A stretch of DNA of 64,000 nt, taken from Methanothrix soehngenii GP6. Its GTDB lineage: Archaea > Halobacteriota > Methanosarcinia > Methanotrichales > Methanotrichaceae. The DNA lies in the NCBI RefSeq assembly GCF_000204415.1, contig NC_015416.1, positions 992,001-1,056,000 on the forward strand, in the 5' to 3' direction. Shown here piece after piece: positions 1 through 64,000 of the stretch. A program made the translations under genes and the position numbers. Positions within the stretch are counted from its first letter, which is position 1. Each line of letters opens with the position of its first letter. A model generated the notes under the pieces. The model was not told where the DNA came from, ran no database searches, and saw only the letters and a list, made by a program, of their open reading frames with translations.

Positions 1-1377
1 GACAACGACGATGAGAGAACGGTCACCTCCGGCACACCTCTGGCTATGGAAGAGGGCTATGAGCTGTCCATTGCAGCCATCGATATCGATGGTAACAAGG
101 TCTATCTCGAGCTCTCCAAGGACGGAGCTGTTGTGGACAGCAAGGTCATCTCCCCATCCAAAGATGGCGCCACAATGAAGGACAAGACCTACTACTACAA
201 GAAGGATATCGGCGACTCCAAGGATGTAGTCATCGTCGCTGCTCACTTCAAGAATGCCTTCCGTGGTGCCGAGCAGAACCTGGCAACCATAGATGGACTG
301 TGGCAGCTCTCTGACAACCCAAGGGATGTCTCTGAGAACACCGAGTACGACAAGATGACCATCCAGACGGTCACCGCCGACAGCATCATGATGAACAATG
401 AGGACAACGATATCACCCTTAGCAAGAACAAGGATATCACCCTCATGCCTGGCGTCTCCATCAGGACCGCTGATGCCGATGAGCTCAGATACTACCTCTA
501 CAAGGAGATCACCGAGCCAGGAACCTATGAGATCAGGGGCAATGTGGCCACTGATACCTTCACCTGGACTGCCGACAACTTCGCTGGATTCTACTACGAT
601 ATCGATGACAACATCAAGACCGAAGAACTGGTCGCAACCATATCCGAGGGCAATAAGCTCCTTGAGCCTGATGGCGTAGTATATACCACCAAGGTCATGG
701 CAGACGACTTCGAATATGAGCCATGGGGATCCTACAACGTCATTGGCTTCATGGCCGAGAAGTACTTTGCCGGATACATAGACACCCCAGATACCACTGA
801 TGATGTCCTCTTCGAGGAGTCCGACGACGAGAATGTTCTCTCCGATGAGCAGCTTCTCAAGATCCTGATGGACAACGACGATGAGAGAACGGTCACCTCC
901 GGCACACCTCTGGCTATGGAAGAGGGCTATGAGCTGTCCATTGCAGCCATCGATATCGATGGTAACAAGGTCTATCTCGAGCTCTCCAAGGACGGAGCTG
1001 TTGTGGACAGCAAGGTCATCTCCCCATCCAAAGATGGCGCCACAATGAAGGACAAGACCTACTACTACAAGAAGGATATCGGCGACTCCAAGGATGTAGT
1101 CATCGTCGCTGCTCACTTCAAGAATGCCTTCCGTGGTGCCGAGCAGAACCTGGCAACCATAGATGGACTGTGGCAGCTCTCTGACAACCCAAGGGATGTC
1201 TCTGAGAACACCGAGTACGATAAGATGACCATCCAGACGGTCACCGCCGACTCCATCACCATGGATATTGAGGATAACGATATCACCCTCAGCAAGAACA
1301 AGGATATCAGCCTCATGCCTGGCGTCTCCATCAAGACCGCCGATGCCGATGAGCTCAGATACTACATCTACAAGGAA
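1..1377 (+). repeat. 870-bp tandem duplication inside the S-layer gene
   Basis: Bases 1-350 are identical to 871-1220 (offset 870 bp, 290 codons). The first mismatch is c351/t1221. Similarity continues with scattered changes to about 507/1377, where the copies diverge into the linker (first copy) and the acidic stalk (second copy). The reading frame is preserved. The near-absence of silent differences indicates a recent duplication or ongoing gene conversion. Confidence 0.95.
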
Positions 1378-1671
1378 GCAACCATCGAGGGAGAGGAAGA
1401 AGTAGCAGAGGAGGAGACCGCTGTAGTCACTCCTGTCAATGATACCGAGAAGGTTGTAGAAGAGGCTAAGGAAGCCGTCGAGGAAGCCAACAAGACGGTA
1501 GAGGAAGCTGAGGAAGTAGTTGAAGAGGCCAAAGAAGAGGTAGCTGAAGCTGAAGCCCATGCTGAGGAAGCTGCAGAGGCAACCGCTAACCAGACACCTG
1601 GATTTGGCAGCATCTTCGCCCTGACTGGCCTTCTGGCAGTCGCTTACCTCGTCCTGAGCAGGAGAGACTGA
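1..1671 (+). CDS. S-layer protein, 5' end truncated by window, PGF-CTERM anchored
   Basis: The reading frame is open from base 1, so the N-terminus lies outside the window; 556 codons are present. The protein has two near-identical copies of an S-layer domain resembling the Methanosarcinales S-layer duplication family (PF07752-like). These are followed by an acidic Glu/Ala/Val-rich heptad-like stretch, coded at about 1440-1580, that probably forms a coiled-coil or stalk. The C-terminus is TPGFGSIFALTGLLAVAY followed by LVLSRRD, a PGF-CTERM tripartite signal: PGF motif, hydrophobic segment, basic tail. By family knowledge this is processed by an archaeosortase (ArtA type) and lipid-anchored. 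It is probably the main cell-sheath or S-layer subunit or a paralogue. The family assignment comes from pattern recognition; the C-terminal signal is plain in the sequence. Confidence 0.88.
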   Translation, partial: DNDDERTVTSGTPLAMEEGYELSIAAIDIDGNKVYLELSKDGAVVDSKVISPSKDGATMKDKTYYYKKDIGDSKDVVIVAAHFKNAFRGAEQNLATIDGLWQLSDNPRDVSENTEYDKMTIQTVTADSIMMNNEDNDITLSKNKDITLMPGVSIRTADADELRYYLYKEITEPGTYEIRGNVATDTFTWTADNFAGFYYDIDDNIKTEELVATISEGNKLLEPDGVVYTTKVMADDFEYEPWGSYNVIGFMAEKYFAGYIDTPDTTDDVLFEESDDENVLSDEQLLKILMDNDDERTVTSGTPLAMEEGYELSIAAIDIDGNKVYLELSKDGAVVDSKVISPSKDGATMKDKTYYYKKDIGDSKDVVIVAAHFKNAFRGAEQNLATIDGLWQLSDNPRDVSENTEYDKMTIQTVTADSITMDIEDNDITLSKNKDISLMPGVSIKTADADELRYYIYKEATIEGEEEVAEEETAVVTPVNDTEKVVEEAKEAVEEANKTVEEAEEVVEEAKEEVAEAEAHAEEAAEATANQTPGFGSIFALTGLLAVAYLVLSRRD

Positions 1672-1683
1672 AAGATCAAATAG

Positions 1684-1723
1684 CTGGAGGAGCTGGGCTT
1701 CTCCAGAACTATCTCTTTTTTTT
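1684..1723 (+). terminator. Stem-loop plus T-run after the S-layer gene
   Basis: CTGGAG (1684-1689) pairs with CTCCAG (1701-1706) and is followed by a T-rich run from 1716. It lies 13 bases after the S-layer stop codon. Archaeal termination mainly needs the T-run, which is present. Confidence 0.55.
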
Positions 1724-1891
1724 ATTTTCATTTAATTCATATCATCACTATTGCGTTTGGTTTTTCTGTGGGGTAAGGCCCTAACCATCTGCCAATAATT
1801 TGAGCTCCCCAAAAAAGATGGCCTCGACGGGACGAATAAGTATTACATCTCGTATTCACATATATTGGGGCAGAATAGGTGGTGATTGTCC

Positions 1892-2911
1892 ATGCAGAGC
1901 ACTCAAGAAGCCCAATTCTGGAGAAGGCCGGATCAGGAGTCGGAGGACGTGAACTGCAGCCTCTGCTATCAGAACTGCCGCATCCGTCCCGGCAAGAGAG
2001 GAATATGCGCGGTGCGTGAGAATCAAGGTGGAATGCTAATGACGCTGGTCTATGGAAACCTCATTGCTGCCAATGAGGACCCCATTGAAAAGAAGCCATT
2101 CTTTCATTTCCTTCCCGGCAGCCTGGCCTACTCCATAGCCACTGTGGGCTGCAACTTCCGCTGTCTGCACTGCCAGAACGCAGATATCTCCCAGCTTCCT
2201 CATGAGACCGGCAAACTGCCGGGCAATTACGTTCCCCCTGAGGATGTGGTAGCGGGGGCAGTCTCCAGGGGTTGCCAGTCCGTTGCTTATACCTATACCG
2301 AGCCCACGATTTTCTTTGAGTACGCCTATGATGTGGCCAGACTGGCTCGAGCTTCCAAACTGCGCAATGTCTTTGTAAGCAACGGCTACATTGGCCAGGA
2401 TGCGGCGGATAAGATCATTCCCCTCCTGGATGGCATCAACATCGACCTGAAAGGAGATGATGAGTTCTACCGCAAGGTGTGCAAGGCAAAGCTCGATCCG
2501 GTAAAGAGCAACATCGAGAAGTTCTGGCGGGCAGGAGTCTGGGTGGAGGTCACAACCCTGGTCATCCCAGGCTATAATGATTCAGTTGAGGTGCTGACCG
2601 ATATGGCAGGGTTCCTGGCCGGGATCAGCCGGGATATGCCCTGGCATGTATCCGCCTTCTACCCCACCTACAAGCTGCTGGATGCACCGCCCACCGGAAT
2701 AAAATCGATAAAAAGAGCCCTTAACATCGGACGGGAGGCGGGATTGAAGTACGTTTATGCCGGAAACATCATCGGAGAGAGCGAGAGCACCATATGTCCG
2801 GATTGCGGCTTCGTCCTAATCGAACGCCGCGGATACAGGGTCATGAAAAACACGGTGACCGAAGGGCGCTGCCCCAACTGCAAAGCTGCGGTGGCAGGAG
2901 TCTGGTCCTGA
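1892..2911 (+). CDS. amrS: AmmeMemoRadiSam system radical SAM enzyme
   Basis: Radical SAM protein of about 339 residues, resembling the pyruvate-formate-lyase-activase-like member of the AmmeMemoRadiSam trio. The cluster-binding CX3CX2C lies in GCNFRCLHCQN, near residues 87-94. Extra cysteines occur in the N-terminal 40 residues (CSLC, C, C) and as a C-terminal CPDC/CPNC zinc-ribbon-like pair, both usual in this family. The Memo and AMMECR1 partners are not in the window. The chemistry of this system is not settled; a role in covalent modification of a biomolecule has been proposed. I chose ATG 1892 because GGTGAT sits just upstream at a suitable distance; an in-frame TTG at 1886 overlaps that site. 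The gene stands alone after the S-layer gene, 39 bp before ribBA. Confidence 0.85.
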   Translation: MQSTQEAQFWRRPDQESEDVNCSLCYQNCRIRPGKRGICAVRENQGGMLMTLVYGNLIAANEDPIEKKPFFHFLPGSLAYSIATVGCNFRCLHCQNADISQLPHETGKLPGNYVPPEDVVAGAVSRGCQSVAYTYTEPTIFFEYAYDVARLARASKLRNVFVSNGYIGQDAADKIIPLLDGINIDLKGDDEFYRKVCKAKLDPVKSNIEKFWRAGVWVEVTTLVIPGYNDSVEVLTDMAGFLAGISRDMPWHVSAFYPTYKLLDAPPTGIKSIKRALNIGREAGLKYVYAGNIIGESESTICPDCGFVLIERRGYRVMKNTVTEGRCPNCKAAVAGVWS

Positions 2912-2950
2912 CAAAATCTTAATATCTGACCCGCTCCGACTCTGCTCCAT

Positions 2951-4159
2951 ATGCCATTTTGCACTGTAGAGGAGGCGATCTCCGATATCCGCGCCGGTCG
3001 CTTCATAATAATATTGGACGACGAGAACCGGGAGAACGAGGGGGACCTGATGATGGCAGCGGAGAATGTGACCCCGGAGGCCATCAATTTCATGGCCCGC
3101 TTTGGCCGGGGTCTGATATGCATGCCGATGACCGCCGAGCGCCTTCGCGAGCTGGACATTCCCCTGATGACCAGCCAGAACACCGAGTCCATGGGCACCG
3201 CGTTTACCGTTTCGGTGGATGCCAGAATCAATACCACCACCGGCATTTCCGCATTCGACCGGGCGACGACCGTTCATGCCCTGATCGATCCTGTGACCAG
3301 ACGAAACGATATTGTCACCCCCGGCCATCTGTTCCCCCTGCAGGCCAAAGAGGGGGGAGTTCTGCGGCGGACGGGGCATACGGAGGCCTGCGTCGATCTG
3401 GCCCGGCTGGCAGGGCTCCAGCCCGCTGGGGTGATTGTGGAGATCATGAACGATGACGGCACCATGGCCCGGCTCCCACAGCTCGAGCGCTTCGCCCAGG
3501 AGCACGGCCTGAAGATGCTGACCATCGAGAGCCTGATCCGCTACAGGATGCAATATGAGAAGCTCGTCTGCAGGATCTCCGAGGTGAGCATGCCCACGGA
3601 GTACGGCCTCTTCACCGCCATTGGCTATGAGTCCGTCCTGGACGGACAATGCCATATCGCTCTGGTAGCAGGAGACCCCACCTGCCCTGATGCCCTGGTC
3701 CGGGTCCACTCCGAATGCCTCACTGGCGATGTCTTCTCCTCAAAAAGATGCGACTGCGGCGAGCAGCTCCGCCGGGCTCTGCAGCTCATAAGCAAGAACG
3801 GCAATGGCGTCCTTCTCTATATGCGCCAAGAGGGAAGGGGCATAGGTCTCGCCAATAAACTGAGAGCATATGCCCTCCAAGATGGCGGATCGGATACGGT
3901 AGAGGCGAATCACCGGCTGGGCTACCCGGCAGACCTCAGGGACTATGGAATCGGCGCTCAGATCCTGGTTGATCTGGGAATAAAGCAGATTCGCCTTCTG
4001 ACCAACAACCCGCGCAAGGTGATAGGGCTTGAGGGCTACGGCCTGGAGATCGCAGAGCGAGTACCTTTAGAGGTTGAGCCCAATAACATCAACCGCCGGT
4101 ACCTGGAGACCAAGAGAGACAAGATGCACCACCTTCTTCTCCAGAATGAGGGGCAGTAA
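2951..4159 (+). CDS. ribBA: Bifunctional 3,4-dihydroxy-2-butanone-4-phosphate synthase / GTP cyclohydrolase II
   Basis: 402-residue fusion for the two entry reactions of riboflavin synthesis. RibB domain: residues about 1-205, with the acidic [10 protein letters not shown] motif at 23-32 that binds ribulose-5-phosphate and Mg2+. RibA domain: from about residue 205, with zinc motif C-x10-C-x-C in [17 protein letters not shown] and the active-site segment [20 protein letters not shown]. The fusion is typical of bacteria and plants. Most archaea instead use a stand-alone RibB plus GTP cyclohydrolase III (ArfA), so this gene may have been acquired from bacteria. All key residues look intact in both halves. 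It starts 39 bp after the radical SAM gene and could be co-transcribed with it. Confidence 0.95.
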
Positions 4160-4167
4160 AAAAGAAA

Positions 4168-4326
4168 GGCTCTTCGCTGAATTATGTGGGTCAGGCACTG
4201 CAGTGGTTTTAGTCTCTGTTCCTCTGCGCCTCTGTGGTTGGGTCAGGATCGCGGTTCACCACAGAAGGCGCAAAAGACACAGAGAATTTGTGATTCAAGT
4301 CTATCCGTGCTAAATAGCGAGGAGCC
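4168..4326. repeat. Inverted-repeat element type A, copy 1
   Basis: 159 bp non-coding element. Its ends GGCTCTTCGCT (4168-4178) and AGCGAGGAGCC (4316-4326) are inverted repeats with one mismatch. A large interrupted palindrome occupies 4214-4284 (CTCTG..CTCTGCGCC..CTGTGG pairing with CCACAG..GGCGC..CACAGAG). Copies 2 and 3 are at 4481-4637 and 49932-50090. The structure resembles a MITE or REP-like element. Confidence 0.85.
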
Positions 4327-4377
4327 TGGTTATACTCGTCGTAGATAGGTTTGATTGGATTACAGATAACGGATTTT

Positions 4378-4477
4378 AACCACAAAGAGCACAAAGATCA
4401 CAAAGGCCTCGCAAAGGTTAATCCAGTTCTTGATAGCCCAATAATCATTTGGTGCGGTCTTTGTGTGCTTTGTGGTT
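4378..4477. repeat. Inverted-repeat element between the two type A copies
   Basis: About 100 bp with 20-nt terminal inverted repeats: AACCACAAAGAGCACAAAGA (4378-4397) against TCTTTGTGTGCTTTGTGGTT (4458-4477), 18 of 20 pairing. It lies exactly between type A copies 1 and 2, so 4160-4640 is a stack of three palindromic elements. No protein-coding gene is supported here. Confidence 0.75.
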
Positions 4478-4480
4478 TAT

Positions 4481-4637
4481 GGCTCTTCGCTGAATTATGT
4501 GGGTCGGGCCCGGCAGTGGTTATAGTCTCTGTTCCTCTGCGCCTCTGTGGTTGGGTCAGGATCGCGGTTCACCCCAGCTGCAAAAGGATACAGAGAACTC
4601 CTGATTCAAGTTCGCCCATACCGAATGGCGAGGAGCC
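4481..4637. repeat. Inverted-repeat element type A, copy 2
   Basis: 157 bp, same orientation as copy 1 and highly similar in its first 90 bases. The ends are GGCTCTTCGCT and GGCGAGGAGCC. The right half has diverged more: the 3' arm of the inner palindrome reads CCCCAGCTGCAAAAGGATACAGAG, which weakens the hairpin. Confidence 0.85.
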
Positions 4638-4671
4638 AAAAGAAAAATAGCTGATATGGGGTTATCTGTCC

Positions 4672-5187
4672 TCAATCGATGGCTATTCGCTTGCGGGTGA
4701 GCACAGAGACCTTGGGGAGGGTTATCTGCAGAACGCCGTTCGTAAGAGTCGCCCGCGCCTCCTCTGTCTTTATGCTTTCCGGCAGGAGCACCCTTCGCTC
4801 GAACCGGGTGTAGGTCCTCTCCCGGCGGTGGTAGTCCTGCTCGTTTACCTCAGCCTCACTCTTTCTCTGGGCGGAGATCTGCAGCTCATCCTCCACCACT
4901 GAGATGTTGATATCCTGCTTTTCCACACCGGGCATATCCATGGTCACAACCAACGCCTCTTCAGTCTCATGAACATCAGCCAGGGGCCTTATCACCCCTT
5001 TCTTCAGGTTCGGGCCCTCTACCTCCTCCATAAGGTCGCCCATGCGCTTTTGCATCCTCCCGAGCTCATCGATATACTTGGATCCGAGTGCATCCAGGCC
5101 CAGCTCATCCATCAATTTATTCATCCTGAACTGCAGCTTGCGCAATTCTTCTGCCGGAATCAATCCTGCGGTCATCCTCAACACCAT
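4672..5187 (-). CDS. Hsp20/alpha-crystallin family small heat shock protein
   Basis: 171 residues. The alpha-crystallin domain occupies roughly residues 65-171 and includes an MDMPGVEKQDINISV strand and a C-terminal GVLQITLPK-type beta strand. The N-terminal 60 residues are Met/Leu-rich and amphipathic, as expected of the oligomerisation arm. By family it is an ATP-independent holdase chaperone. It is a single gene between a repeat cluster downstream and tsr3 upstream on the same strand, 27 bp away. A second, shorter Hsp20 lies at 33590-34048. Confidence 0.9.
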   Translation of the reverse strand: MVLRMTAGLIPAEELRKLQFRMNKLMDELGLDALGSKYIDELGRMQKRMGDLMEEVEGPNLKKGVIRPLADVHETEEALVVTMDMPGVEKQDINISVVEDELQISAQRKSEAEVNEQDYHRRERTYTRFERRVLLPESIKTEEARATLTNGVLQITLPKVSVLTRKRIAID

Positions 5188-5214
5188 AATGTTATGGGCC
5201 TTTGGCGCTTAAAT

Positions 5215-5706
5215 CTATTCCGACATATATTCATTCTGAATCCTGACCACCTCAGCTGAATCCCTGGCAGCGGCGTACTCACTGAGGGGCTCGCGGTTCA
5301 GCTCCAAAAATACGTGCCCCCAGTTGAACTTGGAGAGGATCAGCTCTGCCTGGCTTTTCTCTCCCAGTATTACCAGTCCTGCAGCCAGGGCTTCGACGGT
5401 GGAGAGCTTGAAGGGCTTTCCCCAGTTCACCGGGTTGGCAGCCACTAGAAAAGGCAGAGCCCTCTCCTGCAGCCTGAACCGGGCGAAGACCTCCTCAGCA
5501 TGCGCCCAGCTGCAGTCGAGGGCTGCCAGCCCGCGGGCCCCTTTATCCTCCGGGGATAAGGCCTTTTCCGAGAACGGGCTGAGGACAATGTACGGCCGGA
5601 GCTGGCTTATATGGTGGGTCAGCCGGACAAGATTGAAGCGGGCAAGCTTCTTTCCTGAACACTTCCGCGGGTCGCACTGATTGGCATGATAGATCACAAG
5701 TTCCAT
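5215..5706 (-). CDS. tsr3: rRNA aminocarboxypropyltransferase Tsr3 (DUF367)
   Basis: 163 residues matching the DUF367/Tsr3 family from end to end, including [18 protein letters not shown] near the start, [10 protein letters not shown] in the middle and [20 protein letters not shown]. Tsr3 transfers the 3-amino-3-carboxypropyl group of SAM to the hypermodified pseudouridine in helix 31 of small-subunit rRNA. It is found in archaea and eukaryotes. The start ATG 5706 gives the usual family N-terminus. It is divergent from valS, with 75 bp between them. Confidence 0.9.
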
Positions 5707-5781
5707 TCATGGAGGGTACTACCGATAATCCTATTAACATTGTGTTCCTTCCCCTAGCAGCCAATAGCAGGGAGCCATTTA

Positions 5782-8358
5782 ATGAGCGAGCTGTCCAAAG
5801 AGTACAATTTCAAGCAGGTAGAAGAGAAATGGGAGCGGAGCTGGGATAGTTCCATTTACTATTTTGACTGGGAGTCGAAGAAGCCCCAATATATAATCGA
5901 CACACCCCCGCCCTATCCCACGGGAAACTTCCATATCGGCAACGCTCTAAACTGGTGCTACATTGATTTCGCCGCCCGGTACAAGCGCATGCGGGGCTAC
6001 AATGTGATGTTCCCCCAGGGCTGGGACTGCCACGGCCTGCCCACCGAGGTGAAGGTGGAGCAGCTAAACCATATCACCAAGAACCAGGTTCCCAGGGAGG
6101 AGTTCAGACGGCTCTGCGAAAAACTTACTGAGGAGGCAATAGATCGTTTCCATAAGTCCATGGGCCGGCTGGGCCTGTCCATAGATTGGTCCAATGAATA
6201 TGCCACCATGAAGCCGGAGTATTATGTCAAGACCCAGACTTCATTTGTGCGCATGTACCAGAAAGGCCAGATCTACCGAGAGGACCACCCGGTAAACTGG
6301 TGTCCCCGCTGCGGAACGGCCATAGCCCTGGCCGAGGTGGAGTACGACTCCCGCACCTCGACACTGAATTATATGCACTTTTGCGCCGAGGACGGCGAGA
6401 TAGAGATCGCCACCTCCCGGCCTGAGCTCCTGGCCGCCTGTGTGGCGGTGGCGGTTCATCCTGAGGACCAGCGCTATCAGAAATACATCGGCAGGACGGT
6501 CAAAGTGCCGATATTCAACTATTCCGTTCCCGTTCTTGCCGACCCGGCGGTGGACTCGAGCTTCGGCTCGGGGTTCGTCATGATCTGCACCTTCGGGGAT
6601 AAGCAGGATGTCAGATGGTGGATGGAGCATCATCTTCCCCTCCGCCAGGCCATAGACCGCGGCGGCAGGATGATGCCTATTGCTGGCCCTTACTCCGGCC
6701 TAACCGTAGAGGAGACGAAAGAGAAGATCACCCAGGATCTGACCGAGCAGGGGATAATCTTCAAGCAAGAGCCTCTGGAGCAGAACGTAGGGCTCTGCTG
6801 GCGGTGCAAGACCCCCATTGAGATCCTGTCCGAGCAGCAGTGGTTTGTCCGAATCGATGCCCTGGAGATAAAAAAGATGGCCGAGGAGATAGAATGGATC
6901 CCCGCCCACATGCGCGTCCGCCTGGAGAACTGGGCCGACTCCATGGAATGGGACTGGTGCATATCCAGGCAGAGGATCTTTGCCACCCCCATACCCGCCT
7001 GGTACTGCAAAAACTGCCATGAAGCACTGGTGGCAGAGGAGAGCTGGCTTCCCCTGGACCCCAACCTGACCCAGCCCAAAAAGAAATGCAAATGCGGCAG
7101 CTCGGAATTCATTCCGGAGCAGGATGTTCTGGACACCTGGATGGACAGCTCCATATCCGCCCTAGCCGTCGCCGGCTGGCCGGACAGGACCGATCTGCGT
7201 ATGCCCACCCAGCTCCGGCCACAGGGGCACGACATCATTCGCACCTGGGCCTTTTACACCATTCTCAGGACCAGAGCCCTGGAAGGGATCAGGCCCTGGG
7301 ATGCCATTCTGATCAATGGCATGGCGTTGGGCGAGGACGGCCATAAGATGTCCAAATCCCTGAACAACTTCATCCGCCCGGAGGAGGTATTCGAGAGCAA
7401 CGGAGCTGATGCCCTCCGCCAGTGGGCGGCTATCGGCGGCAGCCCGGGAAATGACATACCATTCCAGTGGAAGGAGATAACTGCCGCCAGCAGATTCCAG
7501 CAGAAGCTCTGGTCCATATTCCGGTTCTCTCTGCCCCTGATCGCCCCGTATGATGCCGATTCTGGGCAGGTCGACCGCTGGCTCTCTGCAGAGCTGGATC
7601 TGCTGATCACTAAGACCACGGAGGCCATGGACAGATTCCAGTTCGATGAGGCCTTGAAGGCCATCCGGGCTTTCGCCTGGGATGTTCTGGCCGACAACTA
7701 CATCGAGCTGGTCAAGGCCCGGCTGTACGGCCAGGACGGGCCGGAGAAGAGGGCAGCGCAGGGCACCCTTTTCACCGCCCTGGAGACTCTTGCCCGACTC
7801 ATGGCTCCATTCACCCCCTTCCTCTCCGAGGAGATCTACCACACCCTAACTGGCCAGAGCGTTCATGTGCAAAGCTGGCCCGTGGCCCAGGGGCAGCCGA
7901 TGGATAGGGCTGGCCTGGCGATAAAAGAGGTAGCTTCAACTCTGCGCCGCTATAAGGCGGAGAAGGGAGTGGCCCTCAACTCCCCTCTTCCGGGAATCGT
8001 GGTATACTCCGACCTCGACCTGGAGACAGCAGACCTGGCCGGTGTGGCCAACTCCCCGGTGGAGAGCAGAACAGGAAAGCCCTCGCTGGAGATGAAGCCC
8101 ATAGCGGTCAAACCGCAAATGAAGGTCATCGGCCCTCGATTCAGGGATAGGAGCCAGCGGATCATTATGGCCCTGATGGGCATGGACCCGGCTGATATCG
8201 CTCGCCAGAAGGAGGCAGGCTCGATTGCAGTCGATCTGGATGGCGAGATCCTCGAGCTTCCGCCCGAGGCGGCGGAGGTGGAGATCCAGACTCTCTCTGC
8301 TGGCGAGGCGGTGGATATACTGAAGACGAAAGAGGCCACGGTGCTGGTCCGAAGATGA
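5782..8358 (+). CDS. valS: Valine--tRNA ligase
   Basis: 858-residue class I aminoacyl-tRNA synthetase of the archaeal ValRS type. The HIGH motif appears as HIGN (residues 51-54) within PPPYPTGNFHIGNA. The catalytic KMSKS loop is at about residues 522-526. The CP1 editing domain, which clears mischarged Thr-tRNA(Val), contains GSGFVMICTFGDKQDVRWW. Zinc-knuckle-like CPRC, CWRC and CKNC/CKC pairs are present. It overlaps the following CYTH gene by 4 nt (ATGA), implying translational coupling. Confidence 0.96.
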   Translation: MSELSKEYNFKQVEEKWERSWDSSIYYFDWESKKPQYIIDTPPPYPTGNFHIGNALNWCYIDFAARYKRMRGYNVMFPQGWDCHGLPTEVKVEQLNHITKNQVPREEFRRLCEKLTEEAIDRFHKSMGRLGLSIDWSNEYATMKPEYYVKTQTSFVRMYQKGQIYREDHPVNWCPRCGTAIALAEVEYDSRTSTLNYMHFCAEDGEIEIATSRPELLAACVAVAVHPEDQRYQKYIGRTVKVPIFNYSVPVLADPAVDSSFGSGFVMICTFGDKQDVRWWMEHHLPLRQAIDRGGRMMPIAGPYSGLTVEETKEKITQDLTEQGIIFKQEPLEQNVGLCWRCKTPIEILSEQQWFVRIDALEIKKMAEEIEWIPAHMRVRLENWADSMEWDWCISRQRIFATPIPAWYCKNCHEALVAEESWLPLDPNLTQPKKKCKCGSSEFIPEQDVLDTWMDSSISALAVAGWPDRTDLRMPTQLRPQGHDIIRTWAFYTILRTRALEGIRPWDAILINGMALGEDGHKMSKSLNNFIRPEEVFESNGADALRQWAAIGGSPGNDIPFQWKEITAASRFQQKLWSIFRFSLPLIAPYDADSGQVDRWLSAELDLLITKTTEAMDRFQFDEALKAIRAFAWDVLADNYIELVKARLYGQDGPEKRAAQGTLFTALETLARLMAPFTPFLSEEIYHTLTGQSVHVQSWPVAQGQPMDRAGLAIKEVASTLRRYKAEKGVALNSPLPGIVVYSDLDLETADLAGVANSPVESRTGKPSLEMKPIAVKPQMKVIGPRFRDRSQRIIMALMGMDPADIARQKEAGSIAVDLDGEILELPPEAAEVEIQTLSAGEAVDILKTKEATVLVRR

Positions 8359-8879
8359 TCGAGGTGGAGGTCAAAGCCCGGGCCAGGGAGGACACAAAAG
8401 AGAGAATAGCCGCCCTGGGCGCCACCTCCATCGGGGTGGAGAATCATCTGGACCTTTATTTCAATTCGCCATTAAGGGACTTCAAGAAGAGCGACGAGGC
8501 CCTGCGCATTCGCATTAAGGAGGATGGGGCCCGGCTCACCTATAAGGGGCCCAAGCTCGACCAGCAGACCAAGTCTCGCCGGGAGCTGACGATAAGGATC
8601 GATGACCCCACCCAGATGAGGGATATCCTATCCCTTTTGGGTTTTGTTTTATCGGCAGAGGTTCGCAAAAGGAGGACGAAGTATTCCTATCAGGGAATGG
8701 TCATCGCTCTGGACGAGGTGGAGGGGCTTGGCACCTTTTTGGAGGTGGAGGCTCAGGCGGAAGCGAACTGGGAGAACGAAAAGGATCGGGTCCTCTCCGT
8801 GTTGAAGCGGCTGGAATTGGAGGACACCATCCGCCGCTCATACATAGAATTGCTAGAGGAGAAGAGGGCAGATCTATAG
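8355..8879 (+). CDS. Class IV adenylate cyclase / CYTH-domain protein (CyaB-like)
   Basis: 174 residues. The N-terminal signature EVEVKA (ExExK) defines the CYTH triphosphate tunnel fold, and basic and acidic residues along the chain (RIRIKEDG, TYKGPK, ELTIRID, ALDEVEGLGTFLEVE) match CyaB-type proteins. Archaeal members are annotated as class IV adenylate cyclases or thiamine-triphosphatase-like enzymes. The true substrate (ATP, ThTP or inorganic triphosphate) cannot be read from sequence. The start ATG overlaps the valS stop by 4 nt. Confidence 0.85.
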   Translation: MIEVEVKARAREDTKERIAALGATSIGVENHLDLYFNSPLRDFKKSDEALRIRIKEDGARLTYKGPKLDQQTKSRRELTIRIDDPTQMRDILSLLGFVLSAEVRKRRTKYSYQGMVIALDEVEGLGTFLEVEAQAEANWENEKDRVLSVLKRLELEDTIRRSYIELLEEKRADL

Positions 8880-8908
8880 ACCGATGACGATATAATGGAA
8901 ATGATATC

Positions 8909-9790
8909 TTGTCCATAAGCTCGAAATTCCATGTGCTGGTCATGCTCTCGTTCCTGGTAGCGGTGCAGTTGATAGCCCTGGCCATAACTCCGGCCATATC
9001 CGCCACAGACAATCGGGTATTCGAGGATCCGGCATCGATCTCCAATCCCATAATCTATATGCTGCTCATCCTCATATTCACCGCCATTCTCCTTTTGGCC
9101 ATAAAACTGAAGGGAGATTGGCTGGTGAGAGGATTCATACAGATCTCCATTGCCCTCACCATCTTCTATGTGATCTCCGCCATCATGCCCATGTGGCTTG
9201 CCCTCCTGCCAACTTTGGCGGTGATGCTGCTCTTGCACTACTACCCGGAATGGTATATTCTGGATGCATTTGGAATCCTGGTGTGCGCAGGAGTTACCTC
9301 CCTCCTGGGAGTGAGCATGACCGTGATGCCGGTTATCATCCTTATGGTGATCCTGGCGGTCTACGATGCCATCTCCGTCTATAAAACCCGCCACATGGTC
9401 GCTTTGGCAGAGGGCGCAATAAAGATGAAGGCACCACTGCTTTTTGTAGTCCCCAAGAGCAGGGACTACAGCTTTAGGCGAAAAGATGCAGTCTCGATCT
9501 CAATGGGAAACGACAAGAAGAAGGGGGATCGTGGAGCCTATTTCCTGGGCATGGGCGATGCCATCATACCATCCATCCTGGTGATATCTGCGAGCTGGTC
9601 ATATCCACCAGGTGATATCCTCGGCCTGAACCTTCCTGCTCTTGGAGCCATGCTCGGAACCTATGCCGGCTTTATCCTTCTGATGACTACATCGAGGGAC
9701 CGACCTCAGGCTGGCCTTCCCTTCCTGAACTCGGGATCCATCCTCGGATTTCTCGCCGGCTGTCTTGCCGCAGGCATCCAGCCCTTCTAG
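8909..9790 (+). CDS. Presenilin / signal-peptide-peptidase family intramembrane aspartyl protease
   Basis: 293 residues with about nine hydrophobic segments. The catalytic pair of the GxGD protease class is visible: YD at Y152-D153 (VYDAISVY) and GMGD at 214-217 (FLGMGDAIIPS). The PAL motif is at 243-245. Archaeal homologues (PSH) cleave substrates within the membrane and are models for presenilin. The hydrophilic loop between the two aspartates (about 160-210) is Lys/Arg-rich. The start is TTG 8909; the next in-frame ATG, 8942, would cut into the first membrane span. It follows the CYTH gene by 29 bp in the same operon. Confidence 0.88.
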   Translation: MSISSKFHVLVMLSFLVAVQLIALAITPAISATDNRVFEDPASISNPIIYMLLILIFTAILLLAIKLKGDWLVRGFIQISIALTIFYVISAIMPMWLALLPTLAVMLLLHYYPEWYILDAFGILVCAGVTSLLGVSMTVMPVIILMVILAVYDAISVYKTRHMVALAEGAIKMKAPLLFVVPKSRDYSFRRKDAVSISMGNDKKKGDRGAYFLGMGDAIIPSILVISASWSYPPGDILGLNLPALGAMLGTYAGFILLMTTSRDRPQAGLPFLNSGSILGFLAGCLAAGIQPF

Positions 9791-9866
9791 CCCGGCACGG
9801 TATAGTTCTGGCACCGACAGCTTTTTGCCTTATCCCGCGACACTCTGCCTCAAAGAGGAATATCAG

Positions 9867-10064
9867 ATGGCTGATGAAGACCACGCAGTCCTGGAACACT
9901 TCATACCATTCTGCCCCAAATGCGGCAACGAGTGCGAGCATAAAGACCTCCGGCGGGCACTGGACGCAGATGAATGGAAGAAGATTGTGATCGAGACGAT
10001 CTATTACTGCAAGAACTGTGATAACTACTGGAGCGACGGCCTGATAGAGAAAGGCTATAAATGA
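9867..10064 (+). CDS. Small zinc-ribbon protein
   Basis: 65 residues with two CxxC pairs (CPKC near residue 16, CKNC near residue 50), likely binding one zinc ion. ATG 9867 is chosen because GAGG lies 8-10 bases upstream; a longer open frame from 9765 would run through the end of the protease gene. The stop overlaps the start of the HDAC-family gene (ATGA), so the two are probably translated together. I recognise no specific family; it may be a nucleic-acid-binding or partner protein. Confidence 0.75.
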   Translation: MADEDHAVLEHFIPFCPKCGNECEHKDLRRALDADEWKKIVIETIYYCKNCDNYWSDGLIEKGYK

Positions 10065-11182
10065 TCTACCTTTATTACAGCGAGAAATTTCAAGGGTATA
10101 ACTTCGGTCCGGAGCATCCCTTCAATCCCGCTCGCCTGATGCTCACCTTTAGCCTCATGGAGGAGTCTGGTCTAATAGACGAGAAGGTATGCAGGCTTGA
10201 GCCCCGCCCAGCTAGCGAAGAGGATATTCTCCGAGTGCACACCCCTGAGTACCTGGCGGCGGTGAAGCTGGAGGAGCCGGATCTGGCCTTTGGCCTGGGG
10301 AGCGACGACACCCCGGTCTTCGCGGGCATATGTGAGTCATCCAGAATGCTGGCAGGGGCCTCTATCGATGCCGCCCGCCGCATAATAGCTGAGGACTGCA
10401 GCGCTTTTAACATCGGCGGAGGACTGCATCATGCCCTGCCCACAGTCGCCTCCGGGTTTTGTGTCTTTGATGATCCAGCCCTGGCCATCCGGGTTTTAAG
10501 AGATGGATTTGATCGGGTGCTGTATATCGACATCGATGGCCATCACGGCGATGGGGTACAGCAGATATTCTATACTGATCCCACTGTTTTGACCATCTCC
10601 ATGCATGAATCCGGATTGTACCTCTTTCCAGGCACGGGATTCATAGAGGAGACGGGAGATGGTGAGGGAAAAGGATACAGCGTGAACATCCCCATGCCCA
10701 TGTACTCCGGAGACGAGCAATACCTCAGGGCCTTCGATCAGATCGTTCCAATCCTTTTTGAATGGTTCCGGCCCCAGGCAGTGGTAGCCCAGCTGGGGAT
10801 AGACACCCACTATTCCGATCCCCTCACCAGCCTTAACGTGACACTTAACGGCTATACCGGCCTCGTCCGCCGGATAGTGGATCTGGCCCGCCAGCATTCA
10901 GGGTCCCGGCTGCTGGCCCTGGGCGGAGGGGGCTATAATATGGAGGTGGTGCCCACCGCCTGGACCAGTGTCCTTCATATCATGAGAGGCGAGCCGCTGC
11001 CTGAGTATCTGCCCCCTTACTGGGTAGAGCTTTTCATGAACCTCACCGGGCATGAGCCCCTCTCTAATCCGGATATAGAGATGAGGGTCGGCACGAATAC
11101 CGAGAACAGGATCAATAAAGAGCTCTCTGGGACTCTTCAGGGCCTGAAGGAAAAGATGAATGAGGTTCACGGCCTCTTTTAG
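10061..11182 (+). CDS. Histone deacetylase family protein (AcuC-like)
   Basis: 373 residues of the HDAC/acetoin utilisation/acetylpolyamine amidohydrolase superfamily. Active-site elements: His-His at 123-124 (GGGLHHALP), the D-I-D-G-H-H-G-D-G segment at 157-165 providing zinc ligands Asp159 and His161, a later GIDTHYSDPL supplying the third ligand, and the LGGGGYNM loop with the catalytic Tyr. It likely deacetylates protein lysine (for example acetyl-CoA synthetase or chromatin proteins) or small acetylated amines. Translation is coupled to the upstream zinc-ribbon gene by a 4-nt overlap. It is convergent with nadX, with an 11-bp gap. Confidence 0.9.
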   Translation: MIYLYYSEKFQGYNFGPEHPFNPARLMLTFSLMEESGLIDEKVCRLEPRPASEEDILRVHTPEYLAAVKLEEPDLAFGLGSDDTPVFAGICESSRMLAGASIDAARRIIAEDCSAFNIGGGLHHALPTVASGFCVFDDPALAIRVLRDGFDRVLYIDIDGHHGDGVQQIFYTDPTVLTISMHESGLYLFPGTGFIEETGDGEGKGYSVNIPMPMYSGDEQYLRAFDQIVPILFEWFRPQAVVAQLGIDTHYSDPLTSLNVTLNGYTGLVRRIVDLARQHSGSRLLALGGGGYNMEVVPTAWTSVLHIMRGEPLPEYLPPYWVELFMNLTGHEPLSNPDIEMRVGTNTENRINKELSGTLQGLKEKMNEVHGLF

Positions 11183-11193
11183 ATCGTCTTCGA

Positions 11194-12006
11194 TCAGGTC
11201 CCGATCTTGATCGGCTCTACAATAGAGCGCAATGTGGATATGGCGGAGAGTGCGGCCAGATAGCTGGTTTTCGGATTTCGCGGCGAGGGGACGTTCTCCA
11301 CCCGGGTAAAAAACCTGCCAAAATCGCCTTCCACCTCTATCTCGTGGCGGTTTACTCTTATATTCGGATCGGCGAATACCTTCACCAGCACCTCTTTCTC
11401 CCCCGCAGCAAGATAAAGGGTGGCGGCAACATTCACATTCGCGGGGAAGGCCCTTACCGCCTCGATTGCGCTGCCGGAAAAGATCTGGGTAGGACCGGAG
11501 AGGCTATCCAGGTCGATCCTATTCTCCATGATATAGGGCGCCCCTCTCAGGCCGCTGGGATTCTTGGTGGTGGTCAGGGTAACCCTTTCAATTCTCCCGG
11601 CGCGAGCGGACTTGAGGGCATCCAGGCCGGATATGGCTCCAGATGGTATGTAGACCTGAGAGCAGTGAGATTTGGCCAGGCTCTTGATCTCTCTGAATAG
11701 ATCCATATCGGCAAGAGCCCCAACGCTCATTATCATCAGCCTTTTGCCCGCGGCCAATGCTGCCCTGGCGACTGCTGGGACCGCCTTCTGGGAGGCTGCC
11801 TCCACCACCACATCCGAAAGGCGAACCAATTCCGCAAGATCGGCTTTTTTCGTCTTATGCTGCAAGCTCTCGATGAGAGCGAGGGCAGTTTGAGGATTAT
11901 GATCGCATACAGCAATCAGCTCTGCATCAACCACGCCAGAATCTATCGCTTTGGCGATCTCGGCCCCAATGGCACCGCATCCCACAAGCCCGACCTTGAG
12001 AGGCAT
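11194..12006 (-). CDS. nadX: L-aspartate dehydrogenase
   Basis: 270 residues. The N-terminal Rossmann motif is GLVGCGAIGAEIA, and the C-terminal domain contains the aspartate dehydrogenase signature around TTTKNPSGLRGAP. The enzyme oxidises L-aspartate to iminoaspartate with NAD(P)+, feeding quinolinate synthesis. It replaces the oxygen-dependent aspartate oxidase NadB, as expected in a strict anaerobe. It is divergent from nadC, supporting an NAD de novo role. No nadA is in the window. Confidence 0.92.
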   Translation of the reverse strand: MPLKVGLVGCGAIGAEIAKAIDSGVVDAELIAVCDHNPQTALALIESLQHKTKKADLAELVRLSDVVVEAASQKAVPAVARAALAAGKRLMIMSVGALADMDLFREIKSLAKSHCSQVYIPSGAISGLDALKSARAGRIERVTLTTTKNPSGLRGAPYIMENRIDLDSLSGPTQIFSGSAIEAVRAFPANVNVAATLYLAAGEKEVLVKVFADPNIRVNRHEIEVEGDFGRFFTRVENVPSPRNPKTSYLAALSAISTLRSIVEPIKIGT

Positions 12007-12012
12007 CGCAGG

Positions 12013-12020
12013 TTATAAAT
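12013..12020 (+). promoter_or_regulatory. TATA box for nadC
   Basis: TTATAAAT centred about 30 bases before the nadC ATG at 12047. With archaeal spacing of roughly 25 bases to +1, the nadC transcript would be leaderless or nearly so, and no ribosome binding site is visible. Confidence 0.5.
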
Positions 12021-12046
12021 CAATTAAGGATCAAAATCCTTGCGGT

Positions 12047-12895
12047 ATGCTAAGGTCAGAGCTGGAGCGATTTATAGGTGAGGACCTAGGCGAATGGGAT
12101 GATTCCAGCACTCTCATTCCAGAATTGACGGCTTGCGGGATCATCATCGCTAAGGAGGACTGCATCATCTCCGGGCTGGCGGAGGCGGTGGAGATCTTCC
12201 AGTATTTTGGCCTGAAATCCGAGCTGCTATTCGATGATGGCGAGTTTGTGCCAGCGATGAGCACTGTTTTAGAGGTAGTGGGCAGCGCGAGAAAAATCCT
12301 GCAGTCCGAAAGGCTGGTCCTAAACTTCATGGCTCGCATGAGCGGCATATCCACCCTCACCCGGGAGTGCGTTCTCCTGGCCGGGGGGGTGCGAGTGGCA
12401 GCCACGCGCAAGACCACCCCAGGATTTCGATTATTCGAGAAGAGAGCGGTCTATCTTGGAGGCGGCGACACCCATAGATTTAATCTATCCGATGCCATCC
12501 TCATAAAAGATAATCATATAATGATCCTCGGCCTGAAAGAATGCCTGCGCCGAGCTAAAGATAAATCCAGCTTCACCAAGAAGATCGAGGTGGAGATCGA
12601 GAGCCTTGAGGACATGCTCATAGCGGCAAAAGAGGGTGCGGATATCATCATGTTCGATAACATGGACCCCGCGAAGATAGCCGAGGGAGTTGATGTCTTG
12701 AAGAAGGAGGGTCTACGAGAGAGAGTGATTCTGGAGGCGTCAGGGGGCATCACCCTGGATAACATCAAGGATTACGGAAGAAGTGGGGTAGATGTTATAT
12801 CGCTTGGTGCTCTCACCAAAAATGCTAGATGGATTGATTTGAGCCTGGAGATAGAGAACGATGAAGAGTGGAGAGCGAAGAGTGAAATCGCTTAA
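12047..12895 (+). CDS. nadC: Nicotinate-nucleotide diphosphorylase (carboxylating)
   Basis: 282 residues. NadC converts quinolinate and PRPP to nicotinate mononucleotide, CO2 and PPi. Family landmarks: ATRKTTPGFRLFEK, the GGGDTHRFNLSD loop with ILIKDNHI, KKIEVEIESLED, and EASGGITLDNI near the C-terminus. The frame is open upstream to 11951, but that would overlap nadX; ATG 12047 gives the normal NadC N-terminus. It is divergent from nadX across a 40-bp promoter region. Confidence 0.95.
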   Translation: MLRSELERFIGEDLGEWDDSSTLIPELTACGIIIAKEDCIISGLAEAVEIFQYFGLKSELLFDDGEFVPAMSTVLEVVGSARKILQSERLVLNFMARMSGISTLTRECVLLAGGVRVAATRKTTPGFRLFEKRAVYLGGGDTHRFNLSDAILIKDNHIMILGLKECLRRAKDKSSFTKKIEVEIESLEDMLIAAKEGADIIMFDNMDPAKIAEGVDVLKKEGLRERVILEASGGITLDNIKDYGRSGVDVISLGALTKNARWIDLSLEIENDEEWRAKSEIA

Positions 12896-12923
12896 AAGAA
12901 CCATTGACCTGCAGGATAGAGAT

Positions 12924-14126
12924 ATGGGCAAGAAGCAGCACCTCGATATTCTGCGCCTGGTCTGCCTGGCCGTCCTTATTCTTTTGCTGTCAACGGCCTT
13001 CATTGGAGCGGTCCAGGGGGCGGATGACGATGATGATGATGAGGTCACTTATAACGATTTCACCCTGGGGATCGGAGACAGAATAGACATCAGCAACTAT
13101 CGAGCAGAACTCATTGAGATCCAGTCGGTCAAAGATGGCATAGCTGTCCTGCAGGTTTCCAGAACCGGAGGCGGACTGGACGAGCAGAGAGCATTCTTGG
13201 AGAACCGGGCCAATAACTTCGCCGGAGGAGCGGAGAAAGGGGGTATAACCCTTACGGTAGTAGATATCCTGGATGATGAGTCTGCCAGGGTGCGAATCGA
13301 GTACCAGGAGAGCCTGGGAACGCCCAGCAGACGGGCCTCGGACCGGCCTGTATCCTCCGGTGACAAGCCAGCCCTCACAGTCCAGAAGAGCTTTGACAAG
13401 AGCGAGATGAGTGTGGGGGATGAGGTCAAGGTCACAGTCACCATCATGAACAAGGGCACAGGCAAAGCACAGAACATAAAATTGGATGATGCACCACCCC
13501 TGCCGGAGTTCTCCTATGTGGCCGGCTATCCGCCCAAGATCAAGGATACCCTGGACCCTGGCCAGTCCGACTCGGCTGTATATATGATGAATGCCATAAA
13601 AGAGGGCACCATACGCGTCTCGGCCATACAGGTCAGCTACACCGACTCCAAGGATAACGTCCTATTGAACAGTTCTGAGCCTTTTGATATCGTCATCAAT
13701 CCAAAGAGCGTGGCAGACCTGGCGATAAGGATGGAAGTACCTGGGCCGCTCCCTCTTGGCGGCACTGGAATGGCGAACATAAGCATAGAAAATGTTGGAA
13801 AGGCGCCTGCCACCAGAATCGAGGCCAAAGGGGACATAAAACCGCCAGTGGGGCTGGAGGCATCGGGCTTCGAGAGGAGCTTCTTTGAGATACCGCCAGG
13901 CGGCGAGGTCAATTACTCAGTAATGCTTTCGGGCAAGGACTCTGGTAACTATACCATTCACCTCAAGACCACATTCGATGGAGGAGACGGCTCTGCGATC
14001 AGAGAAGGATCTGCAGAGGTAGTGGTCCTAAAACGAGAGTATAAATATGAATATTTACTACTCCTTATCCCAATCATAATTATCGCTGCCTGGCTGTATA
14101 GGCGGCACAGAGAATATAAATATTAA
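12924..14126 (+). CDS. Secreted, membrane-anchored CARDB/COG1361-type envelope protein
   Basis: About 400 residues. The N-terminal signal sequence (RLVCLAVLILLLSTAF) is followed by an Asp-rich stretch. An unclassified N-terminal domain precedes two immunoglobulin-like beta-sandwich modules of the COG1361/CARDB type (around SVGDEVKVTVTIMNKGTGKA and LPLGGTGMANISIENVGKA). A C-terminal transmembrane helix (YLLLLIPIIIIAAWLY) is followed by a basic tail. The topology is therefore extracellular with a C-terminal anchor. ATG 12924 is preferred over 12861 because it directly precedes the signal peptide. Such proteins are common in methanogen envelopes; the specific role is unknown. Confidence 0.75.
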   Translation: MGKKQHLDILRLVCLAVLILLLSTAFIGAVQGADDDDDDEVTYNDFTLGIGDRIDISNYRAELIEIQSVKDGIAVLQVSRTGGGLDEQRAFLENRANNFAGGAEKGGITLTVVDILDDESARVRIEYQESLGTPSRRASDRPVSSGDKPALTVQKSFDKSEMSVGDEVKVTVTIMNKGTGKAQNIKLDDAPPLPEFSYVAGYPPKIKDTLDPGQSDSAVYMMNAIKEGTIRVSAIQVSYTDSKDNVLLNSSEPFDIVINPKSVADLAIRMEVPGPLPLGGTGMANISIENVGKAPATRIEAKGDIKPPVGLEASGFERSFFEIPPGGEVNYSVMLSGKDSGNYTIHLKTTFDGGDGSAIREGSAEVVVLKREYKYEYLLLLIPIIIIAAWLYRRHREYKY

Positions 14127-14157
14127 TAAAATTCCACAGTAAAGTGAGGCTGATATC

Positions 14158-15267
14158 ATGCTTAACGTACTTATCCTTGGTGTAGGCCAATGCGGAAATA
14201 GAATACTGGACGCAGTGAACAAGGAAGCGATGGGTGGTGGGGGTGCCTCGAAGATCGCCAAGTACTGTCTCAAGCCCAAATTCCCCAGCCGGGTAGAGAC
14301 GGTGGCGATCAACACGGCGATAAACGATCTCAAGGAGCTGAGATACACCACCGCCAAAGACAGATTGCATGTTCCGAACCTGCACGGCATGGGAGCCAAC
14401 AGGAACGTGGGCAAGCAGGCCTTTATGGACAACCGGGACAGCATCATGGGAGAGATCGAGAAGAGAGGCGATTTTGATATAGCCTTCGTCCTCACCTCTA
14501 CCTCTGGTGGAACGGGCTCCTCATTCTCGCCGCTCCTTATAAATGAGCTGAAGAGGCAGTACCCGAACATCACCGTGGTCACTGTGGCTATTCTTCCCTT
14601 CCGGGAGGAGGGCTCGATCTACCTCCAGAATGCTGCTTTCAGCATGAGGGAGCTGATGGAGCTGGACGCTGATGGCATCATCCTGGCAGACAATCAGTAT
14701 ATGAAAAGGTTTAGCGGCGACATTGCCAGCGCCTATGACAAGATCAACAGCACCATCGCCAAAAGATTGCTCTTCCTGATCGAATCTCTGGACAGTGAGA
14801 TGCTCTCCGTTACCGATCTGGGTGACTTCAAGACGGTCATGAACGGCGGCCTGCGCATAGGCACCATGGGATACTATCAGGCAGATGGGAAGAACAACTC
14901 GGTCAAGGACGCCATCGAGAACAGTCTAAAGCCTAACAACCTCCTCTATCCGGCGAACGTGGCGGATGACGCCGCCAGGGCAATGGTCATAATCCAGGGC
15001 TCCAGGGAACATCTGGACGTGGATCAGATCACCAAAGAGGTGGAGAAGATCACCGCCAGCGCGGGGCATGTATTCAAGGGAATTGTGGTCAAGAAGGGCC
15101 ATCCAAGAGTGCTCTCTGTATTCACATTGGCTGCTGCACCGGAGCTTGAATCCATCTATGCTCAGGCGGCAAGAGGGATGCAGGACGAGAAGGAGAAGAG
15201 GTCAAGGGCAAGAAAGCAGCTAGACGACGCATTCGCCCATATAGAGGATCTGGAAGAGATCTACTGA
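14158..15267 (+). CDS. Tubulin/FtsZ superfamily GTPase, CetZ-like
   Basis: 369 residues. The N-terminal GVGQCGNRI is the tubulin-type nucleotide loop. The T4 signature reads TSTSGGTGSSFSP (residues about 113-125) where FtsZ has GGGTGTG. Asn/Asp loop residues and a C-terminal FtsZ/tubulin domain follow, ending in a charged helical tail. This N-terminus is closer to CetZ and tubulin than to FtsZ. By family it forms cytoskeletal filaments with roles in cell shape or sheath-linked filament growth; this is inference. It stands in its own unit, with AT-rich TATA-like sequence at about 14113-14125, convergent with the FwdC-like gene (7-bp overlap of 3' ends). Confidence 0.88.
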   Translation: MLNVLILGVGQCGNRILDAVNKEAMGGGGASKIAKYCLKPKFPSRVETVAINTAINDLKELRYTTAKDRLHVPNLHGMGANRNVGKQAFMDNRDSIMGEIEKRGDFDIAFVLTSTSGGTGSSFSPLLINELKRQYPNITVVTVAILPFREEGSIYLQNAAFSMRELMELDADGIILADNQYMKRFSGDIASAYDKINSTIAKRLLFLIESLDSEMLSVTDLGDFKTVMNGGLRIGTMGYYQADGKNNSVKDAIENSLKPNNLLYPANVADDAARAMVIIQGSREHLDVDQITKEVEKITASAGHVFKGIVVKKGHPRVLSVFTLAAAPELESIYAQAARGMQDEKEKRSRARKQLDDAFAHIEDLEEIY

Positions 15268-16151
15268 AGGCCGAACCGACTGTACATCAGGGCCTGCATT
15301 GGGCTCAGCTCCAGGGCCCTGGCTACCACGGTCCTCTCGGAAGGGCTCAGTGGATGCCTCTTTGCTGGTGGCAGGGGCAGAGCCTGCCGGGCATAGACCA
15401 CTCCACCCTTCATCCGGGCACAGGTGAAGCTGCCGGCATCTCCTTCTATGAAGACCTCGCCCCCTCTCATCTCTGCACCTGTGAAGTCCTTCGTACTGCC
15501 TCTAACCAAGATCCTTCCTCCTCGCAATAGAACTGCTGTGTTCTCCTGAGCGCATCCTTCGACGATGATCTGGCCGGAGCGCATGAGTATGCCCGTGCTC
15601 ATGCCTGCGTCTCCCTCCAGTTTGATGGTCTTGTCGGCGGGATTTCTTGCCCCCAGGGTATCCCTGAAAATCCCGTCCTCGATGAACAGACCCTGCTGGT
15701 CCAGATGATTCGGCTCCATCACATCCCACCCCTTTTCCAGAGCCTCGGTGATGGAGACGAACATTCGATATCCAGTCAGATCGCTATCAACCTCGATTAC
15801 ATTCCCCATGGGCTCACTGACCCTGCCGGAGACATAGATCGCGCCTCTGAGCATGCTTATCCCCATGCGCCGGCCCACGTCTCCCTCCACCACTATGCTG
15901 CCCGTCCCCTCTATCGGCCCGCCCTTTCCCCCCAGCCGGATGAGATCGACGCCCAGGCTGGAGCCCAGGCGGCTGCCAACATCCCCGGAGATATTCACCC
16001 TCTCCCCTTCACGGAGCGATTGCACGATCTGCCTGAGGCTAGCCTCCCCTATCTTCTGATCCATATCCAGCCTTGAGCCTTGATGCTGCCAATAAAAGTC
16101 AAATGTGAAGTCGCCAAGGCACTTCTCCCCTGAAGCCAGGATCTGGAGCAT
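15261..16151 (-). CDS. Formylmethanofuran dehydrogenase subunit C-like protein (GXGXG beta-helix)
   Basis: 296 residues rich in repeated G-x-x-G-x-x-M-x-x-G turns (GDVGRRMGISMLRGAIYVSG, GDAGMSTGILMRSGQIIVEG), the beta-helix shared by FwdC/FmdC and the glutamate synthase alpha C-terminal domain. The C-terminus has the ALELSPMQALMYSRFG segment usual in FwdC. In the first step of methanogenesis FwdC scaffolds formylmethanofuran dehydrogenase. Here no other fwd/fmd subunit is nearby, so it is an orphan copy or a paralogue with another partner. ATG 16151 is chosen because GTGAT lies 7-8 bases upstream. It sits 7 bp after the DUF373 gene and probably in its operon. Confidence 0.8.
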   Translation of the reverse strand: MLQILASGEKCLGDFTFDFYWQHQGSRLDMDQKIGEASLRQIVQSLREGERVNISGDVGSRLGSSLGVDLIRLGGKGGPIEGTGSIVVEGDVGRRMGISMLRGAIYVSGRVSEPMGNVIEVDSDLTGYRMFVSITEALEKGWDVMEPNHLDQQGLFIEDGIFRDTLGARNPADKTIKLEGDAGMSTGILMRSGQIIVEGCAQENTAVLLRGGRILVRGSTKDFTGAEMRGGEVFIEGDAGSFTCARMKGGVVYARQALPLPPAKRHPLSPSERTVVARALELSPMQALMYSRFGLQ

Positions 16152-16158
16152 TGAAATA

Positions 16159-17262
16159 TCACTTCGATGGAAGGAAGGCACTATCGGTCGCAATGCGTTT
16201 GGATACATTGATCCCGATAACGGTAATTAGAATAGCCCCAATAGCTGAGATGGCCAGCTTCTGTACCGATTCTACCATGCCAATGCCAAACTCCAGATCG
16301 GCATTGCTGGCCAGGATAAAGCTGCTGGTCGACCAGATGACCAGGCCGGTAGCCAGGATGAAGAAGAGGTAAGATATGGTGCGAGCGTCTCTTATACCCT
16401 CCATATACATATCCATGACCTTGCCCAGATTCACGCATAAGGCAGCAGCCATGTACCACCAGATGCTCTCGTAGAGATAGATCATGATCAAGGTGAAGTA
16501 TCCAGGAAAGGTGGGCTCATGGAAGTACTGCCAGAAGTATGCCACTCCATTTACGGTGGCTATGACCACCAGCATTGCCGCCAGGATATAGGTTATAAAG
16601 GCTATCTTCCGGGCATAAAGGGATTTCTTGAGCGTCTGCTTTGCCTCCTCCATGGAGTCGTCCAGGCCCAGCCCCCGGAATAAGAGATACAGACCCACCG
16701 AGCCTGTGATGGCCACTATCGCCCAGCTGGGGTAGCCGATCAGGCTGAAGAATGCAAACATGAGCAGAGCCAATGCAGGAGGAATGAATAACGTATGGCT
16801 GAGCTTGGGGTCGGTGAAGAGCTGCTTTAAAAGGTAGTAGGTGCTCTCCAGGTTGGGGCTCTGCTTGACCAAAACCCGACGCACTCCTTCTACCTTGATC
16901 CGGGAGGTGATGATGGGCAAGATGGCCTCGTCCTCCGCCCCGTCAGAGACCACAACCACCCCTTGAGGATGCAAGCGCGCCAACAGATCCTCCAGCTGAG
17001 AGGCAATTTTGCTGTCTGAGATCAGGCCGACCTTCAGGTCTCCTGCAATAGAGGCGATCTCCACATTCCTGCCTGATGCAGCAATCTCATCAAAGGTTTT
17101 GATGCCACCGAATATGGTGTTGACGTCCGAGTCCTCCGGGTCAGACATGCCCAACTTCAGGGCGGCCTCTATATTGGCCTCTCTGCCCACGACGGGGGTT
17201 ATCACCCCGCCCTTGCGGCCCAGGTCATTGTCCCGATCTATGCAGAGCACAAGGACATCCAT
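16159..17262 (-). CDS. DUF373 family membrane protein
   Basis: 367 residues of the archaeal DUF373 family. The N-terminal soluble half (residues 1-160) has a Rossmann-like fold with VLVLCIDRDNDLG, TPVVGREANIEAALKLGMSD, and VVVSDGAEDE signatures. The C-terminal half has about six transmembrane segments. The function is unknown; the acidic N-terminal motifs hint at nucleotide or metal binding. A TTTAAG box about 25-30 bases upstream of ATG 17262 suggests a short leader. Confidence 0.85.
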   Translation of the reverse strand: MDVLVLCIDRDNDLGRKGGVITPVVGREANIEAALKLGMSDPEDSDVNTIFGGIKTFDEIAASGRNVEIASIAGDLKVGLISDSKIASQLEDLLARLHPQGVVVVSDGAEDEAILPIITSRIKVEGVRRVLVKQSPNLESTYYLLKQLFTDPKLSHTLFIPPALALLMFAFFSLIGYPSWAIVAITGSVGLYLLFRGLGLDDSMEEAKQTLKKSLYARKIAFITYILAAMLVVIATVNGVAYFWQYFHEPTFPGYFTLIMIYLYESIWWYMAAALCVNLGKVMDMYMEGIRDARTISYLFFILATGLVIWSTSSFILASNADLEFGIGMVESVQKLAISAIGAILITVIGINVSKRIATDSAFLPSK

Positions 17263-17367
17263 GGTCTACTATTTGAAAAGATTGTACTTAAAGGATTCTG
17301 TGATCAAACAGCAAAGAGAAAAGATCCGGCCATATCCAAAAAATATTTATTTTAATAAAGCCAATGG

Positions 17368-17841
17368 ATGGCTATGAGAAGACTAATCTTATGCATTGCA
17401 ATTTCTCTAGTGCTCCTGGTCTCCTTTGCCAGTGCCTTTACCATTGACATGGCGGAGACGCAAAAGCAAATCGATACGTACAACCGGAATATCGATCGAG
17501 CGCCAGAGGTTCTGAAAACCATTTTGGGCGATGAGAAGATCAACCTGGAAGTACTCCGAAAAAATGCCAGCACCTTCCAGGTAGGCTTGGATGTGAAATC
17601 AGCGAGAATAGACAGATTAATTGAAGGAGGCTGGGACGATCCATCAATCACCATAACTGCCTCAGAGGAGGCAATAGACAATGTCAGACTGTCAAAGGAT
17701 CCGATCGGAGCCTTTGAAAAAGAGAGGGATGCTGGCAGTATCACCTTCGAGGCAAATAATCTGATCTCCAGGGCCAAATTGAAGGCCGCTTTCTCCAGCA
17801 CCTCTGTCCTGCAGTTCGGTTACGACACATTCTTCGGCTAG
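17368..17841 (+). CDS. Small secreted protein of unknown function
   Basis: 157 residues with a clear signal peptide (RRLILCIAISLVLLVSFASAF) followed by a mixed alpha/beta domain of about 130 residues without cysteines or a C-terminal anchor. An ATATTTAT box at 17343-17350 lies about 25 bases upstream of the clustered ATGs (17364, 17368, 17374), so the transcript is probably leaderless; 17368 and 17374 are both plausible starts. The length and pattern faintly resemble SCP2-type lipid-binding domains, but I would not assign a function. It is convergent with thiC and overlaps its 3' end by 4 bp. Confidence 0.7.
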   Translation: MAMRRLILCIAISLVLLVSFASAFTIDMAETQKQIDTYNRNIDRAPEVLKTILGDEKINLEVLRKNASTFQVGLDVKSARIDRLIEGGWDDPSITITASEEAIDNVRLSKDPIGAFEKERDAGSITFEANNLISRAKLKAAFSSTSVLQFGYDTFFG

Positions 17842-19121
17842 CGGGCAAGGTCAATATTCTCTTTTATTATTTTTAAGGCACAGAAATCCCCGCACATGGT
17901 ACAGACCTCTGCATCCGAGGGGGTTCTATCAGCCCGGACCAGCTTTGCAGTCTCAGGATCTATGGCCAGTTGGAACTGCTTCTCCCAGAGCATATCCCTC
18001 CGCGCCCTTCCCATATCCAGATCCTTCTGGCGATCGTTGTTCTTGATCATATCGCCTATATGGGCTGCTATCCTGGCAGTGATCGTGCCCATCCTCACAT
18101 CCTCCACATCAGGAAGAGCCAGATGCTCAGCCGGGGTGACATAGCAGATGAAGTCCGCTCCGTAGGCACTAGAGAGGCTGGCACCGATTGCCGCCACGAT
18201 ATGGTCGTATCCGGGAGCTATATCTGTGACCAGGGGGCCAAGCATATAGAAGGGCTTCTCATCAGTCATCCTCTTCATAACCAGGACGTTTGCTTCAATC
18301 TCATCGATGGGGATGTGGCCCGGCCCCTCCACTATGGTCTGAACCCCTGCCGCATGGGCTCTGTCCGCCAGCTCGGAGTTGATTATCAGTTCCTGGATCT
18401 GACCCCGATCGGTGGAGTCGTGCACCGCTCCCGCTCGAAGGCCATTGCCCAGGCTTAGGGTGACCTCATGCTCTTTAAGGATCTCCAAGAGATAATCGAA
18501 CTCCCGGTAGAGGGGATTCTCCTTCTGATTATGCAGCATCCAGCCGATCATGAAGGCCCCTCCCCGGCTGCATACGCCACCAAATCGACCGCCTTGGCGG
18601 CGGAGCCGCTCTATGCAGATGCTATTGATGCCGGTGTGGATGGCCATGAAGTTGGTTCCCAGCTTCGCCTGCTCCTCCGTCGCCCTGAAGAGGTCGTCCT
18701 CGGGCATGTCCACACCTGCTCCATACTTTCTTATGGCCTCGATGAATGCCTGGTAGAGGGGAACGCTCCCCACGCTCAATGTTGTGGCCTCAATCACCCG
18801 TCTTCTGATCTCCAGGAAGTCCCCACCTGTCGAGAGCTCCATCAGAGTGTCTGCACCGTTCGCTTCAGCGGTGCGCGCTTTTGCCACCTCCATCTCCACA
18901 TCAACGATATCGCTGCTGGTGCCGATGGAGGCGTTCACCTTGGTGCGGAGCCCCTTGCCAATGCCCACCGATCTAGTGTATCTGTAAGGGCTGCGAGGGA
19001 TGACTATCCTGCCGCTGGCTATACCTCGAAGTATGAAGTCAGGGGTCTTTCCCTCTGCCTCGGCCACTATCTTCATCTCTTCTGTCAGTCTGCCTGCTCG
19101 TGCATCATCTATCAGTCCCAT
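17838..19121 (-). CDS. thiC: Phosphomethylpyrimidine synthase ThiC
   Basis: 427 residues. ThiC is a radical SAM enzyme that rearranges aminoimidazole ribotide into the HMP-phosphate pyrimidine of thiamine. Recognisable features: NASIGTSSD near the start, EGPGHIPIDEI, PFYMLGPLVTDIAPGYDHI, and the C-terminal cysteine cluster CTMCGDFC, where Cys spacing is x2 then x3 instead of the common bacterial x2-x4. The frame extends to TTG 19145, but ATG 19121 restores the normal archaeal N-terminus and has GGTGA just upstream. No TPP riboswitch is apparent in the short leader. Confidence 0.93.
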   Translation of the reverse strand: MGLIDDARAGRLTEEMKIVAEAEGKTPDFILRGIASGRIVIPRSPYRYTRSVGIGKGLRTKVNASIGTSSDIVDVEMEVAKARTAEANGADTLMELSTGGDFLEIRRRVIEATTLSVGSVPLYQAFIEAIRKYGAGVDMPEDDLFRATEEQAKLGTNFMAIHTGINSICIERLRRQGGRFGGVCSRGGAFMIGWMLHNQKENPLYREFDYLLEILKEHEVTLSLGNGLRAGAVHDSTDRGQIQELIINSELADRAHAAGVQTIVEGPGHIPIDEIEANVLVMKRMTDEKPFYMLGPLVTDIAPGYDHIVAAIGASLSSAYGADFICYVTPAEHLALPDVEDVRMGTITARIAAHIGDMIKNNDRQKDLDMGRARRDMLWEKQFQLAIDPETAKLVRADRTPSDAEVCTMCGDFCALKIIKENIDLAR

Positions 19122-19278
19122 CTCTTCACCAGCATCAACTGACAATGTAGGGTTATTTAAGGGTGATCAACCACGCTGCTCTGGCGGGAGATGCTGCAAG
19201 CAGAATGATGAAGAAATCGTGAGGCGACACAATGGTGCCCGCCTCAGGTTCAGTATTATCCTTGACTGTTGGGATATT

Positions 19279-19938
19279 CTATTTCAGGATCTCTTTTTTG
19301 AAGGTCTCAAAGCCAATCTCTTCTATGAAATCGCCCAGGCGCTGCTTCTTGGCGTGATCCCGGTAAAAGTTGACGATCTTATCTATGCAAGAGAATACCT
19401 CATCGTCGGATAGGTTCTCTGCCAGCAACGTGCCCAGCCTTGGCTTTACCCCGCTGCTTCCGCCTACCAGAAGCCTCCATCCCTTGGCGGTGCCGATCAG
19501 GCCGATGTCCTTTACCGCGGGCTCAGCACAGGAGTTGGCGCATCCTGATACCCCCATCTTGAACTTCCAGGGAAGCTGCATTCCGTGATACTTCTCGTCC
19601 AGCTTCAGGCCCACGCCCACAGCATCCTGCTGGCCGCGCTTGCAGAACGTAGTTCCCGGACAGATTTTGATGCTGCGAACGCATAGACCTATGGCAGCCC
19701 CGGTCTTCATCCCCAGGTCCGCCCAGGCATTATCGATATCCTCAGGATCGATTCCTACTATGGCGATCCTCTGGGCAGATGTTATCTTCAAGGCCTTGGC
19801 ATGATACTTCTCCGCCACATCGGCGATCCTTCGAAGGCCGGCTGGATCGATTATGCCGCCTGCTATATGCGGTGCTATGGCAAAGGTCTCTTTGTCCCTT
19901 TGAATAATGGCACCCTTTTCCAGAATATCTTTGGACAT
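19279..19938 (-). CDS. Small siroheme/4Fe-4S sulfite or nitrite reductase-like protein
   Basis: 219 residues, far shorter than assimilatory sulfite reductases (over 500), matching the methanogen dissimilatory-sulfite-reductase-like proteins (Dsr-LP/small alSiR). It has an N-terminal ferredoxin-fold half-domain and the siroheme-cluster motif CPGTTFC followed by CANSC (C-x5-C then C-x3-C). There is no added ferredoxin domain and no F420H2 oxidase domain as in Fsr. The role in methanogens is unproven: sulfite detoxification, assimilation or tetrapyrrole-linked chemistry. ATG 19938 is preferred because AGGAG lies 8 bases upstream; an earlier TTG overlaps that site. It is a single gene. Confidence 0.87.
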   Translation of the reverse strand: MSKDILEKGAIIQRDKETFAIAPHIAGGIIDPAGLRRIADVAEKYHAKALKITSAQRIAIVGIDPEDIDNAWADLGMKTGAAIGLCVRSIKICPGTTFCKRGQQDAVGVGLKLDEKYHGMQLPWKFKMGVSGCANSCAEPAVKDIGLIGTAKGWRLLVGGSSGVKPRLGTLLAENLSDDEVFSCIDKIVNFYRDHAKKQRLGDFIEEIGFETFKKEILK

Positions 19939-20094
19939 GCTAAACAACTCCTTGATCTGAAATATTCGCTAAGAAGAGATTGGGGTTTTTAGGGCAAAAA
20001 GCTTTCCTATTGAATATGACCCATGAAATGGCTGAAGAGGAGCTCGATTGACCAAATCAGTCTCAGTTCCTCTATCAGCATCTCTCTTTTGATA

Positions 20095-20388
20095 TCATGC
20101 ATGTGCCTTTGCCTGCAATGAGGTCCCGCTGGACCTGCTCTTGCGATGGCGCGAGCGTCTTCCTGCGTACCCATCGCTTTTAACCCACTCACCGGTCTCG
20201 TCGTCCTTCTCATACTGTTCTTTTACGGCCGACCAGGCTGATTCGTGAGATGCCTTCTCGCGGGCTGTCTCATCTTCTATCTCCAGATCCTCCCAGCAGC
20301 TATTGAAGGCTTTCATGTATATGGTTTTAGCCCGGCTGGGCAGATTTCGGACGCTCTTGGGCAGCTCGCTTATATTTGCATATGGCAT
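20095..20388 (-). CDS. ChaB family protein
   Basis: 97 residues. It begins MPYANISELPKSVRNLP and carries the AKTIYMKAFN segment and SAWSAVKEQYEK, the hallmarks of ChaB. The C-terminal tail is Lys/Arg/Ser-rich, probably disordered or nucleic-acid binding. E. coli ChaB was described as a regulator of the ChaA cation antiporter, but ChaB proteins occur widely without ChaA and their function is uncertain. AGGAGGTG, a near-perfect ribosome binding site, lies 8 bases before the ATG. Confidence 0.85.
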   Translation of the reverse strand: MPYANISELPKSVRNLPSRAKTIYMKAFNSCWEDLEIEDETAREKASHESAWSAVKEQYEKDDETGEWVKSDGYAGRRSRHRKSRSSGTSLQAKAHA

Positions 20389-20635
20389 CTAATACACCTC
20401 CTGTATGTGTTTAGCTCATGATGGCTCTATATTTCTAATAGCCTGGTTAAAAGGTTTTGGGCGGATCTGCTTTCCAGGCGGATTTAGACTAAAAGAATAT
20501 TTATTGTTAATAAAAAAGGTTTGAGCCGAATATGGTTGCGGCCTGCATGGTGCAACGGACCGCAGCAATTCAGCCCGATCGGGTGCAAAACACGATTCCT
20601 TATGAACCCGTCTTTTGCCGCCCTGAAATCCGTCC

Positions 20636-21472
20636 CTACTTTCTCATGGCCGCTTTGGCCTCTTCCAGCCTTGCCAAGGCTGCGGCCCTATCCGCCTCTG
20701 CCTTTTCTTGGCGAGATTGAGATTGATTTAGACCTGATGCGGTCTGTGTCACAGCTGCGGTCGCCCCGGTGCTTGCAGAACCATCCACGGCGTCGGCTTC
20801 ATCCATTGAGGCTTCAGCGGAGGCTGTGGCACCAGTGGTGGTCGCTGCTCCATCGGCAATCGCTGTGGTGTCCGTGCAGAAGCCGGGGGGGATGGGGGTT
20901 AAGCTCTCGTCGACGGTTATGTTCATATAACTCAGAAAATTGAATAATGTATACTCATCCAGGTTGATGTCCATCACTATCAGTGCCGCCGTCTGGTTGG
21001 TGGGCTGGTAGGCAGCTAATAATTTCGGCCCCAGTGCTCCCCAAATGGCAGGCTTGTCAGCGATAAAAAGCTCGTTTTCGCTATAGTTCACCAGTGTTAT
21101 GCTCTCATCAGCAGTGGCGAGCAGGGATTTCAATCCCTCTGCATCGAGAAGTACCTCCGGAGGCTGGCAGGGATATAATAGAAAGATATCGACTGCACTT
21201 CCATTCAGGAGAAAGGATGTCTTAATGTCCTTTCCGCCAGGATAATTCAATGTCTCCTGCTCGACTGGCTTTGCTTCTGCTGCCGAGGGAACGAGAGTGA
21301 CAAACTCTGCATAGTTATTCACTTCGTCGCCAATGGGCATTCTCAAGGGGGCTAAACTCTCCTCTATATCATCCTGGGCAGCAGCAGGATTAGCTGCCAG
21401 AAGGCCAAGCACTATACATAGGGAGATCACAAATCCTATATCTGCTGGCCTGCATGGTATCGCAATCTTCAT
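20636..21472 (-). CDS. Secreted protein of unknown function with Ala/Thr-rich C-terminal region
   Basis: 278 residues. There is a signal peptide at residues 1-33 (IGFVISLCIVLGLLAANPAAA). A globular domain of about 170 residues has two cysteines (YPCQPPE, PPGFCTD). An Ala/Thr/Ser-rich low-complexity linker follows (about 205-250), then a charged Glu/Ala/Arg helix at the C-terminus. No PGF-CTERM or membrane anchor is seen. I do not recognise the family. It is transcribed away from the lamin-tail genes across a 273-bp AT-rich spacer. Confidence 0.68.
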   Translation of the reverse strand: MKIAIPCRPADIGFVISLCIVLGLLAANPAAAQDDIEESLAPLRMPIGDEVNNYAEFVTLVPSAAEAKPVEQETLNYPGGKDIKTSFLLNGSAVDIFLLYPCQPPEVLLDAEGLKSLLATADESITLVNYSENELFIADKPAIWGALGPKLLAAYQPTNQTAALIVMDINLDEYTLFNFLSYMNITVDESLTPIPPGFCTDTTAIADGAATTTGATASAEASMDEADAVDGSASTGATAAVTQTASGLNQSQSRQEKAEADRAAALARLEEAKAAMRK

Positions 21473-21745
21473 TCACTCCACCTCATTGCTATTTCCATTA
21501 TCTTCCTTTCGATTACTGTGGGTTTATATGCGCCAGTTTATAACTCTCTAACTATATAGCATTTTCCCGATTTATAGCGAATTTTTCCCATGAATATATC
21601 GATAATGCCGTGACTGCGATACGATAATATACTGAAACCTATCCCTGACAATATCGAAATCGTTCGTGGCATCTTCGCAAAGGGAAAGTACAGGAAATCT
21701 CCCTTGCGATCATTAGTCGAAAAAAGAGCATGGAGGAGATAAGAG

Positions 21746-22213
21746 TTGAAATCAATCTTGAAGGCAACCTGTCTAGCCGCTGCATTGATGATCCTCGCCT
21801 GCAGCGCGATGGCATCGGTGGTCGTAAATGAGATAGAGCTGAACCCTCCGGAGGGGGGAGCGGAATGGATCGAGCTTTTTAACTCCGGAAACGAGAGCGT
21901 CGACATAAGCAGCTGGACGGCCATCATCACCGATGGCAGCTGGAAGGGAGAATTCTCCCCTGTACCCCTGGGTACGATTCTTCCCGCAGGAGGATTCTAT
22001 GTCCTGGATGGCCAGGAATCCTGGAACCATACTGACGGAGGATACTGCACCCTCTATAGTGCATCTGGTGAGGAGGTAGACAGGACCGCCCTTCGCCTGG
22101 ATAGCTTGGGAAACGACTTTACCTATGGCAGGAATCCGGACGGATACGATACGAACACCGATGGCGACTGGGGTCTGGCTTCTGCCACCCGTGGTGCGAC
22201 CAATGTGCGCTGA
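21746..22213 (+). CDS. Secreted lamin-tail-domain (LTD) protein 1
   Basis: 155 residues. The signal peptide (ATCLAAALMILACSAMAS) is followed by a single LTD immunoglobulin-like fold: VVVNEIELNPPEGGAEWIEL, SVDISSWTAI, LPAGGFYVLDG, FTYGRNPDG. The start is TTG 21746 with a strong GGAGGAGAT site 5 bases upstream. LTD modules in prokaryotes are usually extracellular, often with nucleases or adhesins; here the module stands alone. A paralogue follows 35 bp downstream. Confidence 0.85.
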   Translation: MKSILKATCLAAALMILACSAMASVVVNEIELNPPEGGAEWIELFNSGNESVDISSWTAIITDGSWKGEFSPVPLGTILPAGGFYVLDGQESWNHTDGGYCTLYSASGEEVDRTALRLDSLGNDFTYGRNPDGYDTNTDGDWGLASATRGATNVR

Positions 22214-22248
22214 GCGGTCATATGCTGCAGTTTTGGGATTGAGGGATC

Positions 22249-22767
22249 TTGGAATCTAAGGATAAATCAAAATGGAGGATGACGACACGTCCGGCATCAA
22301 GAGGCGGCATCAGAGCGTCTCTGGCCTTTTTATGCCTGCTGGCATTCTCAGCCTCTGGAATCTGCGACGTGGTCATAAACGAGATTGAACTGAGCGCGCC
22401 CCATAACGAAACTGTGTGGGTGGAGCTCTACAATGCGGGTGATGACCCTGTGGACCTTACCGGCTGGACGGTGCAGATCGAAGACGGGGCCTGGAAGGGT
22501 ATCATTCCTCTGCAGGGAATCATAGATCCCCTGGGATTCAAGGTGGCGAAGGGCAAGGACGCCTGGGCGACAACTGGCAACGGTACAGTCTATCTGTATG
22601 ATGCCCTTGGAGAGAATATGGATCGAGTATATCCCCAGAGCGACCAGAGCCACTCTCACTTCGCTTATGGCCGGATCCCGGACGGCAGGAGGAGGGGCAC
22701 CAGTGCAGACTTCGCCTTCCTGAGGGCAAGCATCGGCATGTCCAATGGCAGAGAGGTGCAAAAATAA
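22249..22767 (+). CDS. Secreted lamin-tail-domain (LTD) protein 2
   Basis: 172 residues, paralogous to the preceding gene (shared VVINEIEL, DLTGWTVQIEDGAWKG, FAYGRIPDGRRRG). Its N-terminal extension is longer and basic before the hydrophobic signal core ASLAFLCLLAFSASGIC; the Cys at the end of the core could suit lipidation but is not a proven lipobox. I use the TTG 22249 start after GAGGGATC. The tandem pair probably arose by duplication and was kept with divergent surfaces. Confidence 0.82.
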   Translation: MESKDKSKWRMTTRPASRGGIRASLAFLCLLAFSASGICDVVINEIELSAPHNETVWVELYNAGDDPVDLTGWTVQIEDGAWKGIIPLQGIIDPLGFKVAKGKDAWATTGNGTVYLYDALGENMDRVYPQSDQSHSHFAYGRIPDGRRRGTSADFAFLRASIGMSNGREVQK

Positions 22768-22820
22768 ATATAATCGAGATCAGGGCGGGAGACGAAAATA
22801 GCAGGGGATTTGAGAAAGGA

Positions 22821-23014
22821 GGGGCCTCGCTGTTTCATATGGGTGAGATGGAAATCTGAAGCCTAATCCAAGTAATCGCCAAAATGCCGAGATATCGCCA
22901 TTTATGAATAATCTCAATACCAATCTTCCATCAGGTCGGAATTCCAAGGGGGAGTCATACCCGGAGAATGAAAATCGCTATCCTGAGGTTACCCATATGA
23001 AACAGCGAAGAGCT
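22821..23014. repeat. Inverted-repeat element type B, copy 1 (long form)
   Basis: 194 bp. The terminal inverted repeat TCGCTGTTTCATATGGGT (18 bp) is exact against ACCCATATGAAACAGCGA at the right end. The right outer end AGCGAAGAGCT matches the end of the type A elements. The middle contains about 90 extra bases absent from copy 2. It lies 49 bp beyond the 3' end of the CARDB repeat gene. Confidence 0.85.
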
Positions 23015-23063
23015 AAAAAAAGAGATGATAGGGCCAGGATCCAATCTCGATTCGGCCACATTC

Positions 23064-24641
23064 TCAGGGATGGTTCACGCTGATGGGCTTGAGGAAGATG
23101 TTGTTTGCCTCATCGCTTTCCGCCACAACTCCGCCGGAATCGACCAAAACCTTGGTATTGATGTTAGCATACCAGCTGGGGTAGCCGTCATAGGTGCAAG
23201 TCAATATCTTTCCGCCTCGTGCCACCAATCCATCCACTTCCCAGCTGCATCCCAGATTCCGGTAGTTCTCCCCGGGCCACCACTGGACACTGAACGGACC
23301 GGATGAGCCGGTGCCCTGGTTGTAAACTCCAAGCCTCACAGTTACCGGCGATCCCTGAACTGGCGTTTCGGGATTCAGTGAGAACTCGCTGACAAATAGG
23401 TCAGGAGATCCCGACGCCGACCCAGGTCCAACCGGTCCCGGCGATCCTGCGCCAGGCTTGCTCACGCTGATGGGCTTGAGGAAGATGTTGTTTGCCTCAT
23501 CGCTTTCCGCCACAACTCCGCCGGAGTCGACCAAAACCTTGGTATTGATGTTAGCATACCAGCTGGGGTAGCCGTCATAGGTGCAAGTCAATATCTTTCC
23601 GCCTCGTGCCACCAATCCATCCACTTCCCAGCTGCATCCCAGATTCCGGTAGTTCTCCCCGGGCCACCACTGGACACTGAACGGACCGGATGAGCCGGTG
23701 CCCTGGTTGTAAACTCCAAGCCTCACAGTTACCGGAGATCCCTGAACTGGCGTTTCGGGATTCAGTGAGAACTCGCTGACAAATAGGTCAGGAGAGCCAG
23801 ACGCCGACCCAGGTCCAACCGGTCCCGGCGATCCTGCGCCAGGCTTGCTCACGCTGATGGGCTTGAGGAAGATGTTGTTTGCCTCATCGCTTTCCGCCAC
23901 AACTCCGCCGGAGTCGACCAAAACCTTGGTATTGATGTTAGCATACCAGCTGGGGTAGCCGTCGTAGGTGCAAGTCAATATCTTTCCGCCTCGTGCCACC
24001 AATCCATCCACTTCCCAGCTGCATCCCAGATTCCGGTAGTTTTCACCAGGCCACCACTGGACACTGAACGGACCGGATGAGCCGGTGCCCTGGTTGTAAA
24101 CTCCAAGCCTCACAGTTACCGGAGATCCCTGAACTGGCGTTTCGGGATTCAGTGAGAACTCGCTGACAAATAGGTCAGGAGAGCCAGACGCCGACCCAGG
24201 TCCAACCGGTCCCGGCGATCCTGCGCCAGGCTTGCTCACGCTGATGGGCTTGAGGAAGATGTTGTTTGCCTCATCGCTTTCCGCCACAACTCCGCCGGAG
24301 TCGACCAAAACCTTGGTATTGATGTTAGCATACCAGCTGGGGTAGCCGTCGTAGGTGCAAGTCAATATCTTTCCGCCTCGTGCCACCAATCCATCCACTT
24401 CCCAGCTGCATCCCAGATTCCGGTAGTTTTCACCAGGCCACCACTGGACACTGAACGGACCGGATGAGCCGGTGCCCTGGTTGTAAACTCCAAGCCTCAC
24501 AGTTACCGGAGATCCCTGAACTGGCGTTTCGGGATTCAGTGAGAACTCGCTGACAAATAGGTCAGGAGCTGCCTCGGCCATAAACATTGAGAGCCAAGCC
24601 ACCAGGCCTATAACCAGAAAATATCTATTTAGTCCTTTCAT
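23064..24641 (-). CDS. Secreted protein made of four near-identical CARDB repeats
   Basis: 525 residues. The signal peptide (YFLVIGLVAWLSMFMAEA) is followed by four CARDB-type beta-sandwich modules, each starting PDLFVSEFSLNPETPVQG. Each contains two cysteines (LGCSWEVDG, LTCTYDGYP), likely a disulfide, and ends with DEANNIFLKPISV. Modules are joined by a Gly/Pro/Ser linker. There is no C-terminal anchor, so it is probably released or bound non-covalently to the sheath. ATG 24641 is used because GGTGAT lies directly upstream; the frame extends 4 codons further to a TTG. It is bracketed by type B elements at 22821-23014 and 24893-24996. Confidence 0.85.
   Translation of the reverse strand: MKGLNRYFLVIGLVAWLSMFMAEAAPDLFVSEFSLNPETPVQGSPVTVRLGVYNQGTGSSGPFSVQWWPGENYRNLGCSWEVDGLVARGGKILTCTYDGYPSWYANINTKVLVDSGGVVAESDEANNIFLKPISVSKPGAGSPGPVGPGSASGSPDLFVSEFSLNPETPVQGSPVTVRLGVYNQGTGSSGPFSVQWWPGENYRNLGCSWEVDGLVARGGKILTCTYDGYPSWYANINTKVLVDSGGVVAESDEANNIFLKPISVSKPGAGSPGPVGPGSASGSPDLFVSEFSLNPETPVQGSPVTVRLGVYNQGTGSSGPFSVQWWPGENYRNLGCSWEVDGLVARGGKILTCTYDGYPSWYANINTKVLVDSGGVVAESDEANNIFLKPISVSKPGAGSPGPVGPGSASGSPDLFVSEFSLNPETPVQGSPVTVRLGVYNQGTGSSGPFSVQWWPGENYRNLGCSWEVDGLVARGGKILTCTYDGYPSWYANINTKVLVDSGGVVAESDEANNIFLKPISVNHP
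23074..24600 (-). repeat. Four tandem 387-bp coding repeats
   Basis: The repeat unit is 387 bp (129 codons); the same phase recurs at 23461, 23848 and 24235. Copies differ at only a handful of bases, for example ggcgatcc versus ggagatcc and cgtcatagg versus cgtcgtagg, which is evidence of recent expansion or gene conversion. Such an array is prone to copy-number change. Confidence 0.95.
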
Positions 24642-24892
24642 ATTTATCACCAAAGATTGCTCAGTCGAATGTCCATGTCATGCTGTTCGCTTATCTTAAT
24701 CTGACAACATCGCTCCGACCACGACGACATACTAACAGGTTCCTGATCGAGAGATGATTGAAGTGCGGCTTCAGTTTCAGTTAGATTATTGCTCTGAATT
24801 GCCCAGGAGCATTCCTTAAAATGTTATCTTGATGATCATTTATTAATGTTTTGCACTGAAGCGCCGGAGCCTTCGGAGAAGGCTCAATTTCT

Positions 24893-24996
24893 GGTTCCTC
24901 ACTGTTTTGTATGGATGAGATGGAAATCTGAAGCCTAATCCAATCAAGAATGAAAATCGTTATCCTGAGGTTACCCATATGAAACAGCGAAGAGCC
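24893..24996. repeat. Inverted-repeat element type B, copy 2 (short form)
   Basis: 104 bp. Left end GGTTCCTCACTGTTTTGTATGGAT, in pieces, mirrors the right end ACCCATATGAAAC and AGCGAAGAGCC with a few mismatches. The internal block GAGATGGAAATCTGAAGCC is shared with copy 1 in the same orientation. It lies about 250 bp upstream of the CARDB gene start. Confidence 0.82.
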
Positions 24997-25023
24997 AGCA
25001 CGATGGTTTTACGGTTTCGGCTC

Positions 25024-25881
25024 TCATTCTATCAACAGGGTATAGGCCATATCCCTCTTGAATCTCTTTGTATGTTCGCTCTTGTTGATTATATTTCCCT
25101 GGACATCCCTTTGGGAGATGCTGATGGTGTGCGTCTTGTCTGCACTTAGAGTGAAGCTGGCAACGCCATCAATAGACCCATCTCCCACATCGCTGCTGTA
25201 GAAGGCCCCGTCCAGATAGACGTCATATCCTTTTATCCTCTCGCTCTTTATCGTCACCATTGCCCTTCCAGTGGAAATGGTCCCTACATCCAATGGCGAG
25301 ACTGAAGCGTTATCGGACTTTGCGACCAGGTCCAAGATCAGGGCATTACCAGGCTCGCTCTTCCGAGCTGCTATCATGAAGTATCGCCCCTCTTCCTCTG
25401 CCCTCAGCCTGAGGAGATGATATCCTTCAAGGAGATTGAAGCTCCAGCGATCTCGTGTGCCGCTGGCATAAGAGATCAAATAGACGTCCACTTCGCCATA
25501 CTCGGGCATATAAATGATTATATCCACATCCTCTCCCTGGATGGCTTTGAGGTAGTGGCTCCACTGCAAGTCATTTCGAATCCAGAGCTGGCATGAGAAT
25601 GGCAGGGATGCGAGCTCCGAGAAGTTCAGAAGATGCGATCCGATATTAAGCGAAGGAGTCTCGGCATCGCCCGGATTGAAGGCCAGAGGAGCAGATAGCT
25701 TTGTGGCCATTTTCTCATCCGCCCCTGTCTCATCGCTGACCCAAGGGGCTTCTGTCCAGCTATAATTGGACTTGGGCAAGGCTTGAGCCGATGCAGCCAG
25801 GAGCAGGAGCAGGATCACAATCATCAGACCGATCAATTCTCGAAGGGGGATGGAGATTGGATGCAGGCGCAAGCGTCCCAT
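25024..25881 (-). CDS. Secreted or membrane-anchored protein of unknown function
   Basis: 285 residues. An N-terminal hydrophobic segment (LIGLMIVILLLLLAASAQA) acts as signal peptide or anchor. A beta-rich ectodomain follows, with the later part (about 205-285) reading like a PEGA-type module (GYDVYLDGAFYSSDVGDG, ADKTHTISISQRD). The start lies 3 bp after the argS stop, so it is in the argS operon although functionally unrelated. I do not recognise a specific family. Confidence 0.68.
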   Translation of the reverse strand: MGRLRLHPISIPLRELIGLMIVILLLLLAASAQALPKSNYSWTEAPWVSDETGADEKMATKLSAPLAFNPGDAETPSLNIGSHLLNFSELASLPFSCQLWIRNDLQWSHYLKAIQGEDVDIIIYMPEYGEVDVYLISYASGTRDRWSFNLLEGYHLLRLRAEEEGRYFMIAARKSEPGNALILDLVAKSDNASVSPLDVGTISTGRAMVTIKSERIKGYDVYLDGAFYSSDVGDGSIDGVASFTLSADKTHTISISQRDVQGNIINKSEHTKRFKRDMAYTLLIE

Positions 25882-25884
25882 GGC

Positions 25885-27567
25885 TTACATCGTCTCCAGG
25901 GCGGATATGCCCAGGGTCTCCAGGGTGGTTCGCAGGGCGTTTCTGGCCGCTTTAGCCAGAGCCAGCCTGGCATCCCGAAGCTCAAAAGATGCATCCAGCA
26001 CTGGGCTGTAGCGGTAGAAGAGGTTGAAGCTCTCCGCCAGCTCGCGGGCATATGTGGCCAGATGATGGGGCTTTAGCTCGCATGCTGCCCTGTCGATGAC
26101 CAGATCGAACTGGGCGATCTTCTTGATCAGGGCGACCTCATAATCGCTTACCAGCAGATCAGCCTGGAACTTTTCACTCTGTTCGCCTTTGCGAAGGATG
26201 CTGCAGGCCCGGGCATGGGAGTACTGGATGAAGGGGGCTGACAGCTTCTCGAAGTCTAAGGCCTGCTTCCAGTCGAAGGTGGTGGCCTTGTCCGCGGATA
26301 CCTTTACCACATCGTAGCGCACTGCACCGCTGGCTACCTGGCGGGCCACCTCCTTTAAAAACTCCGGGCTCTCATCAGGCCGGCGGGCCCTAACCTCTTC
26401 CATAGCCTGTTTTTCCACCTCATCCAATAGCTCGTCCGCGGAGATGAACTTGCCCTTGCGGGTGCTCATGGAGCCTGTAGGCAGAGAGACGAACTCGAAT
26501 ATCACCACCTCCGGCTCGCGGACGCCTAAAAGGCCCAAAGCCACTCGCAGCTGTCCGGAGACCAATTTATGGTCCGCTCCAAGGATATCCACAGAGCGAT
26601 CGGAGTTGGCCGACTTCCAGCGGTGGTAGGCCAGGTCGCGAGTGATGTATAGCGATGTCCCATTGGCTCTTTTCAGGACCATCTTCTTCTCAAAGCCATA
26701 ATCATTCAGGTCCAGCTGAAGAGATCCCTCATCCCAGGCGACAAGGCCGGTCTTCTCCAGGCTTTCTACGATCTCGGCCACGCTGCCATCCCGCACGAAC
26801 TCCGACTCCCAGTGGTAGCTGTCGTGGCAGATGTTCATCCTCTGCAAGGTCTGTTCTATTCCGCCGATAGCATAACGAACGGCAGACTGGACCTTGGCGG
26901 TGACCTCCGGATCGCCTGCCTCATAGAGCTGGATCACCCGGTCTGCCTCCTCCCGGATGGCGGGATTGCTCTCCATCTCCTTGTTTGCGGCAATGTAGAC
27001 CCGAGCGATGGCATGGTCCGGCTTGCTGCCGTCCAGCTGGAAGTGATCCAATCCCACCACCACCATCGCCTCCTGGCGGCCCATGTCGTTGACGTAGTAC
27101 TGGGCGTCCACAGTGCAGCCCGCCCGGCGCAGTATTCTGACCAGGGTATCGCCGATCACTGAGTTTCTGATATGGCCCACATGGAGCGGCCCGTCCGGAT
27201 TGGCGGAGGTGTGCTCCACTATGACCTTCTCGTTCATCCTCCCAGTCCAGGCATTGTCTGCCAGGGCCTGGTTCAAGACAGCATTCAGGAACGCTCGGTT
27301 CATGAAGAAGTTGAGGTAGGGGCCGGCAAGCTCCACCTTTTCTACATAGCGGAATTCATGGGGGATCGCCTGGTGGATCTCTCCAGCTATGGCGGCCGGG
27401 CTCTTCTTGAGGACCGGTGCCAGGCGGAAGGCCACTGAAGAGGCCAGATCGGCATGGGGGGTAAGCTCAAGCCCCAGGCTGTTTATACCCTCCTCTGGCG
27501 CGAAGCCACAGCGATCGAGGGCGCTTTTCAGCAGGCCCTCGACCTCGCTCATAAAATCAAGAAACAT
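25885..27567 (-). CDS. argS: Arginine--tRNA ligase
   Basis: 560-residue class I synthetase. The HIGH motif occurs as HVGH in ANPDGPLHVGHIRNSVIGD. The N-terminal Add-1 domain and the C-terminal anticodon-binding helical bundle with SAPFIQYSHARACSILRK are present; the KMSKS site is degenerate (STRKGKFIS), normal for ArgRS. GGTG lies directly upstream of ATG 27567. A secreted protein gene follows 3 bp downstream. Confidence 0.96.
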   Translation of the reverse strand: MFLDFMSEVEGLLKSALDRCGFAPEEGINSLGLELTPHADLASSVAFRLAPVLKKSPAAIAGEIHQAIPHEFRYVEKVELAGPYLNFFMNRAFLNAVLNQALADNAWTGRMNEKVIVEHTSANPDGPLHVGHIRNSVIGDTLVRILRRAGCTVDAQYYVNDMGRQEAMVVVGLDHFQLDGSKPDHAIARVYIAANKEMESNPAIREEADRVIQLYEAGDPEVTAKVQSAVRYAIGGIEQTLQRMNICHDSYHWESEFVRDGSVAEIVESLEKTGLVAWDEGSLQLDLNDYGFEKKMVLKRANGTSLYITRDLAYHRWKSANSDRSVDILGADHKLVSGQLRVALGLLGVREPEVVIFEFVSLPTGSMSTRKGKFISADELLDEVEKQAMEEVRARRPDESPEFLKEVARQVASGAVRYDVVKVSADKATTFDWKQALDFEKLSAPFIQYSHARACSILRKGEQSEKFQADLLVSDYEVALIKKIAQFDLVIDRAACELKPHHLATYARELAESFNLFYRYSPVLDASFELRDARLALAKAARNALRTTLETLGISALETM

Positions 27568-27869
27568 GGAAACACCATAATTAGATCTGAGTCCTCTGAA
27601 AGGATGAATCGATATAAGGATTACGTTGCGATTTCTTTTGTCTCAAATTCAGGAAAGGGCACTATCTAGAAATCAAGTGAAATTTGGTTTTTTGTCAGCG
27701 AGAAATTATCCTATCCCCGATATTATTGCTAATGTGGTCGCATAAATCGTTATAATTTGATTCGATCAAAATAGATTTATCAAAATAGATTATAAATTAA
27801 TATCTATATTTTAAAAAATTTCGTTGGCTATAACTATGGCGTTAGATGCGGTTAGCGGTGCTGAATCTT
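27568..27869. other. AT-rich spacer between argS and the transposase
   Basis: Strongly AT-rich from about 27660 on, with a short direct repeat TCAAAATAGATT at 27766-27777 and 27779-27790. No coding potential was seen. One transposon end may lie around 27825-27870, but I could not identify a matching inverted repeat on the far side of the transposase. Confidence 0.5.
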
Positions 27870-29180
27870 TTAACCCGTATCTAGAAAAGGAATGAACATA
27901 AAGAATGCATCGAGTAGCGTCTTTTGAGGTCTTCCAAAGACTCCGGCTTTCTTCAGCGCAGAGAGCTTTATCTGCTCTTTGATTCCAAGTTCCTCTAACT
28001 GCTTTTTTCTATGAGTCTTGAGGCTTGCTGAATAGAAATTTTCTATAGGATTGTTTGTAGCTGGAGCATTATCGACAAAGTAAAACGCTGTAAGATTTGG
28101 CCAAAGCTCTTCGATTTTCGCCAGTCTTTTTCTTACAGATATCATGAACGAGTCAGATTGCATCTTTAAAATTTTAAAATTATTTAAAGCTTCATAATAA
28201 TCTCTTTGTTTAAGGTTTTTGTTTTCCCTTCTGCGTTTCAACTCCAAATCTCGGACGAATTTATGAAATGCGTTCTTTGCCTCCTTAATCCAGGACTTAT
28301 ATTCCTTGTCGCTTCTCTGTTTCATGGTTTTCTCTTCTTCGATCAAGCAGGAAAGAAACTCTATCTCAGGCTCACGATCATAAAATATATTAAGCAATCT
28401 GTATTTAATTAATTCCTGTTCAATGCTCGTTTTTCGAGGAAAATCATTGACTATGAGCTTATTCAAATGGAGCAAACAGAATTGATGGATGACCTTATTA
28501 CCGAAAACTCTTTTAAAAATATCACTGTATCCTCGGTAGAGATCTGTGACAATAAATATCTGCTTTTGGGTATCAAGATTTCTTCGAAGGAAACTTTCGA
28601 TAGTATCGGCGTCTTTTGAATCATAAAGTTCATCCGCGATTACTTGCCTTGTTACCGAATCAAGGAGTGTCAAGCGATACTTTTGGTTTCGACCTGCCTT
28701 GGGATGTTGCTCATCATAATGCACAAACTGGATATTTTTGACCGGAGGGATATCCATCTCATCAATCGCGCACTGGACCATGTTCCGGATAGTATCTTTA
28801 TCCCGAGGATATAGATAGCCCATTATCGATTCTATCACTTCATAAGATACGTGGTTAAGCCTCAGACGAGTGCAGATTTCCGTGATAATCCCTAAGAAGT
28901 CTGCCTTTAGATTGACCCAGAAGTCTCGATTTTCTTCAGTTGACTTTCCGCAAGCGCCACATAAATATTTCCCGACGTTTGCCCCTCCGAGATGTCTCTT
29001 CTGGCAGGTGTTAAAACCATTATGGCTCATTGGATGGCCACATTCGGGACATAATGGCGGCACTATTTTCCGAAAAATACCGCTCGCAGTAAATTCAAAG
29101 TCGTTTGAGTAATCCTGGAAGATATTTGAAAGCATTTCACGATACGGAAAATTTATCAAGCTTAATTGCATCTCAGTCAT
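27870..29180 (-). CDS. DDE transposase with N-terminal zinc ribbon (possibly ISH6-like)
   Basis: 436 residues. An N-terminal zinc ribbon (CPECGHPM with CGACGKS) precedes a helix-turn-helix-like region and an RNase H-fold catalytic core. The DDE triad is visible as YDEQHP (first Asp), VTDLYRGY (second Asp) and NNPIENFYS (Glu). The length and architecture suggest the archaeal ISH6 group, but that assignment is tentative. The frame is full length, so the element may be active. Codon use is more AT-rich than in the neighbours, consistent with a mobile gene. Terminal inverted repeats were not found by eye. Confidence 0.85.
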   Translation of the reverse strand: MTEMQLSLINFPYREMLSNIFQDYSNDFEFTASGIFRKIVPPLCPECGHPMSHNGFNTCQKRHLGGANVGKYLCGACGKSTEENRDFWVNLKADFLGIITEICTRLRLNHVSYEVIESIMGYLYPRDKDTIRNMVQCAIDEMDIPPVKNIQFVHYDEQHPKAGRNQKYRLTLLDSVTRQVIADELYDSKDADTIESFLRRNLDTQKQIFIVTDLYRGYSDIFKRVFGNKVIHQFCLLHLNKLIVNDFPRKTSIEQELIKYRLLNIFYDREPEIEFLSCLIEEEKTMKQRSDKEYKSWIKEAKNAFHKFVRDLELKRRRENKNLKQRDYYEALNNFKILKMQSDSFMISVRKRLAKIEELWPNLTAFYFVDNAPATNNPIENFYSASLKTHRKKQLEELGIKEQIKLSALKKAGVFGRPQKTLLDAFFMFIPFLDTG

Positions 29181-29320
29181 TGTAGGGTCACACAGGGTAC
29201 ATGATTATCATAATATTAATAATTTGTGATAGAATGTGCCCTGCCTACATCACTTATTTAGGAGCTTGTGCCCAGGAAAGTATAATATCTCGGACTGTTT
29301 ACTCTAAAATGGGATTTGTA

Positions 29321-30544
29321 ATGAAATTCTTCGCAGTTTTTCTGATGATGCTGTTGTGCGCCCCAGCCCTTGCCTCGACGGAATCGAGCGGGGTTGAGGC
29401 CACCACAGCCGTGACTTTGCCTGTCGACTCTGTCACCGTTTATCCGGACGGCCTGATGGCAGTGAAGCGCATGGGAACCCTGGATACAACTGTCGGCGAG
29501 CATAAGTTCGTAATCAACATTCCTGATGCAGCCGACAAGAGCTCCATCCTCTTGAGCGTGAGCAATGCCAGCGTACAGAGAGTGGTTTATGACTCCAATC
29601 CCGTTTACGCTCTGAATATCTCTTCCTCGGGACCGCAGGACTTTGCGCTCAGCTATCTGATGCACAGTGCAGGCTTCTGGGAGCCCAGATACGATCTGCA
29701 TCTCGCCAATGATTCCGTTCTTCTGAATGCAAACGCCGTCGTCCGCAATCGTGGCGGAGAGGACCTGAAGAACGTGCGACTCAAGCTGGTGGCCGGACTG
29801 CCTCTTGCCGTCGAGCCGATATACAGGTCCGCACAAATCCAGCAGGCATATGCGGCCGAAGCAGCGTTAAACGAGGCTTTTGATCTGGCAGCTGCCCCAG
29901 AGGGCTCATCCTCAGGCGAACTGGAGACGCTCTACATCTTCGAGCTGGAGGGCAGAAAGGATCTGGCCATGGACAAGGAGATCGGATTCCCGCTCTTCCA
30001 AGAGAACGTACCTCTGGTCAGGGTCTACACCTGGAATGCCTACCTTCAGGAGGAGGGGCCTGCAGTGGAGGAGATCCGGGCCAATAACACCATGAAGAAC
30101 CCCTGGCCTTCCGGGACGGCGCTGCTCTACAGAAATGACGACTATGTCTCCACCATAGACATGCCCTACACTGCATCCGGGACCAATGCCACCCTTGTCA
30201 TCGGCCCGTCTGCGGATCTCAAGGTTACGAGAAAGCTGAAGGACTACAACGTCACGGAGAAGATCCGGGCCATCACGTCCAACGGACGGAATCATACCGT
30301 AAAAGAGACCACTGAGACCTGGACCTATCACCTCAAAGTCGAGAGCAATCTGGACCGTGCGGCCACTTTAGAGGCCACAGACAACCTGCCCCAGGAGGCG
30401 GAGATGATCGACGTCACCCCCAAACCCGCCGAGACCACGGCCACCAGCCTGAAATGGCGGCTACAGCTATTGGCGCGGCAGAAGACGGCCATCGACTACA
30501 GCTATCGAGTGGTAACGACGGAGAGCCTGGATGGTTCGTCCTAG
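29321..30544 (+). CDS. DUF4139 domain-containing secreted protein, paralogue 1
   Basis: 407 residues. The signal peptide (MKFFAVFLMMLLCAPALAS) precedes an N-terminal beta domain with TLPVDSVTVYPDGLMAVKR and a DUF4139 domain with YDLHLANDSVLLNANAVVRN, NRGGEDLKNVRLKLVAGLP and YIFELEGRKDLAMDKEIGFP. The open frame begins at 29201, but the signal peptide starts at ATG 29321. There is no C-terminal anchor. The family is extracellular and of unknown function. It is about two-thirds identical by eye to the gene at 32304-33530. Confidence 0.83.
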   Translation: MKFFAVFLMMLLCAPALASTESSGVEATTAVTLPVDSVTVYPDGLMAVKRMGTLDTTVGEHKFVINIPDAADKSSILLSVSNASVQRVVYDSNPVYALNISSSGPQDFALSYLMHSAGFWEPRYDLHLANDSVLLNANAVVRNRGGEDLKNVRLKLVAGLPLAVEPIYRSAQIQQAYAAEAALNEAFDLAAAPEGSSSGELETLYIFELEGRKDLAMDKEIGFPLFQENVPLVRVYTWNAYLQEEGPAVEEIRANNTMKNPWPSGTALLYRNDDYVSTIDMPYTASGTNATLVIGPSADLKVTRKLKDYNVTEKIRAITSNGRNHTVKETTETWTYHLKVESNLDRAATLEATDNLPQEAEMIDVTPKPAETTATSLKWRLQLLARQKTAIDYSYRVVTTESLDGSS

Positions 30545-30595
30545 GAATTTGGTGTAAACAATAGCTAACGGCGATTCAACCATAAAATAATCAAG

Positions 30596-30656
30596 AGACC
30601 ATGGGATTCAAATCTCATCCACGATGAGCTCATCCCCTGTCTTGAGCCCATGGTCT
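30596..30656. repeat. Hairpin with 10-bp perfect arms
   Basis: AGACCATGGG (30596-30605) pairs with CCCATGGTCT (30647-30656). The loop contains a smaller hairpin, CTCATC-cac-GATGAG. It is immediately upstream of the decayed permease gene; it may be a terminator for the DUF4139 gene or a mobile-element scar. Confidence 0.55.
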
Positions 30657-30660
30657 TTAA

Positions 30661-31040
30661 ATCAGTCACAGGCTCCAGTGGCCGAACCAGGATCATCTCC
30701 TGGGAAGTGATAAGCTCGGGCGGGATGTCCTTTCAAGGATTATCTTTGGGTGCCCGGCTCTCTCTGCTCATGCCCGCCATAATCGTAGTCATATCTCTCT
30801 TTATCAGAACCACTGTGAGCCTGCTGTCCGGATTCAAAGGCGGACTGGTGGATAGCCTGCTCATGAGGCTGGCGGACATGAAAAGCTCTTTCCCCGGACT
30901 CCTGCTCACCCAGGCATAATAGGCATGCTGGGGCCTAGGCTTTTTTACGCAGTGATCGCCATGAGCATATCCGGCTGGACAGGATACGACCGGATTATCC
31001 GGCGGATGACCCCATCCTTCCAGGAGACGGAGGCCCACAA
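30661..31040 (+). pseudogene. Decayed DppC/OppC/NikC-type ABC transporter permease
   Basis: Conserved permease blocks are spread over two frames. Frame 1 (about 30661-30750) reads DHLLGSDKLGRDVLSRIIFG. The frame then shifts by +1 to frame 2 (GARLSLL, GGLVDSLLMRLADM, FPGLLL, to about 30915), and back to frame 1 (IIGMLGPRLFYAVIAMS, then GWTGYDRIIRR, about 30917-31008). After SFQETE the similarity fades. The N-terminus and the EAA loop C-terminal half are missing. It is therefore a remnant of a peptide or nickel uptake operon. This is a direct reading of the three-frame translation; the family assignment is strong. Confidence 0.85.
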
Positions 31041-31524
31041 TATGAGATGCAGCGAAGGCCAGGCAGTCCTGGCCTTTAATGATGGCGATGAGGTGGCGAT
31101 TAAAGCCTTCTGCGCTCAGGTTGAAACTGAGCATCCCACCTGTGCGAAAGAGCACCCGCATGATACCTCAAATAAAGGCAATCACTGGCGCTATATCTAA
31201 TGTCTTGGGAAAGATCAAGGGCTTGAGGGATGATATCCAGCCCGGATATGCTGACAATCTCAGGCAGGTACAGGCCGATGTCCGAGCAATTAAGGAACGC
31301 TTGGGTATACGGTGAAAAGCAGCAACATCACGCCCTGCGGCAGAGCTGGCTTGACAGGATCGGGCAGGACGGGTGGGCCGGGCGAGCGCTCGTGATGCGC
31401 AGCTGCGCGGAGGCAACGGGCTGGATATTTTATCCAAAGCAAATCGAATATAATAAATAAGGGGAACGCAGTAAACTACTTGCTGCATCTAAATGATAAC
31501 AATCAGTTGTGATGGGTGGTTTCA
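31041..31524. other. Probably non-coding or degenerate stretch
   Basis: About 480 bp between the permease remnant and the toxin-antitoxin pair. A 51-codon frame at 31160-31315 (ends RQVQADVRAIKERLGIR, helical) has no ribosome binding site and no recognised family. Other frames are short and unconvincing. It may hold further eroded pieces of the lost operon. Confidence 0.45.
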
Positions 31525-31761
31525 ATGAGCGAAGTAATGGCAAAGCCCGGCTTTCAGGAGCTTATCGAGACTTTAGAGGCTCTGCCCATCGAAGATCGGG
31601 AAATGCTTGTGGAGATTATCAATAAACGCATCATTGAGCAGCGTCGAGAACGCCTGGTTGCAGATATGAAAGAATCTTTGGAAGCCTGCGGGCGAGGCGA
31701 GGTTCATACGGGTACTGTGGATGACCTCCTGAAGGATCTCGAAGAGGATTTGAGAGAGTGA
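31525..31761 (+). CDS. Antitoxin of a RelE/ParE-type module
   Basis: 78 residues, strongly acidic and helical (QELIETLEALPIEDREMLVE, VDDLLKDLEEDLRE), typical of RelB/DUF-type antitoxins that pair with RelE toxins. ATG 31525 follows GGGTGG. Its last codons overlap the toxin start by 4 nt (GTGA), the classic coupling of antitoxin and toxin. Confidence 0.8.
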   Translation: MSEVMAKPGFQELIETLEALPIEDREMLVEIINKRIIEQRRERLVADMKESLEACGRGEVHTGTVDDLLKDLEEDLRE

Positions 31762-32042
31762 GGCGGCTCATCTGGGCCAAAGCCTTCCGCCGAGCCCTCA
31801 AAAGAATTGTCAAACAGAGGCCGGATATTTTGCCGAAGGTTGAGAAGGCATTGCGCCTCCTGGCTGAGGACCCTTTTCATCCTGAGCTGCATTCTCATAA
31901 ATTGAAAGGGCAATTGGAGAGGATGTGGGCCTGCAGTATAGATTACGATAATCGTATTCTCTTCATGTTCTTGAAGAATCCTGATTCAGGGGCGGATGAC
32001 GTACTTCTTGTCTCGATGGGAACTCACCAAGAGGTATATTGA
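31758..32042 (+). CDS. RelE/ParE superfamily toxin
   Basis: 94 residues starting with GTG. Basic N-terminus (RRLIWAKAFRRALKRIVKQR), AEDPFHPELHSHKLKG, and DYDNRILFMF match the RelE/YafQ/YoeB fold; the C-terminal SMGTHQEVY supplies a His and Tyr in the usual catalytic area. Likely a ribosome-dependent mRNA interferase inhibited by the upstream protein. The pair lies in a degenerate region between the DUF4139 paralogues. Confidence 0.82.
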   Translation: MRRLIWAKAFRRALKRIVKQRPDILPKVEKALRLLAEDPFHPELHSHKLKGQLERMWACSIDYDNRILFMFLKNPDSGADDVLLVSMGTHQEVY

Positions 32043-32303
32043 CCATGTGACTTCGCCTCAGGCTCTGCAGTCGATTTCTTTTTAGTATCTCTGCCGCAGG
32101 ATCTGCTCTTTTCTTGGCAGCGTCTCTGGCCAGCCTGGGATTCACGGGCCTGGGGCCTAGCCGCCCAGCGCAGAGTGGGGCTTGATGATCAGCGATTCCA
32201 GGGTTGATATTTTCTGCGCCTACCGGAAGATTGGTCTAAGAGATGGAAGTCATTTGAGAAAAAGCTAATACTCTTTACCACTCATTAAGAATGAGGTGTT
32301 CTT

Positions 32304-33530
32304 ATGAAGCCCTATGCAATTATTCTAGTGCTGTTGTTATGCGTTCCTGCCTCGGCCTCGCAGGAGGCGAGCGAAGTCGAGGCCACAACCGCCATTACCC
32401 TGCCCGTGGATTCCGTCACCATCTATCCTGACGGCCTGATGGCAGTTAAAAGGACGGGACTTTTGGATGTGACCGAGGGAGCTCACAAGTTCGTGGTCAA
32501 TGTTCCGGATAAGGCCGATTTCGGCTCTGTCCTTCTCTCGGTGAGCAATGCCACCACCGATAGGGTGGTCTACGAGTCAGATCCCATCTATACCCTGAAC
32601 ATATCGTCCGCTGGATCGCAGAGATTCGATCTGAGCTACCTCATGTACAGCTCTGCCACCTGGAAGCCCATATACGACCTGCACCTCAGCGAGGATCAGG
32701 TGCTGGTGAAGTCCAATGCTGTGGTGAGCAACCGGGGAGGAGAGGACCTGAAGAACGTGCGCCTCAAGCTGGTGGCCGGTCTCTCTCCAGAGGTGCATGC
32801 CTATCCTGCTGCACCCAGAAGCGCAGGTGCGGCAGATGCCAAAATGGCGTATGCGATGGAAGAGGTGGCATATGAAGCCGCCCCGGATCTTCCGGCCACG
32901 GGCGAATTGGAGACCCTTTATATTTTCGAGCTGGAAGGACGAAAGGACCTGGCAATGGACAAGGAGATCGGATTCCCCCTCTTTGAGAAGGAGTCACCCC
33001 TGGTGAGGATCTATACCTGGGATGCCAGCCGGCAGTCTGAGGGTCCGGCAGATGAGGAGGTCCGTATCAATAACACCCTGGAAAATCCCTGGCCCGAGGG
33101 GAAGGCCATGCTCTACCGCAATGGCGAATATGTCTCCACCATCCAGATGCCTTATACTCCTGCCGGCACCAACGCCTCCATTGTGGTGGGCACCTCTGCC
33201 GATCTGAAGCTGGAGAAAAAGCTCTCCGACTATAACAAGACCGAAGAGATCAAAGCGATAAGCACGCCTGAGGGTAACCGCACCGTCAAGGAGATCAGAC
33301 AGGCCTGGACCTATCACCTTTCGATCAAGAGCAACCTGGACCGGACTGCAGATTTGGAGGTAACGGACACTGTTCCTCAGGAGGCGGTGATGATCTCAGT
33401 CTCCCCCGAGCCCGATGAGAGAACTGCCACCACCCTGAAGTGGAAGCTGGAGGTCATGCCCCGCCAGGAGATGTCAATCAACTACACCTATCAGGTGAAG
33501 ACGACAGAGAGTCTGGACAGAGAATACTAA
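32304..33530 (+). CDS. DUF4139 domain-containing secreted protein, paralogue 2
   Basis: 408 residues. Signal peptide at residues 1-19, then the same two-domain layout as the gene at 29321-30544, with shared blocks ITLPVDSVTIYPDGLMAVKR, NRGGEDLKNVRLKLVAGL, ELEGRKDLAMDKEIGFPLF and YLSTIQMPYTPAGTNAS-like stretch (YVSTIQMPYT). The central linker is different and Ala/Met-rich. GAGGTG is 6 bases before the ATG. A T-run at 33546-33551 may terminate it. Confidence 0.85.
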   Translation: MKPYAIILVLLLCVPASASQEASEVEATTAITLPVDSVTIYPDGLMAVKRTGLLDVTEGAHKFVVNVPDKADFGSVLLSVSNATTDRVVYESDPIYTLNISSAGSQRFDLSYLMYSSATWKPIYDLHLSEDQVLVKSNAVVSNRGGEDLKNVRLKLVAGLSPEVHAYPAAPRSAGAADAKMAYAMEEVAYEAAPDLPATGELETLYIFELEGRKDLAMDKEIGFPLFEKESPLVRIYTWDASRQSEGPADEEVRINNTLENPWPEGKAMLYRNGEYVSTIQMPYTPAGTNASIVVGTSADLKLEKKLSDYNKTEEIKAISTPEGNRTVKEIRQAWTYHLSIKSNLDRTADLEVTDTVPQEAVMISVSPEPDERTATTLKWKLEVMPRQEMSINYTYQVKTTESLDREY

Positions 33531-33589
33531 ACCAGACCTCTCTCTTTTTTCTGCAAAAAAAAAAATTGATCGGCCAGTGGACAGCAGCG

Positions 33590-34048
33590 TTAATCCACCT
33601 GGACCTTCTGAGCATTTACCACTACCAATTTCGGAAGATGCACCTCCAGGATGCCGTCCTTGAACATTGCCCGCACCTGCTCTGGCTTGACCTCCGCCGG
33701 CAGCTTGATCTCCCTTTTTAGGCTTATGGAATTGAGCTCCTGGCGCAGATATCGGCCCTCCCTGGGACTGGCCTTGGCGTCGACATACAGGCTGTCCTCG
33801 GTCACCCTCAGGTCGATCATATCCTTGCTGGCGCCGGGCAGGGCCACCAGAGCGATCAGCTCTACATCGGCATCTATGAGGTCAAGAGGTGCCCGGTCAA
33901 GGCTCTTCGTCTCAGATATCTCGCCCGTCACATCGCCCAGGATCTTCTTCGCCGCCTGGCTCGCCTGGCTGGACATTCTCGCCGCCTCGACTGCGGCTTT
34001 GCCGATCATGCGTTCCAGATCGCTGGTGCCTGAAGAATCGGATCTCAT
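33590..34048 (-). CDS. Hsp20/alpha-crystallin family protein, short form
   Basis: 152 residues. An alpha-crystallin-like domain spans residues about 58-152 (DADVELIALVALPGASKDMI, PAEVKPEQVRAMFKDGILEVHLPK). The N-terminal arm is Ala/Ser-rich. The C-terminal I-x-I motif is not obvious (it ends VVNAQKVQVD), which could affect oligomerisation. It is divergent enough from the Hsp20 at 4672-5187 to be a separate class. Confidence 0.87.
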   Translation of the reverse strand: MRSDSSGTSDLERMIGKAAVEAARMSSQASQAAKKILGDVTGEISETKSLDRAPLDLIDADVELIALVALPGASKDMIDLRVTEDSLYVDAKASPREGRYLRQELNSISLKREIKLPAEVKPEQVRAMFKDGILEVHLPKLVVVNAQKVQVD

Positions 34049-34088
34049 AACTTAAAATAGTGCTCTGTTCTCATAAAACCTTTTGCAT

Positions 34089-35432
34089 TCACTGCAATTG
34101 CGCTCCCTGGAAGCGTCCGTAGCCTGGTCCGACCGCCAGATCATCATCCCAGACCACACTGCCCCTTATGATCGTCATCCTGGGAAATATGGCCTTCATC
34201 CCCTCATAGGGGGTCCAGTCCGCCCGGCTGTGCAGTCGATCGGCCCTTATCTCCGCCACCCTCTTGGGGTCGACTATCACCAGATCGGCATCCTTTCCCA
34301 CTTTAATAGCTCCTTTTCCAGCCAGGCCAAAGATCCTCGCCGGCCTGGTGGCCAGGGCATCCACCAATCGGTCCAGGCGGAGAAGATTTCTCCTCACAGC
34401 GAAAAGCATAAGCGGCAGCATGGTCTCCACCCCAGGGACCCCTGCTGGTGCCTCCCAGATGTCCTCTCCCTTCTCCTCCGGGAGATGGGGTGCATGATCC
34501 GAGGCTAAAATATCGATGCTGCCAGTCCTCAGCCCCTCCCAGAGCCGTTCGCTGTCTGCCTTACCCCGCAGGGGTGGATTCATCTTCAGCAATGACCCCT
34601 GCTTTTTATAGTCCATAACATTGAGAAGGAGATGATGAGGGGTGACCTCGCAGGTCAGTCTCGAGTTGGCATTATTATGAGCTGCACTTTTTGGCTCGGC
34701 TGCAACAGTCTCCTCTCTTGTCCATTCCTGCCTGGTCCTCTCAATCAGATTCAGTCCCTGGCCGCTGCTTATGTGGCAGATATGCAGACGGTCCGACCAG
34801 CCTGAGACCTTCTCAATGGCCTGAACCTCCGCCTCCACCGGCCGGGCGAGGGAGTGAACCTCAGGATCCTGCCGGCTGGATAGGGCCATTGCCATCTCTT
34901 TAATAATAGAGCCATCCTCAGCATGAATCGTAGCCAGCAACCCCAATCTCCTCGTCTCGGCGAGAATCCGAACAATCTCAGGATCGCTGTGCTCATAGCA
35001 GAATATCTCCCCGATAGCCTGGGCTCCTGCCTTCTTCAGCTCCTCGATCTTGCCCGGACCGCCATTGATGCAGTAGTCCACCACGGAGCTGGCTCGCGCC
35101 CGCTCCAGCTTCATCTCGAATGAGATGCGGTCTAGGGTCCTCGGATCGGTGTTCGGCTGGTCGATGACCGTGCTGATCCCTCCCGCGGCTGAGGCTGTTG
35201 ATCCGGAGAGCCAGTCCTCTTTGTAGCTTGGCCCGGGATCACGAAAGTGGACATGAGCATCGATGCATCCCGGCAGGACCAGCATTCCCTGAGCATCGAT
35301 CTTCTCTGCCGCCCGGTGCGGGCCGCCCAGGGCAGCGATCCTCCCCTCTTTGATCCAGATATCGATGCTTTTCAGCCCGTTATTTGTATAGACCAAGCCG
35401 TTTGATACCGCCAGATCAAAGTTTATATCCAA
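34089..35432 (-). CDS. pyrC: Dihydroorotase
   Basis: 447 residues, amidohydrolase TIM barrel. The metal-binding [10 protein letters not shown] is near residue 59, followed by QPNTDP, a HAEDGS site, [10 protein letters not shown] and SDHAPH. It cyclises carbamoyl-aspartate in pyrimidine synthesis. All usual metal ligands appear present, but an allantoinase-like role cannot be fully excluded by motif alone. The start is TTG 35432, very close to an AGGAGG, and overlaps the upstream adenosine-specific kinase gene by 17 bp. Confidence 0.92.
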
Positions 35433-35898
35433 ACCTCCTGAGCAAGAGGCGTCTCTCTTCCACCTGTTGGTCGTTCTCAGCGCCCCTGGGCACGAAGCCG
35501 TCGATCACGCCCATGATCCCTCGTCCGAGATCGGTCTCGGCCACCACCACCTCCAGGGGGTTGGCAGTAGCGCAGAATATGCCGCAGACCTCCTGGATGG
35601 ATTTGATGGCATTGAGAACGTTTATCGGAAAAGCCCCATTCATCAGCAGCACGAAGGTATGGCCACAAGCCAAACACAGAGAGTTTTTCTTTGCCGCCTC
35701 GACCAGCTCCAAGTCATTTCCCTCTGAGCGCACCAGGCAGTCGCCGCTGGCCTCAGAGAATGCTATGCCGAACTTTGCCCCGGGGGCGGTTCCTGCCATA
35801 GCCTCGTAGAGGTCCTCTGCCGTCTTTATGAAATGGCTCTGTCCTAAAACCAGATTCGATCCCTCAGGGATTTCCATCTTTACGACCTTAAGTTCCAT
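35416..35898 (-). CDS. Adenosine-specific kinase (PF04008)
   Basis: 160 residues matching the compact archaeal adenosine-specific kinase family across its length: [70 protein letters not shown], ending RRFGYKL. The family binds adenosine and nucleotides by structural work; the physiological reaction is not well established. ATG 35898 gives the standard N-terminus (MELKVVK), whereas the frame extends 7 codons further to a GTG. The 3' end overlaps pyrC by 17 bp. Confidence 0.88.
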
Positions 35899-35962
35899 AT
35901 TCAACCCTTCGAGGATCACTATTGCCGCTGTCAGGACTTATACTTTGGTCTGAGAAGCCCGC

Positions 35963-36244
35963 CTATTTTCTCAGGCCCTTCTTAGGCCCATGAGATTGAA
36001 CGGCCAGCTTTCTGGTCTTCCTCAGGATGAACCTGGATGTTAGATAGTATATAGCCATAAAGAGCACAGCAGAATAGACCGCCATGGCAATGGATTCTGT
36101 GAAGCTCATTCTCAACAGAAAATAAGAGTATGGAATATAAATCAGCAGCACAAAAGCCGCGGCAATGGCTGCCTGCTGAATCAGTGCATACTGCCGAAAG
36201 CGCAGGATGATCGCCGAATAGCTCAAACTGGGAAAATTCACCAA
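35963..36244 (-). CDS. Small membrane protein of unknown function
   Basis: 93 residues with two to three hydrophobic segments (AAIAAAFVLLIYIPYSYFLL, AMAVYSAVLFMAIYYLTSRF) and a strongly basic tail. The 5' end overlaps the stop of the upstream polytopic protein by 7 bp, so the two are co-transcribed. No family recognised. Confidence 0.7.
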   Translation of the reverse strand: MVNFPSLSYSAIILRFRQYALIQQAAIAAAFVLLIYIPYSYFLLRMSFTESIAMAVYSAVLFMAIYYLTSRFILRKTRKLAVQSHGPKKGLRK

Positions 36245-37131
36245 GGATCTTTCACCTCTTCCTCTTTGAGCATACCCTTACGGACCATATAAAGCCTTGT
36301 CCACCAGAGATTGGCCAGGGGGGCTAAGACGAGCAGACTCACCAGACTGGTGGCCAATGACAGCAGCTGATATGCCACCTCGTTTCCCGAGGAGATTAAG
36401 CTGCCAATCATCTGCAAGACCACGGATAGAGCCATCACCACCAGCCACAGAATCAGGACGTCGAACTTGTTGTAGCGGAAGAAATCTATTCCTGCCCTTA
36501 TGGCCTGCACCGGCCCTGCGCCCTCCAGCACCAGAGCATAAGGTGCAAGGGCTAATATGACTGACAGGATTAGGGCATAGAGGATGAACAGCATAAATCC
36601 AGCCAGGATCATTCCCAGCCCCTCGAGATTGTCAAGATTTCCGGATAAGGCTAGAGTAAGCTGCCCCATACCAGGGAGGAGGAAGATGAGCCCGGCCATC
36701 GTCGCCAATCCCATGATGAGGCTCAAGAGAAACATATTCCAAAAGTGCTTCCTTCCAGCGGACCACATGGCTGACGTTCTCGATTTGCCCTCCACAAGAG
36801 CCTGCCTGGCCATGCCTATAGCTCCGGCATTGAAGTACGATCCCACTAATGAGAGGACCACAATCATGCCCAGGAAGAGGATTAATATGGGGAGAAAATC
36901 CTGCCAGTCCATCCCGGCAAATAACCCCTCCATCACCTCAGCATCCTCTAAATCCTCCAAATGAGTCCAGTCTTCACCCAGAAATGGCATTGCAGCCAGG
37001 AACATGGCGATAAAAAATGCGGCGACGATCAGGATCGAGGCGAAACCGCTGAATATAAAGGGAACGCAAAGGTTGAGGTTCTTCTTCCAGATGCCAAAGC
37101 CTTTTCCTATCAACTTTCCAATCTCTTCCAT
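36238..37131 (-). CDS. Polytopic membrane protein (DUF7847/GPDP-membrane-domain-like)
   Basis: 297 residues, six or more transmembrane segments with the GKGFGIWKKNLNLCVPFI start typical of archaeal membrane proteins of this type, in which repeated helices surround a central domain. The C-terminus is YMVRKGMLKEEEVKDPW. ATG 37131 is chosen since AGGAGGAGG lies 6-12 bases upstream; the frame runs further to 37263 without a better start. Function unknown. A decayed copy of its C-terminus lies just upstream. Confidence 0.72.
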   Translation of the reverse strand: MEEIGKLIGKGFGIWKKNLNLCVPFIFSGFASILIVAAFFIAMFLAAMPFLGEDWTHLEDLEDAEVMEGLFAGMDWQDFLPILILFLGMIVVLSLVGSYFNAGAIGMARQALVEGKSRTSAMWSAGRKHFWNMFLLSLIMGLATMAGLIFLLPGMGQLTLALSGNLDNLEGLGMILAGFMLFILYALILSVILALAPYALVLEGAGPVQAIRAGIDFFRYNKFDVLILWLVVMALSVVLQMIGSLISSGNEVAYQLLSLATSLVSLLVLAPLANLWWTRLYMVRKGMLKEEEVKDPW

Positions 37132-37283
37132 CTCATTCCTCCTCCTGTCTTCTGTTTCATGTGGCCAAAATGCTGCAATGGCTTTATAGCTTTTCCCTCC
37201 AATTATCTCAGTCCCTGATGCAGAGCGCGGATTTGCCAGAGACGGTTTGAGTCTCTTTGCCAATGCTGCACAAAGATCATTCG

Positions 37284-37436
37284 ATGGTCCTTTGCGTCTT
37301 CATCGTTTATCATCCCCTTTCTGACCATATAATGCTTTGTCCATAACTGGTTTATGAGAGGAGACAAGACTGGTTGCTGCGCCGGTATCGTTCTCAATCC
37401 TCCTCCTATTATTTGCACAACTCCCAGTATAAGGCA
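37284..37436 (-). pseudogene. Remnant C-terminus of a paralogue of the adjacent polytopic membrane protein
   Basis: Frame reads LGVVQIIGGGLRT, then SPLINQLWTKHYMVRKGMIN and DEDAKDH. This parallels LSVVLQMIGSLIS, then APLANLWWTRLYMVRKGML and KEEEVKD in the intact gene downstream. A stop codon precedes it at about 37437-37439 and the rest of the gene is missing, so it is the tail of a lost tandem duplicate. Confidence 0.72.
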
Positions 37437-37469
37437 TCAGATATGATCTTGAGGAAGAGAACATCGATT

Positions 37470-38708
37470 CTATTTTAATAAATTTTCATGGTGGGCTTCT
37501 TGTCCATCTATCTCCTTAACTAGCTGGGGGAGAAAGATACCAATATCCGTAACGAGTCCAATTGCCTGGGCAGAACCTCTGTCCATGAGCTTAGTCACCG
37601 TGGCAGGGTTGATATCGATGCATATAGTCTTTACGAAGGATGGTAAAAGATTGCCCACCGCAATGGAGTGCAGCATTGTCCCAAGCATAATGGTCATTTC
37701 CACACCCTGCAGTGCCTTATCCATAGCATACTTGGCCTCCACCGTATTCGTTATAACCTCTGGAAGTGGGCCGTCGTCACGAATGGAGCCCGCCAGGATG
37801 CAAGGAATGCCTTTCTTGATAGCCTCGTAAATTATGCCGCCCTTGAGCTTGCCCTCGGCTATGGCGTTTTTGATGGATCCGCTGGCCATAATCTCGCTTA
37901 TGGCATAGAGGTGATTTCGATGCCCTCCGGAGATGGCATTTCCCTCGCAGTTCATCCCGAGACTGGTGCCAAATAGCTGCCGCTCGATATCATGGACCGC
38001 TACGGCATTTCCAGCCAGAAGAACGTCAATGTAGCCCTCTCGAATCAGCCAGGCAAGCGAGGGCGCAGCCCCAGTATGCACTAACGCCGGACCGCAGACC
38101 ACGGCGATCTTTCCGCCTGCCTTTTTAGTGCGCACGATCTCTTCAGCCAGTTGCCGCACCAGCTCGCAGCTGGGCCGCTCTGAACTGACATCATTGGACA
38201 TGAATTCGAAGTACGTTTTTTGGCGTGGCCTCTCCGGCGGAACTACCTTGACCCCGGCGGTACCTATGACCACCCGATCGCCCTTCTTGATATGGCCGAT
38301 GGGCGTGCAAATGGCCCTACCATCCTCCAGCACCACCAGACAGTCCATGTGGTTGTGCTCCACCTCTACCCATGTACCCTGGTAGCGCACATAGGTGGGA
38401 TGATTGGTGGTCGAGTAAAATCCGCGAGGCACAACCATATCCCTTGGCGCAATCTCGGTCTTGACATCCACCATCTCCACCATCCGGGCTCCCAAGGCAT
38501 GCAACTCCAGGAGTATGCGGTCCAGATGATACCCATCCTCGCCGGCGACAGTTATCTGGATATAGCTGGTGTCATTCTTCTTTAGGCCTATGCGGAAGTT
38601 CTTGATTTCGAACTCACCCCCCATATCCATGATCTTATCCAATACTTTAGCAAGCATTTGCGAATCAATGAGATGGCCATTCATCTCGATCTCAGCAAGC
38701 TCTCTCAT
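37470..38708 (-). CDS. Archaeal ornithine cyclodeaminase (TIGR00300 / LOR-SDH domain family)
   Basis: 412 residues. This matches the archaeal TIGR00300 family, recently recognised as ornithine cyclodeaminase (MMP1218-like), converting L-ornithine to L-proline and ammonia; it is unrelated to the bacterial mu-crystallin-type enzyme. Landmarks: EMNGHLIDSQMLAKVLDKIM, VPRGFYSTTNHPTYVRYQG, VVCGPALVHTGAAPSLAWLI, LLAGNAVAVHDIE, CINGNAISGGH-like NCEGNAISGGHRNHLYAI, and IDINPATVTKLMDRG. ATG 38708 has GGGTGGGG 3 bases upstream; the start lies 20 bp after the ectC stop. It is therefore the fourth gene of the ectoine operon. Confidence 0.87.
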   Translation of the reverse strand: MRELAEIEMNGHLIDSQMLAKVLDKIMDMGGEFEIKNFRIGLKKNDTSYIQITVAGEDGYHLDRILLELHALGARMVEMVDVKTEIAPRDMVVPRGFYSTTNHPTYVRYQGTWVEVEHNHMDCLVVLEDGRAICTPIGHIKKGDRVVIGTAGVKVVPPERPRQKTYFEFMSNDVSSERPSCELVRQLAEEIVRTKKAGGKIAVVCGPALVHTGAAPSLAWLIREGYIDVLLAGNAVAVHDIERQLFGTSLGMNCEGNAISGGHRNHLYAISEIMASGSIKNAIAEGKLKGGIIYEAIKKGIPCILAGSIRDDGPLPEVITNTVEAKYAMDKALQGVEMTIMLGTMLHSIAVGNLLPSFVKTICIDINPATVTKLMDRGSAQAIGLVTDIGIFLPQLVKEIDGQEAHHENLLK

Positions 38709-38727
38709 AACCCCACCCACAATAGAA

Positions 38728-39189
38728 TTATCCTGCAATCTCCTCTCCATCGAGCGGATAGGCGCCGTCCTCGTCATGGATCTCCCTTCCATTTAGGGGT
38801 GGATTAAATACGCATGCAAGCTTCATTGTGGTCTTCGCTCTAAGGATGTGGCGGTCGTTTTTATCAAGCACATAGATAGTCCCGGGTGCGATTCGATAGA
38901 TCACGCATGCTTGTTCGACACCCCCCGGCTCACCAATTCGCACGGCATCTGCCACACCACCGTCATCTGTTCCATCCAGGACTTCCACCTCTCCTTCTCC
39001 TTCGATGCAGTAGACAGATTCGAGATGGTTTTTATACCAGATGTGGGTCTCCGTCCCCGGATAGATGGTTGTTATGTGGAAAGAGAATCCCATACAGTCC
39101 CCCTTCAGCAGGAGACGGACGCTCTCCCAGTTCTCGGCGACTACCCTCCGATCGGACCTCTCGGCGTCCTCGAGATTTCTTAATATCAT
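38728..39189 (-). CDS. ectC: Ectoine synthase
   Basis: 153 residues, cupin fold; closes N-gamma-acetyl-diaminobutyrate to ectoine. Conserved [44 protein letters not shown] and [20 protein letters not shown]. The metal ligands known from EctC correspond to Glu57, Tyr106 and His114. Relative to the common 130-residue enzyme (Tyr85, His93), there is a 21-residue insertion at about 71-97, [18 protein letters not shown], between two strands. The start overlaps the ectB stop by 4 nt (ATGA). Confidence 0.95.
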
Positions 39190-40538
39190 GCCAGAACCTC
39201 GATATCGCTATCCATCTTTCTCGTCGCTTTAAGACGCATTTTTTCCATCACATCTCTTATGCTCTCTTCTAGTATGGACAGGCCCTTATCGAGCTCGTGG
39301 TCGCTTATCGTGAGCGGTGCCAGAAACTTGAGGACCTGGTCCTCTGCCCCAGATGTCTCTATTATCAAACCCTTCTCAAATGCGACATGGGAGATCATAG
39401 ATGCAATCTCACCCGTCCTGCAATCGAGAGCCTGGACCATCCCCCGGCCACGGGCAGAGAGCGTTCCCGTATCGTCGAGGTCAACCAGCTTATCAAAGTG
39501 CTCCCTGACGAATTCACCTTTCATTCTCACTTTCCTTGAGAACGAGGCATCACTCCAGTACTCTTCAATCGCCGCTCTCGCGGTGACGAAAGCCAGGTTA
39601 TTTCCCCGAAACGTTCCGTTGTGTTCGCCGGGTTTCCATTGATCAATACCTGGTTTCATCAGGACCATAGAGAAGGGTATGCCGTAACTGCTTAGCGACT
39701 TTGAGAGGATAATGATATCTGGTGAGATCTTAGCTTCCTCGAAGCTAAAGAAAGTCCCTGTCCTTCCACATCCTACCTGGATGTCGTCGATGATCAGGAG
39801 GATACCGTGCTTTCGGCAGATCCTCTCCAGAGATCTCAGCCACTCTGAAGTTGCTACATTTATTCCGCCCTCGCCTTGGATCGTCTCGACAATCACTGCC
39901 GCCGGCTGGTCAAGGCCGCTGCTTCTGTCTGTTAGCACCTTATCCAGGTACTCGGTTGTATCGACCTCTTCACCCATATAGCCATCGAAGGGCATAAATG
40001 TCGTGCCATGCAGCTGTATGCCGCATGCGTCTCTGAAATAGCTGTTTCCGGTTGCGGCGACCGATCCGAGGGTCACGCCGTGAAAGCCATTCGTAAAGGA
40101 GATGATGGTCGACCTTCCCGTGACGTTTCGAGCAATCTTCATCGCAGCCTCGACAGCGTTCGTTCCGGTCGGTCCGGTGAACTGCATCTTGTACCTCATG
40201 CCTCTTGGCTTGAGGATCAGGGAGTCGAAGGTCTCAATAAAGGCCTGCTTTGCCTCCGTCACGAGGTCGAGGCTGTGGACTATCTTGTCCGACTCTATGT
40301 ATTCGAGCAGCTTCTCCTTGATAGCTGGATTGTTATGGCCATAGTTGAGGGCACCAGCACCTGCCAGGAAATCGATATACTCACGTCCTTTTTCGTCCTC
40401 GATGGTGGCTCCTTTGGCTTTGGTGAATACCACCGGGAAGCGACGGCAGTAGCTTCGAACTTCTGACTCATGATTATTCACCATGCTAATATCATTCTCA
40501 TTTCCTTCTTTTTCCGCTTCCATCCTAGTATCCTTCAT
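39186..40538 (-). CDS. ectB: Diaminobutyrate--2-oxoglutarate transaminase
   Basis: 450 residues, class III PLP aminotransferase. It makes L-2,4-diaminobutyrate from aspartate-semialdehyde and glutamate. Landmarks: [70 protein letters not shown] and [10 protein letters not shown] with the PLP lysine. The N-terminus has about 20 extra, charged residues compared with the common form. GAGGTGA lies 7 bases before ATG 40538. The gap to ectA is 12 bp. Confidence 0.95.
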
Positions 40539-40550
40539 GATAGTGTCACC

Positions 40551-41120
40551 TCATCCGTTCATCTTGAACGGCCCTATATTGAACAGACATTCTGCTTCGT
40601 GATCAAAATCCCCGAAATCAGATTCAGAGAAGCAATCAGAAACATCACAATGAGCGTCTAGCTCTTGTGCAAGCCCCCTGAAGAGCCTCTTTGATGCCTC
40701 ATTTGACGGCGATATCGTCGTCTCGATATATCGGCAGTCTCTCGTCGAAGGCCTATTCAATACATCAAATAGCATCCGTTTTGCGATGCCTCTATTCCTG
40801 GAATCGACATCTACAGCAATCTGCCAGATGAAGAAGACGTCCCATCGGTCCGGTGGTCGGTAGCCTGAAAGGAATGCTACGATCTCCCCTCCCTCTTCAG
40901 CGACAACGCATGTGTCAGCAAAGTCACGGCAGAGCAGGAGATAGCAGTAGGTTGAATTGATATCCAGCGGCTTGCAAGACCTGATAAGCTCAGATATCCT
41001 GGCCCCATCATTGAGCCTGGGCTTTCGAAACTTCAGCCGACCCACATCTTCGCTATCTGAAGATCCTTGATCGCTCTTCATGGATCTGGCTTCTTGCAGT
41101 CGTTTTGATAACTGCACCAT
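40551..41120 (-). CDS. ectA: L-2,4-diaminobutyric acid acetyltransferase
   Basis: 189 residues, GNAT fold. Acetylates diaminobutyrate at N-gamma. Landmarks: FRKPRLNDGARISELIRSC, LDINSTYCYLLLCRDFADTC, VAFLSGYRPPDRWDVFFIWQ and the acetyl-CoA loop DSRNRGIAKRML. The ribosome binding site GGAGGTGA, 5 bases before ATG, is nearly a perfect match to the archaeal anti-SD sequence, suggesting strong expression when transcribed. It is the first gene of the ect operon. Confidence 0.95.
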   Translation of the reverse strand: MVQLSKRLQEARSMKSDQGSSDSEDVGRLKFRKPRLNDGARISELIRSCKPLDINSTYCYLLLCRDFADTCVVAEEGGEIVAFLSGYRPPDRWDVFFIWQIAVDVDSRNRGIAKRMLFDVLNRPSTRDCRYIETTISPSNEASKRLFRGLAQELDAHCDVSDCFSESDFGDFDHEAECLFNIGPFKMNG

Positions 41121-41457
41121 CTATTCACCTCCAGGATGGTAAATCCGGAACTATGGTTGCTGTCTACTCCCATCTTTTTCAGGGTGAGCTGTACCTGCTA
41201 TTGTGCATAATGCATTCGTTGCCCTCAGTGATGCTGATAAGGTCAGATGCTTCTGCAATTAACTGTTGTTTAAATTGATCTGCCTTAAATGTTTGGGTTT
41301 TTTCAATTTACTTGTAGTTAATGCAAATTAAATTTAGCATATTTCCTGGCAAAGATCAAAAAATTGAATCCTTTGGATGATTCTAATTAAGATGATATGA
41401 AGATAATAATGGTAATAAGACCGGTGCCCAAAGAGGTAGCGCAGTTACTTGTGCCGA
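41121..41457 (-). promoter_or_regulatory. Ectoine operon promoter region
   Basis: 337-bp AT-rich spacer between the racemase-like gene and ectA, both on the minus strand. TATA-like TTTAAATT at 41269-41276 and TTAAAT near 41285 would give a leader of roughly 120-150 bases, long for this genome and room for regulation. No clear operator palindrome was identified by eye; the long A/T tracts between 41280 and 41400 are notable. Confidence 0.5.
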
Positions 41458-42201
41458 TTATGCCTCCGATCTGATCTTACCCTCAAAACTCTCCTTGACG
41501 AGCGCCGAGTGGACATAGTTAATCATTGTAATGTAATCAAAGACAGGGAGTTCGATCGCCTTTTGAATCGCCCTTGCATAAGGAGGAAGACAGCTACATT
41601 CCAGCAGGATGGCACGGACATTCTGCTCCTCCTCGACCATTTCACTGGCGACAGATAATGCCTCCCTTTTAACTTTCTCCGAGTCGAGGAATCCAGTCTC
41701 CTCGATAACGGCTTTTGAGAAGTTTTCTCGGTCCTCCATACCCCTTATCACCAGACGCTCGCCTGAACTGATCCCAACAGCCTCAAGGAGGGTTTCGTCC
41801 AGGCTCTTCGAATCGGCGGTTATGATCCCCACCTTTTGGTCGCGACCAAGGATGCTGAATATAAAGGGAATCTGAAGGAGGCTTGAGAGGAAGACGGGGA
41901 CATCGAGGACCGCAGCAAGACTCCTCTGATGAATGGCAAGAAATCCGCAATCTCCGGTAATGGCTCTGACACCCTGGCTGACCAGTTCTTCTGCCGCTGT
42001 GTGGAGCAGCTCAAAGGCCGTCCGATCTTTTCCGAGGGTTCTTTTCGTCGTTAAACCCTCAACCTTCTGGAATCGCACGGGAAAGCAGTAGGTGGTGGCA
42101 TTGGCCACATCCCCTGGAATAAAGGGAGTGAAGCAGTCCAAAAGGAGGATGCCGATAGCTTCGCCGTAGCTGGCTTGTCCTGATCTAGCTTTATAAATCA
42201 T
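41458..42201 (-). CDS. Aspartate/glutamate racemase family protein
   Basis: 247 residues. Two half-domains each supply a catalytic-type cysteine: TGDCGFLA (near residue 83) and LECSCLPPYA (near 205), as in Asp/Glu/hydantoin racemases and maleate isomerases. The substrate cannot be deduced. It is on the same strand as, and 337 bp upstream of, ectA; it may be unrelated or act on an aspartate-family amino acid. ATG 42201 follows an AT-rich leader without a clear ribosome binding site. Confidence 0.78.
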   Translation of the reverse strand: MIYKARSGQASYGEAIGILLLDCFTPFIPGDVANATTYCFPVRFQKVEGLTTKRTLGKDRTAFELLHTAAEELVSQGVRAITGDCGFLAIHQRSLAAVLDVPVFLSSLLQIPFIFSILGRDQKVGIITADSKSLDETLLEAVGISSGERLVIRGMEDRENFSKAVIEETGFLDSEKVKREALSVASEMVEEEQNVRAILLECSCLPPYARAIQKAIELPVFDYITMINYVHSALVKESFEGKIRSEA

Positions 42202-42222
42202 TATTAATACCCTTGACTTTAA

Positions 42223-43065
<843 letters not shown>

Positions 43066-43075
43066 GGTGTTTTAG

Positions 43076-43246
43076 ATGACCAAGGGTACTCCTTCAATGG
43101 GCAAGCGCCACAAGAGCTCGCATATAAGATGCCGGCGATGTGGTAGCATCTCGTTTAATTTCAAGAGAAAGGTTTGCGTTCAATGCGGCTTTGGCAACTC
43201 AGCAAAGCTCAGAAGCCATAAGTGGATGAGAAAAGCGGACTACTAG
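43076..43246 (+). CDS. rpl37e: Large ribosomal subunit protein eL37
   Basis: 56 residues, starting [19 protein letters not shown]. Four cysteines at positions 19, 22, 34 and 37 form the zinc ribbon; the C-terminus is [21 protein letters not shown] lies 6 bases before the ATG, and the gene begins 10 bp after the LSm stop. LSm-eL37 pairing is common in archaea. Confidence 0.95.
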
Positions 43247-43259
43247 AGAGAGGCGAAAT

Positions 43260-44669
43260 TTGCACGATGCCTGCGGCGTTGTAGGGATCTCATTAAATGA
43301 GACTGCCAATGGCGCAGCCAAATCCATCTATTACTCCCTCTATGCTCTGCAGCATAGGGGGCAAGAGGCTGCTGGCATCTCAGTGCATGATGGCAAATCC
43401 ATTCGCACCCACCGGGCCATGGGCTTGGTCTCGGAGGTCTTCGACGATGCCCAGATCGCCCTTCTGCGCGGACATGTTGGCATCGGCCATGTCCGATATG
43501 CGACCAGCGGCCGATCCTGCATAGAGAACAGCCAACCTCTTTTAGTGAAATATAAGGACGGTGCCATAGCCACCGCCCATAATGGTAACCTGGTCAACTC
43601 CACACAGCTCAGAGAGCAGCTGGAGGAGGCAGGGGACATATTCTACTCCACCTCAGACACCGAAGTGATCGCTCACCTTTTTGTCAAAGAGCTCCTTCAC
43701 TATGACCTGCCGGAAGCAGCCCGCGCCCTGATGAGAAAGATCGTGGGCTCTTATTCCCTGGTATTTCTCTGGGGGGACACTGTCCTTGCGCTACGCGATC
43801 CGCTGGGAATCAAACCCCTCTGCATCGGAGAGATCGATTCAGGGTTCATGGTGGCTTCGGAGAGCGTGGCCATAGATACACTAAACGGGAAGTTGGTAAG
43901 GGATGTCAAGCCAGGCGAGTTGATAGTGATAAGGAACGGCGAGATGAAGTCCTATCAACTGGCCCGTTCCACCCGGCCGGCTCATTGCATCTTCGAGTAC
44001 ATCTACTTTGCCCGGCCTGATAGCATTATGGATGGCCGCTTGATCTATGATGTGCGGGTGAACATCGGCTCCAACCTGGCTCGGGAGCATCCCGCCTGTG
44101 CGGACACCGTCACTCCCATCCCCGACTCAGGAATAACTTTGGCCGTGGGCTACCACCAGCATTCCGGCATAAGCTACCGGGAGTGCCTGATGAAAAATCG
44201 CTACATTGGCCGAACATTCATCATGCCCGATCAGAACATGAGGGAGACGGCGGTGCGCCTGAAGATGAACACCATCCGGCCGAACATCGAGGGGCATAAG
44301 CTTATCCTGGTAGACGACTCCATTGTACGCGGCACCACCAGCCGGAGGATAGTGAACATGGTCCGCAAGGCCGGAGCCCAGGAGGTGCACGTCCGCATAG
44401 GCAGCCCCCCCATCCTCGCCCCCTGCTATCTAGGAATAGACATGGCCAGCCGGGATGAGCTGATCGCCGCCCATAAGACGGTTGCAGGGGTGGAGGCGGT
44501 AATAGAAGCCGACTCACTGGGCTATGTAAGCCACGAGGGGCTGGTGGATGCAGTGGGCATACCCAAGGAGAACCTGTGCATGGGATGCCTGACCGGCCTG
44601 TACCCGGTCCCGATACCTGGAGAGAAGTGTCTGGCGGAGCAGACAAGGCTCTCGGAATATCTGGACTAG
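43260..44669 (+). CDS. purF: Amidophosphoribosyltransferase
   Basis: 469 residues. Commits PRPP to purine synthesis by transferring glutamine-derived ammonia. The N-terminal Ntn glutaminase begins at the TTG start, with catalytic Cys near position 5 (HDACGVVGI); if so, a short leader is removed in maturation. The PRTase domain has the PRPP loop LILVDDSIVRGTTSRRIV. C-terminal CMGC and earlier cysteines resemble the 4Fe-4S-containing Bacillus-type enzyme. AGAGG lies 6 bases upstream; the gene starts 13 bp after eL37. Confidence 0.95.
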   Translation: MHDACGVVGISLNETANGAAKSIYYSLYALQHRGQEAAGISVHDGKSIRTHRAMGLVSEVFDDAQIALLRGHVGIGHVRYATSGRSCIENSQPLLVKYKDGAIATAHNGNLVNSTQLREQLEEAGDIFYSTSDTEVIAHLFVKELLHYDLPEAARALMRKIVGSYSLVFLWGDTVLALRDPLGIKPLCIGEIDSGFMVASESVAIDTLNGKLVRDVKPGELIVIRNGEMKSYQLARSTRPAHCIFEYIYFARPDSIMDGRLIYDVRVNIGSNLAREHPACADTVTPIPDSGITLAVGYHQHSGISYRECLMKNRYIGRTFIMPDQNMRETAVRLKMNTIRPNIEGHKLILVDDSIVRGTTSRRIVNMVRKAGAQEVHVRIGSPPILAPCYLGIDMASRDELIAAHKTVAGVEAVIEADSLGYVSHEGLVDAVGIPKENLCMGCLTGLYPVPIPGEKCLAEQTRLSEYLD

Positions 44670-44742
44670 ATACAAGGTATCTGGATTGGTGATCATCTTC
44701 TAGCTGAATTTCCTCTTTCGATTATTGGGAAAAAAGATCATG

Positions 44743-44778
44743 GCAAGAGGATGGATGGCTGCAGCAGCATCCTCTTGC
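44743..44778. terminator. Perfect 11-bp inverted repeat between convergent genes
   Basis: GCAAGAGGATG (44743-44753) and CATCCTCTTGC (44768-44778) form a hairpin with a 14-base loop, lying between the convergent purF and transporter genes. There is no long T-run, so a bidirectional terminator role is only a possibility. Confidence 0.45.
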
Positions 44779-44812
44779 ATCGGATTACTTGATTCTAAAT
44801 GGGTTAAATCAG

Positions 44813-46057
44813 CTACTCTGGCGGTTTTGGATGCTTCAGCATTGTGAAGGCTATCACTATTCCCAAAGCGGCCAGAAGGGCGACATAGGGGAATACGCCC
44901 ACATAGCTTCCAGACATCTCCTTTATCGCTGCAGCCAGCTGTGGTCCTACGATGGCACCGATACCATATGCTAGGAAGACGACGCCGTAGTTCCTGGGAT
45001 AGTCACAGGTGCCAAAGAAGCTTGCCGTTGCCGTGGGTGCTATGGCCAGCCAGCCTCCCAGACACATCCACAGAATGGCAAATGCCACAATGTAGATCGT
45101 GGTTGCACCAGGCACAGCCATCTGCCACATCATCAATGATGCCAGGCCGATCAGTACGAATGACACTATGGCAGCATTTCTGGGGGTGATCTTGTCCGTC
45201 AGCGTTCCAAATATAGGTCTGCCACCACCGTTGAATATGGCGAAGAATCCCACCAGCATGGAAGCCAGTCCAGATTCAATCAGGATTACCTCCTGGCCCA
45301 CCGGTTTAGATATGCCTATGGCCATCAATCCTGCCACACATCCTATGAAGTAGCAGAGCCAGAGACCGTAAAATGTGGTGGACTTGAGCATCTGTTCGCG
45401 CTTGAACTCGCATGTCACTGCTGCGCCTGGTTTGGGCGCCGGAGGGTTCCAGCCCGCTGGTTTGTATCCTGCTGGCGGGAAGACCAATGGCATTGAGCAG
45501 AGGGTGATGATTATGATGAACGCAATTCCAAAGAACCGGAATGTGCTCATGACATCGAATGCCTCGATTAGGTATGTGGCGATATTGGCGGTGAAGAAAG
45601 CCGAAAAGCCGAATCCAAGCACAGTTAGGCCTACCGCGAGACCTCTTTTATCGGGGAACCATCTGGCTGATACTGCAACCGGACAGCCGTAGGCAATTCC
45701 CACCCCAAGGCCTCCGACGATGCCGTAAGTGGGGATGAGCATAGAGGTTGAGCTGGACATGGATGCCAGCAACCAGCCCAATCCGCATATGATTCCACCC
45801 AGCATAGCCATCTTGCGAGGCCCGTATTTTTCGATATACTTTCCGGAAAAGACCATGGCAACAGAGAATACAAACAGGAAGATTGAAAACGGCAATAGTA
45901 CTTCGCTCGCTGATACAGTCTGACCCATTGCCGCGAAGTGAGCAGTCAGAGGATTGACGAAGACAGACCATGAATAAACGCTACCAAGGCATAACATGAT
46001 TATGGTGCCTAGAATTACAAACAACCACCGCCCGCCGGGCGGGTCCTTCTGAACCAT
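44813..46057 (-). CDS. OFA-family MFS transporter (oxalate/formate antiporter-like)
   Basis: 414 residues, 12 predicted transmembrane segments in two six-helix halves. The start RWLFVILGTIIMLCLGSVYS and the RWFPDKRGLAVGLTV loop are typical of the OFA subfamily, whose members move oxalate, formate, lactate or other monocarboxylates. The substrate is uncertain; in an aceticlastic methanogen acetate or another small carboxylate is a reasonable idea. GAGGTGA lies about 9 bases before ATG 46057. Confidence 0.87.
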   Translation of the reverse strand: MVQKDPPGGRWLFVILGTIIMLCLGSVYSWSVFVNPLTAHFAAMGQTVSASEVLLPFSIFLFVFSVAMVFSGKYIEKYGPRKMAMLGGIICGLGWLLASMSSSTSMLIPTYGIVGGLGVGIAYGCPVAVSARWFPDKRGLAVGLTVLGFGFSAFFTANIATYLIEAFDVMSTFRFFGIAFIIIITLCSMPLVFPPAGYKPAGWNPPAPKPGAAVTCEFKREQMLKSTTFYGLWLCYFIGCVAGLMAIGISKPVGQEVILIESGLASMLVGFFAIFNGGGRPIFGTLTDKITPRNAAIVSFVLIGLASLMMWQMAVPGATTIYIVAFAILWMCLGGWLAIAPTATASFFGTCDYPRNYGVVFLAYGIGAIVGPQLAAAIKEMSGSYVGVFPYVALLAALGIVIAFTMLKHPKPPE

Positions 46058-46474
46058 AATTTAATTCACCTCACTGAATACATCTAAATATCAATAATCA
46101 TCAAACAATACTTTGAATGAATGTAATCATTGCAAATTTGTATATCACTTTGCACTCGTCCTCTTGCTTACCTCCTTATCCCCCTCATCACCCTCGAAGG
46201 ATTATTCAATGGCTTTGAATCTATTTTGCCCCCCCCTATATTTAAAATTAGCGGCAATTGTCTGGATTATAGATTATAATATTGCACATATCGCAAAAAT
46301 GGACAGCACTATTGACAATCGGATTCGATATGTATTCTAATGATCAGAATATGACGCACCTTCAGGAGACACTATATTAATCAATATCTACGATGACATA
46401 TAGCTCCTTTTGCAATCGTCGTTAATGGCAATCTCTTTTAAGGTGAATGGTGAATATGCGAAAAGGTGGTAAAT
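46058..46474. other. Intergenic region, divergent promoters
   Basis: 417 bp between divergently transcribed transporter and carbonic anhydrase genes. AT-rich, with several TATA-like tracts (for example TATTTAAAATT near 46241). No supported coding sequence or RNA gene is seen. Confidence 0.5.
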
Positions 46475-47044
46475 ATGCTCAAGGCCAATTGCAGAACCTC
46501 ATGGAATAGCACTGAGATCATGCCCCAGATACATTCCTCGTCCTATGTGGATGAGTCGGCGACGATCATAGGCGATGTGCGCGTCGGCAAAGATGTCTAT
46601 ATCGCTCCATCCGTATCCCTGCGGGCGGATGAAGCCAGCCCCATAATCATTGGTGATGAATGCAACATCCAGGATAGCGCCGTCTTTCACGGCCTCAAGG
46701 GAAGCTCCATCGAGCTGGGAGAGAATGTCTCCGTCGCCCATGGAGCGGTCATTCATGGGCCCATCAAGATGGGAGACGAGTGTTTTGTGGGCTTCAACTC
46801 CGTGGTTCACGCCTCAACCCTGGGAAAGAAATGCTTTGTCGGCCACCTGGCAGCAGTCATAGGCGTCAATCTGAAGGATGGCAGTTTTGTGCCCCACGGT
46901 AAAGTCGTCGATACTCAGGAGAAGGCGGATGCTCTTGGCCGCGTGCCGGAGAGCCTCAAGGACTTCAATGAGGAGGTGGTGGAGGTAAACTGCGAGTTCG
47001 CCAAAAGCTATGGCATTCGGAGGAAGTCCTGCGTGGGGCAGTGA
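46475..47044 (+). CDS. Gamma-class carbonic anhydrase family protein
   Basis: 189 residues of left-handed beta-helix hexapeptide repeats (IIGDVRVGKDVYIAPSVSL, IIIGDECNIQDSAVFHG). Candidate zinc histidines are in VFHG, VAHG and VIHG, matching the His81/117/122 pattern of the Methanosarcina Cam family. No signal peptide, and the acidic loop of Cam is reduced, so it resembles cytosolic CamH. It may speed CO2/bicarbonate exchange during acetate use. ATG 46475 follows GGTGGT. Confidence 0.85.
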   Translation: MLKANCRTSWNSTEIMPQIHSSSYVDESATIIGDVRVGKDVYIAPSVSLRADEASPIIIGDECNIQDSAVFHGLKGSSIELGENVSVAHGAVIHGPIKMGDECFVGFNSVVHASTLGKKCFVGHLAAVIGVNLKDGSFVPHGKVVDTQEKADALGRVPESLKDFNEEVVEVNCEFAKSYGIRRKSCVGQ

Positions 47045-47143
47045 GTTCCCCCTGAAAACCCAGAACTTTTTTTGCTTCATCATCCAGACAATAAATATAT
47101 ACATCCCTAGCTTAAGTCCCCATCAGAATTTAGGTGATTTATA

Positions 47144-48172
47144 ATGGCCAAGATCAAAGCAGGCGTCTTAGGTGCCACCGGTGCCGTTGGACAGCGTTTC
47201 ATAGAAGGACTGAAGAGCCATCCCTGGTTTGAGCTCACCAGCCTTGCCGCATCGGAGAGGAGCGCGGGCAAGAAGTACCGCGAGGCGGCAAAATGGCGTC
47301 TGGAGAGCGAGCTTCCCGATGACATAGCAGAGATGACGGTGGTCAATGTCGACCCGAGAGAGGTGGATGCCGATATAGTCTTCTCCGCTCTTCCCGCTGC
47401 CGATGCCATGTCCGTCGAGCCTGCCTTTGCTGCTGCTGGCTGTGCTGTGGCCAGCAATACCAGCTCATATCGCATGGTGGAGGATGTCCCCCTTCTCATA
47501 CCGGAGTGCAACCACGAACATCTGGACATAATAAAGGTGCAAAGGGAGAAGAGGGGCTGGGAGGGATTCCTCACCACCAATCCCAACTGCACAACCATCA
47601 TGTTCACCCTTCCTCTCAAGCCCCTGATGAAGTTCGGGATAGAGAGCGTGCATATGGCCTCCATGCAGGCGGTGAGCGGAGCAGGCTATGAGGGAGTGCC
47701 ATCCATGGCGATACTGGGAAATGTCATTCCCTATATCGGCGGGGAGGAGGAGAAGTGTGAGACCGAGCCCCAGAAGATCCTGGGCCATTTTGACGGGGAG
47801 AGGATCATCAACGCCAACTTCTCCATAAGCGCAAGCTGCCATCGGGTTCCGGTGATGGACGGCCATACCGAGGCCCTCTGGGTGAAGATGAGAGATAACC
47901 CCACCCCAGAAGAGGTGAGACAGGCCATGCTGGACTTCGATCCGGGCCTCGATGATCTGCCCACATCGCCCAAGAAGGCGCTCATCGTCAAGGATGAGCC
48001 CGACCGGCCCCAGCCCAGGCTGGACCGCATGCGGGGCAACGGGATGTCCGTCTCCGTGGGCCGGATCCGCTCAGGAATCAGGTTCATCTGCATGGGCCAC
48101 AATACCGTGCGCGGAGCAGCAGGGGCGAGCATACTCAATGCCGAGCTTCTGGTAAAGAAAGGACTGCTCTAA
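47144..48172 (+). CDS. asd: Aspartate-semialdehyde dehydrogenase
   Basis: 342 residues. NADP-binding GATGAVGQRF at the start, catalytic Cys149 in TTNPNCTTIM, and the later SCHRVPVMDGHTEA segment identify the archaeal/fungal-type ASADH. Product L-aspartate-semialdehyde feeds threonine, methionine and lysine, and here also ectoine via EctB. AGGTGAT lies 7 bases upstream of ATG. It is 6 kb from the ect operon and on the opposite strand. Confidence 0.95.
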   Translation: MAKIKAGVLGATGAVGQRFIEGLKSHPWFELTSLAASERSAGKKYREAAKWRLESELPDDIAEMTVVNVDPREVDADIVFSALPAADAMSVEPAFAAAGCAVASNTSSYRMVEDVPLLIPECNHEHLDIIKVQREKRGWEGFLTTNPNCTTIMFTLPLKPLMKFGIESVHMASMQAVSGAGYEGVPSMAILGNVIPYIGGEEEKCETEPQKILGHFDGERIINANFSISASCHRVPVMDGHTEALWVKMRDNPTPEEVRQAMLDFDPGLDDLPTSPKKALIVKDEPDRPQPRLDRMRGNGMSVSVGRIRSGIRFICMGHNTVRGAAGASILNAELLVKKGLL

Positions 48173-48211
48173 ATTGGCGGCATTTGAAAAGCAGTATGCT
48201 CTGATCGAAAC

Positions 48212-49177
48212 ATGTTGATAATAGCCTGGGAGTTGACGGCCGCCTGCAATTTATCCTGTCGGTATTGCCGCGCTTCTGCCTCTCATGAGCCGGACCAGGG
48301 CGAGCTGGACACAGATGAGGCCAAAAGGTTCGTAGAGAGCATTGCTCCCCTGAAGCCGATGCTCATCCTCAGCGGGGGAGAGCCTCTGCTGCGGCCCGAC
48401 CTATTTCAAATCATCAGGCTTGCCGTATCTCTTGGCATCCGGGTCTCATTGGCCAGCAACGGAACCCTGATAACCTCGGGGCTGGCAGAGGAGATTGCCG
48501 ACTCCGGGGTATCACGGGTGAGCATTAGCCTGGATGGAGCGGACGCAGCAATGCACGACCATGGCCGGGGCCAGGGGAGCTTCGAGCGGTCGATTAAGGG
48601 AATAGAAAATCTCCGCGGCCGGGTCGACTTCCAGATCAACTTCACAGTCACCCAGAAGAACCAATCCGAGCTCATCCGGATCTTCGACTTGGCGGAGAAG
48701 CTGGGTGCAGCTGCGCTTCACATCTTCTTTCTGGTACCTACGGGCAGGGGAAGGGAGGAGGACGTCATCACTCCCGTGCGGCAGGAGGAGATGCTCCGCC
48801 AGATCGAGGGAGAGATGGATCGAAGGACATTGGAGGTGCAGGTCACCTGCGCTCCCCAGTACGCCCGCTTGAAGAAGCCGGGTCATGGAAGAGGAAGCGG
48901 AGGATGTCTTGCCGGAAGGAGGTTTGTATTCGTATCCCGCAAGGGTGAGGTCTATCCCTGCGGCTATCTTCCTCTCCGGGTCGGAAGCGTCAGGGAAAAG
49001 AATTTTATAGAGATATGGGAGAACTCTCCCGAGCTTCAAGCCCTGCGTGAGGGAAGGCTGAAGGGAAAATGCGGCCGGTGCGAATTTTCCCGAAGCTGCG
49101 GCGGCTGCCGGGCCCGGGCCTATGCCCTGACTGGGGATTATCTGCAGTCCGATCCTTCATGCCGCCTGGAGGCATAA
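48212..49177 (+). CDS. ahbD: Radical SAM/SPASM heme b synthase-like protein
   Basis: 321 residues. The radical SAM cluster motif CX3CX2C is C12-C16-C19 (TAACNLSCRYC), followed by LSGGEPLLRPDLF. The C-terminus carries a SPASM-like Cys set (CGYLPLRVG, CGRCEFSRSCGGC, then C). This pattern fits AhbD, which decarboxylates Fe-coproporphyrin III to heme b in the siroheme-dependent pathway; AhbC and NirJ are close relatives, so AhbD is preferred but not certain. An AhbA/B-like gene follows 2 bp downstream, strongly supporting the pathway. Confidence 0.83.
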   Translation: MLIIAWELTAACNLSCRYCRASASHEPDQGELDTDEAKRFVESIAPLKPMLILSGGEPLLRPDLFQIIRLAVSLGIRVSLASNGTLITSGLAEEIADSGVSRVSISLDGADAAMHDHGRGQGSFERSIKGIENLRGRVDFQINFTVTQKNQSELIRIFDLAEKLGAAALHIFFLVPTGRGREEDVITPVRQEEMLRQIEGEMDRRTLEVQVTCAPQYARLKKPGHGRGSGGCLAGRRFVFVSRKGEVYPCGYLPLRVGSVREKNFIEIWENSPELQALREGRLKGKCGRCEFSRSCGGCRARAYALTGDYLQSDPSCRLEA

Positions 49178-49179
49178 GG

Positions 49180-49644
49180 ATGGATGAGATCGATCTTCGG
49201 CTGCTTTCCCTGGTTCAGGTGGGATTCCCTCTGACTCCCAAACCCTTCGAGGATCTGGGAGGACTCTTAAGCCTTGAGGAGAAGGAGGTCATTGAAAGGC
49301 TGGACGGTCTGCAAAAAGAGGGGCTAGTGAGGAGGATCGGCCCCATCCTCGACCTGCGCAGGCTGGGACGGAGCGGAATTCTGGCCGCTCTTCAGGTCTC
49401 CCCAGAAGAAGCGGATGGTTTGGCTGAGTTCGTTAATCAGTACCAAGAAGTCTCTCATAACTACCTCCGGCCAAATGAGAGCGGCTACAATATGTGGTTT
49501 ACCGTCTCAGCAACTGAGGAGCGCATTCAAGAGGTGCTGGAGGAGATCAGAAAAAGCACCGGGCGAAGGATGCTTGTTCTCCCCACGGGCAGGATATTTA
49601 AGATCGGAGTCAAATTCGATATAATGTGTGAAGAGGAGGAATAA
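49180..49644 (+). CDS. ahbB: Siroheme decarboxylase subunit (AhbA/AhbB family, Lrp-like)
   Basis: 154 residues with an Lrp/AsnC-like winged helix (residues about 1-65, FEDLGGLLSLEEKEVIERLD, RRIGPILDLRRLG) and an alpha/beta C-terminal half containing HNYLRPNESGYNMWFTVSA, the family signature with the catalytic His/Tyr area. The enzyme removes two acetate carboxylates from siroheme. The partner subunit is not in the window, so A or B is a guess. GGAGG is 7 bases upstream; 2 bp after ahbD, 1-bp overlap with the thioredoxin gene. Confidence 0.85.
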   Translation: MDEIDLRLLSLVQVGFPLTPKPFEDLGGLLSLEEKEVIERLDGLQKEGLVRRIGPILDLRRLGRSGILAALQVSPEEADGLAEFVNQYQEVSHNYLRPNESGYNMWFTVSATEERIQEVLEEIRKSTGRRMLVLPTGRIFKIGVKFDIMCEEEE

Positions 49645-49916
49645 TGACAAAGCCAATACTGATGGACTTTTATGCAGACTGGTGCGGGCCGTGCAAGCAG
49701 CAGGGTCCCATCTTCGAGGCATTGGCCGAGAAGATGAAGGATGTGGCTGATTTCAAGAAGATCAATGTTGACCGGGAGGGAGACCTGGCCATGGAGAAGG
49801 GCATATTTGTGGTGCCCACATTGATACTGGAGAGAGATGGCGTAGAGATCAATAGATGGATGGGGCTCGCCTCTGAGAAGGAGCTGGCCGATGCCATCAA
49901 CAAGTCCTTAGAGTAA
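49644..49916 (+). CDS. Thioredoxin
   Basis: 90 residues, short archaeal form. The redox motif WCGPC is at residues 13-17 and the cis-Pro lies in VVPTLI. It overlaps the upstream gene by one base (TAATG), so it belongs to the ahb operon, where it may keep enzyme thiols reduced or simply be co-expressed. GAGGAGG is 5 bases upstream. Confidence 0.93.
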   Translation: MTKPILMDFYADWCGPCKQQGPIFEALAEKMKDVADFKKINVDREGDLAMEKGIFVVPTLILERDGVEINRWMGLASEKELADAINKSLE

Positions 49917-49931
49917 TATAAGATGCTGGAC

Positions 49932-50090
49932 GGCTCTTCGCTGAATTATGTGGGTGAGGTCTGGCAGAGAATATAGCTTCTGTTCCTCTGCGTCTCTGTG
50001 GTTGGGTCAGTGCACCACGGTTCGCCACAGAGGCACAGAGACACAGAGAATCTCCAATTCAAATTTACCCATGCCAAATAGCGAGGAGCC
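49932..50090. repeat. Inverted-repeat element type A, copy 3
   Basis: 159 bp, same length as copy 1 at 4168-4326, with ends GGCTCTTCGCT and AGCGAGGAGCC. The inner palindrome is especially good: CCTCTGCGTCTCTGTGG pairs with CCACAGAGGCACAGAG. It sits 16 bp after the thioredoxin stop and may double as a transcript end structure. Confidence 0.87.
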
Positions 50091-50194
50091 TGCTAGATTT
50101 AGGAGACCTTCCCAGGGTCCCAGCTTAATTAGCATCGATATTATTTGAAAAAAGCGACATCTTCTAAGCTTAGGGAAGAGGAGGGACAAAGAGG

Positions 50195-51172
50195 ATGCAG
50201 GAAGGCGGCAAATCGAAGGGCGGAATTGAGCCAGTCAGAAGGATCAACAGCCGCGGCAGCTGTGCGCCCCACCTCGCCATTCGCTTCGATTCCCATCTAT
50301 TCTCCATAGATACCAGCCGCGCTCCCAAGGCCTGCACCCAGCCGGATGCCTATCTCATCACCCATGCCCATAGCGATCACTATGGCAAGTCGGCCATGAA
50401 CTCGCCAAGAGCGGTGGCTTCCGTCCAAACGGCCCGCGCTCTGGAGATTCGTTATGGCCGGGAGTACATGGGCCGAACCTTTGAGGTGGGCGAGAGCATC
50501 ATGGTGGATGAGGTCAGGATTAACACCCATCCCACCGGCCACACCATAGGCTCCTCTGCCTTCTCCTGGCAGACGGAGACCGGGGAGAGGGTGCTGGTCA
50601 CCGGGGATGTTAAGGACTACCATCACCTTCCTCGCTGCGACTATCTGGTCACCGAGGCCAACTATGGCGATCCCTATGATCCCTCCTGCATCTTCGAGGA
50701 TGATCTGGCCGGATTTTATGAGGCTTTGGAGGAGGGGGCGAGCTTCGGGGCCTATGCCTTCGGCAAAGCCCAGAGAGCTGTGGCTCTGATGAGGGCCATG
50801 GGCTACAAGGATGAGATCGGCATGGACGAGAAGTGCCTGGCCCTGACACAGGAATTGATGAAGGAGGTGGCAGGACCCCTGACCCCGATTAACGGTAGCG
50901 GCTTTAATGTGGTCACACCCTGGAGCCTTTATCAGGTTCCGGGAAGAAATAAGTACTTTTTAACCGGGCGAAGGGATAGTCATTACCCCACCATCCAGCT
51001 CAGCGACCATCTGGACTTTCGGGGACTGATGAGGATGATAGAGCATATATCGCCCCGGAAGCTCCTGGTCTACCATCCGGCCAGCGAGAGGGCAAGCCTT
51101 TTGGCTCACTATCTGCAGCAATGCGGCATGGATACGACCTGTCTTGATCTGATCGAGGAGTATGTAAGGTGA
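50195..51172 (+). CDS. MBL-fold metallohydrolase, RNA/DNA exonuclease-like
   Basis: 325 residues. The metallo-beta-lactamase motif HAHSDHYG (near residue 57) is followed by HPTGHTIGSSAF, TGDVKD and VTEANYGDP, typical of beta-CASP/SNM1/Ysh1-type nucleases; the C-terminal SDHLDFRGLMRMIEH-YHPASERA supplies a late His. It lacks KH domains, so it differs from archaeal CPSF1. Possibly an exonuclease in DNA repair or RNA 3' trimming. GAGGAGGG precedes the ATG. Confidence 0.82.
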   Translation: MQEGGKSKGGIEPVRRINSRGSCAPHLAIRFDSHLFSIDTSRAPKACTQPDAYLITHAHSDHYGKSAMNSPRAVASVQTARALEIRYGREYMGRTFEVGESIMVDEVRINTHPTGHTIGSSAFSWQTETGERVLVTGDVKDYHHLPRCDYLVTEANYGDPYDPSCIFEDDLAGFYEALEEGASFGAYAFGKAQRAVALMRAMGYKDEIGMDEKCLALTQELMKEVAGPLTPINGSGFNVVTPWSLYQVPGRNKYFLTGRRDSHYPTIQLSDHLDFRGLMRMIEHISPRKLLVYHPASERASLLAHYLQQCGMDTTCLDLIEEYVR

Positions 51173-51463
51173 GATCATAGATATGAAAAGAATTAAAGCA
51201 AGCTACTTATCCAATTTTCCCGATCATATATACAATAATTACCTGCATCAATATATATGACCATGCCAGCAGCTGAATTGATTCGATGATAAGAGGCACT
51301 GGCGCAATAGCTTATGCTACAGAAAATGATAGCCCAAAGCATTTTTATATTCCTTGTGCCCTGCAATAGTCAGCTGATTATGCTGCCAGAATATTATAGA
51401 ATTAATTGGTCGAATCGTAATGCAGTAATGGCCATTTTTATTATTATTGCATAGCAAGGATGG

Positions 51464-52396
51464 GTGGAGACTTTGGTGGGGGAGATCACAGCCATATTGC
51501 CTGCCTATAACGAGGAGGTATCCATAGGCAGCATCGTCCTGCGCACCCGCAAGTTCGCTGACCGGGTGATAGTAGTAGATGATGGCAGTCTCGACCGAAC
51601 CGCTGAGGTTGCAGCGCTGGCAGGCGCTCAGGTGCTGCGCCATGAAATGAACCTGGGAAAGGGAGCGGCCCTCAAGACTGGCTTCTCCTTACTCAATGGC
51701 GATGCAGTTATCGTCACCATCGACACCGACGGGCAGCACGATCCGGCTGACATCCCACGCCTGGTTCGTCCCATACTAAAGGGAGAAGCGGATATGGTCA
51801 ACGGCAGCCGTTATCTCAACGGCAATAAGAGAGATACGCCCATATATCGTCGAATGGGCCAGAAGGTTCTGGATGTGGCCACCAACATAGGCTGTGGCCT
51901 ATCAGTAACCGATACCCAGAGCGGATTCAGGGCCTTTGCTGGCCGGACCAAGGGGATATTCCGTTTTGAACAGAAGGGGCTGGCAATAGAGAGCGAGATG
52001 CTGGCCGACGCCGCTTCTGCGGGCCTGCGCATCAAGGAGGTAGAAATCGGGGTGCGCTATGATGTGAATTGCTCCTCAGAGAACCCAGTGGTCCATGGAC
52101 TCAGGGTACTGATCAATGTCTTACAGGACATGCAGCTGCGAAAGCCTCTAATATGCTTCACCATTCCTGGATTGGCAATGGCGGCGGCAGGAATATTAAT
52201 GGGGCTGGAATTCCTCCAAGCCTTTGCTCATGGAGGGAGCCTGCAATACGGCCTTGCTTTAATAATGATCTTGCTTGTGCTGCTGGGATCATTTCTCGCG
52301 CTCACAGGTATGGTTCTCCATATACTCTCGAGGGTTATGCACGAGTTTAAAAGAGAGCTCATGGCGCAGGGAAGGCAAAACAAGGAGGCGGACTAG
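51464..52396 (+). CDS. GT2 family glycosyltransferase with C-terminal membrane helices
   Basis: 310 residues. Dolichol-phosphate-mannose-synthase-like domain: ILPAYNEEVSIGSIVL, VVDDGSLDRTAE, and DTDGQHDPADIP (catalytic Asp residues), with two transmembrane helices at the end. Likely charges a lipid phosphate with a hexose for glycan assembly. The start is GTG 51464 or GTG 51476. The first gene of the glycan cluster, preceded by a 291-bp AT-rich spacer. Confidence 0.88.
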   Translation: METLVGEITAILPAYNEEVSIGSIVLRTRKFADRVIVVDDGSLDRTAEVAALAGAQVLRHEMNLGKGAALKTGFSLLNGDAVIVTIDTDGQHDPADIPRLVRPILKGEADMVNGSRYLNGNKRDTPIYRRMGQKVLDVATNIGCGLSVTDTQSGFRAFAGRTKGIFRFEQKGLAIESEMLADAASAGLRIKEVEIGVRYDVNCSSENPVVHGLRVLINVLQDMQLRKPLICFTIPGLAMAAAGILMGLEFLQAFAHGGSLQYGLALIMILLVLLGSFLALTGMVLHILSRVMHEFKRELMAQGRQNKEAD

Positions 52397-52410
52397 CTAA
52401 GAGGATCACT

Positions 52411-53517
52411 ATGGAGAGACAAATGAGAGGGCACGCCGGAGACGGGGACGAATTAGCCAGCATAATAATAGTCCTTTACAATAGCAGTCGCTATATTGAA
52501 CCATGCATTGAATCTATCATGAGGCAGGACTATCCTCATGAGATCATTGCAGTCGATAATAATTCCAGAGATGATAGCTGCCAGATCCTGAAGGAAAAAT
52601 ACCCCCATGTCAGGCTGATCAAAAATCAGGAGAATGCTGGTTATGGGGCAGGAAATAATGAAGGAGTTAAATATGCATCTGGCAAATATATCGTCATTCT
52701 CAATCCTGATACCATTGTGGAAGAGAGATGGTTAAGAGAGCTCATCGAACCATTAAGAAATGAGGATAAACTCATCACCACTCCTAAAATCCTTACATAT
52801 GACGGTGAGCTTATCAATACCTGTGGCGCTATCAATCATTTCTCAGGCTTAACTTTCACCAGAGGATTGGGATGTCCCATTGATATGCCATTCTGCAAAA
52901 CGCGGGTTAGCGGATTCTCTGGTTGCTCTTTTGCAATTAGACGAGATCTCTACTTAAGCCTTGGCGGTTTTGATCAGAGATTTTTCATGTATAATGATGA
53001 TGCTGATTTGTCGTGGAGAGCCAATTTAAACGGATTCAAAATACTATATATCCCTCAATCGACTGTCAAGCACGATTATACTCTGAAAATGTCACCTAAA
53101 AAACTATACCATTTAGAGAAAGGAAGATACACAATCCTGAGAAAATACCTCTCCACAGAGTGTTTGTTGCTGCTTGGTCCTTCTTTGCTGATCACAGAAA
53201 TACTAACATTCGGCTTTGCCTCAAGACATGGCATGGCATATTTATATAATAAGATGCTTGCCATGTTGCATGGCTTAACGGATGAAATCACGCCTGTTAA
53301 AGGAAATTCTCACCTTCTGATTGGTTCATTAGATGATAGGATTCCGGATGATCAACTGACCACATACAAGCTGGATGTCTTTATCATAAGGTCAATTAAT
53401 TTTATATATTCATTTAACTTTTCTTGTCTAAAGGCCATAAAGATGTCGTATCAAAAGCAGATCGAGAAGAGAGTGTTGCAGATATCTCATAGATTGCTGA
53501 ATAATCCCGTTGATTGA
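52411..53517 (+). CDS. GT2 family glycosyltransferase (WbbL/rhamnosyltransferase-like)
   Basis: 368 residues. ASIIIVLYNSSRYIEPCIES, AVDNNSRDDS, NPDTIVEERWL and GFDQRFFMYNDDADLSWR match the WbbL-like branch of family 2. No N-terminal signal, with a weakly hydrophobic C-terminal region of amphipathic helices. GAGGATC precedes ATG 52411. From this gene onwards base composition becomes clearly more AT-rich than upstream. Confidence 0.88.
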   Translation: MERQMRGHAGDGDELASIIIVLYNSSRYIEPCIESIMRQDYPHEIIAVDNNSRDDSCQILKEKYPHVRLIKNQENAGYGAGNNEGVKYASGKYIVILNPDTIVEERWLRELIEPLRNEDKLITTPKILTYDGELINTCGAINHFSGLTFTRGLGCPIDMPFCKTRVSGFSGCSFAIRRDLYLSLGGFDQRFFMYNDDADLSWRANLNGFKILYIPQSTVKHDYTLKMSPKKLYHLEKGRYTILRKYLSTECLLLLGPSLLITEILTFGFASRHGMAYLYNKMLAMLHGLTDEITPVKGNSHLLIGSLDDRIPDDQLTTYKLDVFIIRSINFIYSFNFSCLKAIKMSYQKQIEKRVLQISHRLLNNPVD

Positions 53518-53549
53518 ATAAATTTGAATCATATGACTGAAGCACATAT

Positions 53550-55073
53550 ATGCTAAATCTGCCAATTGCCCTCAATGATTCGAGAATTAAGAAGTTATAT
53601 CTGATCACATTCGCTATTTCCTGTTGCTATTTGCTCCTGCACTTCAATAGCTCGATTGATGGTTTTGCACCGCTTCAAGTAGGCGCAATAGATGAAACGG
53701 TTGACAGGGGAGTTCTGCTCGATGCATACAGAAATACCGTTCCTACATTTTATGTATTGGGTTCAGAGCTGGCAATGGTATTAAATGAAAATTGCCGCTT
53801 TTTATTATATTCCCCAGTTCAGCTCATACCCTATGCAGTGCTTTTTTTTGTTCTGATGCTAAAGATTTCCAACAGTTATTTTTTGGCTAGCTTGGTATCG
53901 ATTGCTGAGTTGATGACTGGATTCACAGGGACCCAACGGATCTTCTTTTGGCCGCACGGTGTAGGAAATATATTATATTTTGCTCTACTAATATTATTCT
54001 TATTAACTTTTTATAATAAGGATAAATCCGGGTGGCAATATCACCTCATGACCGTATTGATAGGGATTTCCCTGGTGTTTACATCATATGATGTTATTTT
54101 CACATATCTTCTCTTTTTGTCTTCATATATAGTTTATACAATGTTATTTAATAATCCTGCATATTTAAATAGGTATAAACCTGATTATAGGCAGAGCCAA
54201 TCGATAAAATTATTCACTTTGTTGATAATTATTGAGATGGGGCTCACAGAATTCGTCTACGATAATTTTATTTATGCTCTGAAATCACCCGAATCCTTCA
54301 CTATGTCTGTGCTGGATAAGTTCTTATTAGCCTATTTTTCTACGAATATTAAAGATAACATTATAAGAGATATGTATATTCAATACCCAGGATCTATAAA
54401 TTTCTATGGCTATATTAAGTATTTCATTCTTTTAGCATTCCTTGTTTTGTTTTTGATTAGTTTTATATATAATACAAATGTAAGGTATAAAAGAGAGACG
54501 GCATTTGTTATATCGATATTGTCCTCTATGCTGATTTGGGCAGCCATTCGCTTATTAATAGGTCATGTTGAAATCGGATTTTTTTATTACCCAGCCATAT
54601 TCAGCATAGCCTGGCTGTATAGGAACGGAGGATCTTTTAAGAGATGGGCAACGATTGGCGTGATAATATTATTGATCCTGAATCCTATCTATCACATCCT
54701 CATATATAATTCAAACCTATCTAATAAAGATATAGATAAGTTTGACTATATCAATATGCCTTTATCGTGGTGTAAAGAAGAGACGAATGGGGCCCAGACG
54801 AAAAGCGATGAGCTCACAAAAAATTTCTATCTTTTGGAATACAGATCTAATAACTTCCAGACCTTTGATGAGAATGACGTTGCATTCCTCCTGAACAGGA
54901 GAGAGCATAGTCCTAATGACCTTTTTGTTATAAACAGAGACTTAAATATATTGAATATAGGAAATTGGATTCAGATAAAACCCTGGAGAATCTCTGACGA
55001 TATATTGAATGGAAATAAAAAAATAAATAAGGTTTTGAGTACGGACAAGATCTTCATTTACATGAAACGTTGA
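53550..55073 (+). CDS. Polytopic membrane protein, probable glycan-cluster transferase
   Basis: 507 residues with about ten to eleven transmembrane segments followed by a 110-residue soluble C-terminal domain. Architecture is GT-C-like or GtrII-like, but the DxD/ExD in the first luminal loop is only tentatively visible (GAIDETVDRG). AT-rich codon use. Position between glycosyltransferases suggests a lipid-sugar-dependent transferase or polymerase. Not recognised with certainty. Confidence 0.7.
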   Translation: MLNLPIALNDSRIKKLYLITFAISCCYLLLHFNSSIDGFAPLQVGAIDETVDRGVLLDAYRNTVPTFYVLGSELAMVLNENCRFLLYSPVQLIPYAVLFFVLMLKISNSYFLASLVSIAELMTGFTGTQRIFFWPHGVGNILYFALLILFLLTFYNKDKSGWQYHLMTVLIGISLVFTSYDVIFTYLLFLSSYIVYTMLFNNPAYLNRYKPDYRQSQSIKLFTLLIIIEMGLTEFVYDNFIYALKSPESFTMSVLDKFLLAYFSTNIKDNIIRDMYIQYPGSINFYGYIKYFILLAFLVLFLISFIYNTNVRYKRETAFVISILSSMLIWAAIRLLIGHVEIGFFYYPAIFSIAWLYRNGGSFKRWATIGVIILLILNPIYHILIYNSNLSNKDIDKFDYINMPLSWCKEETNGAQTKSDELTKNFYLLEYRSNNFQTFDENDVAFLLNRREHSPNDLFVINRDLNILNIGNWIQIKPWRISDDILNGNKKINKVLSTDKIFIYMKR

Positions 55074-55298
55074 TTCACATTCTATTTGACTAGATAATTA
55101 TATTTTAACAGATTTGCGATCAATGACCCTGCATTTTCAGATTCCTGTATGCAAAATTAAACTTCATATCAGGAAGATCTGCATAGACTATAAATATAGC
55201 TATAAAGATAGCCGATTGAATCCGGATAGATCACCATGATGCAGGGTATCCTAAGTGCTAAATGGCTTGTATATAATGAATAGATTAGAGGCTGTAGA

Positions 55299-56288
55299 AT
55301 GGATAATCATTGGAGCAGAAAAAAGGTATTAGTCACTGGAGCAGGTGGCTTTATAGGGAGCCATCTTATTGAGCGTCTTATAGATTTAGGCGCTGATGTA
55401 AAGGGCTTTGCAAGATACAATTCGAGGAACGATTGGGGATTGCTGGAGATAATCCCATCCCAAAAGCTCGATTCTCTGCAGATCATTTCAGGAGATCTTC
55501 AGGATTATGATGCGGTATTTAGCGCAGTTAGAGACGTAGATGTTATTTTTCATCTCGGATCGTTGATATCAATCCCTTACTCATATATTAGGCCCAGAGA
55601 TACTATTGAAAATAACATATTAAGTACATTGAATATCCTCACGGCAGCGAGGGATTTGGGTGTGGAGAAGGTCGTCCATACATCCTCCAGCGAGGTCTAC
55701 GGCACAGCCTTATATGTGCCCATCGACGAAAAGCATCCACTTCAGGGCCAGTCCCCCTATTCCGCCAGCAAGATAGGAGCGGATAAAATAGCGGAGAGCT
55801 TTTATTGCTCTTTTGATCTGCCTGTGGCAACGATCAGGCCCTTTAATACATACGGACCCAGGCAGTCTGCGAGAGCGATAATCCCCACGATCATAACTCA
55901 AGCTATTGAGCAAGAGAAGATAAAATTGGGATCCTTATTCCCTACACGGGATTATACATTCGTCAAAGACACCGTAAATGGATTTATAAGGACGGCTGAA
56001 TCAAAAAGCTCCATTGGAGAGGTGATCAACATCGGTTCAAATTTTGAGATATCCATGGGGGACCTGGCCCAGAGAATCTCATCATTATTGAACAAAGATA
56101 TTATGATAATGCAGGATTCGTCAAGAGTCCGACCTCTTAAAAGCGAGGTAAAGAGACTGTGGTGTGACAATGCAAAAGCCAAGAGATTGCTGGGATGGGA
56201 ACCGCAGGTCTCCTTAGATGAGGGCCTGAAGGAGACAATAGAATGGATTTCCGAGAATAAAAAAATGATCAAATTAGTAAAATGCTAG
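55299..56288 (+). CDS. NAD-dependent 4,6-dehydratase, LegB-like
   Basis: 329-residue extended SDR. The nucleotide-binding GAGGFIGSHL and the active-site YSASK (in QGQSPYSASKIGADKIAES) are intact. RPFNTYGPRQSARAIIPTII and LGSLFPTRDYTFVKDT closely match the LegB group (UDP-GlcNAc 4,6-dehydratase of legionaminic acid synthesis) rather than GDP-mannose dehydratases. A similar dehydratase for a 4,6-dideoxy sugar is the safe description. AGAGG lies 8 bases before ATG. Confidence 0.82.
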   Translation: MDNHWSRKKVLVTGAGGFIGSHLIERLIDLGADVKGFARYNSRNDWGLLEIIPSQKLDSLQIISGDLQDYDAVFSAVRDVDVIFHLGSLISIPYSYIRPRDTIENNILSTLNILTAARDLGVEKVVHTSSSEVYGTALYVPIDEKHPLQGQSPYSASKIGADKIAESFYCSFDLPVATIRPFNTYGPRQSARAIIPTIITQAIEQEKIKLGSLFPTRDYTFVKDTVNGFIRTAESKSSIGEVINIGSNFEISMGDLAQRISSLLNKDIMIMQDSSRVRPLKSEVKRLWCDNAKAKRLLGWEPQVSLDEGLKETIEWISENKKMIKLVKC

Positions 56289-56296
56289 GAGAGTAA

Positions 56297-57019
56297 ATGA
56301 AGGCCGTGATCCTCGCGGGTGGGCTGGGCACGAGACTCAAGCCCTATACTACCGTTTTTCCCAAACCTCTCATGCCTATTGGAGAGTCACCCATTTTGGA
56401 GATAATCGTCAAGCAATTGAAAGCCAAAGGCTTCAATGAGATCACCCTGGCAGTTGGACATCTATCGGAATTGATTATGGCTTTTTTTAATAACGGCAGC
56501 AAATACGGGCTAAAGATAGAATATTCTAAAGAAGAGAAGAAACTTGGAACCGCCGGGGGGTTGGGCCTGCTAAAGAACAAGCTAGAGGACGATTTTCTGG
56601 TGATGAATGGTGATGTCCTGACAGGCCTGGATTTTTCTGAATTCCTTGAATTTCACAAAGAAACGGGATCAATAGCAACCATAGCGCTCAATAGAAGACA
56701 CGTTGATATTGATTTCGGCGTGGTTGAGCTCGATGAGAACAGGACTCTCATTGGATATATCGAAAAGCCAAAGATCGATTATCTGGTAAGCATGGGCGTT
56801 TACGCATTTAATGAAAGCATTCTCGAATATATACCGTCACACGAATATTTGGATATCCCAGATTTGATGAAGAGATTGCTCTCCGAAGGGGAGAAGGTCA
56901 ATGGTTTCATCCATGATGGATACTGGCTGGATATCGGAAGGCCAGATGATTACATTAAAGCTAATGAAGATATACAGAAAATATATCGCGAGCTGGGAGT
57001 AAGCATAGATGAGGCTTAG
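56297..57019 (+). CDS. Sugar-phosphate nucleotidyltransferase
   Basis: 240 residues. GGLGTRLKPYTTVFPKPLMP is the signature; MNGDVLTGLDF gives the metal-binding Asp. No C-terminal hexapeptide domain, as in the short glucose-1-P or LegF-like forms. It activates a sugar phosphate, substrate unknown, for the adjacent dehydratases. The AGGAG site precedes the ATG; the 3' end overlaps the next gene by 11 bp. Confidence 0.88.
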   Translation: MKAVILAGGLGTRLKPYTTVFPKPLMPIGESPILEIIVKQLKAKGFNEITLAVGHLSELIMAFFNNGSKYGLKIEYSKEEKKLGTAGGLGLLKNKLEDDFLVMNGDVLTGLDFSEFLEFHKETGSIATIALNRRHVDIDFGVVELDENRTLIGYIEKPKIDYLVSMGVYAFNESILEYIPSHEYLDIPDLMKRLLSEGEKVNGFIHDGYWLDIGRPDDYIKANEDIQKIYRELGVSIDEA

Positions 57020-57896
57020 CGAAAAGCGAGTGATAATCACTGGCGCTAATGGATTCGTGGGCAGGCATCTGGTCAATGCGCTCAACGGAATGGGCTCGTC
57101 AGTCACATTGCTTAAGGACATCAATGGAAATAGCTTAGATATAAGGAAAAAGAATCTCATCAAAAGCAGTTTAGATTATTTAAGCGATGTAGATGTCATC
57201 TATCATCTAGCAGCGATAGCTTCGGTAAACTCATCATATGAGAATCCCCACGATACCTATGAGACAAATGTTCTGGGTACTTTAAATATATTGGAGCTTT
57301 GCCGATTATATGATATAAATAAAATTGTTTATGCAAGTTCTTATGTTTATGGGAAGCCGCATTATCTGCCCATCGACGAAAATCACATGACGAATCCAAC
57401 CAATCCATATTCGAGAAGCAAGTTGATTGGCGAAGAACTCTGCAAATCATATCATGATGATTTTGGAATAGAATGTATAGTTCTCAGGCCGTTCAATATC
57501 TATGGGCCCGGTCAAAGATCCGATTTTCTGATCCCAATGATTATATCCTGCATTAAAAGCGGAGAAGTTATCGTGAGAGACCCAGAACCCAAAAGGGATT
57601 TCATTTACATTACCGACATGATCGATGCCTATATCAGAGCAGGCGAATACGAAGGCGATTTTGATATATTTAATATCGGATATGGGGAGAGCTATAGCGT
57701 TAAGGAGATAATTGAAAAAATTATAAAGCTACATGGATCAGAGACCAGGGTAATTTACCGAGGAGAAAGGCGCAGAAACGAGATAATGGACTGCTATTCG
57801 AGCACCAAAAAGGCTAAAGATATCCTTGGCTGGAGCCCCCACATTAATATAGATGAGGGCTTGAGACTGATGATAAATAGCCTGAATCCATGCTGA
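57009..57896 (+). CDS. NAD-dependent sugar epimerase/dehydratase
   Basis: 295-residue extended SDR with GANGFVGRHLV and active-site YSRSK (TNPYSRSKLIGEE). RPFNIYGPGQRSDFLIP and RDFIYITDMIDAYI are typical of UDP-glucose 4-epimerase-like and GDP-sugar enzymes. Substrate unassigned. The ATG lies inside the last codons of the nucleotidyltransferase, an 11-bp overlap. Confidence 0.87.
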   Translation: MRLSEKRVIITGANGFVGRHLVNALNGMGSSVTLLKDINGNSLDIRKKNLIKSSLDYLSDVDVIYHLAAIASVNSSYENPHDTYETNVLGTLNILELCRLYDINKIVYASSYVYGKPHYLPIDENHMTNPTNPYSRSKLIGEELCKSYHDDFGIECIVLRPFNIYGPGQRSDFLIPMIISCIKSGEVIVRDPEPKRDFIYITDMIDAYIRAGEYEGDFDIFNIGYGESYSVKEIIEKIIKLHGSETRVIYRGERRRNEIMDCYSSTKKAKDILGWSPHINIDEGLRLMINSLNPC

Positions 57897-57971
57897 AGAT
57901 TCGCGTCCGATCTTCAAGAGACAACTTCATAAGACGAGCTGATGAAAATAGCAATTAATGGTAGAGGATCT

Positions 57972-58415
57972 ATGAAGATAGCGATTGTATGCTCTCATGG
58001 AGGACATCTCACTCAAATGCTATATCTGATGGATGCATTTAAAGGTAACGATATTATAATTATTACCTATGACTCCAAGAGAACGCAAGAGTTGGATTAT
58101 AAAAAATATTTAGTGAAAAATATAGGCTATAATCCTGTGAGGATGCTCACGGCAGCAATTACATTTCTCAGAGTATTTTCAAGATACAGGCCCGATCTTA
58201 TAATCAGCAATGGATCTGAGATAGCCATCCCTGCATTATACATTGGGAGACTACTGGGCGCGAAAATCATATTCATAGAGAGCTGGGCAAGGGTGAATAA
58301 TCCTTCCCTCACCGGCAGGCTTGTATATCCTATTGCGGATCATTTTTTGGTTCAATGGCCGCAGTTGATTTCCAAATATGGAAAGAAAGCGGTATTTGAG
58401 GGGGCTTTAATATGA
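57972..58415 (+). CDS. Alg14-like/PssD-type glycosyltransferase subunit
   Basis: 147 residues. IAIVCSHGGHLTQML at the start and RPDLIISNGSEIAIPALYIG match Alg14, the membrane-recruiting half of split UDP-GlcNAc/glycosyl transferases. ATG 57972 has AGAGGATC upstream; an earlier ATG at 57942 encodes a near-repeat of the same opening (MKIAI). It overlaps the Alg13-like gene by 4 nt, so the two subunits are made together. Confidence 0.87.
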   Translation: MKIAIVCSHGGHLTQMLYLMDAFKGNDIIIITYDSKRTQELDYKKYLVKNIGYNPVRMLTAAITFLRVFSRYRPDLIISNGSEIAIPALYIGRLLGAKIIFIESWARVNNPSLTGRLVYPIADHFLVQWPQLISKYGKKAVFEGALI

Positions 58416-58876
58416 TCTTCGTGACCGTTGGCATGCATAATCAGGGTTTCGACAGACTAATAGAAAAATGCGACCTTCTTGCAGGACAAATCGAGGATAA
58501 AATGATAATACAAAAGGGATCTACCAGTTACTGCCCGCGAAATGCCGAATACTTCGACTTTGCCAGCAATGAAGAATTCCTGAAGCTCATAAGACAATCC
58601 TCCACAGTAATAACCCATGATGGTGCAGGCTCTATTCTCAACTGCCTCCTGAATAAAAAAAGGACTATTGTCGTGCCAAGATTGAAGGAGTATAATGAAT
58701 GCAGATATGACAATAAATTGGATTTGGCTTTGGAATTGCATAAGATGAAAAAGATACATCTGGTAACAGATCTTGCTTTGCTTACTCCAGAGTTAATTAG
58801 AGAAGCAAAAGCTGCAAATAGCGACCAATTTGAGAATACTTTGCTTATTAATATTAAAAAATACATAACAAAATAA
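58412..58876 (+). CDS. Alg13-like/PssE-type glycosyltransferase subunit
   Basis: 154 residues. IFVTVGMHNQGFDRLI and VITHDGAGSILNCL are the catalytic GT28 C-terminal-like features, including the HDGAGS donor-binding loop. It pairs with the preceding Alg14-like protein to add the second sugar on a lipid-linked carrier, as in eukaryotic and bacterial capsule systems. Confidence 0.88.
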   Translation: MIFVTVGMHNQGFDRLIEKCDLLAGQIEDKMIIQKGSTSYCPRNAEYFDFASNEEFLKLIRQSSTVITHDGAGSILNCLLNKKRTIVVPRLKEYNECRYDNKLDLALELHKMKKIHLVTDLALLTPELIREAKAANSDQFENTLLINIKKYITK

Positions 58877-59040
58877 CGTTGTGGGTAATACGGTTATTGA
58901 CATGAAAAAATCTATATAAAAAATAATTTGCGAGCATATAATTACACATTCATTGACATGATGTGTTTATGGTTAGATCAAAAAAAATGCCCAGCATCTT
59001 TATGGATAACGAAACAAGGTAGATAACGAGGGTTAAATCG

Positions 59041-60216
59041 ATGTCAAACCGAAAAAGCCTCCTGGCAATTACCCCTACCTACAACTATTTTGTCAAAGAT
59101 CAGATAGAGTCCATATCCAGTGATTTTAAATCGATTGATGTCTTCGTATACCATAATCCAATCACTGAGATATCAAATTATTTGCCCATTCACGAGTTGA
59201 GCCTCTTTACAAAAAAGTCCCTAATAGAGTATTCTGGCAAGCCAGAGAATGTGTCGGTATCAACAGTTCCGACCTTTTTTATCCCCATTGATTATCAATA
59301 CCGCCATTTAGGAGAGAAGCATTATCGAAAGATTTTAAATATGATTGTCCAGAAGAAGCGGGAGCCCGACCTTATTCATTCTCATTTCGTATGGACATCG
59401 GGCTATGTGGGAGCCAGGCTAAAGGAAAGATACCATATACCACTGATCATCTCAGGATACGGATATGACCTATATGATCTACCATTCAAGAATCCTCAAT
59501 GGAGAGAGAGAATCCGGGGCATATTGAACGATTCTGATTGCATAATCACCGTCAGCAACCGCCTCGCGGATTATATTAGGAAACTAGATGTAAATACACC
59601 GGTAGAGATCTTGCCAACAGGATATGATGGCAAACGCTTCTATCCCCGCGATCAGCAGGCATGCAGAAGAACATTAAGACTGCCTGAGAAAAAAAGGATA
59701 ATCCTGACCATTGGAAGCCTGGTAAAGGTTAAGGGGCACATAGACCTCATCCATGCCATCAGTGAGCTTGAAGGAAGATCAAAAGACATTTTATGTATAA
59801 TCTTAGGAGAGGGAAATCTCAGAAATGAACTGCAGAAGGAGATAAAAAAATGTGGCCTCGAAGAGGTCATAAAGCTCGTTGGAAGGAAGCCCAGAGAGGA
59901 GCTCCCTCTGTGGATAAATGCCTGTGACATATTTGTGCTGCCAAGCTTGAACGAGGGAAACCCTACGGTGATGTTTGAGGCTCTGGCCTGCGGCATACCT
60001 TTTGTTAGCACCGATGTGGGCGGGGTCTCAGATATCATCACATCAAAAGAGTATGGCCTCATATGCGAGTGCAATGATTGCATGGATTTATGCAATAAAA
60101 TGCTCGATGCGCTGAATATAAAATGGAATAGAGATGCAATCCAAAGCCATGCACTGCAATATGAATGGGACAGACAGAGACAGAACCTGCTTGAAATTTA
60201 TAAAAAATTCATGTGA
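59041..60216 (+). CDS. GT4 family glycosyltransferase
   Basis: 391 residues, GT-B fold. LIHSHFVWTSGYVGARL in the N-terminal half and the C-terminal donor site LTIGSLVKVKGHIDLI, VLPSLNEGNPTVMFEALACG (Glu-x7-Glu-type) are plain. The 164-bp spacer upstream contains a fresh AT-rich promoter-like stretch, so this gene may start a second transcript. GAGGG lies 9 bases before ATG. Confidence 0.9.
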   Translation: MSNRKSLLAITPTYNYFVKDQIESISSDFKSIDVFVYHNPITEISNYLPIHELSLFTKKSLIEYSGKPENVSVSTVPTFFIPIDYQYRHLGEKHYRKILNMIVQKKREPDLIHSHFVWTSGYVGARLKERYHIPLIISGYGYDLYDLPFKNPQWRERIRGILNDSDCIITVSNRLADYIRKLDVNTPVEILPTGYDGKRFYPRDQQACRRTLRLPEKKRIILTIGSLVKVKGHIDLIHAISELEGRSKDILCIILGEGNLRNELQKEIKKCGLEEVIKLVGRKPREELPLWINACDIFVLPSLNEGNPTVMFEALACGIPFVSTDVGGVSDIITSKEYGLICECNDCMDLCNKMLDALNIKWNRDAIQSHALQYEWDRQRQNLLEIYKKFM

Positions 60217-60286
60217 TCAGCTGAATTGCAGTCATGCAATAATATAAGAGCCATTTGGATTTAGTTAGAGGATTCTGAGGACGATT

Positions 60287-62122
60287 ATGTGTGGAATCAA
60301 TGGTTTTAACTGGAAAGACGAATATATAATAGAAAAAATGAACTCCAGTTTGCGGCATAGGGGTCCAGATGATGAAGGAATTTATGTCGATGAAGAGGTT
60401 TCATTAGGGCACTTGCGCCTGTCCATCATCGACCTATCCGAAAATGGCCATCAACCGATGTCTGATCGTCAAGATAAATTTTTTATAATATATAACGGAG
60501 AGGTTTATAATTTTCAGGCTCTTAGAGAGGAGCTGGAATTACTGGGATATTCATTTAAATCCAATACGGATACAGAGGTCATATTATATTCCTATATGCA
60601 ATGGAAAGAGCGATGTCTGGAAAAGTTCAATGGAATGTTTGCCTTTGCAGTATACGATTCTGAAAGCAAGAGACTTTTTTTGGCGAGAGATCGTATGGGA
60701 ATTAAGCCGCTATATTATTATTTCGATGAAAAAAACGAAGTTTTTTTGTTTTCTTCGGAGATTCCACCCCTGCTGGAACACAAGATCGATATCGAACCGA
60801 ACAAAAAGTTGATAAAAGATTATTTACTTTATAATGTATCGGATCACACTGACGAGACTTTCTTTGGCGGGATAAAGAAGATTCCCAAAGGCTGCTATGC
60901 CACCTTTGATCTCATGCGATGTGAGTTAGAGATAAAAGAGTGGTATAATATAAAATATAATGAGAGATTCGCAGGCACATACGAGGAGGCAATATCTACA
61001 TTTAGAGATTTGATGGTGGATAGTGTGGATATCAGATTGATCAGCGATGTTCCAGTGGGCACATGTCTGAGCGGGGGAATCGATTCATCTGCCATTGCAT
61101 GCTTGATAAACAGGAAAATGAAGATAAAGACATTTTCAGCGGTCTACAATGGCTATGAGAGAGATGAATCAAGATACATATCGATTGTGGCAGAGAAGAC
61201 GGGCATGGCCAACTACAGAGTTCACCCCACTGCGGAAAAGCTGAGAGAGGATTTGTTTAAAATTATTAAATTAATTGGAGAGCCTTTTCCCTCCGCCTCC
61301 ATTTATGCCCAAAATTGCGTGCAGAAATTGGCCAAGGGCAATGATGTCACTGTGGTGCTGGACGGTCAGGGTGCAGATGAGCTTCTGGCTGGATATCACT
61401 ATTTTCTAGGTTTTTATCTAGTAGACTTATTAAAAACCTTAAGGCTAAAGAGGTTCGCCTCTGAATGCTACAATTTGATTAAGGGCAAGGAATATATGAT
61501 CGGCATCCAGTCTTCATTATATCTTTTGCTGCCCATATTTATAAGAGAGCAGATTTTTCTGCGCGAATCCCTGCTATCCAGAGAAATGATGAACGGATCC
61601 GTTGCCACGACAGAATACTTTAAAAATTTTTCCGATTGCAGATCCTTGGGACAATCCCTGGAGTTCCATCTGAAATACCGGCTAGAGCAGCTATTGAAAT
61701 GGGAGGACAGAAACTCAATGGGAAATCAAACCGAATCACGAGTTCCGTTTCTTGATTATAGAATAATTGAATTCATATCGGGATTGCCTGACGACTTCAT
61801 AATAAGAGAAGGAAGAACTAAGGCACTGCTCAGGGATGCGATGATCGATATCGTGCCCAGTGAGATATTAAAGAGACGGGATAAGATCGGATATGAGACC
61901 CCTGATGCATATTGGCTGAAGACCGAGGACTTCGAAAAGCTTTTGAGCGATTGGTTTTTAAGGGGCGAACCCCTGTGCAGAGAGTACATTGATCTGAAAA
62001 AGCTGCGCCATCAGATAAAAGAGCATATACATAAGAACAAAAATCACGCTCGAAATCTATGGAAGGCCATCTTCCTGGAAGCCTGGCTTAAAACCTTTTT
62101 TCCCAACAGGAATCGGATGTAA
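60287..62122 (+). CDS. asnB: Asparagine synthase (glutamine-hydrolysing) family amidotransferase
   Basis: 611 residues. The N-terminal nucleophile Cys2 (MCGINGF) and LRHRGPDDEG define the glutaminase; SGGIDSSAIACL is the ATP pyrophosphatase loop of the synthetase half. It may make asparagine, but its place at the end of a glycan cluster suggests amidation of a sugar carboxylate, as described for WbpG/ AsnB-like enzymes. The sequence alone does not decide. GAGG before ATG 60287; AT-rich. Confidence 0.88.
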   Translation: MCGINGFNWKDEYIIEKMNSSLRHRGPDDEGIYVDEEVSLGHLRLSIIDLSENGHQPMSDRQDKFFIIYNGEVYNFQALREELELLGYSFKSNTDTEVILYSYMQWKERCLEKFNGMFAFAVYDSESKRLFLARDRMGIKPLYYYFDEKNEVFLFSSEIPPLLEHKIDIEPNKKLIKDYLLYNVSDHTDETFFGGIKKIPKGCYATFDLMRCELEIKEWYNIKYNERFAGTYEEAISTFRDLMVDSVDIRLISDVPVGTCLSGGIDSSAIACLINRKMKIKTFSAVYNGYERDESRYISIVAEKTGMANYRVHPTAEKLREDLFKIIKLIGEPFPSASIYAQNCVQKLAKGNDVTVVLDGQGADELLAGYHYFLGFYLVDLLKTLRLKRFASECYNLIKGKEYMIGIQSSLYLLLPIFIREQIFLRESLLSREMMNGSVATTEYFKNFSDCRSLGQSLEFHLKYRLEQLLKWEDRNSMGNQTESRVPFLDYRIIEFISGLPDDFIIREGRTKALLRDAMIDIVPSEILKRRDKIGYETPDAYWLKTEDFEKLLSDWFLRGEPLCREYIDLKKLRHQIKEHIHKNKNHARNLWKAIFLEAWLKTFFPNRNRM

Positions 62123-62172
62123 GCCTCGAGGGCCAAGGCTCATGGACCCCGAGAGCCTTGAAATATTCTCAT

Positions 62173-63492
62173 TCAGACATCTGGAAGACCGAATCCATAC
62201 GATCCCTGATTATTGAGCGTTCCCTCCACAATCATCGATCCAATGGAGGAAGAATAGCAGTACATGATATTAATGCTCGTCCCCGGAGCACAGTCTATGG
62301 TATGCTTTGCAGGTATGAATACGGTTCCGATCAGCGTTGCCATTGCTGTGCTTGGATCGATGCCCCGGAGATAGGCGCAGGCATATGAGGCATTGACTGC
62401 GCCCCCGCGCAGAGTTGCTGTCGCAGATCCCAATACATGCAATGCATAATATCCATCCAAAACGCAATTTTCAAGGGTTGCTGCCGTGGGACCATCGATG
62501 TCGGCGTCTATATAAGATGCCCCTCCATAAGAGCTGGCTTTATTCCGGTCCGATTTGAAGAAGGACTCCTTGATATGGACTCCAATCGAGCTATGAATCA
62601 ATAGACCATATGCATTCGGACTCGCAGTACAATCCATGTTGACGCTGGACATCTGCAGATCATTTATGCACCATATGGTGAGAGGGGAGGCAATGCACGA
62701 TATGTCTTTTACCACAATGCGGTCTTTTGTCCGAGTTTGGTAATCGTTATTCCCATGGATTGTTAGCCCGGTTCTGCAGCGTTCAAAAACACAATCAGAG
62801 ACAACAGTATCCTGTGCGGTATCAAGGAGTATGCCCTCCAGGCTGCAGTCTCTGGCAACTACATTGGTTATGGAAGAATGCGATTCAGATCCCATCCCAT
62901 TATTTCCCAGGTACAAGCCGGTTCCATATGAGTTCTTAAACTCAAGGTTGTAGTAATTGCCGCCGGACCTGGGGCTGCCGGTCAATATCAGCGAAGCGCC
63001 ATCTTTGTACCATTGTTCCTGATTGTCCCTGTTGCCATCAAAGGTCATATTGGCAACAGTAAAGGCGGTAAAACCCGGATCCAGAGAGATTGCACGGTTG
63101 AGCATCATCGCTACAGGATGGCCGACGGAGAATTGGTTTGGTTTTAATTTTAGTACGGTTATGCCTGCCCCATAGCCGAAGATGTGGACATTCTTGTTGC
63201 CCAATATAGGAATGCAGATCCAGAAAGGATTCAAATCCCCTTCGTCCAAGTAGAATTGAGTGTCCGCGCTGAGAAGGTACTCCCCATTGGAGATTAAGAC
63301 ATTGCCATTATCGGGGACGAAAGTTATGGCCTCTGTTATTACTCGAGAGTCGTCAGTTCCAGCCACACCGCTGGAGATCACATTGCCACCAACATCCCTA
63401 GCAATGATCGATCCGCCTTCGATAGATACGATAACATGATATACAATATCATTCAAATTTTTTATATCAGATCCCTCTGATAGTGAGCTCAT
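62173..63492 (-). CDS. Right-handed beta-helix (pectate-lyase-3-like) protein
   Basis: 439 residues of repeating beta-helix coils (TGLYLGNNGMGSESHSSI, SDCVFERCRTGLTIHGNNDY). N-terminal half has Pectate_lyase_3-like DDSRVITEAI. No signal peptide or C-terminal anchor is seen, so export, if any, would be by another route. May be a polysaccharide-modifying enzyme or epimerase acting on the neighbouring glycan. Convergent with asnB with a 50-bp gap; the ATG lies 508 bp from the window end. Confidence 0.78.
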   Translation of the reverse strand: MSSLSEGSDIKNLNDIVYHVIVSIEGGSIIARDVGGNVISSGVAGTDDSRVITEAITFVPDNGNVLISNGEYLLSADTQFYLDEGDLNPFWICIPILGNKNVHIFGYGAGITVLKLKPNQFSVGHPVAMMLNRAISLDPGFTAFTVANMTFDGNRDNQEQWYKDGASLILTGSPRSGGNYYNLEFKNSYGTGLYLGNNGMGSESHSSITNVVARDCSLEGILLDTAQDTVVSDCVFERCRTGLTIHGNNDYQTRTKDRIVVKDISCIASPLTIWCINDLQMSSVNMDCTASPNAYGLLIHSSIGVHIKESFFKSDRNKASSYGGASYIDADIDGPTAATLENCVLDGYYALHVLGSATATLRGGAVNASYACAYLRGIDPSTAMATLIGTVFIPAKHTIDCAPGTSINIMYCYSSSIGSMIVEGTLNNQGSYGFGLPDV

Positions 63493-64000
63493 TTTGCCGT
63501 CCTCCCAACATAATCAGGTCCACACCGATCTGCACAGTCATCAATTTTCTCCCAGTTGAGCGCAAGTGAACGCACCCTATCTGGCCGCAGACACCAGGCC
63601 TTTTCCGCTTCAGACTCAGTCCCGTAAAGGCAACAACGGCCATATTAGCACACTTGAGCCTCTAATACCTATTTCTCGTTGCTATATAAATAACTTTTTG
63701 ATTTTTCGATATATGTAATAATGATCGTCTGACCATATATGGCTTGGGCTTTCGACTGCTCTTGCATGAAAGCATTTATACAACCAAGATCAGATACAAG
63801 ATTAGATACGAATCAGTGGCGTCCAATTCATAAATCTGGCCTACAATGTCTTATGGCCTGGAAACCAGTCATGAACTTCAATCTGCACCGTTATCTGAGC
63901 TGCAAAGCAATCGCAGGAATGGCCGGAGATGGTTTATATAGAACATCCTTCTTCATGGCCTTCGCCAACATCATGAGCGCAGGATGCGGCTTCTTCTTCT
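63493..64000. other. Right-hand intergenic region, possible partial gene at the edge
   Basis: About 350 bp of AT-rich sequence with TATA-like boxes (CTATATAAAT near 63682). From 63853 a plus-strand frame (ATG) is open to the window edge; a minus-strand frame (63891-64000, ending ALQLR) is also open. Neither is recognised and neither can be preferred without the next sequence. Confidence 0.35.

Follow-up and report, generated by a model that had tools for sequence, protein, structure and literature searches.

Composite transposition of MITEs is known in bacteria (PMC4133298, PMC3934969); therefore, movement of this kind is not new in itself. In Pseudomonas, the TIME-COMP elements are composites in which two Tn3-derived MITEs bound a core without transposase. 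The MITE copies are in direct or opposite orientation, the elements are of the Tn3 family with 5-bp duplications, and their transposition has been demonstrated with a trap plasmid (PMC4133298). The blaPER-1 region of Acinetobacter johnsonii is MITE-bounded, and a 5-bp duplication supports its composite transposition (PMC3934969). ISL3 is not mentioned in a review of prokaryotic MITEs (PMC10969869), and the literature that we searched contained no report of ISL3 MITEs in Methanothrix or of the type B element described below; this absence is weak evidence.

The locus compared here with these systems lies in a 64,000-nucleotide stretch of the Methanothrix soehngenii genome (C1:992001-1056000, hereafter the window; the genome has 3,026,645 bases in two contigs). 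A gene for a secreted-type protein with four CARDB domains is located between two type B elements, B1 and B2 (Table 1). The counts of elements given below are based on pattern searches, similarity searches and stretches of genome. The preliminary description of this DNA had placed two direct type B copies on the two sides of a four-repeat secreted gene, and its coordinates, copy number and orientation were correct. The unit from B1 to B2 (2176 bp) is close in size to TIME-COMP1 (2469 bp), and both consist of two MITEs that bound a transposase-less core. As in the blaPER-1 region, the acquired DNA is flanked by two copies of one MITE in direct orientation. In contrast to TIME-COMP, the B pair belongs to the ISL3 family, has no flanking duplication and is known from sequence alone; the 5-bp duplication of the blaPER-1 region likewise has no equivalent at B1 and B2.

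Table 1 Features of the window that are discussed in the text (positions are those of the window).
Feature	Position	Strand	Remark
Type A MITE pair (4168-4326, 4481-4637)	4168-4637		Composite duplication aaaagaaa at 4160-4167 and 4638-4645
LTD1, second lamin-tail-domain protein	21746-22213	+	Conserved neighbour
LTD2, lamin-tail-domain protein	22249-22767	+	Left flank of junction
Interval between convergent conserved genes LTD2 and u25024	22768-25023		2256 bp
B1, full-length type B MITE, 194 bp, ISL3-type terminal inverted repeats	22821-23014		Flanks agaaagga / aaaaaaag (4/8)
Secreted-type protein, 529 aa, four CARDB domains (PF07705)	23064-24653	-	Between B1 and B2
B2, type B MITE, 104 bp, about 90 bp deleted internally	24893-24996		Flanks caatttct / agcacgat (1/8)
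u25024, conserved protein of unknown function	25024-25881	-	Right flank of junction
argS, arginyl-tRNA synthetase	25885-27567	-	Conserved anchor
Single type A MITE	49932-50090		Flank match 6/8

B1 and B2 are in the same orientation, one on each side of the gene: B1 lies 49 bp past its stop codon and B2 lies 240 bp ahead of its start codon. Both ends are present in each copy. The left ends are GGggCCTCGCTGTTTCATATGGGT in B1 and GGTTCCTCaCTGTTTTGTATGGaT in B2; the right ends, read inwards, are aGCTCTTCGCTGTTTCATATGGGT in B1 and GGCTCTTCGCTGTTTCATATGGGT in B2. B2 is internally deleted, and the type B copies of relatives are mostly 181-208 bp long. Among the 104 sites shared by B1 and B2 there are 8 differences, mostly in the left terminal repeat, and the interiors are near-identical. 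The left end of B1 (22821-22844) and its right end form a perfect inverted repeat of 18 bp; the left end of B2 resembles the genus form, unlike that of B1. It is possible that one end of B1 has been corrected from the other. The whole type B sequence was found at only these two places in the 3.03 Mb genome, 2.1 kb apart. By our own, a posteriori arithmetic, the probability that two copies placed at random lie no more than 2.1 kb apart is about 0.0014. An Rfam scan of the 64-kb window gave no match; thus, the inverted repeats are not accounted for by a known RNA family.

The preliminary description had called the outermost 12 bases of type B identical to the start of type A. The type A end, GGCTCTTCGCTG, matches B2 exactly and B1 at 11 of 12 positions; thus, the identity is exact for B2 and not quite so for B1. 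Types A and B resemble each other beyond these 12 bases, in a terminal inverted repeat of about 24 bp. When the genome was searched with a degenerate 24-bp end common to both types, GGCTCYTCGCTGNNTYATRTGGGT, allowing up to three mismatches, 124 matches were obtained, whereas the reversed-pattern control gave 0. Therefore, the shared 24-bp ends are not due to chance. Three of the matched places belong to 1302-bp ISL3 elements; the genome contains three such intact elements, each with closely matching 24-bp ends and with an exact 8-bp target duplication (gtttattg, aaattcca and taatttag, respectively). Their transposases match PF01610 (E about 3e-76) and NF033550 (E 3e-101; 339 bits against a cut-off of 180 bits). 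In contrast to these insertion sequences, types A and B have no transposase and are mostly 104-208 bp in length, as MITE derivatives. Both occur as several dispersed copies. Type A copies are about 150-160 bp long, and many of them have exact 8-bp duplications. Type B is dispersed over more than a dozen places in the relative G011 and is also present in several other Methanothrix genomes. We read 15 complete type B copies from six relatives (G002, G005, G010, G011, G020 and G023): the flanking duplication is 8/8 in 12 of them and 7/8 in one. Because their ends match those of the intact ISL3 elements and because of the 8-bp duplications, types A and B classify on sequence features as MITEs of the ISL3 family. 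The duplication characterizes the family and is absent at B1 and B2 themselves. The elements belong to a known transposon family and are ordinary in kind. The shared ends and the duplication length suggest that types A and B are probably mobilised in trans by a resident ISL3 transposase. Thus, the earlier proposal that shared ends point to one mobilising enzyme is strongly supported, with the ISL3 family as that enzyme's family, and the three intact elements provide the genomic transposase with the same termini that it had advised looking for.

The protein encoded between B1 and B2 has a hydrophobic start, and its CARDB domains are encoded by tandem 387-bp units. The four units (23068-24528) are 97-98% identical at the DNA level over 300 bp, which suggests that they may have been recently amplified internally or homogenised. 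The GC content of the gene is 55.7%, as compared with 50.7% for the window. We found no second match to the protein in its own genome. Furthermore, the gene is absent from G024 (99% complete), which is the supported sister of this genome in an argS tree; on this tree, the distribution of the gene needs three changes. Homologues are present in three relatives (G006, G018 and G013) at other loci, and their proteins are 61-72% identical. A scan of GTDB genomes with the CARDB protein recovered only these same relatives. In G006 and G018, the gene sits between TPR genes and a helicase; these homologues also have several repeats, and the assemblies break inside the repeats. The G013 homologue is near a putative IS110-like transposase, so named by its appearance. 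To learn whether the CARDB gene had moved within the chromosome, we searched the genome for the TPR gene that neighbours it in relatives; this was absent at E <= 1e-40. B elements were searched for beside the three homologues and none was found, so the CARDB gene does not need them. Relatives that keep the gene without elements had been named as a refutation of the cassette idea. Such relatives do exist, with the gene at other loci and with the 61-72% identical proteins described above; they count against an obligatory cassette but do not speak against a B-bounded gain of the gene in the present lineage.

The gene order argS-u25024, convergent to LTD2-LTD1, is conserved in 12 relatives. The stop-to-stop gap in these relatives is 73-223 bp (median 93.5), as compared with 2256 bp in the window. 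If exactly B1 to B2 is excised, 80 bp are left, which is within the intergenic length of the relatives. No B element was found at the junction in the 12 readable relatives. Thus, length and gene order, rather than a comparison of single bases, identify the empty target site in 12 relatives. When the 80-bp remainder was compared by eye with the relatives' intergenic DNA, there was no obvious similarity, and therefore the exact breakpoint is set by length only. Because the 12 relatives are empty and the 80-bp remainder fits, a gain with B elements at this site is supported. The junction is permissive, because two further genomes carry different insertions there: G012 has a 532-codon ATPase-like gene instead (L154 1244-2842), and in G024 two contigs end (C11 end and C16 start; L155 and L130) inside another, insertion-sequence-like insertion. 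Owing to this insertion and contig break, the state of the G024 junction is read from the absence of the gene. The B bracket thus coincides with a lineage-specific gain of the CARDB gene.

Several other repeats and genes are present in the window. The ORF directly upstream of argS (27870-29180) is IS66-type transposase-like (weak Pfam match, E 4.5e-06). Two related genes lie close together at 29201-30544 and 32304-33530, with 72-75% DNA identity over repeated stretches; in G003, G008 and G022, a homologue of these genes adjoins u25024, replacing the LTD genes. An exact 300-bp direct repeat (1-300 and 871-1170) lies in or near the ORF at 46-1671.

A composite that is moved by an ISL3 transposase is expected to have an 8-bp duplication on its outer sides. 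B1 and B2 are two MITE copies that bound a core. However, no composite duplication was found around them: the outer flanks, agaaagga on the left and agcacgat on the right, match at 4/8, and random 8-mers of the window reach at least 4/8 about 11% of the time. Neither B1 (4/8) nor B2 (1/8) has a duplication of its own, and the inner flanks agree at 2/8. In addition, the B-gene-B unit is present once in the genome and no second copy is known. Simple decay is a poor reason for the missing duplications because the interiors of B1 and B2 are near-identical; recombination or rearrangement is a likely cause. Movement of the B pair as a single composite transposon, whose signature is missing, is a candidate only. 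The cassette proposed in the preliminary description accordingly divides into two parts: gain at this site is supported by the 12 empty relatives and the 80-bp remainder, and composite movement is not.

The type A dimers of the same genome are a positive comparison. Like the B pair, they are direct copies with ISL3-type MITE ends that bound other DNA. In contrast, their core is a 127-bp non-coding segment, their outer duplications are 7/8 to 8/8, and they occur several times. The pair in Table 1 has an exact 8/8 outer duplication and no individual duplications; its flank is A-rich, and the match of aaaagaaa is thus somewhat less telling than it looks. Related dimers at C1:412214-412581 and C1:2771310-2771667 (L186 415-782 and L194 711-1068) have 7/8 outer duplications. 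The 127-bp inner segment is common to the dimers (93-95% identical) and has inverted repeats of its own (AACCACAAAGAGCACAAAGA / TCTTTGTGTGCTTTGTGGTTT). The dimers resemble one composite MITE that has been mobile repeatedly. At another locus (L021), the inner segment adjoins one A copy and the other side differs. Because of these outer duplications and the common segment, ISL3-MITE composites are probably mobile, and composites with such ends have probably moved as units in this genome.

How did the CARDB gene come to lie between two B elements? One possibility, second in likelihood to the reading preferred below, is that the gene arrived by another route, such as homologous or illegitimate recombination, and that two B MITEs inserted later, one of them perhaps having hopped locally from the other; in that case, the bracket would be incidental. 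The other insertions accepted by the junction (G012 and G024), the B-free homologues and the absence of a composite duplication all agree with such independent events. However, B1 and B2 have no duplications of their own either, even with near-identical interiors. Moreover, the 3 Mb of the genome contain only two B copies, which are unlikely (about 0.001) to bracket a single inserted gene by chance, and outside B1 and B2 there is nothing beyond the ancestral intergenic length. It is improbable that the CARDB gene came in on a circular or linear piece that also carried one B element and that underwent recombination with a B element resident at the junction, no transposase acting on the gene. 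Direct B copies with near-identical interiors, different left ends and internal lengths and unmatched flanks would suit this exchange, and since type B is widespread in the genus, both partners could have pre-existed. Yet its simple version predicts matching outer and inner flanks, whereas 4/8 and 2/8 were observed, and the 12 readable relatives have no B at the junction. Very improbable, and already disfavoured, is the idea that B1 and B2 are non-mobile, paired regulatory or terminator inverted repeats that serve the gene. Their positions after the stop codon and before the start codon would fit this role; in contrast, dispersed type B copies in other genomes have exact target duplications and are not accompanied by the CARDB gene, and CARDB homologues exist without B. 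An effect of B1 and B2 on expression would be compatible with a mobile origin.

The most likely reading, to which we give an even chance, is that the CARDB gene was gained here as a B-bounded segment (B1-gene-B2). In its favour are the three intact ISL3 transposases, the 8-bp duplications of type B copies in relatives, the empty junction and the type A dimers; in addition, the only two B copies in the genome are 2.1 kb apart and the gene is absent from G024. Against it stand the missing 8-bp duplications, the B-free homologues, the single occurrence of the unit, a breakpoint set by length and the indirect reading of the G024 junction. We infer that the gene was brought in by the B copies. By this B-bounded gain, two copies of a MITE that occurs across the genus, and that a transposase of the ISL3 family mobilises in trans, would have bounded a segment comprising the CARDB gene, about 240 bp upstream and 49 bp downstream. 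The segment would have entered this lineage at the junction of two convergent genes, either by ISL3 transposition via the two outermost ends or by recombination between B elements, the latter being the exchange with a resident B described above. The missing duplications point to one or more events of recombination or rearrangement, either as the gene was gained or later. With B copies in direct orientation, the gene could now be lost or amplified by recombination; neither was observed. A more elaborate proposal seems doubtful to us: that a composite bounded by ISL3-type MITEs brings a secreted CARDB-repeat gene, itself amplifying internally, to convergent junctions where Methanothrix chromosomes can safely accept it, the direct MITE copies then allowing amplification or loss.

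Short repeats of this genome are now tied to a named transposase family, whose ends and 8-bp signature are testable. The locus is also a clear case, in an acetate-using methanogen, of MITEs coinciding with the gain of a gene whose product is secreted or on the surface, at a junction that is otherwise conserved. If the CARDB-carrying composite is real, a methanogen would have a MITE composite that carries a gene. If composite movement is true, it would explain the spread of non-autonomous gene units without their own transposase in archaea.
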